NCBI RefSeq assembly: GCF_000003815.2 | Contig: NC_049979.1 | Coordinates: 14,293,307-14,357,306 of the forward strand | Reading direction: 5' to 3' | DNA: 64,000 bases | Source of the DNA: Branchiostoma floridae | Taxonomy: Eukaryota > Chordata > Leptocardii > Amphioxiformes > Branchiostomatidae | In this document: positions 1 to 64,000 of the stretch, piece by piece | Layout: each line of letters opens with the position of its first letter | Position numbering within the stretch: position 1 is the first letter of the stretch | Notes under the pieces: generated by a model | Told to the model about the DNA's origin: nothing | Seen by the model: the letters and a program-made list of their open reading frames with translations, nothing else | Databases searched by the model: none | Made by a program: the position numbers and the translations under genes

Positions 1-12016
<12,016 letters not shown>

Positions 12017-12948
12017 CAGTAGAGACACTTAGAACAGAAAGATAGACCACCAGATTGTTATGATAGTCTTAACAGCCAGAGAAGAAGATAACCTACAAGT
12101 AGCAATTGGCAGCAGTTATTAACGGAAAACTTGGGGAAATAGTATCCCAAAGTATCCAAACTTGTAGGACATCATTGAGACATGTGGGAGAGCCATCAGC
12201 CCTGGGTGATGCACATGTCTGGACCTGTTGTCAGGTGTAGAGTAACCTGCTGAATGGAACCGGCCAAGCAGCAGGAAGCAAGGTGGTACATCTACTCTGA
12301 AAGATGAAGCAACAAGTAGTTTTCGAAATTAGAGCTCAGCAGAAAGGACATCTTGGAATATTATATTTTTTATATTGCAACCTTCTGTAACCTACTGTAT
12401 ACTAATTAGGTATTATGCAGACCACATTGCTTAATTCCAGTGGCATTTTCTGTGTAGTGAAAAACACTTTCATTATTTGATGATTATTGCAACATTTCTA
12501 AATTCTGTCTTTGTTGAACTTGCATATTATTAAAGAAAAAGTCATCAGAACTTTTGTTGGATTTTTTCCTCTGTGATGTCTGCTTCCCATATATATGTAC
12601 ATGTATTAGTCCTGAGTTTTGAAACAGTTTTCTTCTTTGAAACCTCCTTGCACTGTGCTATGGTTTTCAGTGTCCTACTTTTTACTATCGCAACGTTACC
12701 CCACCTGGGATGGACGTGCTAAGCTGGAATAGCATGCAGATTCTCACATGATGACAAAGTCATTTAGGGTGGATGGGCAGCTTGGGATAATGTGTACAGT
12801 ATTTTCTCTATTAAAAGTACGCAACACCGTTTTAGGGCAGTCTAAAGGCAAATATACCTGGCTGAAACGTGAAAGGCAAAGTCTCATACAAAGTGCGCAC
12901 CCCTAAGTAGGGATCTTAATGAATGTACAATTGCTTTTTGATTAAAGA
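12017..12948 (+). other. ERCC2 3' UTR and intergenic sequence
   Basis: The stretch follows the ERCC2 stop codon. It probably holds the 3' UTR up to an ATTAAA signal near 12529. I see no coding exon, tandem repeat or inverted repeat in the remainder up to the U2-like RNA. Confidence 0.5.
12529..12534 (+). terminator. Candidate polyadenylation signal of ERCC2 (ATTAAA)
   Basis: ATTAAA lies about 510 bp after the ERCC2 stop and is followed by a T-rich run. It is the first reasonable signal that I see downstream of the last exon. No transcript evidence is available. Confidence 0.4.
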
Positions 12949-13136
12949 TGATGGGCCGTTCCCACCAGTACTGCAATGCTGGGCCAACCCAGACCAGGAC
13001 GGTGCAAGCACCTAGTCCATGGTCAGCAGCAAAAATCCGTGTGAAAAACGGTCCGCCGTAGCGAGACCCGTCAGTTTTCACACTGACGAGAACAGTCACT
13101 ACACACTGATCTTAGCCACGTGGGCCGAGAAGCGAT
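12949..13136 (-). ncRNA. Divergent U2 spliceosomal snRNA gene or variant
   Basis: Read on the minus strand from 13136, the sequence opens ATCGCTTCTCGGCC and continues GGCTAAGATCA, as in U2. It then has GTGTAGT (the branch-point pairing region, here GUAGUG instead of GUAGUA), CTGTTCT, the Sm-type site GGATTTTTG, the stem III core with GCTTGC, the loop IV core ATTGCAGTAC and finally GGAACGG. About 188 nt from first to last match equals the usual U2 length. Between these blocks the sequence differs widely from canonical U2, but stems remain pairable: IIa GUCAGU/ACUGAC, IIb GGUC-CGC/GCG-GACC closed by a UACG loop, and III GACCA-GGAC/GUCC-GGUC with GGUGC/GCACC. Canonical U2 is almost invariant in animals, so this is a variant paralogue or a structured pseudogene. 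The 3' end is approximate and no promoter element was recognised. Mentions of canonical U2 rest on general knowledge. Confidence 0.82.
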
Positions 13137-14151
13137 AACATTGCAACTCATTCCTTGAAGACAGGTTTGTCAGAGAGCTACTAACTGATTGTGGTATGAG
13201 TATCTGTACATTTTGCACTTCATGAGTATTTTAGAAGCCAAAATCGAAGGAAAGGCGGCCCACAAAAAAAGTGCCAATAACAAATAATTTATACCCGAAA
13301 GCGTTAAGACGCAATGATAGTCATTGTTATCGTCAGATCATAAAAATGTGTCTTTTTGCCGTAACTGCATTAAGAAACCCCGATATATCAAGCCGGACGT
13401 CAGATGCGCGTTGCATTAGCTGTGATCATGTACTGTACTGTGGAGTGTACGTCATTGCGATGTTGAGAACGTTCACTTAACGTGGGGCAACATTTGACAG
13501 AAACGACATCTATCGTCAAGCTACCTCACTGCAGGTAACAGGTGTCAACAACTGATCGTTCCTCACCACACCTGTAACGAACTAGTATTTGTGTGAAAAA
13601 AAGACAGATACCACAGTCTCGTCAGATCAGTACGAGAAGCCAACCGTGAATGTGCATATCTATTCATCGCAACACAATTGTTGAGCTGCAGTGAGAACCC
13701 AATGCATGATTCATGCAACATCTGACTTTCAATGTCATGGCGCTATCAAATGCCATTTGGACACTGGAACATTTCTTTGGACTTTGGTAGCCAATGACAC
13801 GTTACTCAGTATTAAACAAAATAGTAACAGCAACCGTTGAATTTACATGCTAACGTTAACGTTATGAAACTAACGTTATTTGTTGGGCAATGTTTTTTCT
13901 TAAAACATTGCTTAACTGTGCGTTAGACCTCAGCTCGAGTTATATCAACTTCGTTTTTTTCTTCCCCTTACTCAGTGGCAATGGACACCAATGCTTGACA
14001 GGGACGTTTCCTTTTTAAGAGGCAGCGCGGAAAATTTCAGCTAGTTGATGAGAAATTGCATCATCGACGTTGATCGATACCTTTATCTAGATTCACACGT
14101 AACATTACCAAGTTACGTGACCAGAAGGTCGTTGACCTTTGTAAATCCAAA
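13137..14151. other. Intergenic region between U2-like RNA and acyl-CoA oxidase
   Basis: The region should contain the upstream control sequence of the minus-strand U2-like RNA (just after 13136) and the promoter of the plus-strand acyl-CoA oxidase. AACGTT-rich tracts occur near 13850-13880. I see no coding exon, and no clear snRNA proximal element. Confidence 0.4.
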
Positions 14152-14160
14152 ATGGCGTCT
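14149..14160 (+). promoter_or_regulatory. YY1-like motif over the acyl-CoA oxidase start codon
   Basis: The start codon lies inside AAAATGGCGTCT, which fits the AAnATGGCG YY1 consensus known to overlap start codons of some animal genes. The same 11 bases, AAAATGGCGTC, surround the DPF start at 51105. Confidence 0.4.
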
Positions 14161-17100
14161 GACGTCGAGAAAATGAAACCTTCGCGATACATCGATGGGG
14201 AATATTGGGAACTGAAGGACAGTCTCAGGAGGGAAATTGAGCACAATGACTTGTTTACACAAAGGTGCGATAACCTGATTGTTGTCTTCTCATCTAATTC
14301 TGTCACGAGTACAAACGGCCCGTCCAGAAGACGGTATCTCTACTCGATGACCTTAACGTAAAAATAATATGTTCTGTACAGGTTTGACCTCCCAATGGAC
14401 GAGTTACGTGAAATCACACTCAAGAGAGCCAAGTTCCTCCTGTCTTTGCCACAATGTAGGCAACAGTTTGCCGACCAGGTAAGTAGGTTTTTGCGTAAGA
14501 AACTTAGAAAGTTCATTACAGTTCGAGCTCCAGGAAACTTTTGGCTTTTCGGACACATGAAACACAATTTCCCACATTTTGAGAGTCTTGATTATTGATA
14601 GGTCTGAAATAATGTTATTCCGGATTCCTAGTCAACATAACACAATGCGTCCTTATTCTCATCATTTCTCTGTACCTTACTTGACTTCTCTGTATCAGTG
14701 ACGTTATATAGTAACATTAACTGTTAACGTTACAATTTATTTTTCTCCAATCCAGCTGGCCAATAAGAAAGGCTTCATCAGCAGCAGCCTGGCTATAGGA
14801 GAAGTCTTCTCCTGTGTGGACATGTCTGTTGGAGTCAAGGTTTGTATTCCTGCTTTTTAGTACAATACTTCACATTTGGTTTATTTTGCTTCATGATCCC
14901 ATACACTTAGCAGTATTTGAAGGGACTATTAAATGTTACTTGGTGAAACATTGAAATAACTAACAAGATTGGCAATGATTATCACACCAATGTGTCAACT
15001 ACATGTAACATTATATGTACATGTATTTTCAATGATCCTATTAGTAAGATGATTCAATGTTCTTTCCTTAAGAACAATAGATAAGTAGTGCTGCCAGTAA
15101 TACAGATGCTTGTATTGTTTACAGATGGGAGTGATGGCCTGGCTGTTTGGAGGGGCAGTCATGAACCTGGGCTCACAACAACATGTGGTCAAGTGGTTCC
15201 AACCACTCAAGGTAAAAATGCTTATTCTCATTATCATTTTATGATCTTCCAAACTGAATTTGATTACATGATGGGGTAAAGCAAACTTACAAACGGAATA
15301 TTTAATCCAATTGTGACTTTACTTTCATCCTGCAGGATTTAGAATTCACAGGGATGTTTGCCATGTCAGAGAAGGGCCATGGGAGCAATGTGAGGAACAT
15401 CCTGACAGAGGCGCACTATGACAGTAAAACTCAGGTGAGATGTCAATGCAAACAAAGCTACAAACGATAGCAAACAGAGACTCCTGTCAATTGCCCACTT
15501 TGAAACAATCAAGTAATGACTTGAGCAATATAAAGTGGGCAATAAGGTCAGATACACATGTTACAGGATTCTACTTTTTAGTAATTTTAATTTTTTTATT
15601 TGAGACTTTTATGTGACTTTGTATGCTTGCCTGGAGGTGCCGTTGTACAATATGTTTTCCTGAACATTTTTCTTCTGTGCATGTGCTCTGTTTGTATGCA
15701 GTGTCATAAAATAAAGGGTTCAGGAAGTTGAAAGGGTAGGAATACAGTAAAGTCAAACACTGCATGCTACCCATATGTGTTTTTCCCTGCTTACAGGAGT
15801 TCATCATTACAACCCCATGTGAAGATGCCCAGAAGTTCTACATTGGGAATGCCCTCCAGGGGAACTATGCTGCTGTGTTTGCTCAGTTGATCATTGGACA
15901 GGAGTCCAAGGGTCAGCCTCTGTCTTGTCAAAACTATCACATAGCTAACAAGACTTTGTACTGTTTGCTACATTTGTTCATCTGGTGAAGTATAATGTGA
16001 ATGACCTATAATGTGAATGACCCATGGTATATACTGAATTTCTGATTGGAGTGTGGAGCTGCGAGTTTGATTTTATTTCCTGATTCCTGCGTGTTCATGT
16101 GTATTTTCAGGTCCCCACTGTTTCATAGTACCCATCAGAGATGCAGAGGGAAACCTGTACCCAGGAGTCAGTGTTACAGACATGGGTCTGAAGGAAGGTG
16201 TGTTTAGAAGTGATATTTTATGTGTTGTCTTGTACATGATCATATTTTCCTGTTCTCCAGTAAACTTATTTATCTATTATCATAACATTACATTTTGTGT
16301 TTGTAGAAAGAAATGTGTATCATGTGTGTTCCCAGGACTGAATGGAGTAGACAATGGCATCCTGCACTTCACTGGAGCAAGGACACCAAGAGAGAATCTT
16401 CTCAACAGGTCAGTTAGCTGATGACAGCAATATTGTCCAGGGAGAATATCAAATATGTATGCAACATTACAACTTAGTTGTGATATATTTCAACTCTGAT
16501 TCCAGCACAAGAGTGATAAATAATACAGGACAGTCTCCCATATTTGTTCATGACATGCCCTCCTCAGGTTTGCTGATGTGAGTGCAGAAGGAGTGTACAC
16601 CACTTCTATCCCCAGCCACAACGCCAGGTTCAATGCCATGTTAGCAGCACTGGTGGCAACACGGCTGGCACTCTCCAACCAAGCCACGGCTAGTATGAAG
16701 GTACACAGATTATGCAGTGTGCTGCCTATGCTGAGTTTGCTTGCACATCATTGTTTCAGTGTTGATTTTTTTCTTATTGTCAAATGTGCTGTTTGTGTCG
16801 ATGTTGTCAACTTGTGAATATATGTGCATTCTTCCATTATTTCTCCGTATCTTTCATAGGTTGCCTTGGAAATAGCCATCAGATATGCTTTCAAGTAAGT
16901 CTAGGATACTAGTATATTCCTGTATTCATTATGGTATATGAGTTCATGTCAATTAATCAGTTCCTCAATATTAGTTAAAGTTTAAGTTATCAATATGCAG
17001 AACCAAAAACTCAAAGGGATTTGTTTCTTTACTGGGTATAGATAAAATTGTATCAAGAACATTTTGCTTGTGCTCAGAATACTCCTATTCAATGATATGT

Positions 17101-20100
17101 ACTTGTTACACATTGCAGACGTGTCCAGTTTGGTCCGGGAGATGGCCCAGAGGTTCCCATCATGCATTACCAGACTCACCAGCTGCGACTCATGCCAAAC
17201 CTGGCCACCTGTCTGGCTGTCACGTTTGCCAACAGGTGCAGCAACTCTCTTTCTCTTCTTTCGTTGGTTGCCTCCTGTTTGATTGTTTACTTATCAATGT
17301 CTATGTACCTCATTTTTTACTATTTGAAACACGTATGGTTACAACATAATCTTGTATGAATCACAAGCACTTTGCTACCCTGGTAAATTAGAAGACCCAT
17401 CAATGTGACATTTTCTATCACAAGTATTTTAAGCTTGCAGACTCCTTTTCAGGAATTCATCTAACACAACCAAATTTGATTAGGTGAATACTTTGTGCTT
17501 TTCAGGTATGCAGCGGACATGCTTGATGATGATTTCTTCTACAAGCGAGACTTGGTAGATGACAGGGCCATCCAGGCCCTCGCCTCTGGTCTCAAGGCTT
17601 ACGCCACCTGGGAGAATCTGCAGTGTTTACAGACCTGCCGGGAATGCTGTGGAGGAATGGTGAGAAGGAGACTATGACGTTTTGTCAATAAAAATAAAAA
17701 ATACTATAATCCTAAGCAATGCATTGACTTAAATGCACATACATGTATATGCAAAAATATACGTAAGGAGACCCACCAATATTCTAGTATTTCATACCTT
17801 AAAGTGTAAAAGAGTATGTTTGAAAAACCACAGTGTATCTTCTGTTATGCTCCCATTTCACACCTGTTTCACTTCTTGAAGGGTTACATGACTGAGAATC
17901 GGCTTGCAGGTTTGAAGCAGGACTGTGATGTGTTTGTGACATTTGAAGGTGACAACACTGTTCTGTACCAGGTAACAAGACAACTTGTGCCATTGAAATT
18001 AAAAATTATGTAGCAAGGAAAACAAGATAATACCTGATGTAACAAATGATATGGGTTTTGCATTGACTTTTCTGAATTGACGTTTCCTTCGGTCATTGCC
18101 ATATGCTAAAACTTGTAAATCACACTTCATGTCTTACCTTTAACTTGTAGCAAGTGGTGAAGGAACTGCTGGCAGTGTTTGGACAGAAGCTGGGAGATAA
18201 TCGTGTACTGCAGACCTTGTCAGTTCTACAACAGGAGACAGCTGAGTACATTAAAACAAGGTCAGCTCTAGACCTGATACGTGGAGTTAGAATTCTACGT
18301 AAAACCAGCTGGGTAAATTTGATGACAAGAACAAAGAGATGTGTGATTATGCTATACAAATACTAATTTTTTTATCAAACAGTCAGGAGTAAACAGTGGT
18401 ACTACATGTATTGGTTTGTCTCCTGCAGCATGTTTGCAGTAGGCACAGAGTCAGTGACGAGTGCCATGGGGATGATGAAGGCCCTGTCCTTTAGAGAAGG
18501 GAGGATGCTGAGGAAGCTGGCTGGGAGGATGCTAAAGAAGGTATCATGTGTAGAGTTACAAATGAAGAGAATATCATGACACAAATTTGTTAGCGATTTT
18601 GAGTTTGCAGTGACCATGGACAAAAAACTAAATGCATTTCAGTATCGCCCTCTGCTTTGCTCCCTGTTCAGTCTTCATTCTATGGGAAATGTAAAGAGTG
18701 CATCACAGGAAAACCCTGGTAAATATTTTTTGTTTTTACAATATAAGTTATGTTAGCCTTTGCTGTATATCTAACTGTAACAAGACTGTTTTTTATGTTT
18801 CTAGGTTGGAGATGGAGAAGAGGCATTCCAAGCCTGGAACTCCTGTCTTGACCACACACAGGCGCTGGCCAAATGTCACATACAGCGAGGTAAAAACTTG
18901 AAGCATCACTTGTACATTGGTACATCTTTTACTCAGTCAGTATTGTAAATTATACATCATTTGGNNNNNNNNNNNNNNNNNNNNNNNNNNNNNNNNNNNN
19001 NNNNNNNNNNNNNNNNNNNNNNNNNNNNNNNNNNNNNNNNNNNNNNNNNNNNNNNNNNNNNNNNNNNNNNNNNNNNNNNNNNNNNNNNNNNNNNNNNNNN
19101 NNNNNNNNNNNNNNNNNNNNNNNNNNNNNNNNNNNNNNNNNNNNNNNNNNNNNNNNNNNNNNNNNNNNNNNNNNNNNNNNNNNNNNNNNNNNNNNNNNNN
19201 NNNNNNNNNNNNNNNNNNNNNNNNNNNNNNNNNNNNNNNNNNNNNNNNNNNNNNNNNNNNNNNNNNNNNNNNNNNNNNNNNNNNNNNNNNNNNNNNNNNN
19301 NNNNNNNNNNNNNNNNNNNNNNNNNNNNNNNNNNNNNNNNNNNNNNNNNNNNNNNNNNNNNNNNNNNNNNNNNNNNNNNNNNNNNNNNNNNNNNNNNNNN
19401 NNNNNNNNNNNNNNNNNNNNNNNNNNNNNNNNNNNNNNNNNNNNNNNNNGATATGCCTGGTCGATAGGATATTCGGTATGATATTCCATCATCATGTATT
19501 CCAGTTCATTCATCAATGTTGATATATGAATAATGATTGAATTGAGTATACCGGTAACTTCTGAGTGTTGTGCCTTGTGCTTGCTGAGACCAGTTGTACA
19601 TATGAAGGCCTTCCTGGTAACCTCCTCGCTGTACTAGTACAGTGGTGACTGAACTGCATGTTTGTTCTCAGTCTGCCTGGAACAGTTTGTGGCTGCTGTG
19701 GACAGATGCCCCTATCAACAGGAGAAGGACATCCTAAACAAGGTGGGTGGATTATTTCTCATGTGTGGCAGTATCATTGGTACATAGAGTAAGTCATACC
19801 CTGCAAACTCCATTTTATAGATTACATGACCTTTATAGATATCTCAAACCTGATGCAAAAGAGGGCAAAAACTTTGCATTTGTTTTGCCAGAGGCACTTA
19901 GTACAAATGTAATTAAGACACGAGCTTCTTTTTACATTGACTATGTTCCATATCCCTGTCCTGCTGCAGTTCTGCCTGTTGTATGGGACTCATGCCCTGT
20001 ACACAGACCGTGCCTGGTACCTGGAGCATGGGTACTACACACCTGCCAACACTAAGGAACTCAGACAACAGGTGGGACAGCTCAGCTGAAACATCTGGAT

Positions 20101-20646
20101 ATGCTTGAGTCATTGTCTACTGGCTTATCCATCTACTGATGCAGATAGCTCTGATGAGGATGAAGTAATGCAACTAGACGTTGGAACTGCTGCTGAAAAA
20201 AAATCACTTTTCGAGTTGTTTTTATTTATTTTTTAAAATTTTATAGAATGGTGCATATTGGTATATGCTGCCTAGTGCTTATAGTAAAATTGCCATTCTT
20301 GGCTTTGTTGTTGCTTACAAGCTAAACGTTTTTGTTCCTGAAATTTTTTATTCTGGTTTGAGTTTAATGCCAGTGGGGTGTATTGTGCTGTTGTGCACAT
20401 AGACAACATTTGCCTTAATTTCCTATTTTCCAGCTCCTGTCCCTGTGTGCAGAGACCTGTAACCATGCTGTCTACATAGTGGAAGCATTCCATACTCCAA
20501 GGATCTCTGTCCATGCACCGATAGCTGGGGTGCCCAGTACCAAGGCTCCGTGGGCATACTACCCTGAACCTGGTGCTGAGAATCCACTTGTTGGGATAGA
20601 CGTGGATGCCATCAGGAGGACCACACCTCTACAGTCCAAGCTCTGA
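14152..20646 (+). CDS. Peroxisomal acyl-CoA oxidase, 19 exons, complete
   Basis: Exons: 14152-14264, 14382-14478, 14756-14839, 15125-15211, 15336-15434, 15797-15911, 16111-16197, 16336-16408, 16568-16700, 16860-16894, 17119-17235, 17506-17659, 17882-17971, 18151-18260, 18429-18540, 18805-18889, 19672-19742, 19970-20071, 20434-20646. The joined frame encodes 658 residues, the usual acyl-CoA oxidase size. The family oxidises acyl-CoA to enoyl-CoA with FAD, passing electrons to oxygen to make hydrogen peroxide. Visible marks are [12 protein letters not shown] (FAD/substrate region), [12 protein letters not shown], and TFEGDNTV with the expected catalytic Glu. The C-terminal SKL is a type 1 peroxisomal targeting signal. 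The gap 18965-19449 lies in an intron; the flanking exons join in phase, so no exon need be missing. The EKGHGSN motif differs from the TEMGHGT of ACOX1, so no ACOX number is assigned. The gene converges on the RIN gene. Confidence 0.93.
18965..19449. other. Assembly gap (485 N) in an acyl-CoA oxidase intron
   Basis: Run of N between the exons ending at 18889 and starting at 19672. The leftover codon base before the gap (G) and the two bases after it (TC) form a Val codon. Confidence 0.99.
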
Positions 20647-20669
20647 TTGGTTGGAAGTTGTCTTCTCTA

Positions 20670-20675
20670 AATAAA
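20670..20675 (+). terminator. Polyadenylation signal of acyl-CoA oxidase (AATAAA)
   Basis: AATAAA occurs only 24 bp after the stop codon, followed by a T-containing stretch. This would give a very short 3' UTR. Confidence 0.55.
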
Positions 20676-21107
20676 AAGTTCAGTGACGGTAATTCCTACA
20701 ACTCTCGAGTCAAGGCCAACTAATATCAGCTTAAAAATATCCATTTAACCTACAGATTTTGATGGCTAACATTTCTAGATTAGACTTCTCATAATGTGGA
20801 GATGTTGACTGTGCAATATGGTGAAAATGTGTCATTAATGTGCAATGTATTCCAGTAAAATAGTATGTTATGGTAATTGACATAATTATCCTCAGGGAAT
20901 TTATTTTGCCTTTCCAGCCTGGAATGATAATATGAAGCATTTTTCTTGCCTTACGTTGTACTAGTGGGATAGATTCTGTGCCAAGACTAATCTCGTTCAG
21001 TGTGATATGTTGTCAATATCAGATTGTTATTCTTTGATGACATGTAATATTTTGTAGTATGACATTATAAGAGAATACAGGAATTTAATTACTCGTTGAT
21101 TTACTTA

Positions 21108-21637
21108 GGCCACAGCAAATTTTATGGATGACATCCTCTGCAGACTGCAAAAATAGTGCGATAGGGCGTAAAAAAAACAAGATGGGTGAAAAAAAAACAA
21201 GATGGCTACATTTTCAAAAATAGGCACCATGAAGTTGTGATGAATGCTGTAACAACAATTAAAGGGACAAAACATGGTACAAGAGCCAACAAGGCATTCA
21301 TTCCTGTACTCAAGAGATGTACTGGTGTGGTAAAAGTGACACTAGAGTGGTAGACTGGCATCACCAACAAAGTTGGTAACCACACTCATGGCTTCCGTAT
21401 TGGTGTCACTTTTACAACTGTCCATAAGTTTGTTTTCTACAACTACAGTCCTGGGTACCTTGCAAGTGTCACATATACTAGTACAATTATCAGGCTACAA
21501 CACATTTGCTCATTTTGGTACTTTATCGCCATGTTGACCATCCCTGCAGAAGAAAAAAATTCTTGTTTTTTTTTCTGAAATCAGGCAAAAATTAATGCGC
21601 GCGCTAATGTTATCCATAAAATTTACTTGCTGTGGCC
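21108..21637. mobile_element. PIF/Harbinger-like MITE, 530 bp
   Basis: The ends are inverted copies starting GGCCACAGCAA and remain similar over about 30 bp (through AATTTTATGGAT). Both sides are flanked by TTA, the 3-bp target duplication typical of PIF/Harbinger elements. There is no coding capacity. The interior has A-rich and T-rich runs (AAAAAACAAGATGG near 21170-21205, TTCTTG plus T8 near 21560), themselves partly inverted. Superfamily assignment rests on ends and TSD only. Confidence 0.75.
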
Positions 21638-21640
21638 TTA

Positions 21641-23013
21641 CGTGTTTGTTAAAGTGTGTAATAGTATTGAAAATCAATTACATATACAACTAAAGAGGTA
21701 TGGGCCTGAGAGTTGTTTCAGCTAGCTTTAGAAGTCAGTCATCATATAGCATTTATAATAGTAATAACATAATATACTAGAAATAACAGTAATTTTAGGA
21801 GTGCTTTGCAAATGGGCCAATTACATGATCTGATTCATGTTCAGACACAATAAATGAATACATATCATACCTCAACATGTAAAAGTGTAACTTTATTTGG
21901 CATGCAATTTGTGCATCAATACAATAGAAAATCTTGATTTGGTGTGTCATCTCAGATGAACAAATCAAACTGCTCAACATACTTTAAACAATTGTTGAAG
22001 AGCTGTACATGTGATTGAAAATAATAAACCTATTTATTAATTACAGTATCTGTGAATAAATACAAAATTATCGAAATAAGACATGAGTGATGATCACTTT
22101 CACTCACTCTTGGCACCAATGATCAGTTCATCTTACTTCATCCTGCTCACAAGATGAATTAAAGAGTTTAGTGGTTAACAATCCTTTCCACATAATCATT
22201 CAAATAAACCGTAACTTAAATACGTAAAAAAGGAAAGATAGGCACGCAATTAGTAGAAATTAGTACAGCATTTCAGAAACAAGTCAACAACTAAAAGCAA
22301 ACAGAACAGTCATAAACAGATAACACATTTGTACATACAGTAGCTTGGACAGATATGGCTACCTGAGGACCAAAAATGAGGGAAAACCAGAGCTGGAGCC
22401 TGAGCTTTACTGAGTTTGTATTACTTATTTTCCACACGTAGTATGCAAAAACTTCTATTCTATGACCTAGTGCTACTTCCTTCTGAAAGCACCTGACATT
22501 AGCACACATAACGTTATATGGAGATACTGTGTGGATTAAAATGATCCCCATATCTTGGAACATGGACATTCCTATAGTTTAAGATACATCTACACATATG
22601 GTATCTTTGAAAAATATATCTAACACTTGTTAGCCCTTGAGTATTTTCTTCAGTGTTGAGTGTCAAACCTACAGTACTGTGCGGGTACAGCCTGGGTCTA
22701 AATGTGTGTTAGAATTAGCAGTGACATTCCTATTGCTGGAAGACCCTGAAGTAAACACACATTGTGTGTTGGAAGACAAGATGCGAACACTGGAAAATAT
22801 ACTAATTTCTATCTATTATACCCCAAAATGCTTCATTAACTCAGTGACATTCCTATATTTCCAGAAAATCTTTGTACATCATCATACAGTTCATACTATA
22901 CTATCATCAAAGTTCAGTATTTCACCAAAATACATTGCTTTCTATACAAATCCTATACCATTTAACTAAGACAGTCGGTACTGGCACCCTAAATCTTTCC
23001 TGTAGTAGTGTTG
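21641..23013 (-). other. Probable RIN 3' UTR and convergent intergenic DNA
   Basis: The stretch lies downstream of the RIN stop on the minus strand and beyond the acyl-CoA oxidase poly(A) signal. It is AT-rich. TTTATT (AATAAA on the minus strand) at 21892-21897 and 22034-22039 are candidate RIN poly(A) signals. No exon was recognised. Confidence 0.45.
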
Positions 23014-26000
23014 TCATCTAGCAGCTGGTCTGATGACTTTAGCCCCCTTGCTCTTGAACACAAACATGCAGGGTTTTCCTTCTGCTGCAAGCTGTGCTCG
23101 CACTGACTGGGGGAAGGCATTGTCTGGTATCTGGGTCTCTGTAACAATACATCAAAGCCGAGTGTTAATCATGTTGGCTTAATGGTTTGGATTTGTAGGT
23201 ACATTTGAATCTTCATTTTCTCAAAACCCCAATTAGTAACAAAGTACAATAATTAACACACTAAAAATATAAATGGCAAAATAAAGTACGAGTGCACAAT
23301 TTACTTTAGTGATACTAGTGCTTAAAACTGCATTAATAAGACGAAGGGTGTTATGTCGTACATTTGCTGTAATGTATCAACAAAGGAGGGATATTGAATG
23401 GTTGTGACTTGCCTTCTCCTTTTACGACTTGCACCAGTTTGAAGTTATCTGCATTTGCCAGCTTAAACTTATGGCTGATCATGGAACCTGCAGAGCAAAA
23501 AAGGAACAACAGTCATTCACAACAGCAATCACACCAGAAGATTTCAAACATTGGAAATAAACATTTGAGCAAAACACGGTTTCTATCATATCTTGAAAGT
23601 AAGCACATTAGTATGAACTTACAGACTTCCTTGGCAGTCATGTCCTGCCGAACAGGCAGCGTCTTGTTCACGATGGTGCCGTGGTTGTGGTTGAAGATGG
23701 CAATCTTCATGAACCCCTGCACATCACTCACACTGGGCACTCTCTACAACACATGGAGAACACAACAGTCTTAACCAATCCACAGATGTTGCATCAAATT
23801 AGGGACAAAAAAAAAACTGAAAAAATGCCCTCTTTTTCCACTGAATTCCACACAATGGTTCAGACGTGACCTACCTCCCTGCTACTGGTGGTTGGTTCAG
23901 TGTTCTCCAGGTTCTTGAGCACATGGATGGCACTACTGAGGGTGGTGAGGTAGTACCCCCCCTCCCCGTTCACCAGGTGTGGGTTCAGCAGGCTCCACAT
24001 GTACTCTGCCTCTATCTCCGCATGGATCAGGTTACAGTGGGCCAGTACATAGATGAAGACAGGGAGGAAATCTGCAAAAAACACCAATTCAGAACATCAT
24101 TAGGATTCTATGGGACTCAAAACTTAACATGTTCTGCTGGACCTGGTCACCAGTGCCCAAGATTGCAGAAGTAACAGCATAAGAAGGGAGGGAACATTTT
24201 GAGCAATTTTCAAAAGCATGAGTGAAGAGAACCTCCACTCACCATCAGCTCCCATAGACAGTGTGCTGCTCTCCTTGCTGCTGGTATCCTTTACACTGTT
24301 GTATATGGATGACACGGCAGCCAGGAGATACTCCAGCTTCTTGGGTGGGGAGTGCTCCTGCTCCATACAGTGGAGGAAATCTCGGATCACATCCAGACTG
24401 GAGCCAGTGGGGGGAACAATGCTGGCCTGTCAAACAGAAGAAATAAGGTCAATATATGAAACAATAAGCCTCTGATTATATTTAGCCAAATTTAAAGCAC
24501 AACCTGAACTAAAAAGGAGAGATTCTTCCCTTAGATCAAGAGAATCATGAACTTCAGGAAGGCAAATTCAAATATCTACCTTAAGAAATCAAGTTACAGG
24601 ATTGGGAATATTGTTCCCTACCTTAACTCCAAGTTCCTCAGGTGTTTGTCGTCTGGCAGCCTTCATGTTTCTTGTGAGAGTGTCCAGATCCCCTGACCTG
24701 GTGTATTGCTGGATGTAACACTTGTATATGTGCAACCTGAGATGTTTCAGTACACACTCAAACAGGGCACCTTCAATGATGGTGTCCAGAGGCAGGGGGT
24801 TCCTACGGTCATGCTGCAATAAAGCAATTATAGATCTTAATAGGCCATACAATGTGCTGTAATTGTACTAAGGAAAGATAACTTGTGTTCAAATTTACCA
24901 AAACTAACTTAAGATGACAACATGGCCGTACCTTCTGCTGTTCCTTGTGTATGAGTTCGTCCAGGTTGGCCTCCCCCTGGGTCAGCAGGAAGTTCTTCAT
25001 CCCACTCATGAACTGTCGCACCTATCCAGGGGACACAAGTCATGTCAAACTTTAGTACTAAGTCATAACTAGAATAAACATGAGAAGTACTCATGAGAAG
25101 GAAAGAATTAACAGAGAGCAGCTACTCACAGCTCATGATTGTCCCCTGCATCCTCTCGTTAGTCAGTCAGACTGAATCAGAGAATGACTTCAGGTGTATC
25201 TGAGCCTGACCACCCCCATATAGCCTCACTTGGTAGCTCCCAAAGTTGAAAGGTCACGGGTTACCCATGATTCCTCGCCGCGCATGCGCATCAGTCTAAT
25301 TTTTTGAGCGATACTGAAAACACCCCCTGTAGTTTCCAGCTCCGGTTTTGGGGTCCCAGCGCGTTTTTTGGGACCCGGACACGACTTTCTTCGAAGACTT
25401 CGGCGGCTCGGCGATTTTCTACGGGCGGCGCAGGAGTTTTTAGCGGCTTTTGCAGCGACGGGGGCCGCAAGAGCTCCGAACAAGTTCGTCAACATGTGCG
25501 CCGAGGGTCGGCGCCATTACTATCGTCAGTCTTCAACGTCGACTTCTACGCCAGTTTGGGCGTTTTGGGTGCTCTTTCGGGGGTACTCAAGCGATGGAGT
25601 TCGAGGTCTCTCGTTCGGGAAGGTTGTCGAGCTTGCTCCGACCGCGAACCGAGAAGGGTGGCGCCAAGAAGAAGTTGAGAAGTTGGCGCCAAGAACGAAG
25701 AAGAAGGTGGCGACATCGCTATCGGCGGCCACAAAGAAGATGAAGACGACAGGGCTGGCGTCAGCGAAGTTTCACCGGCTGCTAGCAGCGATGTACGTAT
25801 TTTTCTGTATTTATTTCAGAAACGCTGGTGGCTTTTCAAGATAGTTGAGGACGCAGTTTTGTCAACCTATGCCGGGATCCGGCGTGCTCCGTCTCCATTG
25901 GGTGCCGTTCCAGAGAAGCAACGGCGACGTGACGTGGCTGTCCACAACTTGCGACGAGACTACTACGACGAGACAGCAGGAGCGTTAGCGGCTGCTGGGA

Positions 26001-29000
26001 CGACAGTGTCTTCGCGGGTGCAGCTAGGCCCGATGAAGAAGTCAGTCAGGCACCTTGTGTTGCTGACGACTTGGTGGTTGAAGAGAAGATGTCCTTTGAA
26101 CACGACAAGCCCTGTCGTGGCAACGACTTGGAGACTTCACAACAGCTCGCCGAACAACGCTTGTCCACGTTGGCGGTGCTGACTTCAACTACACAGCATC
26201 AAGAGCGGTAGTCAGCTGCTTTTACATGAAGCAGGGTGAGCTCTTTGTTCTCACATTTATGTTTCAATGTACTTGTACAATGTTTCAATTTTTTAGTGGC
26301 AGGTTGGAAAACCTTTTGTTTAACAAAATAATGAATTAACCTAGGCAGTTAATTCAGTTGTGGTAGTTTTTTGAACAACTACAGTTTTCAGTGTTGTACT
26401 TTTGAACAACTATGTTTGTTATGTATGATTGCTAGGACAGTTCTTACTTCCTAGGCTCAGTTCTTGCCCAACTGTCTTGCACATGTGGGTTTTATGTGAG
26501 TTTTTCCCAGGGTGTTTGGGATTTTTTTCTTAGATCCTATGTTCCCTCGATCTGGGATAAAGGTCGTCGACTTGGCCTCAGAGACTAGGCCCATTCCGGA
26601 ATGTTGACAAGCATCTAACAAGTCAACAGCTAGACGCAGATGTGGTTACAGCATCGGCCACATGTCGTCGAGCAGAGACGCTCTACTACAACTACTTGCA
26701 GGGGCCAAGCTACTGTCTGGGTGGTTCTCGTCAGTACTGCACAGCAGTCTTTCTCAACTCTTCAGCAGTGAGGTCGGACAATTAGCTGACGCATCTCCGA
26801 CAAGAGAGACACTTAGGTGTTCAACCATCCATCAACCTGTACTCTACAGTATGCGGCTTCTGCGCAGGGGCAGACTAGTCCACTTCCTACGGCGGTGGCG
26901 GCAGGCGTCTGTAGATCCCAGGACCCTACAGTGTGTGAAGGGGTACAAGTGGGAGCAGTTCGCCACAAGACGGTGTGGCTTCTTCTTTCCTTCCACAGGT
27001 TACCCCACACGAGTGTGGTAGGTAAGAACTTGCTTACCAGGGGTGTGATGGAACTACTTCCGTATCACCCGTTTACTTTTTCTTGCCTTTTAGACAAGTT
27101 TTTTCTACAGGTTCGTCTTTAGGATGCCAAGTTGGGTGTTCCTGAACACCTCATCCAGCCGGGAGGCTAAGTGGGGAAGGTCATCAGAAGGATGCTTCTT
27201 CACATCCCAGACGTAGAGAACCGGCATCGCTGGGGGTTCCAGCGGGCGTTTCTTCCGGCTCGTTGTCTCCTTATTGGAGTCCCAACGACGCACAGCCTTC
27301 AGTTTTGAAGGTGTTCATCCCTGAACTGAGTGGATGTTGGTCCTGGTCTGGAGGGCTACATGGACGATGGCAACTGTTGACAACTAGGGTCTGGAGCTGC
27401 TCTCACCTTGGTTCTTCCCGAGCAGAGACAGCGCAGATCATCTTATCGTCTTTCTGGACGACAACTGTTGACAACTACAGTCAACAGCTGCTCTCAACCC
27501 AGGTTTCATCCCGAGCAGAGTCAACGCAGCTTTTCCCTAGAGTCGGCTTGACTCTATGCTGAGGGGAACTTGGTCTCTGACTACAAGGTGCTGGAGTCGC
27601 AGCATCTAGCAGACAACTTTCTGTCTTCAGACAGAATCATCTTGGCAGAGAAGTTGGCAGCTTGACGGGCAGAGCACAAGCCACAACAGTGTCAGTTGGC
27701 ACACAACTCTCATCTCTGCACTTCAAAAGTCTTCAGGTGTCTGCTCATCGCAGTTCCTCAAGTGACAAGAGGAACTCAGCTTCTTGGGCTGCCGTCAGAT
27801 GCAGCTCAGATACGCTGAAGTCTGGTGAAGACATCAGTTGTACAGTCACGTCTAGAGTGCAGCCCTCGGCAGTTCAACAGCATTCCCACAGGAAGACACT
27901 GGTCTGTAGAAGAGAGGTCGGCACACAGCAATCGGGACGGCAGGACACCTCATCAGTCCTTGGTTTCTACAAGGAGATGGTGAGCGGACACAGTCTGCTC
28001 CTACAACTCAACAGTGATGGCTCAACTGAATCATCCAGGAGGTGCAAGATCACGGTTTTGCTAAGGGTGATCTTCGACCTGTGGCAGTGGTACACAGACA
28101 GAGATGGTCTGTATCAGCACAGCACTCCCCAGATGGGGATATGTGTGACAGGACGTCGGCTCCCGGCATTACCTGTAGCCACGACTTGGACTCTAGATCG
28201 ACATACGTTCTTGAGTCTTCAGGCGACATTTCCACTACTCTTAAGGGGGTGGATATGTTCGGATCCTGAACAACTCCAGCTACCACTGTAGGTTGACTCT
28301 GGACCGGCTAACGTCTAGAGTTTTCAGAGTCCTTTTCTACTCGGTTGGAAGGTGGATCGGTTCACACTCCGATCAAGCCAACAACTGCAAATGGAACGAC
28401 TGAAGGCAGATGTCTGCCTTCTGCCCATTCTTCTGATTGTTTCGACAATCTGGGAGATACAACAGGATGAGGTTCACCTACTTCTCATCACTCCAGATGA
28501 GACACAGCAGTCTACTACTCACACCTGCTGGAGATGTAAGCCGAAGAACCAGTTCTGCTACTCCTTCACATCTACTGTCTACTATCTTGAGTGTGACTCA
28601 CTCAGAGGTAGAGTGGCTTCAACAAGCTGCACAGCATGTTGCCGGTGACAGTACAGTCAGTACAGACTTGTGCCAGTACTACGCAGTTTCCTGAGGGCGT
28701 ACTGGGGTTTTTGGAATACAGATTCAGTATTCCTCAACTTGTTACAACTTGAGTAGCTGGTGCAGTCAGGAGGACTAGGGTCCCTGCATCTCTAACACAC
28801 TGCTGGTTTTTCTTACAGTTCTTGTGTGGGAAGTTCTACGGTCAGGACCTTGTTCTATACAGATCTACAGATCTTCAATCTACAACGCAGAAGGTCAGCC
28901 TTTAGGAACACTCCTGCTGGTAAGGCGTTTCTTATGAGAGACGGCCAGCTTTACCTAAGTATGTTTCACATGGAACATTGGTAAAGTTTTCTAATAATGG

Positions 29001-32000
29001 TTTTTTTCCAGTGAGATCCTGTCACTTCAGCTTGTTCATTAATCATTATTTTTACTTGGCAGTAAGAGTTCCATCTCTTCCTTCTTGGAGGTCAAGTACA
29101 AGAAGAGTTTCTTGACGGATTCAGTGTCACCTTTCAATAAGTTGTTATGGTTCCATGGTAAGGTATGGTGGCACATGTTGTGTTTGCCAAGTTTTTGCCG
29201 TGGGGTAGGAGAATTCTCCAGTCCCCTCTATGGAAAGTCTAGGTGTCAACAACATCAGTCACGGTTTATGTCAGGATTGTTTGTGTGTGCTGGTTGGAGC
29301 CACATCAGGCCGTGACTCCTGCAACCTCTGTGGTATGATTTATCTCTGTTTCTACAGGAGCCAACCTTGGTCATACCCAGTTCCTGGACTCTCCACAAGA
29401 AGTGCTTCTGTGGTTGCTGCGGCAAAAGAAGAGGGGGGGGGGCTCGTTTGAGTCAACCATCTGGTCTCCCTCTGCTTATTTGTGAATACAGAAGTCATGT
29501 GATATCTTATTTCATGTGATATCTTATTTCACGTGATATCATATTTCATGTGATATCTTACATCTGTCATGTAATTTCTTCATGTGATATCTTATATTCA
29601 TGTGACATCTTCATGTGATATCCATGTGATATCTTATATTCATGTACTGGTCTTATGTCCTGGCCTCAGGCTACAAAGTCACCTGAAGTCATTCTCTGAT
29701 TCAGTCTGACTGACTAACGAGAGGATGCAGGGGACAATTAGAAATTGTACTAACCTGTGCAGGACAGGTATAATTGTCCCTGCATCCCTCGTTGTCAGGC
29801 AGACTCCCTCCCTGGCAGGTAAGGAATTTTTCTTGTTCCTGTGAAGTCCCTCCCGAGACTACTTCGGCCAGGAGTTCTACAAACAGTAGACTGATGCGCA
29901 TGCGCGGCGAGGAATCATGGGTAACCCGTGACCTTTCAACTTTGGGAGCTACCAAGTGAGGCTATATGGGGGTGGTCAGGCTCAGATACACCGGAAGTCA
30001 TTCTCTGATTCAGTCTGCCTGACAACGAGGGATGCAGGGACAATTATACCTGTCCTGCACAGGTTAGTACAATTTCTAATTTTAAATCAAAACATGATGA
30101 CTTACCAAATAACCATATCTCAGTCACAATGGTCACAGTAACTTAAACGTGAGTAGCACAATCATAAGCTTACATTTCTGATGACTACAGCAGGGTTGGT
30201 CTCAGCACTCTCCTGGGTACACTGGATGAAGTTGTCTATGGTCAGACCAAACGTGCTGTTCTTATTAGCAGCAAGCCTGCAGACATGCAACAACAAAAAT
30301 GCATTAAAATGGTACATTGTACATATAATTTCTTTATCTAGTTTGTAGTACATCTCCAATAAAGTCTGTACTCGCTAATTATGAAAACACAATGATCTGT
30401 TGTAAAAGTATTGCAGATATCAGCTTCTTTTTTTTTCATTAGCACTTCAAGACAGGAACACAAAAAAATCATCTTCAAAGTTCTTTTACGATAAAGCAAA
30501 GCAAAGCAAATGCAGATAACAGCAATAACAACAACTTACTTGATTATGTGCTCCTGTATTTTTGTAGTGGAATCTCTACTTGGTTTTCTCTTCAAATTCA
30601 GGGCAGATGCTGTATAAAAATTACAAAACATTAACATCATCATGATTAAACCTGCAGACCTTAATTATACAATTAACAGCACTCCTTGTCAATATCAAAT
30701 ATCCAGTACTACTTTTGCCATCCTTCAGAAACTTAACTACTGAATGGTTTCTAAGAAAAGTGGCAGATCAGGTGAACAAGGTAAGTTTGTTTGTTATACC
30801 TTTGATTTGCTTAAAGGCAGCATTGCCTTTGTTCCGAAGCTTCTTGGTGGGCAGGATTGTTCTGCTGGTCCTCCTGCGTCCATCAAACACGTCATCATCC
30901 GTCTCATCACTGCTGCCCTCAGGCTGGGATGGAATAAAATCAGGACATGTCATACACTGGAAATGGATGAATATAAAATATCTATATATTCTTAGGTCAA
31001 AAGATATACATTAGACATGTGTCTCTCTCTCTTTCCCTCTCTCTCTTTCAATCAGTAGTGAAATAATGTACATTGCAAGCTATGAAAAGTCAGGTTATGC
31101 AACATTAGGAAACAAAATTGCAAAGACATTATCAGGATAGTCATTATAGGCAATCACAGACAGCAAAAATAACAGAGCTTCTACCAGTCCATGCATGGGA
31201 CAAATCATTTCAGTAGCAGTGAACACAAACTTGCAGATAGCTTTACACACCTGAGTTGGGATGTGACCATTTCCTGGGCTGACCTCCTCAATTTCTGCAT
31301 ACCCGGAGGATGACATCTGGCTCCTCTTCCCGTGTGTGGAGGGTTGGTTTCCCTGGCTGTCCAGCAGCCTGGGGTAGAACGTCTGCACCTTCCCTCCATC
31401 AGACGTCTCTGACAGCATGGACCTGTTCTGTATGGACTGGTTGAGCACAGTGTCTTGTGTTCTATGGAAGGTTGCTGGTGACACTCCCAACCCCTGTCGT
31501 GGAGAGTCCTCCAGACTGCCCATCTCTGGGATGGACACAAGAGGATCAAACTCTGACCACTGGTTGGATAGGGAGCTGTGAGTTCTCTGTGTCTCCCCGT
31601 AGGACCCTGATGATGGGGTTGAGCTGGTCTGAGTCTCTTCTCCGTCGATAGATTCCACCGACAGTCCTACCCCAGGATCGCTCGTCTCCTGTTCTATACT
31701 GTTCACAAATAGTTTCTTCTTTGGTTTGGAGTAGTCGATGAGTTCTCCCTCCTGGTCAGACAGTGCATGAGGAGGAGTCTTGTAGCCGGAGTCCCTGTCA
31801 GCCTTGGTAACAGACAGGTTNNNNNNNNNNNNNNNNNNNNNNNNNNNNNNNNNNNNNNNNNNNNNNNNNNNNNNNNNNNNNNNNNNNNNNNNNNNNNNNN
31901 NNNNNNNNNNNNNNNNNNNNCTCCTCCTGGCAAACTGGGAGGAGCGGGGAGAGACACAGAGGAGTCACTTCTGTCTGTATCGTGGTGATGAGAAGTTGAC

Positions 32001-35000
32001 AGGGTAGCTGTAGTGACCACCTGTGATGTGATAGTTGTAGTAGTCTGGTACTCTGCTGGCCTGGGAGGGGCCCGTGTTGTGGGAGGGGGGATGTTCTCAC
32101 TGAAGTACACAGGGTTGAGGAACTCTAGACTTGCCTTCCTCTTGGGGCTGGGCAGGTTCTTGGTAGTTGCATAGTAATTCCTGTCTGGACTGTGTGGGGG
32201 CCAGCCCCAGGAAGCCCAGCTGGTTTGGGTTGGAGATGGCTCAGCTGTTGGCCTTGTTCTTACACTGGTCTCCAGGGCTGAACACAATAGGAGACAACCT
32301 TCAGACATTCTTCTAGACATGTCATCTAATCATAACAGCCATTCTTCTTCTGTCCATTAGAAAGCTAAGACATTTTTCACATTCGATTTGGAACAGTGAT
32401 GGTTTTGATTCAACAGTTTGGCTACCGTGATGTACTTACCTTCCAAAGACCTTTTCATCATATGAAAATCAAGACAAAACATTTCCTGTCCATATAGTAT
32501 TACTTCCTACCTTGCAGCTGTGCCTCCAGTATCCCATGTGTGTTGTAGTTTGGAGGTGGGCTGGTTCCCAGAAGGGACACATTTTTGGAGGACATGACGT
32601 CTGTCTTTGGGGACTCTTCAAGGCTGCTGTGGCTGCTCAAGGATGGCCTGAAATGAATCACCAACTCTATGACTAGGACTCATCAAAGAAAGAAAAAGAT
32701 TTCTACCTTGCATACATTATCATAGTTACAGTAACATACCTTTAACAGAGAAACCATGTTGTACTTCTTATGATATAGAAGATTACGATTTACAATACTT
32801 GCTTTATTGTCCTTTGAAGTAACATGTTTGTGATAACAAAATCATTTAATTGCATGTTCTCTATTTTCTTTAGTATAGTATGAAAACATACCTTTGGAAT
32901 AACATCAGACTTAAGAAAAAAACCTTTATCGCTGTCTTACCTTGCAATCAGGATGGGATCACTGCGTCTGTGTTGTTGTTTACGGGAAGGGGACGTGGGT
33001 GGAGGAGCAAGTAGAACTGTGGACTTGGACTGATGATATTTGGAGACCCAAAATTCTGCAAGTACCAGAGAGAAAATTAAGGGGTTGGACTTTCCATACT
33101 TTCCATACCTACTATTGTTACCGGTAATGTTGAAATTTTACTGTTCAAAGTTTTAGCAATGACCTCTTCACCACAAACTTAAAACTACCATATCTTCTGC
33201 CTTTGTTTCAACCACAAATTTAACACCATTACAAACACTCCATTTTTTCCCTACCGCAAAACTAAATCCCAGCAAACTTAAGGGCACTGACAGTAATTGA
33301 TCAACCCTCTGACAGTGGAACAAAGAAGGATTCTCATCAAGGATTGTGCATTTTTGTGAGGTAACTTAGTTATAGCAGAACACTGTATAAGCTCAACTAA
33401 CATAGCCATATGCCTTGAAGAGGACTAAGTGATTGACTTCATCAACAAGAGATATATAGAACTGGGATTAAACCATATAAAGAATAGTGTATGGAAACCC
33501 CTTTACTGGACACGCCCAAAACATCACATACCTGGACCCAGCAATGCAATGGCTGCTAGCTCTGTGTAAGTCTTTGCCTGAGCAATAGCTGTTGGAAGAC
33601 ACAACTGACAAACAAGTCCATCCCTGGAAAACAGAAAATGATTTTAGCAAATTAAGAACCAACAATAAAATGCTTTACAGAAGAGAAGACTGATACAAAT
33701 GTACTACACAAAGCATTACAGCTTCACAGGTCTTCTAGAGACAAGGCTCAGGTGGGGTTGGGGTAGGTGGTAAACATAGAAACCACAGGTACGTATTTCA
33801 AACGTGCTGCACTTTTGCCCGCCACATTCTAATTTTCTGTTAATCTTCTCACTCTCATTAGTAATAAACAACAAGTCTCTCAGACATTTTTACCCTTCCT
33901 AGCATATTTTCTTTTTCTTGAAACATTCATGCACAAAAATTGTATTGTTTGCAGTACAGGTCGGTTGAGGACAGTATCCTCCCTACAGCTTTAAGTGCGC
34001 TTTCAGGCTTCTTCCTTCTACGGGAGGCATTTAATGCAGTATCTTGGTAATAAAACTATCAGTGCCTTTCAATTCATCATACTTATTGAGTATAGAGTTG
34101 AACTATGTACCCAGTGACTACTACTCACTTGTGCTGGCAGTAATGCGCTACCAGGCTGGGGACATCTGGGAAACACCTTTCTGCCCCCTCTACCTGCAGT
34201 CCTGTAGCACACAGGCAAACATACGGTTGAGCTGAGTCAATATCATAAACTTCCACTGACTGTCGTGTATGTCAACATATCGTAAATGCCATGGGATACC
34301 AAACATTGAGTTACTACATAATACACTGCTCAAAGGGCATTTCCAATTTTAGAATAGTATTAAAATTCTCAAGCATCTATACCCATGTAATATTGTTACC
34401 TTTCCATCAGTGACATTGACGCAACCTCACATCTGGTGTTGATTGGCACATGCACATGTACCATACTAGTACTACTGTTTACTCTCTAGCTTGTATGTTT
34501 TATACTATTTGCAATATGTACATTTTGGGTGTGTGCATGTACAGAAGAAAAACAATGCAGAAGTACTACCACTTTCAAACATGAAGAGGAACACACATTC
34601 ATTAATACTAAAGTACACAGTAAAGGTATATCAATGTGAAGTGTGTGGTGCTTACCTGTTGGAGTTTTTTCTATGAGGTAGTGTACGATGTACTCTTCAA
34701 AAGACTCTGGTGCTCGGAATGACAACACCAGTGTGCCAGGCTTGGTGCCCTGACGAACCAAAAATGTCTGTAAAGGACAAAAGACTGTTAGCATCTCCTT
34801 TTGACTTATGTCTCTAAGACAGCAACACTGCTTCAACTGTTGCCACTCTGTACTGTTTTGGGATGTGCTTATACCCCTGTCACATTATCCACGATCTTCG
34901 GGCGTATTGATGGAAGATCGGCGATATATAAGATTGACAGAGGGTTGCGCATATTTTTCACCTGAAAACCGTTCCTGTCACATATAAGCCATACTTTGTA

Positions 35001-38000
35001 CCTTGTACAATTCTTGTGCAATAAACTTAAAACTATAAGTGAGGCTCGGGCGATTGCCGTAGAATCGTCGTCAGATTGATTTTCGCCAAATGTGACAGGG
35101 GTATTATGACCACTGTGGCCATGGGCTGTGAGCGAGTGAGTGACAGGGAAAGTATGGGCATGACAGAGACAGGGAAGATCACTACATGTATGAGTATCAT
35201 CAATGCAGAGGCATGAATTCTTCTGACTGGCAATGTCCACTATATGCTCTTTATATACGGTCTTAAACATTCTTTGGTAATTAAAGGCAAGCAACTTGTC
35301 AAAGCTTGTTATTGCTCATTGTACTGGATAACGACCAGTCTAACAATCTTTCCTCGTATTTCATCTAGTTAAAGCTAAGTTACAAGTCAGCTACTTCACA
35401 GTACTGGCAAATCCTATATAACATTGACTTACAATGACAGGTCAAAGGGTGAATACATTACAGTACATTAAGGGGTTATCAAAACAACAGAAAGGACCAG
35501 AGAGGCAAGCAATTAAACTAGACATGAGGGAAGAGCTGCAAGACTTAACAGGCTGGATCATGCTGTCTGATCTCAACATAAACACCAAGTCCTGAGGACT
35601 GCCACCTGGCTTCACATAGGGGCATCCTCCTAAGTTTTCAGCATTACAAAGGTGTGAACAAACCAGATAACAGCTCTTGGCAAGTAAATTAACAATTCTG
35701 TATTGCCATAATCGAAGGAGACCTATTGGTGTAGTTTAAGGAATTATTGTAACATAGCTACTCACTCCTATGTCCTTCCCCTGCAGCATGTGTGTTGCCC
35801 CTGCCCTGCCCATCTCAGGGTGGTACCACACTGAGTCGGTTCTCTTCAGCCTCTCCACCACACTGATGTACTTGGGCTGTTCCGGGATGACAGTTGCCGT
35901 GGTGACAAAGTGATGCTGGGCATGAGAGCTGCCCTGGGGAGGATACTTGTTGGGTGAGGGTGGGTGTTTTGCCACTACGAGGGCTGGAGGGACTTGGTAG
36001 TAGGACGCTTTGGGTTCGCTGCTTTTCCGTGACATTCTGGCTTCAGTGAGTCCCTAAAACAACAAACGGGATAATCAGGAGACATTAAAGGTAATGTTTG
36101 ACTCCATCTACAATACAGAATATACAAGTACAACATTCTAAGTCCCTGCTATTCTTTCTCCCATACTTCCTCAAATTAATAATTACAAGGAACAAAGGGT
36201 CTGTTAACAGGTGGTAAACAGCATTCAGAACCTATAGAAAAGTCCAGATATTTGCAGGAGGGAGAAACCACATTTAATCAACCCTGCAGGGGCAAGCCAT
36301 GTGAATCATTTCATTCTGTACCAACTTTTGTGCACACTCTTTCAAAGCTTAGCACAGTAATGACAATTAGTGAAGGCTGGGGAAAATGAGCCCTCAGTCA
36401 ACTGTGAAATATAAACAAACCTGTTGCCAAGATGGCTTTCCAACCCTCTCCCCCTGCCATTTCGTTGCTTGCTATATGAGGTGGTAACTTTTTTGCTGTC
36501 ACAGTGTCCTTACAAGTAGTAACCACTTGGTTAACATTGCATATACAGTAAAATGCATCCCAGCATGTATGAAAGTAGAATCTTTTAGGACAGTTGACAG
36601 TTTAACACGGCAGACTGGCAGACAGTTGCTTGGTACAGTAAACTAAGTTGAGGAGTACCACTACGAAACATTAACATCTCTCTGTCGAATGCTTCTTATT
36701 AGTGCAGGTTTATGATAACTTGTGCCTTGAACTGTGTCCTTCCAAAATTGCATTACAGTGCAACCAGAGCTTAGCTGAATAAATCAAAACCTAACAACAA
36801 TAGAGAAAATTTGATTTGCAACAACCATTGAAGAGACTGTAGAACTGCAACTATACCATCCAGCCTTTCCACGTACTAAAGAAAAACATCGGAGAACACA
36901 CTAACCTTTTCAAGGTCTTCTATTAGTCCAGTGAGGAGAACCTGACTGTTGGGTGGAACTTGAGGTTTGCTGTAAACAAGATAACATACATGATTATGAC
37001 AAAAATTATTAAACACATTTGTCTTGGTAACGGGTTTGGCTTCAAGTGAAGATTCTAAGGGGGTTATCTACTTCTTTCATAGAAACTACCTAAGAGGTAG
37101 TAATCTGACCCTAGGATTGTCTAAGAGCAATGTGGGAGACATTGCTTCTAGCATACAAGCTGTATAACATAAATACTGAAACTTAAAGGCCACAAGAAGT
37201 TATAGTTTTAAGCATCTACCTACCTGTAACTGCAAGAAAATCCGTACCTTCACTTGTGCATAAGGCCCATCTTACTGTGACAGTGTGAATCAGCCTATCT
37301 TTCTGATTACCTAACCCCATAGTTTTAAACACAGACATGGTGAAGCTACATGTTTATAAGTCTGTCACTTGCCTGGAATCATCTGGTCCAAAGATCTCCT
37401 GGGCTATGCCACTGTGTCCTGCAGGGGGGGAATATATACTGTTAGCATGGCAAGCAGGTGGAACATTCCAAATCCAAGCACCGTGTTTTGAATCACCAAG
37501 TCAAGGGTGAGAACAACCAGTATAAAAAAAACACAGCTAAAGAATGTTTGAAAAGCATGACTATTGTGTTTTGAGTATATCATCAGTGTTAGCATACAAG
37601 TTCCAACCAATCTTTATTCAAACAATTTTCAACTTGTCTTGCAAGATAGCATTCCAAGTACGTTCTACATCCCTGCTGCCTATAGATATCTCTTGGCAGG
37701 TTTCCTGGTTGGAAAGAAAGAAATATTTACATGCTTGTACAGAAGACTGTGATAGTGTTAGGGGTGGTCTAGATAACACTCAACAAGGAACAACTGCACA
37801 AGCTGGAAACTAAGCAGCACTTGTCAAACATTTCACGGTACAGACAGCCAGTAGAGACTGTGCATTCAATCATATCCGAAACTCATTGTACCCATGATAA
37901 AGCCATGTGGAATTAAAGACAATGTTGCCAATGATGATTCCTTTAGTGTAGCAAATGCTCAAGGATCAATAAAATTGATAAAGCTGATTGAGCAGAAGGG

Positions 38001-41000
38001 TATCAATATATATTCATCTTTTTTTTAATTATCTTGCAGTCAATGTCCAGAGGGAACATAAGACTAAGAGATCAACCAGGTTTTATCCAGTAAGCCCTCC
38101 CTCCAGACCTTATGCCCTCAACAGTCAGCTTCAAATTTCCTGCACATTCATAACTCTTGCTGGGTCAAGACTTTATTGGCTGGTCCAGCTGACAAATGTC
38201 TGCTGTTCCCTGGCTGGCAGTGATGAAGGGGAGTAAACCTGGTGAACTAAGGAATACTTGAAGGTGATGTGACCAACTGGGATTGGGTTTCTGTAAATAC
38301 CACAGACTCTGAAAGGAGCAATATCACAGTATATCACAGTATGACACATCACAGGACTTCAACAACAACTAACCTGCTCATATATTGGAATGGTTCAGAT
38401 GTGTAGCTGAGTTATTGTTCTTATCGCATAGCCAAATACATGCACACTCGTCATAACTGTTGGACTTGAAGCACAGGAAAAGGGTTAACTTTTTGAAATT
38501 CCATGGAAGAAAGACAAACAGTAGTTCACCACAAGAGCCTGTAAAGTACATCATGTTGATGTGTAGGAAACACAGCACACAGGATACCTCAGGATTGGAA
38601 TGTTGTGACATCATGTGGGAGACTTGAGGAGATAATAGAGTAGAATTGATGACGACACATTCATGAGGTGACTACTGGTGGTTATATATCACCATGTTGG
38701 CTTCAAGGCTACCAGACCTGTCTGCTTTTATCAGTGTTATTTGAGTGGAGGGGCTGTTTCCACTTAAACTTGACATCCTGTTCTACTCAAGGAAAACAAT
38801 ACAAGGCAAAGCATACAAAACAGGACACCTTTCACTCACAGACACATAAAATACAGGTGGTAGGATGTTATCATTCAGTCTACAGGACATGGTGTGTCTC
38901 CAGTCAACCTCAGCAAAACCTAAAGATCCTGTATTTAGGGCTTAGAGGAAGTACCTTTGATTTAACCTTGGCCTCTGTGACATTAGGCACAAGAAACTTT
39001 TAATAATGTTAAAACACAATTTAGTAAAGCTATCAAAACATCATTCAGAAAAAGCCTTTCAAAAACATGAACTGTTATTTATCTTTCTAGTGGTTCTACT
39101 TCTTGGTGAGGTGTTGAGTTTAGTTCACTTTATTGATTATAAATATAATACAATGACCTCTGACTCCCCATTGTTTATTTTTGTCAGTCATCTTGTTTAC
39201 ATTAATCATTGCCAGTCAACAGCAGTCAACAGCAGACCACAGAAAGACCAGCTAACCAATATTATTATAGAGAACAGAAGTATGAAAATCTGGCCCAGTT
39301 CCAACTAACTAACAACAGGAAGACAGTGACTTGTGTCAAGTTGTGTGACCTTGTGTACCTGCCCAGGAAGCTACCCAGGCAGACAGACAGACAGCAGGGA
39401 TTACCCACCACTGCCCCAAACCTAACACTTATCCTGTTATAAATACTCCTGTCTTCTCTGTCTAGTCATCTGGACTCATGTGATTACTGTAGAGGTTTTC
39501 GTGGTATGACATAATCATTAATAACTGTGCTATGTAGTTTGTTATGTACATTTCAGCATGCCCTGGTTTGATTTGATATTTCAGTACTCAAACTGAGTCA
39601 AAGATTACAAATTACAAAAATTATAAGGGCCTGACACACAGACATATTTCTAATCCTATTCACAAATATATCACATTCATAAAAGCTTATTATAGTATAC
39701 ATGTTAAATTCATATGCAATTGAAAACTTGTAGTCAGCTGGTGACCCATGACAGTTGAAAGTTGAATCCTACTTGAATGTGATGCTGTGATTTATCAAGT
39801 CGGTTGTGGTTCATTGTGTCATTTTGGAGGATATGACATCTACACTGGAATATGTCAATGGCACTGCTAAGTATTACTGTCAGCATGTTCCATGTGTGGT
39901 CTCTTTCCCATGGTCTATCATGTCTAGATGATTTTTCTATGACAGGCCAGGGAGCAGTAGGATCATGAAGTCCCTGCCAAATTCCAACCATAGCTGCTAT
40001 GGACCACATGTGGGGATTCATGGAGGGCCTGATAAATAGCCACTAATCTGATCTAATCAGTCATGATGTGACCTGACCTATCATGACCCCAGAAGGTCAA
40101 TGGCTCAGGTGGGAGGAATACCCTGGGGATTTCTCATTCTTCTCTGCACTGGCAGCAGGCATCCACCTGCTGGATAGGCCAAGGGTAAGAGGGCCACACC
40201 ATTACAAGAATACTAGTATTATAGAATAAAAAAAGGATACAAATTATAGCACTGTATTAGTTCTACAATTTCTACATTTCAGTTGTTTTCGCACCTAATA
40301 ACTTATAGTCTCAGACATGGCATTTTGGCTGTACCTGTACCTGTACCTGTAACAATATAAGTTGCTACATCAGCATGGTGTAATCAACTTGGTAATCCAA
40401 GCTGTTTTCAACCTATTGCTGCAATGCATCACTAGTTCCAATGCTTCTAGAGAAGAAATTTAACTAGTCTGGATACATCTGAAGGGTACCAATGCACTAT
40501 GACAAAAGGTACCAGATGCTGCCAAGATAGGGGCTCTTCCTGACAGATAAGAAAGGCCAGGACGCCCACAAAGGCTAGACCGAGAAATACAATCTTTTCT
40601 ATCATTAGAAAGGAACCAATGGAACGTTAATCTGATCTCCCTGCCCTTTTAGGGAGAAGTGCATCCCCTTTTATCTGTTCCACACAACTGCCAAGTCTGT
40701 TTCATTGACATCCCATTAACACTAATGTGACAGTAGTCCATGTTTAGGAACCATATGGCACCACCCTGCCGGAACCTGTCTGCCAGTCTGGAAGGATAAA
40801 CTTGTGCTTACCTGTACATGGCCACAATGACATTCCAGGCTCATCCCATCACCATTTCATAACACACAATCACAATATTTAGCTTTACTTGCAGAGTTGT
40901 AAAATATGGACTTCTCAACAAACATACCTATGCACTAACTACCATTAGAAAGAAGAAGTGAATCATTTCCACTAATTGTTCTAGGAAACACTAGTACTGT

Positions 41001-44000
41001 TAGTGTCAGGAAATAAGGCGGAACCTGACATGCCTGCAGGTGCAGATTACAGAACAATGGACAATTAACAGGTGACATGGGACATCACTGGTGAGTTAAT
41101 CATGTCTGTTTCAAACACAGGTGCATGACACACCTGTCTACCCCTGTCCACACTTTTGTCCTCGGGGACAACCTGATCAGTGGCTCAGGTACAAAATGTA
41201 CTTTCTTCAAAGAGATATATAATGATTTTATGACAAAGTCATCAACAAAAGAGATTTCCTTACTGTAAAATACCATATAGGTAACACTGTGTGGGCTTAG
41301 TCTATGAATTGCCAACATAGCTGCCACATCATAATACTATACTACATGTACATGCAAAGACAATACATGTACTGCCTATGCATGCATAGCCATGTAAATC
41401 TGCACATGCACTGTTATGTATACATTGTAGCAGCTGGGATACATACATTCAGAGCATTAGAATTTCAGTGGGTCAGTGGGGGTTTGTTTTGGCAGGGTAT
41501 GAACATATTGAATACAGAGGGAGTTCAAAGGTGATTTGGCCTATTCAAATTTCTTACATGCAGTTATAAATCTCTTCAATTCTATCAAATTTGTAGTGTT
41601 GACTGTATCCTTTCCTCACCTCTACTAGCCTTTATTATATACCGTTGCACATGGTACACTTTGCTGTCAAGTAGATTTGTTTTGTTCATGCCACAATAGA
41701 CATGTATTGCATCAATAATGTTGGCACACTGGCCTTTTCATCAATTCATGTCAGTTACCGGTGCACTTTTTCCTTTTTGATAAACTTTCTTCCATCTGAC
41801 ACTTTTTTGTAGTAGATCTATAACACAAAAGAGCAACCTAATGAGCATGCCCTACTGTATTGTTCCTTATTATACAGTTGAAAACGAAGGATTTAAGTGT
41901 TGTACATGATGACAAGCAGCTGCAAGCTGGTTTCTTTATCAGCTTTCCCTGTTCAACAACCATGTCTAATATTCCCATAGAAAGGGGGACAAAGCATTCC
42001 TGAATAATGCCTATATGTCCTTATGGGAATTTTTGCAGCACCAGGGAAAATAACAATGGCTATAAAAATGCAGAGAATCTTGGAGACATTTGTTAAAATC
42101 CTGATATTCTGAGTTTCCTGCAATCAACTATCCAGACTATACACAATTTGCAGTATTTCAATAGCAAGTAGTGAAGAATATGAAAGAAAGTGTGCCATTT
42201 GTGTCAGAGAGGTACATATTATGGGGAATGTTTGTATGAAAATGGGAATTATAATATATATATTATTAAATAAAAGGATGATTTCAAAGGATTACATGAG
42301 AAAGTTAGTTCAGGAAAAGGAAAAAACAGTGTAAACAGCAACTGCAGCAACTTTCCACGCATACACCATCCTTCTGATCAGTATTTTTCGTTTACAACTC
42401 ATGAAATCTTTTTTCAAAGAATCGGTATATCTGCAAAGCTTTCTTAATACCCAACTAAATAAAAACAAATTTCTTAGTCTATTCATGTCCTACTTCAAGT
42501 TCATTACCAGGCAGTCCTACCCAAGGATATCAGATGACCTCCCCTACCTCCCAGGGGTTAGGTGAGGATTGGCGTGCACAATCAGGAATTAGGCACTGGG
42601 AATGTCAGCAGGCTGGATGACCCCTCAGCAGGAACTCATTACCTTTCATCACAGTAAAACCACATGGTTTGTGAGTCTTACTTTTCAAACATAACTGAGT
42701 AGTCATGAATACAACTTAGTCTGTTGATAGGTCTTAATAAGGCTAGGTGAGCTTGTTTTCTCCTGACTGGGTGAAGCCTTCCATAACACCCAAACTGCCT
42801 CTCCTGGGATCCCTGGATTTCCTAGGCTGTCAGTGGTTCTAACCTCAAAGGTACTGCGAGGAATGCAACAGCTTCAGGGCTAAGGCTTTGCTCCTAATTA
42901 CCAAGCTATCATTTTTCTCTCAGATATAGATTAAGCTAAAAGTAAAACATAGATCATAGCAAGCTGGGTTGTATCAATCCTAACTCAAGGTGGCTCATCT
43001 GGCTATGGTTTCTACTGTCAGCTTTGACTCAACTTTCCTCCCACCATTTTCTTCCTCCCACTTTCCTGAAATTGAAGCTCAGAGTCAGACACTCCTTCTG
43101 ATCTCTGACAGCACGTCCAGTTTTAAAAAAAATACCCTATTGAGTAATGTAGATCTGATTCAGGATTGATGAAGCTGTTCCTATCCTGGCATGTGTAGAA
43201 AGGTTGGTAAGCTGTCCATGTCACCTAACACATGCCAGCCACCTCCTTCACCAATCCACCATGTCTAAATACTTGTATCAGCAACTACCACAACACACAC
43301 AACTCAAGTCACCTGGAAATGTTCTTCAGTACAACTCCCTATCTCCCATCTTTTCTAAATATTTACAGAGGCGTCCATTACTCACCCTTGTCCTGCTCTG
43401 GACTCCCACTGGTCCCACCAGGGCGACTGGGACTTCCTTCTTCTTTCCTACAGACACAGGAAATTCCAGGAATTTTCAGATAGGGAGGAATTTTTGGCTG
43501 GATCACATGCACCTATCACCAAGGCAGGCCAGACAAGTACAGAGGACAATACTTAAAACCAGACTTACTGGCCTAAGGAGGTGAAAATGCACACACTTCT
43601 CCCGCAACCCTCTGATAAACCAGGTGAATGTTGAGCAGGGCTTTAGATCTGAGGGCTGATCAGTCAAAACACATGGAAAACTGAAACTGGATATGCCCAG
43701 AGGATCTGGTGTTAGTTCTGAAGACAGACTTGCAGCAAATCTGGGACATCTTGACCTGAATCCTGCTGAAATCCACCCAGATCAAAAGTAGGATAAAGAA
43801 AACAAAATCACAATGTGGCAAAAAAAGTTATTTCTGCACATGTCTTTTGTTTGCCTAAGGAAACAAACTGGCTTCTTTTGGAACATGATAAGAAGCTTTT
43901 AAGTCATGATCAACTCTACTCTAAAACTGAAAAGAATAAAAAGAAAAAAAAAAATGTTCATGATCATGTATGACAAACTTGGCTATCTGGGCTGACATCT

Positions 44001-47000
44001 GAATTAATTCAATTAACCATCAAGTAACATAAACCCAATATTTGCAATAGTTTATATTCACTGAACTCTCATTGATAATCAGGGCCAGGTGAGTTACCAA
44101 AACTGTGACAACACTTATATACAAGTAGAGACATTTTCTTCTTTCAGCAACTTATGTTAGATTTGTGATTTATCTGAAGCAGGTGGCTTTAATAAGTTTC
44201 AGTAGAAATCTGGTAATCCTCAACTAATTCCTGACCTACAGCACTGTCTGTCAGATAGGAATACTGCCCAATCAGACAGAAATCTGAAACATCACAAAGA
44301 TATTGTATTACTACTGGTAATAATTCATCACATGTAACAAAACATACCAGTTTTGTTGGGGAGCAAAGTTGTCGCCCATGATCTTGCTGGCCGGGGAGGG
44401 GGGCTGTGGGGATGCCATGTCTGCGTGCCCCTGGCCGGCAGGGAAGGGGTAGGTACTGCACAGGTCCTGGAGCATGATGTCCAGGTCACTAGCTATGCCA
44501 CTCAGCATCTGTTAATAAAAAATTCATCACCATATATTATTCACATCTTCGTCAATGGTAAGTTGTTTAGAAAGGAACGGAAGTCCCAACATTTATAACA
44601 TAACTACCTGTGCAGTTGTCACGTATGCTGCCATCAGTTTTAGACTGAAAAATCAAACTGACCACCCAATATTGCAGGGTGAACAAGATAGCCTAGCAAC
44701 TATGTAACATGGGCCTTCCTAATGTATTAGGCATTCACTGTGCTGTTAGACTAGCCCTGGGGACTTCCTGGTCACTTTTGTTGTACAACAATGGTGCTAT
44801 TGACTCTGATCCTCTCTGTTGGTTTTGTAAAAGAGCAAATTTTCAAAATAAACCAGAACCAATGAAAGGAAGGACAGTGAGGAACAGTAGAAAAAGACCC
44901 AGAGGAAGGAAACAACACCACTCCTAGAGCTGTTATATTGGCCAAAACAAACACCACATTCTTTGTTATGGGAGACAGGGTAGAAAAAATTGATTTAGCT
45001 CCAGTGAGAAAATTTGCCAACTGGTCATTGCATACTCTCCAAGCAGAGGTTAGGCTCTGGTTGTTTCGTTTAATATCAGGCTTTCTATTTTGTACAAGAC
45101 ACCATACAAAATAGAAAGCCTGATAATAACGACCAAAAAAATGTTAAAAAACAAACAAACAAACAAACAGCCGGAGCCTAACCTCTGCTTGGTGAGTAGT
45201 CATTGCATAGATTTTGTCAACTTTCTCTGTGATACTTTTGAGTTTTGACCCTTGTCATGATCTGAATCTGCATATAAAATGCTTTCCAAAACATGAAACA
45301 TTGGCAGATTATAACTCCCATTGTCCTGTAGACTAGTCTGAACCCTCAGGGCCCAACACAAAACTTGACATCCCTAAACACACCACATTCAAATGAAAAC
45401 ATCCATTGTACCCCCTGAGGAGAACAGAATGGCTTCTGCTAAATTTCCCAAGCAACCAGCTCTCTCTACAGATAAAGATATATCAGATCTATCTAAATTT
45501 GACACTTACTGAAATAACCTTGTCCAACTCTGCAATGCAAGACTCCATTTTCTTCAAGCTATCATCCAGGAAGGACCCTACTACTATAGCAAAGAGAGCC
45601 CGAATGCCTGGCAGATCTCAGAGCCACCCCTGGCTGCCACTGGCCAAGGTGGCACACATTATGTCCTGCTGATTCTGCAGCTAGCCAACTCCATCTGGGC
45701 ACAGGCTCAAGTCACAGGCACAGGGGAACCTCATTAGGGATGGGTCATTAATATATTTGTAGGGTGATAATGGCGATAGAATAAACTAAAAAGTTATGTT
45801 TATAGGTAAGTTAGGGATATTCCATTATGTTCTTAGGGAAGAGTGAAAAAAAGATAACCTCTATGCCAAAGATCACGGTTATTTTGATGAAGTGATGCCT
45901 ACTCCTCTCCCCTTTGTAGGTTAGTCTTGGAACATCCGGAAACTTTCAATGGGGTTTGGCATCTTGGCAACAGGAAACATTTAATCTTAAACCCCACTCC
46001 TATTGAGAAGGCAGCTGAGGGATATCCCCTATAAAGTATAAACGCATGATTCTTCTGATTGTTGGACTAATGAGCTTGAGTCAAGTAATACTCAGACTTT
46101 TGTCTTTCTAGATGACTTTTTCTACAGGGGTCCGATTTGATATTGTGACATTCACATTGGTATTATTTGATCTCCAGGTAAAGAAGCCTCCAGGACATAC
46201 ATTTTTGTACTCTATCAGTCTTGGGAGTTTGCCAGTAACAACAACAGCTGGTAGGATTCTTTTGATGAAGTAGTCTTGGGTAGATTTTGTAACATGCAAG
46301 AAGGTGGTGTGTCAAGTCCTCTATACATAAAACATGTAACTATTTCTAGTATGTTGGACATGTTTCAAACTTTCATTTCAATTCATATAAATCTCAGTCC
46401 TGCCTGGCTAAAAGATTTTTTCCTTTTCAGCCATCATTTATTCATAAAACATGACAAATGGGCAAGCATTCTTGTTTTCTTACCAACATTTGTTTTCTTT
46501 TTTGCTTTCAAATTTGACTCACAATGAGCTTCCTTGTTTTGTTTTCTTCTTTTTTTGTTTTGTTCTGCTTTCAGATTTGACAGATACCAACACAGATGTT
46601 TTGAAAACAGAGCATGTGGGTGGTGATGGCTGTACAACAGCCAGACTCTTGACAGGAACCTTCTCACCTTTAGGTTTCCTCCGGATACTTGGCTAATTAC
46701 CTACTAGTACATGTACCTAAAAATCAAGGAACTAAATATAGACACAGCTCATCTCACAGATTCCAGCCCTTACAAATGTTAGGCAAATATGTGACTTATG
46801 AAACTCTTCAAATGTGATAGAATTTTTAATGTTGACAATGGTCCATGCTTTTAGACTGACTATTTGAAGCATTTCCATGAATTATACTATGCCAACTCAT
46901 AAAACAACACTAACAGCATGCTTTTGATACCAAATTGTAGCTACTATGCCAGGTTCTATCTTTTAAGTCAAGTATGGAATAGCTCAAAGCTTATCCTGTG

Positions 47001-48540
47001 TTACACAACTGCTGGCCGCTAGGAGCATGACTTAGCATGTGCCAACATTGTAAAACATGCTCTTCTTGGCAAGTAACATTGACATTGGCTCTGCACCAAC
47101 TGTTTTTCGACCTGTCTCAATGTTTCAGCTTCATGTTATAGCACCAATTGCCTTCATCCATCATAAGAAATGTATGTGGTACAGATGGAGATGTGGCTTC
47201 CTGTATATAGGGTCCAAAGAGATCAATAGTAGATCATAGTAAAACAGCTGCTGCTATTATCTTACCTGTACCATGTGCACCACTGTAACTCCACACCAGC
47301 GAGTTCCAAGCTACTGATTCAGATTCTTACACCAGTGAAGGACTTCTTACAACAGGAACAAACATGTAAGACAATGCTGCACTCTACCCTTGCAGGTGTT
47401 TCCCTTGTACCTATTCATAGCCTATTGTATTCCCATTGACAGTACATAATAGGCAGTAAACCCCCTATAGACTAATCAGTATTCTGTATCACTCAAGACG
47501 TGCCACAACCTCACTGTTGTTAGTTACAAATCTTGTCAATTATGTGGAGTGTGATTTATACAAATAAAAATGGTTTGCTGTTCAGGCAATATTCTAATGA
47601 CAACAAGAAAGAAAAGATATTTCAAGAAATTTTCTGTTCCATAGATTGCAAAATGAGAATCTCATACCTCTGGCAGTTTTGTATCATTGTATTAAAATCA
47701 TCAATACAAAACAAGGAACATGACATCATCATTTTGACACTAATTTGCATGACAATATGTGCCAATAAGGGGTGGTCTAAATCAGGTGTGACTGATCAAG
47801 CACCTGAGACCACCATAAATATAAATAGATAACACTGTATATACAGTTTTGCACCTGATCATATTAACAACAAGTTGTGAAAAGTATTGTTATGAAAATT
47901 ATGCTTTTTAAAATGCTGGTACCGGGTAACCCAGAATATACAACCATCAGTCATTTGATTATCTTTATATTTATAAAACATTTTTTTTTAACATTTGATC
48001 TAACCTAACACCAGTATGAGAAGGGCTGACGTGGGACTGGGGACCAAATGAATTTCTATTGGACTCAATAGAAAAAAAAATACTGTAGGACTCACATGTG
48101 GATAGCTAAGCAAAAAAGCAAAGTAAGACAACACAGATTTGTCATCTGTATATTCAGGCACATCAAAAACATTACCCTATGTCAAGCATATGCTGTCAAT
48201 GTGATGTCATGGTCAAAAACAGACACACACACACATGCTGAAAACATCATGTTCTTGATGAAGGTGATAACTTCCTCATAAACAAAATCGTGAATACCAT
48301 TTTGTCCTATTACCATGTACCAGCTATGTCATGACATGTATATGATTAAAAGGAACAAATAGTGGTACATGTGACTACATGTAAGGTACAAGAAGTCAAC
48401 ATTAATTTTCATACCTGAAAATAGCTTGATCTGGTCCCGTGGCTACTGCCGAACTGAGGTGTTGCTTGTGGCGGCGCGAGTGTCCTACTGTCTGTCCCGG
48501 TGTGCGAGGCGACCGGATGTGGTCTGGTCGGACGGTCCAT
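23014..48540 (-). CDS. RIN-family Rab5 GEF (SH2, VPS9, Ras-association), 21 exons
   Basis: Exons, 5' to 3' on the minus strand: 48540-48415, 44508-44348, 37411-37373, 36969-36906, 36053-35766, 34767-34656, 34201-34129, 33623-33532, 33055-32941, 32647-32511, 32277-31251, 30923-30800, 30609-30540, 30276-30174, 25021-24932, 24813-24622, 24426-24243, 24071-23875, 23743-23623, 23487-23413, 23138-23014. Phases agree throughout; the product is about 1170 residues, depending on a gap in exon 11. RIN proteins bind active Ras and activate Rab5 on early endosomes. The SH2 domain (about 205-290) has WYHPEMGR, TFLVRQG and FPDVPSLVAHYCQ. A Ser/Pro-rich middle follows. The VPS9 domain (about 845-1065) has GADDFLPVFIYVLAHC, and the Ras-association domain (about 1070-1170) has IAIFNHNHG, DMTAKEVC and VVKGE. 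Two introns start with GC (37372 and 23412). The gene matches RIN2/3 architecture, but a single paralogue cannot be named. Confidence 0.93.
25138..29738. mobile_element. 4.6-kb element with 57-bp terminal inverted repeats in a RIN intron
   Basis: Both ends carry the same about 57-bp sequence in opposite orientation, beginning ATTGTCCCCTGCATCC. The element fills most of the RIN intron 25022-30173. The interior is GC-richer than the host and has no frame longer than about 210 codons; none was recognised as a transposase, reverse transcriptase or recombinase. Diverged internal copies about 97 bp apart occur near 27367 and 27463 (AACTGTTGACAACTA followed by GCTGCTCTCA). The first 160 bp (to about 25297) match, inverted, the MITE next door. 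It may be non-autonomous or a decayed autonomous copy; the superfamily is unknown. Confidence 0.75.
29490..29650. repeat. Short tandem repeat rich in ATGTGATATCTTAT
   Basis: About eight irregular copies of a unit close to 20 bp, with core TCATGTGATATCTTATT, occur near the right end of the 4.6-kb element. GATATC palindromes recur. Copies vary in length and sequence. Confidence 0.85.
29737..30080. mobile_element. Palindromic MITE, 344 bp, same family as the 4.6-kb element
   Basis: It has a long inverted repeat of about 70 bp: ATTAGAAATTGTACTAACC at the left, running through ATTGTCCCTGCATCCCTCG to CAGGCAGACT, and its reverse complement at the right end. Its inner right half matches the first 160 bp of the 4.6-kb element in inverted orientation. 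It abuts that element without a spacer, so one probably inserted next to or into the other. Confidence 0.8.
31821..31920. other. Assembly gap of 100 N inside RIN coding exon 11
   Basis: Exactly 100 N, a placeholder length. The frame is open on both sides, but the sides do not share a frame with 100 bases between them. One leftover base precedes the gap, so the true length should be 2 modulo 3. Confidence 0.95.
34872..35103. mobile_element. PIF/Harbinger-like MITE, 232 bp
   Basis: Terminal inverted repeats TACCCCTGTCACATT at the left and its reverse complement at the right are flanked on both sides by TTA. Inside, GATCTTCGGGCG at the left and CGGGCGATTGCC at the right are GC-rich. It lies in the RIN intron between the exons at 34656 and 35766 and has no coding capacity. 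Confidence 0.75.
37412..44347 (-). other. Large RIN intron 2
   Basis: About 6.9 kb with no recognisable exon, nested gene or large repeat. Only low-complexity tracts occur, for example a short (CTGTAC)n near 40330. I saw no conserved block that would point to an enhancer. Confidence 0.4.
44509..48414 (-). other. Large RIN intron 1
   Basis: About 3.9 kb. It contains the foldback element at 45036-45193 and a short CA run near 48220. No further coding exon was recognised. Confidence 0.4.
45036..45193. mobile_element. Foldback MITE, about 158 bp
   Basis: CCAAGCAGAGGTTAGGCTCT at 45039 is repeated in inverted form ending near 45192 (one mismatch). Inside is a second inverted pair, ATCAGGCTTTCTATTTTGTA and its reverse complement, separated by about 12 bp. 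An (ACAA)n run at 45150-45170 interrupts the right arm. The phrase CTCCAAGCAG also occurs in the foldback at 50808-50999. Confidence 0.75.
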
Positions 48541-51104
48541 GATTACGCACTAATCAGGGGGCGCGGAACGGCGGGTTTTCGCGGGGATGACTGCGTCAAG
48601 AATGCGTGGTACTGCTGTTTACTCAGACACTGACGGGTCTGTCACATTTCCTACTGTTCCCGTCTCGTCTAGGATAGAAAAAAATCGTCTGTCATAAGCA
48701 AAAGCGCCACGTTATATTTGCGTTGACCTGCAGCGCATTTGCGCCCCTCCCCCTTCTCTACACACAAGCACACATATTTTTTGAGTACAGAAATCGCATA
48801 TTGTATAAAGCGGATGGTAGTGTGACTTTGTGGTTCTCGCACATGGAGATGACTCAGTTCTAACGGAAAATGTGCACAGTGTTGGCTACAAGGAAACATG
48901 ACATATGGGGCAAAACATCGCACTGCCCGACTGTCCGGAACAAGCACGGGGCACCGTTATGTTTGTCGCCAGCTGCACAATTCATCGCACTCAGTCGCGA
49001 ACATCCACACGAACACTGCAGTCATTGGTAAAGTGACAACCTTTATCCAGTTAGCCAGGTCACGTTAGCCATGTGAGTGAACAGTGTGTAAGTTTCTAAC
49101 GTGACTCACCTGTTGCCAATGTCGTGTCAGTCTCTGTGAGGTCAACTTCAGCACGCAAAGCTGCAACAAGATTCCGTACCGGAGTTCCGGCCCTTTGTGT
49201 CACAATACTTCCTCCATTACCTCCTCTTACACCAGCTATATATGGCAAGCGGAAGCTTCTACTTCACGAGAATTGACTGTTACGCGATCAAAATAATTCA
49301 AGGATGTATTAAAAAGTGGTCCGACCTGTCGGAAAGAGATTTACATGAACCATCAGAATTCGGCCGCCATTTTGTTACCCAATAGTCTTTGCGGCAACAT
49401 CAAGTTCGCAGGTGAGATGACCGCGGCAGGTGCACAAAGGAGACGGCCCGACGGCAAAACTCACAAGCCGGGGAAACATTAAATCCAATGTTGTAATAAT
49501 CACGACGGCAAGCTTGACTCCGACGCCCCGCATTGAAAACGATAATGAGAATCTCAGAATGCTGTCGGAATTTCATACGCGTGAAATATTGCCACACAGA
49601 AGTCACATGACAAGCAACATTAAAGCATAACAGCATTGCCCCTATTTTGGCCTCCGTGCCGGTGCAATTATTAGTTACTTTGCCGAATAAACGCACCATC
49701 AACCTTTGTTGATCTGATTTGCAACAGCACATAACGTGGAGCATTCTCCTACGCAAAGGCGAAACAGAGTCGTCAGAGGGCTATGGAATAAATGACTGAC
49801 GGTACTCTGCTATAGGAGAATGGACGTGGAGCACCAGGCAGCGATTTCTGTTAGGATCGCACTTTTTGTGTGATGCTGAACATTCGTTCAGGATGCTGCA
49901 GAAGAAACACGAGCAGCAGTGACAAGTCACAAATGACGGTTGAATTGTTGTTTTAAAGGGAGTTTTGTTTTCATACATGCATTGGATTGAGTGGGGCTTC
50001 CATATTAAGAGAGCACAGCTGTGCCGTAAAAGAGATGGTCGGGAACAGTTCGACAAATAAAAAGGCACGAGGCGTTACCTAACGTTACATTATCAGGTGA
50101 AAGGACAGGGGACAAGGTTTTCTTCATTATTGATGACACTGATAACCAAAAACTACTCAATGCATTTTTACAATCTGAAGCTTGCCATTGAACTGATACT
50201 TTTATTTTTCGATGTTAACGTTAACGTTTATGCAGAGATTTCAGTTTAGTTCCGCGGTCAGCATGTCTAGCGCACCGCGCCACCAAGCGGTAGTATTGAT
50301 AACTACGCCACATTTATTGATGCTTCCGGCGCGTTTACATATTAGAAATAAACAATTCAACACCTGGTGTGTTTTTAGTACCTGAAGATTGCCATATGAA
50401 AACAACGTTGTATTTTTCGGGATTGATAACTGTCAGCAAAGAAATGGTCATCAAAAATACCACGAGCGGTCGCAAATCTCGCAATGCCTTTGCCTTCCGC
50501 TCCATGGTAAACCCAACCCTCCTACAGTCAAACTACATCCACACATGCATGACTACTAAATATCTAAAAGAGTGCAACGTTTGATTTCAGGCAATTCTGT
50601 TTTGTGGAGAAAAGTCACGTTCAAGGTTTCAATTTTGGCACTGGCAGTTTAAAATTTGCAACAGCAATCAGCATTGGGTGATCATATCAAGTGATAATAT
50701 CTAGGGAATAACAAAATCGGCTCCGACACATTATGTCCCCTTTTAATATATCTTATAACATTACATCTAACAGTAACGTTGTACGAGCAAAGGGATCAAA
50801 AGTCCATGCAGACCCTACGGTGCCTTAGAGATAGTAACTTTAACGTTATTCTCCAAGCAGACAAAGACAGAGATAGTATCAAAGCTGGCCAAGGAGTATA
50901 GCCCGGTGCCCGTTTGTCTCCCCTTGGCCAGCCATCTCCCTTTTGCCGGCTATGCTCCTTGGCCAGCTTTGATAATCTCTAAGGTACCGTAGGGTCTGCT
51001 TTGAGACTACGTTTTTGCATCGGTTCGCAAATTGTTGTTCAAATTTCCCGCCAATAGGTCAGATGTCATGCTGTCTGCTGCGGGATTCTTGGGTAAAATT
51101 TAAA
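48541..51104. other. Shared upstream region of the divergent RIN and DPF genes
   Basis: RIN starts leftward at 48540 and DPF rightward at 51105. The 2.6 kb between them includes GC-rich parts near 48430-48600, GCCGCCATTTTG near 49362 (a YY1-type site on the opposite strand), an AACGTTAACGTT tract near 50217 and a foldback repeat near the DPF start. No coding exon is evident. Confidence 0.45.
50808..50999. mobile_element. Foldback repeat just upstream of the DPF start
   Basis: GCAGACCCTACGGTGCCTTA at 50808 is inverted at 50974-50999 (24 of 26 match). An inner inverted pair has TATCAAAGCTGGCCAAGGAG at 50877 and its near-exact complement ending near 50974. Between the outer and inner left arms lies a 43-bp segment absent from the right arm and bounded by two copies of AGAGATAGTA. 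The repeat ends about 105 bp before the DPF start codon. Confidence 0.75.
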
Positions 51105-51112
51105 ATGGCGTC
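51102..51112 (+). promoter_or_regulatory. YY1-like motif over the DPF start codon
   Basis: AAAATGGCGTC surrounds the proposed ATG at 51105, fits the YY1 consensus and is identical to the acyl-CoA oxidase start region. Confidence 0.4.
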
Positions 51113-54100
51113 GACTAGCTCGACGGGAGGGCGAGGGATCGCTGTGAAACAGCCTAGGTGAGTGTATATTCCAGGCAATTCTAGGGTGCTTAGACCCTCT
51201 CCAACGTCTCTTTCAACTGAAATCCCTTCAAGGAACAGATGGACAAAGTTTTAGAGTCGGTCGTCTTATGGAAGGAGAGAAAACGGTGCCTAATCGGAAA
51301 GCCGTCTGCCGCGGAGGGAGCGGTTTCCTTTGTCTGCATAGTGCATAGTGGCTGTTTGTTGCTGTGCGATGCATGCTGCATGTAGTGGGTTGGCCTGACG
51401 ACTAACCGATGTTTTGACTGTACATTCGCGCAACAAGGCACGTGACGACGGTATCGTTATTACAACAACAGAGAAAGTGGCTCACGCGGAAATTATTCAT
51501 AATACTAACAAATTATTTTTCAGCGCAAAAAAATATGGATGGACTGAATTTATGCATGACACAGTAACAATCGTCGTCACTTTGGAAGGTTGGTCTGTAG
51601 TTTTGCTTGCAGGTTATCCACATTTAGCAAATACCATCTTCGTTCACAGATAGTCAGAAAGAAGTAGAGTCAGATTAGAAGAACTATTGTGAAGATATGC
51701 AATTTGGTAATGTCATATTCTCCCATAATGTTGTTGGTCTGATTTATCATTTTAGAGAAACGTACAACTGGTAGTGAAGCATGAGCAAACTGCCTTTATG
51801 TAAGCATTCATTCTTCTCAGGATATTGTTCACCTGTTTTATCTGATTATAGTTATACAGAAATACGCATATATGTTTTGTATGAAGAAAATACCGAGATG
51901 TTAAATGAAAATGAGTAACATATATTTATATGATTTGAAGTATTGAACAAAATATGCAAGTGAGACATTATTCTTTCTCACCAAATCTCAGACAAACTCT
52001 GATTCATAAAGTAAATGCTTTATGATTCTGGCACCATAGCTGTTAGGGATTAACCCATTCAACTGTTTTAGTGTTTATGTGGATGTGCTGGCTTTCTTCC
52101 ATGTGCTGATGGTACGACTCCTCAGGCACCAGATATAAGTACCAGTAGTAATTGATGAGTAAGTGGAAGGAGCAGGGAAACTGACAGGCAATTTGATGTG
52201 CAGCAAGTAACCTTTGTGAGGAGTGATTGATTTTTAATGCAGTTATGATAATAAGACATCATGTAAGCACCAGAATGTTGACCCTGCCAATTTAGCTTGT
52301 GTATGGTACTACCTTCCTAATAATAGTAAGATAGCAATAATGTGAAGCTCAATATTCAATGTAGTACATACAGGTTGCAGGTTTGAGGCTTTTAGTTTAC
52401 CTGCAGTTCTGATAAGATGTTGCTTTAGATGGTATGAATTTGATATGAAGTAATTGTTGCTACAAAGATGGCAACAAAAGGTATACATTTGTATATGAAC
52501 ATGTCAATGAAGGTTAAATATCCAGGTAATAAGTCTAAATTACATCAAATAGCAGTTGAACCATCAACTGGATATGATTTTGGAAATTGTCAGATAGATA
52601 GTGGATGCTATCTGAAACGTCTGGTCATTTTCAAAGTCATATCCAGTTGCTTGAGTTGCTGCTATTTGGCATAAGGACTTTGAGTTTGAGATTTAAAACA
52701 GGCTTAAACAGTACTTACTTAGTGTATTCATATCAGGGGACTTCATTAACTTAAACATGGTAAATTGCAATGTTACATGTAATCGTAAGTTTACCAGTAG
52801 CAGTGTGCAATCCCTTGTGGATTGACAAAGGTTAATAGCATAGGGCAAAAGAGAAAGTCTGCTTCTGCAAAGAAGTTGGTTCCTGGCATGCTGCCTGTTA
52901 CATGTTCATAGAGATCAAAGTGGAATACTGCGGAGTGCTAACTTAAGAACAAGGTGCTCTGCTGGGATTTCTTTGGCTCAGGGAGGTTCTGGTAGGCAAA
53001 TGTATTATGGCTAACTTAGACAGTGCCTGTTTATCAGCAAAATTTAGATAAACATGAACACATATAATCACTTCAATTTAATCACGATTTACTTATACAT
53101 GCGATTTTCTACAAGAAGTGCAAAATGTTGTCATTTTTAGATTTGTAAACAGGTCCCAACTTTTGATGATGTATGATTTATAGATGATTTATAGTAGCCA
53201 TTGTTTCCTTTTTTTTAGCTCAAATTCACAAATGATGATATATGATACAGAAATGTACGGACCACCTCTACAAGGGTAGGATAGCTGAGTATTTCAGTGC
53301 ACATGTTCCATGTCCTCTGTATACCCACAGGGAAAGAGGACGTGTCAGTAAAGCCACTGAAGCACCCTCTGATGCTACGATGCATGTTGGTGAACCACGG
53401 TTAGAATAGGATTTCTACCTTTCTCCTTTCTAGTGCTCTCATTTCACACACATCACAGGCGCTTATAGTTCTACATGTAGGTTATTCTGTGTTTTATTTT
53501 GGAGGGAGCTGTTTGCTGTGGTTTGTCCAGCTGCAAGGAGGGGTGCTAATGCAATTTGTATGGGCAATCATTGCTTGTATTATAAAACAGTAAAGCAGTG
53601 GCTTTACCATAGAGAGGAAGTAACAGATTTGGAGGGAGGGTCTGATATGAGGTTTCTTTAACATGGGCCCTTTGCGGAAGGATGATGATATACTGTGAAT
53701 TCTTAGGTAAGTATGATGTAGATGAGATAATGTTGCCTTGTCCCACTATGCAAATTTCGTCAAGCTAACATCTGCTACATTTTTCTTGCTTTATCAATTA
53801 ATAGGCTTGAAGTGCGCTCATGTCTATCACATTCTGCACATTTAACTTTTAGCCTATCAGAATTGCTATCTTGTACATTTGATGTGGTTTGAAACTTTCT
53901 AGCAGGGAAGTACAAAATTTGTTATCAGAACTTCTTTGCTTTAATGACACCTCACTGTCTATTTGACAGAGAAAAAGGATAGTACAGTAAATGGGAAATA
54001 CTATTTTGTTCTGCTAGTGCTGTGGTGGGAAACCAGTTCTACAAGGAGGCACTAGAAAATGCTTCCCACTTCAACGCTCGAGTCGTTATGGAGCGGAAAC

Positions 54101-57100
54101 TGCGGCTTCCCTTCCTGGACACCCTGACAGGAGTCGCCCAGACCAACTGCTCGCTGTGGATGAGTCCGAGCCAGCGCAGGCCGGGCATCGCACCCGGCCA
54201 GATCTACACTTTTCCCGCCAAGAGGTGGCGCAAAAAACGCAGAGCATACTTTGCTCAAATGAACCCTCCACCGAATCAGGGTGAGGTACAGGATGTAGAG
54301 ATACAGGAGGGAGGTAAGGTGCTGGTGATGGGTAGAAGCTATCCTCCTCTTGATGTAAGAGGTCACAAGGAATTTTTATAGGTTGTATATTCATTTATTG
54401 GCTGCATCATATTTCTCAGTTGAAATACTGACAAAGATCCCTTGTGGCATCTTATCATCACTGTCTCCATGTCAATCCCTTTATGATATACTAGTACTTG
54501 TATATAAAAATGTCTGTCCTTGTGAAGATATGCTATTCTGGTTTTTGGTTATGCTTAGTACTGTAAAAATACAGTATATCCTTTGATGTTCACTTGATTT
54601 TTACTTCATGCAATCACTCATTCAATTAATTGCATAATGAACAGTGCTACTTGTAGACTAAGGTACTCAACTGGGTCAGTGATTGATGTTGAAAGCTTTT
54701 CTACATGTTTTATGCAATCATCTGTTAACTTATTTTGATTTATATATGTCTTGTGTGTATGAGTCATCCCCTGGATGAGCCAGAACCCCTCATTACATTT
54801 GACTGATCCATCAAGATGGTATTTCCACAACAGTAAATCAGTTCTTTTGATACTAGAATCAGTATGACTGGGATTGTCACATCTTATTAAGTGAATAATA
54901 GATTTTGCTTCAATATTAACCCCATTCCATCAGATAAAAGTTGGGCGAATTTGTAAATGGCTTGTGATATGAACATACTCAATGCCACAATATTTCAGTA
55001 TTAATGAAGTTGACTGTCGTGTTTCATTGGATGTTACTTTGATAGAGCCTCTCTCTGTCCTTGAATTCTTACTTATTGATTTTAGCCAAGGCTGTTTTTC
55101 TTCAGGGTGATTTGTTTCTCATAGTCATAGCTGTAGGTTGATCCTTGACTCCGGGGGTGTTAACATGTCACATTTCATAAATGAAATGGTTTCACTGCCA
55201 TCCAGAAGCTGCAAAGGATGCAACCTTGGAAAACGCCCTTGGACTAGATAGCGAGGCTGCGAATAACCTGATAGATTCTGTACTGAAAGACTCGGAAGAC
55301 TCCAAGGATGCGGTAGATGAAATTGACGACATTCCGGATGCTGGAGAACTGGAGGACAGCTCCAGTAGCGATGATGAAACCTACACCAGGAGGAAAAGAA
55401 GAAGGGTAAGGTGGCATCATCATCAGTTTTTGAAATTGGAAATTCATTTGTTAACCACAAAGTTTAAGAACTTTTTTGTTTGAAATAGAAGTCCTAACTC
55501 TGCAATGTTGATTTGACGAATAAAAATTTGAGATTTGAAAGAAATACAGATTTCGCATGTGACTCATCCTCTTTAGATTTCGCATGTGACTCATCCTCTT
55601 TAGATTCTATGCATGCTGTTACTGTTATTGATGATAAATCTATATCCCAAGTCAGGCAATCGTTTTCAAGGTCAGGCCTGCTCAAGCTTAGACTAAACGG
55701 TGCTGTGATAATGTCACAACCTCTGGTAATATTTCAGTAAGCTGCGATTGTTGTTATCCTATTTGCACAGCCATTGCACCATGACAGCTCAGTAGGGAAT
55801 GTATAGATACAACGTGATAAGTTTATTTGGAAGTGCACATGTGTTTCCATATCATTCTCAGTAGTGTTGGAAGAAGTCAGCAAAATTATGTAATGGGTAT
55901 TGTATTTTTTTATATATATATATATTAGGTCTACAAGGCTTGCATTTGATACAGAACAGCCATAAATTCTTATGTAATAAAAGTTATTGATGTACAACAA
56001 GCATTTATCTTGCCGCTCTGTATTCAGCTTGTAAACAGCAAAAACGTGTGAAGCATGGTAATTACTATACAGCCCTCTATGTCACTGTAAAATACTCCCA
56101 TGCCATAGGACGATGATTGCTTGGCTATTGAGAAGATGATGCTAGTTTGGCATGGTCCATACTTCATGTGACTGACGCAGACTGCTCAATGCACCTTTCC
56201 AANNNNNNNNNNNNNNNNNNNNNNNNNNNNNNNNNNNNNNNNNNNNNNNNNNNNNNNNNNNNNNNNNNNNNNNNNNNNNNNNNNNNNNNNNNNNNNNNNN
56301 NNNNNNNNNNNNNNNNNNNCTTTTAAGTGTGTGATTCAGTATTCTGATAACAGTGTCAGCCCCCAAGGTCCCTTTCCATTCCATTTGGATGATAACCTGA
56401 TTGTTACTGTTAGGCATAATGATGTAAGAGAGATGTGTGCCCGTAATTCTTGCTTGTTGTTTTAAGTATAAGAGTTGATTTCCTCAGCTGCATTTTAACT
56501 TTCAGATCACGGCGTTTTGTAAAGCTAGGTTTTTATTGGTACTCCAATGTTGGCTGTAGTAAATCAAGTTGGCATGCTTCACGCTACAGCTGTATCACAG
56601 CCTCCCATTAGGACTACACCACTGTTCCTTGTAACAAGGTCGATCCAGTGGAGGAGCCCATTTATCTTGATGACAATCACGGCAGCCCCGATCTCAGCAG
56701 GGCCCTGTACAATAAAGCCTGCCCAACCTGCCATCCATCTAGTGTCATATCGTAAAGTCAGACGTGCAGGGCTTTCTCACTAAGCTTCGGTAACAAATAT
56801 TGCTGTAATAGCATGGCCACCGTTTGTTATAGATGGCTGCCCCTGTGACTCCCCATCCATTTGGGCCATCTAAGAGTGATAACATCCACTTTCTATCTAG
56901 GCCAATCTGTCAACACTCATGAAGCTCAAGTATCCTCTCTGACTGTACCTGTACTTAATGCTTTGCCATGTCTAATCCTGGTGAATTAAGGTGCACCATT
57001 CAGTGAGTCATTGTTGGCACTTAGATAATGAACAAAATTGAAGGAAGATTTGAATTAAGTGATCCTTGGCTAGAAGGGTAGATTTTGTGTGTACATGTCA

Positions 57101-60100
57101 TCAATAGTGATTCCCAAGGCTCTTGAGCCCCATTCTTCAGCAGCAGCTACATAAACGTATCAGTAAAATTACCTTTCTCAATCTTATTTCCCCATGTTGG
57201 CTCACAACTAGATTACGACATATCTACCAAACTAAATGGCTTGATGATGTGATTAACCTGAAGGCGCAGTAATAAGACTCTACTGAGCAAACCTACATGA
57301 TTGGTTGTAGTGTCTGCTTATTTTCTAAATGGGGATATGATCATATGCATGTCAGCTTGAATTGATTCCACCATCAATTCCAACCACTGGAGCTGTTGCC
57401 ATGTTACACTGAATTGAACCAGTATATACAACACTAGAGACTTGAAGGAAAATTGACATTTTGTGCTCCTAACCTAAGTCTGTCTGATGACCAGAGTGTT
57501 TAGAAATTGGTCAGGATTGATAGCTGCCGACGAGCAAGACAAATGTCAACCTGCAATAGCTAGAGACATTTGATGAATGGAGTCCCTGTACATCAATAGG
57601 TCTTTGGTAATTGGTTAGGACTGATAGCTGTTGAAGAACAAGACAAGTGTCCTTCAACAACCGCAGGAGACATCACATTAATCGGGTGCCTGTCCATCAA
57701 CGGTGCTGTAAAGATGAACAGACTGTCAGGTAACACTGGATGGAGGACGAGTCAGTCTGCCGGTGAATTATTCATCGCGGTGTCTCATTGATTCCCATGA
57801 TTCCCGCGGATGAACTGTTTTATGTCCGAGCTCAGCCTCATCGTGCCTCTTGCCATTATTGAGTCATGTCCTCACCTTTATGGGACTGTAACTACCATGT
57901 TTATAGAAAAACCTGAAAGGTTATAAAACAGGACAATATATCTGCCCCTGCAATATCTTTACAACCTGGAGTGTTTTAGACTAGGTGTGCGTGTATGTCA
58001 TGGGCTTATCGGAATTGCCAGGGGAAGGCTGCCTGCTAATTTCACATTCTGTGCATGTTTTCCAATTTGGAGCTGTATGGAAGGTGACTATGGCAGGAGA
58101 AGGTGGGCTAAAAGCTGGATTACTGTTCGACCTGCCTGCTACCGATGATAACAGGCTGATTTGGGCAGGATTTGTAATCAAAATGACATTTTGATGAGCT
58201 TGCTTTGCCAGTGTTACCCATGACATACAGCAGGTCGTGGCCTGTATAGGTTTTGCATTCATATTGCCACGTCCAAGAAGGTTGATAGATGCACTGCTGA
58301 CATTGCCAGTACCGGTTGTTACTGTCTGGAGCGTTTGCCGTGTCAGCAGCAGCATTTGATCCTGTTGCCATTTCCATAAACCTCTCGGATGGGTAAAGCC
58401 CCATTGGAAGAGTGGTTTGTGTTCTGCAGAGTGCCTTGTCAGCATGCTCCCAGTCTGAAAGCCTGGGAGGATGAACCATTGTTGATGCATGCGTCTCACT
58501 CTCACAGTGCAGATTACCACTGAGATTCCCCATTCATCTTGACTCTGATGTTAGTTCAATGGGAGGAAAAGTTCTTTTTGTTGCTTTGAATAGTGCTTAG
58601 ATTAGAAAGGGAGATGTGAGGATTTTCACTGACTTGAAAGGTGTAATCTTATATGACTTAAGTAGATGTGAAAACAGAATGGATGTTTCAGATATTCAGA
58701 AAATTTAAAATATTTTAATCAAGCTTGTAGCATTTGTCTGTTTTGATATTTTTGTAATCTAAAATGTTTTCATTTATTTCCATCTTTACTAGTGACTGTA
58801 ACTTTCAGTATACTTTCTCAAATCAAATGGGAAAAACTACAAAATCACAGTGTCTGGCAGGCAGGTATGTTAAAAGGTTAGGTCAGAGAAACCACTTAAC
58901 ATGCAGGGAAGCTTTTAGCATGGGTCAAGTCCACAGCAACCATCAATGGTGCCTTTAGAAGAATGTATGATGGTTTGACTTTATTTGCAGTGGCTCTGTG
59001 GGAGCCTAGAGTTACTTACATCCCAGTGCAGTCTGAGTGCATGGTATTACAGCTGTGGCAGCATGCTGTGGGTGTTGAAAAGTGGGAAGGACAAAGGGTG
59101 TTGAACTTGGGCCAGATATTGAAATCCCTGTATTATTTCCTCTTGGGTAGAGTACCNNNNNNNNNNNNNNNNNNNNNNNNNNNNNNNNNNNNNNNNNNNN
59201 NNNNNNNNNNNNNNNNNNNNNNNNNNNNNNNNNNNNNNNNNNNNNNNNNNNNNNNNGGAAAATTCATTCAGAATCTATCTGTGGATGCCTGAAAATTGGC
59301 TGAATTGTGTTCTGACTGTCTCAGATTTATGTAGGCAAATGGTGGTGTATTGTCCAATCTACCTTGTCTGATACAGTCATTGCCTGCTGATGCTGGATGC
59401 TGAGTTGGAGCTTTCTGTGAAGGTTTGGAGCCATGCGTGTCTAATGGCCATCAGGCAGTCTTATCTCTGTCATGTTGCCTTTCCAAATGGCACTTCACAG
59501 CCAATAATCTATGTCAACATGTTACCATGAAGCAATGATTGAAGTAGGCAGTATAGTTGAGGTAATATTTCTATGGTTCTTGCTTCACAGAGGATGGCTC
59601 CATTGCTGTGTTTACATTAATGTACCAAATAATGGGGTAGATACAGATTGAAGCAATACAGAACAGCAGGCACCATACATCATGCCTACAGTCAAATAGA
59701 TGTGAATTCCCAGTTGAAGCCGTACGATTAACGGTAACTGCCCTTATCAAAATTTAATGGTTTGAGAAAGGCAATCAAGCTTGGCTGTACATCTGTCATG
59801 GTTTGTACATGGCTGTGGTCTTTCTACTTCGGGTAGTTCTGCTGCCAAGCTGTGGGATAAGAGGATTATTGCCTCTGCCAAGGCATCTTAGCATGGAGAT
59901 TTATTACCTCAGCCTTGGACATGGAGGTTATGTATTCACCAGCATTCATTGGTTGGTGATTTTTTTTGGTTGCTGAACAGGATGATGANNNNNNNNNNNN
60001 NNNNNNNNNNNNNNNNNNNNNNNNNNNNNNNNNNNNNNNNNNNNNNNNNNNNNNNNNNNNNNNNNNNNNNNNNNNNNNNNNNNNNNNNNNNNNNNNNNNN

Positions 60101-63100
60101 NNNNNNNNNNNNNNNNNNNNNNNNNNNNNNNNNNNNNNNNNNNNNNNNNNNNNNNNNNNNNNNNNNNNNNNNNNNNNNNNNNNNNNNNNNNNNNNNNNNN
60201 NNNNNNNNNNNNNNNNNNNNNNNNNNNNNNNNNNNNNNNNNNNNNNNNNNNNNNNNNNNNNNNNNNNNNNNNNNNNNNNNNNNNNNNNNNNNNNNNNNNN
60301 NNNNNNNNNNNNNNNNNNNNNNNGAACTGTCACTCACAGGGGTCATTTCTTGCCACCTTTTTTTCCCCAGATAAGCTGTAGCCATCAGGTTTTCTTCTCC
60401 CAGATAGGATTGAGCCATCAGTGATGGATGTGGTCCCATTTCTGGTGACTGATTCTAAACTGCTCTGTGCACCCTGGGTAATCCATACATGTTCATGGCG
60501 GCTGGCGTGCGCCACCTGTTGGCAACATGGGATCCTGCACTGATTTATCTTCGCAAGAGATCTTTCGACTGATCAAGCGGATTCAACCACTATGTACATT
60601 GGGGAAAATTGACAAGATGGAGGATTGTAATTACTGTAATTTTTAAGGTGGAGACACATGTGTCTATTTCATGGGTTAGTACTCTAATAAGACAGACGAC
60701 GAGGGTAGATACTGCCATGATTTCTCAATTTCCTATGAGCTAACTCAGATTGTAAACCAACCCACCCGTGTCCCGGACGTTAAGGGCCAATATGCAAATC
60801 TGTTAGACCTCTTCCTTACTACTTGCCCTGACACATGTGTTCCTACTGTACTACCCCCACTAGGAACTTCTGATCACTCTGTGGTGTCCATTAAGGTCGA
60901 AGCTAAGCGAAAAGAATCATCTGATGTCCCCTTTCATCGGACAATCTACCGCTACTCCCAAGCTGACTGGGAAGGTTTCAGAACATTCATTACTGAGATT
61001 CCACTTTCAACAATATTCAAAAACTCAGCCTCAAAGATAGCTGCCCTTCTGTCTGATTGGATTCTCGCTGGAATCGATAACTTTGTTCCATCAAAGAAAT
61101 ACCAGCAGCGACCTAACAGCCAGCCATGGTACACCCCTGAGTGTGCTGCTGCTATTGCCCACCGCAATCACTACTTCCATGCTTACAATCGGAACAGGTG
61201 CAGCGAGACACTTGCAGCCTTCAAAACTGCACGTAATCGTTGTAAGAGAGTTCTCAGGAACGCTAAGAACAGTTATGCTAAGTCTGTTCAGGCCAGAATT
61301 GACGGTGAAGTTCTTGGCTCTCGTGAGTTCTGGAGAATCAGCAGGAAAGTCTTAAACAGAGGCAAATCCCCTATACCTACCCTGATAAATGGACCTGAGG
61401 TTCTTTCCTCATCCTCCGAGAAGGCAAAACTTTTTGCAAAGAACTTTGCCTCTAACTCAACTCTTGATGATCAGGGTCATCCACTCCCTGATTTTCCTGC
61501 TCGGACTGATACCTTTCTGAAAAACATCAAAGTTACAGCTCGGGAAGTTACAAAGCTCATTAAGGATCTTGATGCCAACAAGGCAACTGGGCCAGACAAT
61601 ATTCCGGTAGTTGTTCTTAAAAACATTTCTCCTGAATTATCTCCCATCCTGGCCAAGCTTTTTTATCGCTGCTTAAAGGGAAAATGTTTTCCCTCCATGT
61701 GGAAGATATCATCAGTTTGTCCTGTTTTTAGAACGCTGGAGAAACGTCATCTCCATCCCAGTATCGGCCAATTAGNNNNNNNNNNNNNNNNNNNNNNNNN
61801 NNNNNNNNNNNNNNNNNNNNNNNNNNNNNNNNNNNNNNNNNNNNNNNNNNNNNNNNNNNNNNNNNNNNNNNNNNNNNNNNNNNNNNNNNNNNNNNNNNNN
61901 NNNNNNNNNNNNNNNNNNNNNNNNNNNNNNNNNNNNNNNNNNNNNNNNNNNNNNNNNNNNNNNNNNNNNNNNNNNNNNNNNNNNNNNNNNNNNNNNNNNN
62001 NNNNNATAGAGGTTTACTGCATAAACTTGCCAGCTATGGCATCTGCGGCAACATTCTAGCAACAATAAAATCCTCCCTGTTCTGCAGATCTCTGAAGGTC
62101 GTTATAAATGGTCAATCATCAGAATGTCATAGCATCAATGCTGGAGTACCGCAAGGATCCATCCTCGGTCCAACATTATTTTTAATCTACATAAACGATC
62201 TGCCTGATCATATACTCAGATCATTTGTCGACATATATGCTGATGACACTTCAGTATTTGGCCACACATCCAAGAGATGTAATGACCGCTCCCTTGCAGC
62301 TAATCTCTCTGCTGACCTTGATCATACAGTTCAATGGGGCAAAACGTGGCTTGTGACCTTCAACCCTTCAAAAACAAACCTTCTTTCGTTCCATCATAAG
62401 AGATCCGATCCGAACCTGCCACCGGTCCAAATGAGTGGGACTCTACTTAAAGAAGCCCAATGCTTTGAGCGACTCTTGGGCCTAAAATTTACACCTGATC
62501 TTAAGTGGAATTGTTACATCCAATCCGTTGCCAAGGAAGCTGGGAAAATGGTGGGCTCTTTGTACCGAACCAGAACATATCTTACCCCCTCTGCTATTCT
62601 TTATCTTTATAAGAGTCAGATAAGGCCCAAAATGGAATATTGTTGTCACATTTGGGCTGGAGCCTCCCAGAACTCCCTGACCTGCCTCAATAGAGTACAA
62701 AAACGGTTGAGGAACATTGTTGGCAGCGACTTATTCGCCACACTACAACCATTGGCCCAAAGGCGTGATGTAGCTAGCCTAGCACTTTTCTATCGGTACT
62801 TCCATGGTAAATGCTCGGCAGAACTTCATTCACTTGTGCCTTCAATACGAACCTTCACAGCAAGAACCCGTTTAGCCACTTCCACGGAAACAAATCATCC
62901 TTTTTTCCTCCACAATCCACCTAACAGGAGGAAGTTCCACGCTCAGAGCTTTTTTCCTAGAACAACATCGCTATGGAATAAGCTTCCACGGACTTGCTTC
63001 CCCACAGGGTACAGCCTGAAACTGGGGATCCTGCAGTGATTTATGTTGGGAAGAGATGTTTGGAGTGATGAAGGGGATTCAACCACTGTGTACATTGGGA

Positions 63101-63634
63101 AAATTGACAAGATGGAGGAATGTAATTACTGTGATTTTTAAGGTGGAGACACATGTGTTTGTGCAATGTGTTGCCACAGATATTCATTAAATACCAACCA
63201 GAAAATGGGGTAGTACAGTTCTTCATATTTTACTATTGCAAGAATAATGATTAATCATTATTCTTAACTTGTTTCACCAGTATTGTAACTAATAACATTT
63301 GCTAGTGGAATTCCATTATTGGCTGTTATGAGGAAATGGTAAAGCAGATACATTTTACACTAACACCAGGTGAATAGGAGTCTACTGACTTTTGAAGTGT
63401 TTTTATGATATCATTTGTAATGATTACCTATTATGAGTCAGACTGACATGGTGATAAGAAAATAGTACACACTTTCTTAGTGTTTGTGTATTTTGTTGTC
63501 AGGGTGTGGAAAGAGGTATAAGAACCGTCCGGGGCTGAACTACCATTACACACACTTCCACAATGGGGAAATTCCTGACAGTGGGAAGGAGGAGGACTCC
63601 CCCCCTCCCAGACAGGCCAATGGAGATGGGGAGG
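51105..63634 (+). CDS. DPF (d4/requiem, BAF45) chromatin protein, 3' partial
   Basis: Exons 51105-51157, 54018-54313, 55206-55405 and 63503-63634. The N-terminal Requiem domain has [35 protein letters not shown] and [13 protein letters not shown]. An acidic stretch follows ([19 protein letters not shown], then SSSSDDE), then a basic RRKRRR. The last exon carries the C2H2 finger part [19 protein letters not shown], nearly the human DPF2 sequence. The first finger Cys and its KPY-type lead must lie in a missing exon between 55406 and 63502: exon 3 ends in phase 0, whereas the finger exon needs one base before it. Sequence gaps there may hide it. The tandem PHD fingers that read acetylated or acylated histone H3 lie beyond the window. 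Family members are BAF-complex subunits. Exon 2 has a second in-phase donor 33 bp upstream (54280). Confidence 0.92.
51158..54017 (+). other. DPF intron 1
   Basis: About 2.9 kb of AT-rich intron. I see no exon, transposon ends or tandem repeats in it. Confidence 0.4.
55548..55601 (+). repeat. Perfect 27-bp tandem duplication carrying AP-1-type sites
   Basis: Two identical 27-bp units follow each other in the DPF intron, with the start of a third. Each contains TGTGACTCATCC, which includes the AP-1 core TGACTCA. A short open frame runs through it (FACDSSSLD twice), but it lacks coding support. Confidence 0.85.
56203..56319. other. Assembly gap (117 N) in a DPF intron
   Basis: Run of N between unremarkable intron sequence. 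It could hide a small exon. Confidence 0.99.
57497..57702. repeat. Diverged tandem duplication of about 103 bp
   Basis: Two adjacent segments share the order ATTGGT-AGGA-TGATAGCTG, then GCAAGACAA or ACAAGACAA, GAGACAT, and finally CATCAA-GG. They are roughly 70 percent alike by eye. No function is evident. Confidence 0.6.
59157..59256. other. Assembly gap (100 N) in a DPF intron
   Basis: Exactly 100 N, a placeholder length. Confidence 0.99.
59866..59988. repeat. Fragment of a dispersed animal repeat ('CCTC-GCC-AGG-GGTTATG')
   Basis: TTATTGCCTCTGCCAAGG and then ATTACCTCAGCCTTGG...GGAGGTTATGTATTCACC resemble a short repeat common in invertebrate genomes. The copy runs into the 335-N gap. Family recognition is from memory and weak. 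Confidence 0.35.
59989..60323. other. Assembly gap (335 N) in a DPF intron
   Basis: Run of N beginning inside a dispersed repeat. Confidence 0.99.
60529..60663 (+). repeat. Left copy of a 135-bp direct repeat flanking the LINE
   Basis: Begins GGGATCCTGCACTG and ends GACACATGTGT. It matches 63025-63158 in direct orientation with 12 substitutions and one single-base indel. Nine of those substitutions are C here and G in the right copy. Confidence 0.92.
60670..63024 (+). pseudogene. CR1/Jockey-like non-LTR retrotransposon, truncated and frameshifted
   Basis: The first open part (60680-61775) starts inside the apurinic endonuclease, with its late GTSDHSVV motif, and runs through the connecting region to the first RT blocks ([10 protein letters not shown]). 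After the gap, 62011-63024 has RT motif B ([13 protein letters not shown]), the catalytic YADD ([10 protein letters not shown]), the thumb and a C-terminal region ([26 protein letters not shown]). The frame changes near 61738-61744: the expected SPSQYRPI block continues in another frame, the same one used after the gap. The 5' end (most of the endonuclease) and the extreme 3' end are missing; the final codons to the stop at 63037-63039 come from the flanking repeat. Exact clade is uncertain. Confidence 0.88.
61776..62005. other. Assembly gap (230 N) in the LINE reverse transcriptase
   Basis: The gap covers the RT motif A region. The frame before it (after the shift near 61740) and after it agree with a length of 230, so the size may be real. 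Confidence 0.95.
63025..63158 (+). repeat. Right copy of the 135-bp direct repeat flanking the LINE
   Basis: Begins GGGATCCTGCAGTG directly after the truncated LINE coding end and ends GACACATGTGT. The plus strand has no C between 63037 and 63079, where the left copy has eight. Confidence 0.92.
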
Positions 63635-64000
63635 GTAAGTTTCCTCTGCTAACCATAACTCATCATAGTGGCCAGTCTTTATGATAAGTTTCACTTTCCT
63701 GGTTTAACAATGAAATCATGTGTGTCTAATGCTAACAAACTGAAAATATTGAAAATTGTAAGCTGGCATGGAAAATTCCCACTTGTAATTTGCAGGCAAA
63801 AAATATAGATATATACAATTTGGTAAAGTAATGCTATCCATCTATCATGAATCACATGTTGCAGAAAACAGAGATTCAGTATTTCTAGCCCTGTATTGAT
63901 GTATTGGGTTTGGCCTAATTCTGTGTTTCTGTCCTCTATCTGGAGTTTCTGGGCTGTCTCCCTCTGCTGTCCTCCAACTGTTGACATTCCATTGTTTTGC

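Follow-up and report, generated by a model that had tools for sequence, protein, structure and literature searches.

A strongly diverged U2 snRNA locus in amphioxus, with compensated stems and snRNA-type flanking signals

We analysed a U2-like locus, L021, on the reverse strand of a 64,000-nucleotide stretch of Branchiostoma floridae DNA (hereafter the window; all positions in Table 1 count from its first base). L021 is probably a functional, strongly diverged U2 snRNA gene, and perhaps a specialised one. The preliminary description had held that the locus is not a dead pseudogene, a view well supported by a PSE-type promoter site, a 3′ box, the joint change of stems IIa and IIc, and the comparison with a decayed sibling locus, L032.

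Identification of L021 and its U2 landmarks

The covariance-model check that had been proposed for the locus placed L021 in the Rfam U2 family (RF00004) on the minus strand with 117.6 bits against a cut-off of 46 (E 3.6e-23), and the match covered positions 1–192 of 192, i.e., the full model. When the 64-kb window was scanned with all Rfam families, none besides U2 was found at or above its cut-off; the same scan gave no U12 snRNA match at the cut-offs. The resemblance of L021 to U2 is far beyond chance, and chance resemblance was ruled out by the Rfam score together with the pairing simulations given below.

All of the U2 landmarks that had been claimed for the locus over about 188 nt are present and in the right order in the alignment. 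Bases 1–14 and GGCUAAGAUC are exactly those of the two normal U2 types of this genome (types A and B, below); the U6-pairing stretches of U2 we take to be the 5′ end and GCU/AUC. The branch region reads GUGUAGUG, the Sm-type site is placed between IIb and III as in U2, loop III contains CUUGC, and loop IV contains AUUGCAGUAC. L021 matches 61 of the 72 strongly conserved (upper-case) columns of the Rfam consensus and 60 of the remaining 120, and the 11 strongly conserved columns that differ include those of the branch-point hexamer and the IIa loop. Relative to the normal U2 of the genome, L021 carries two insertions of a single base: the first is in loop I, and the second precedes the branch-point hexamer, within the linker that joins the hexamer to the U6-pairing part. 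The single extra nucleotide of the preliminary description corresponds to the base before the hexamer, and the insertion in loop I has to be added to it.

Table 1 Features of the L021 locus and its neighbourhood in the window.
Feature	Position	Strand	Remarks
U2 snRNA body	12946..13136	-	Rfam U2 117.6 bits and alignment to the genome's own U2 genes; 188-191 nt
5′ end, AUCGCUUCUCGGCC			landmark of U2
Branch-interacting stem-loop CAGUGUGUAGUGACUG	13093..13108	-	alignment, pair count, folding; hexamer GUAGUG at 13097-13102
Stem IIa, CGUCAG-UGUGAAAA-CUGACG	13069..13088	-	two double compensatory changes
Stem IIb, UACG tetraloop and bulged U	13050..13068	-	pair count, folding
IIc 3′ strand UUUUCACACGG, partner CAGUGUGAAAA	13037..13047	-	four double compensatory changes vs type A, one broken pair
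Sm-type site AUUUUUG	13030..13036	-	alignment; same in types A and B
Stem-loop III	12992..13024	-	two double compensatory changes in lower stem; top exactly as in type A
Stem-loop IV, loop AUUGCAGUAC	12953..12990	-	one double change, one broken pair
PSE-like promoter site ACCACAATCAGT	13184..13195	-	-59 to -48 from RNA start; score 8.9
3′ box TTTAATCAAAAAGCAA	12931..12946	-	score 11.3
XPD helicase HBB domain frame	1382-1642	+	28.2 bits vs cut-off 30
XPD helicase HBB domain frame	2062-2445	+	over cut-off
hAT transposase-like frame, 836 aa open	7486-9996	+	DUF4371, hAT dimerisation
Acyl-CoA oxidase domain frame	17096-17356	+	

U2 genes of the genome

The genome (513 Mb, 431 contigs) contains at least 30 U2 hits at E 0.001, a lower bound given that 46 of 19,867 first-look candidates were scored. 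The count of canonical U2 copies suggested in the preliminary description came to at least 13 normal hits of two types. Type A (L001–L003; 196.9 bits) is dispersed over contigs C3, C8, and C9 with identical RNA and different flanks, and type B forms a tandem array on C11 with two further copies on C362 (L004–L012 with 188.9 bits and L013 with 181.1 bits). L021 apart, the remaining 16 hits range from 159.9 down to 37.8 bits, and those inspected are shortened or rearranged. Shortened U2 copies also sit alongside type B in the tandem array.

Types A and B are 84.4% identical to each other, whereas L021 is 73.0% identical to type A and 67.5% to type B. L021 probably derives from an A-like gene, because the top of its stem III, GGUGCUUGCACC, is shared with type A. 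In its length, the order of its stems, its Sm site, U6-pairing stretches, loop IV, PSE, and 3′ box, L021 is the same as the normal U2 of both types. It is unlike them in its two insertions, the hexamer GUAGUG, a better-paired branch stem-loop, new sequence in IIa and IIc, and the UACG loop of IIb. A DNA search for other diverged U2 copies with window positions 12500–13700 returned, among the best candidates scored, L032, the three type A genes, and L021 itself.

Compensatory changes in the stems

For type A and L021, nine helices with 52 pairs were chosen and written by hand, without counting the G bulge in the branch stem-loop or the U bulge in IIb; since IIa and IIc share bases, the counts are partly dependent. 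With stems IIa, IIb, III, and IV and the IIa/IIc alternative, 50 of the 52 pairs form in L021. Compared with type A, 36 pairs are unchanged, 11 have changed on both sides and still pair, three pair after a change on one side only (in one case, an A-C mismatch of type A became G-C), and two are broken, one in IIc (A-U to A-G) and the other at the top of IV (G-C to G-G). The pair count against type A confirmed the earlier claim that IIa, IIb, and III are restored by matching changes on both sides, and the UACG tetraloop reported for IIb was recovered as a C(UACG)G loop with an additional bulged U. As a yardstick, type A against type B showed 10 double changes, one single change, and no newly broken pair. 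When the changed positions were held fixed and their target bases drawn at random, 9.9 pairs were broken on average, and two or fewer in one of 20,000 simulations; with random positions, none of 20,000 runs had as few broken pairs as L021.

IIa and IIc of U2 are described in passages of PMC8516221 as mutually exclusive, with IIa giving way to IIc in the catalytically activated spliceosome. In L021, the IIa strand and loop CAGUGUGAAAA pair with UUUUCACACGG, directly before the Sm site, and the IIa loop and its IIc partner have co-changed. Both alternatives are predicted to be stronger in L021 than in type A, the IIa hairpin at -9.5 against -4.6 kcal/mol and the IIc duplex of proper partners at -10.6 against -7.0 kcal/mol (type B, -9.1 kcal/mol), whereas the duplexes of crossed L021 and type A strands reach -0.8 and 0.3 kcal/mol. 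At its lowest energy (-16.0 kcal/mol), the stem-loop IV segment folds into the normal outer shape. When the whole RNA was folded without constraints, z was -3.26, with 2 of 200 shuffles equally good; this fold holds IIa and IIb without the overall U2 arrangement and was not counted as support.

These matched changes bear on the possibility that L021 is transcribed but unstable and plays no role in splicing, either as a target of the nuclear exosome, like some human U1 variants, or as a decoy. According to parts of PMC7328512, some human U1 variants are indeed transcribed, poorly matured, and degraded; four that were tested stood at about 0.01–0.1% of normal U1, and three of them were exosome targets. 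However, neutral survival of such an RNA gives no reason to expect that the branch stem-loop, IIa, IIb, IIc, and III would change in matched pairs, and we consider this fate of a U2 variant quite improbable for L021.

Branch-interacting stem-loop

Alignment to the normal U2 of the genome bore out that the branch-point hexamer reads GUAGUG in L021 instead of GUAGUA, with GUAGU retained. This counts against L021 being a normal U2, not against its being a U2 snRNA, and by base pairing GUAGUG could still possibly engage YUNAY branch sites. In our alignment, an A-C mismatch and a G-U pair in the branch stem of normal U2 correspond to G-C and U-A in L021, and the L021 stem-loop also has a bulged G and a U-G pair. 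Folded alone, the branch segment of L021 reached -3.1 kcal/mol, whereas that of normal U2 had no predicted fold.

For human U2, passages of PMC13167188 place G33–U37 in the loop of the branch stem-loop and a U27:U43 pair at the stem end, and give the human branch consensus as YUNAY. By our extension of that numbering, the changed base of the L021 hexamer may face intron position -5, outside YUNAY; a change in specificity is possible because YUNAY does not cover this position. Judged from pairing, the hexamer change A to G and the change U to A of the next base would favour C or U at intron position -5 and U at -6. The better-paired stem-loop of L021 is also similar to the idealised stem with canonical pairing that was modelled in this 2026 simulation study (PMC13167188), and the natural sequence of L021 could serve to test the idea that branch-site invasion is driven by a strained loop.

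The preliminary description had suggested that L021 could prefer altered branch sites or act in a tissue- or stage-specific spliceosome; both suggestions are conjectural. A fuller proposal is that of a second, functionally distinct U2 particle, which would hold the branch hexamer in a well-paired stem-loop, have one more base separating the branch helix from the U6-pairing part, prefer UCACUAAC branch sites over AUACUAAC, and serve a particular intron set or stage. We regard this proposal in its entirety as doubtful.

Promoter element and 3′ box

A 12-base PSE motif of (A/G)CCAC(A/G) type was derived from the upstream regions of 25 non-redundant genes, L021 excluded, taken from 10 of the 23 U1 hits, 4 of the 30 U2 hits, and 11 of the 16 U5 hits. 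The best site lies at -56 to -59 in 23 of these 25 genes, and the CCACA of the PSE-like site of L021 lies at -58. A score of at least 8.9 occurred at 62 of 41,691 position-restricted places in the window (0.0015) and in 198 of 17,821 whole 40-base segments (0.011). An earlier 18-base matrix built from 14 U1 and U2 genes gave L021 only 3.0, a value reached at 2063 of 124,997 positions. Outside the training set, the motif was found at -57 to -59 in nine of ten U4 hits above 100 bits, two of them with ACCACAATCACA, and was absent at that place in three weak U4 hits.

The score of the L021 3′ box was equalled in 83 of 34,380 window segments, with the scan begun 8 bases before the Rfam end and a null of the same length (a start past the Rfam end gave -8.0). 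The box matrix is less well suited to U4 than to U1, U2, and U5, with only two of ten strong U4 hits reaching 11.3; one U4 gene has the 3′ box ACTAATCAAAAAGTAA. With L021's own scores as thresholds, 51 PSE-like hits were found on both strands of the window, of which only L021 then has such a 3′ box at the right distance. Among the 30 U2 hits of the genome, both signals (PSE of at least 5.5 at -60 to -55 and box of at least 11) occurred together in 14, namely the 13 of types A and B plus L021, and in none of the 16 others, two of which have N in a flank. By its flanking signals L021 is thus laid out as a Pol II snRNA gene, with a PSE about 57 bases upstream and a 3′ box just downstream, the signal being weaker with the first matrix. 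More generally, most of the strong U1, U2, U4, and U5 hits scanned share two elements, a PSE with the pattern (A/G)CCAC(A/G) near -57 and a 3′ box with the pattern AA(T/A)C(C/T)AAA.

An ordinary retro-pseudogene or a chance resemblance is an extremely improbable account of L021. The genome does contain shortened and rearranged U2 copies, but neither a PSE at -58 nor a 3′ box is expected in a retro-copy, and these two signals led us to reject that origin; the matched changes and a score of 117.6 bits over the full length also speak against it. By eye, no poly(A) tail and no target-site duplications were seen at L021. The marks of a U2 pseudogene, a lost promoter or body and decayed pairing, are not found in L021, in contrast to L032 and the shortened copies.

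As a functional U2 gene, L021 would probably use its own PSE-type promoter for transcription by RNA polymerase II, its transcript would end at the 3′ box, and the RNA would be assembled with Sm proteins into a U2-type particle. The U6-pairing, Sm, and loop IV stretches, through which U2 joins the normal spliceosome, match those of normal U2, and we infer that L021 RNA would join it too. The better-paired branch stem-loop, GUAGUG, and the extra base may then alter the way in which branch sites are engaged or the set of introns on which this happens.

Comparison with the decayed sibling L032

L032 is located at C1:15583790-15583903, 1.28 Mb from L021 on the same contig, and is 82% identical to it over 114 bases, with no flank similarity between the two beyond the RNA body. 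Missing from L032 is the stretch that starts at the end of loop I, spans the branch region, and reaches into IIa; the Sm site is changed to ATTGTTG, and 4 of the 24 pairs with both arms left are broken, in IIb, the top of III, and the top of IV. No 3′ box was found at L032 (-14.2), and its PSE-like site, ATCACAAGCGGT, is out of place at -65 with a score of 4.5 (best other, -2.8 at -55; 12-base motif). Because L032 keeps such a site, a promoter remnant alone is no proof of function.

Much of the divergence from type A is common to L021 and L032 and therefore predates their split. With type A as the outgroup and gapped columns excluded, 17 changes since the split are private to L032 and four to L021, with five unresolved (P = 0.007), a distribution expected if L032 died and L021 stayed under selection. 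A long-working U2 variant that lost its function or expression only lately could look similar. The four private changes of L021, its two broken helix pairs, and the finding of no close copy apart from its dead sibling would accord with such recent silencing. On the other hand, the PSE, 3′ box, Sm site, and main contact stretches are intact, and in resolved columns L021 has changed about one quarter as much as L032 since the split, so that we judge a recent loss unlikely and favour a gene that still functions.

Comparison with known variant snRNAs

U2 is among the most conserved RNAs. If L021 works, it would amount to an experiment of nature on the freedom of the different parts of U2 to change, with about one quarter of its bases changed and nearly all pairings kept, including the IIa/IIc switch; expression that depends on stage or tissue would make it a clear candidate for a specialised spliceosome.

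The human U2 paralogue RNU2-2 (U2-2) was annotated as a pseudogene until it was shown to be highly expressed, and is now tied to disease, according to passages of PMC12165836. In the same passages it stands, like L021, apart from a multicopy repeat (RNU2-1), from which it differs at eight nucleotides, whereas L021 differs from normal U2 at about one quarter of positions and has a changed branch hexamer. Developmentally regulated U2 isoforms, expressed by stage, are noted for Drosophila, silk moth, sea urchin, and Dictyostelium in parts of PMC4291461; as in those species, several versions of U2 occur in one amphioxus genome. Human variant U1 snRNAs, for which a role in iPS cells was reported in 2026 (excerpts of PMC13172311), are likewise diverged snRNA paralogues. 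They are variants of U1, not U2; those tested were poorly matured (parts of PMC7328512). Among the matches listed in our literature search, outside which most subscription papers lay, there was no report of an amphioxus U2 variant.

Other snRNA-like loci and genomic neighbourhood

Inspection of the weak hits of U1, U4, and U5 revealed no partner set that would make up a parallel set of diverged snRNAs. The weak U4-like locus L086 (C17:12798466-12798623; 48.4 bits) shows neither a PSE at the usual place nor a 3′ box, and the weak U1-like locus L057 (C8:14790189-14790371; 57.2 bits) has a 3′ box scoring 11.3 and a best PSE of 1.8 at -53.

L021, on the strand opposite to the XPD-like and acyl-CoA-oxidase-like frames and situated between them, is apparently intergenic. 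A 46-bp tandem array (2570-3397) directly follows the XPD-like exon, and the N-terminal part of the hAT-like frame is built of in-frame 36-bp repeats. Positions 25138-30081 contain inverted repeats with arms of 143, 70, and 59 nt that are 97–100% complementary, two of the three pairs being about 4.5 kb apart; these are possibly a fold-back mobile element.
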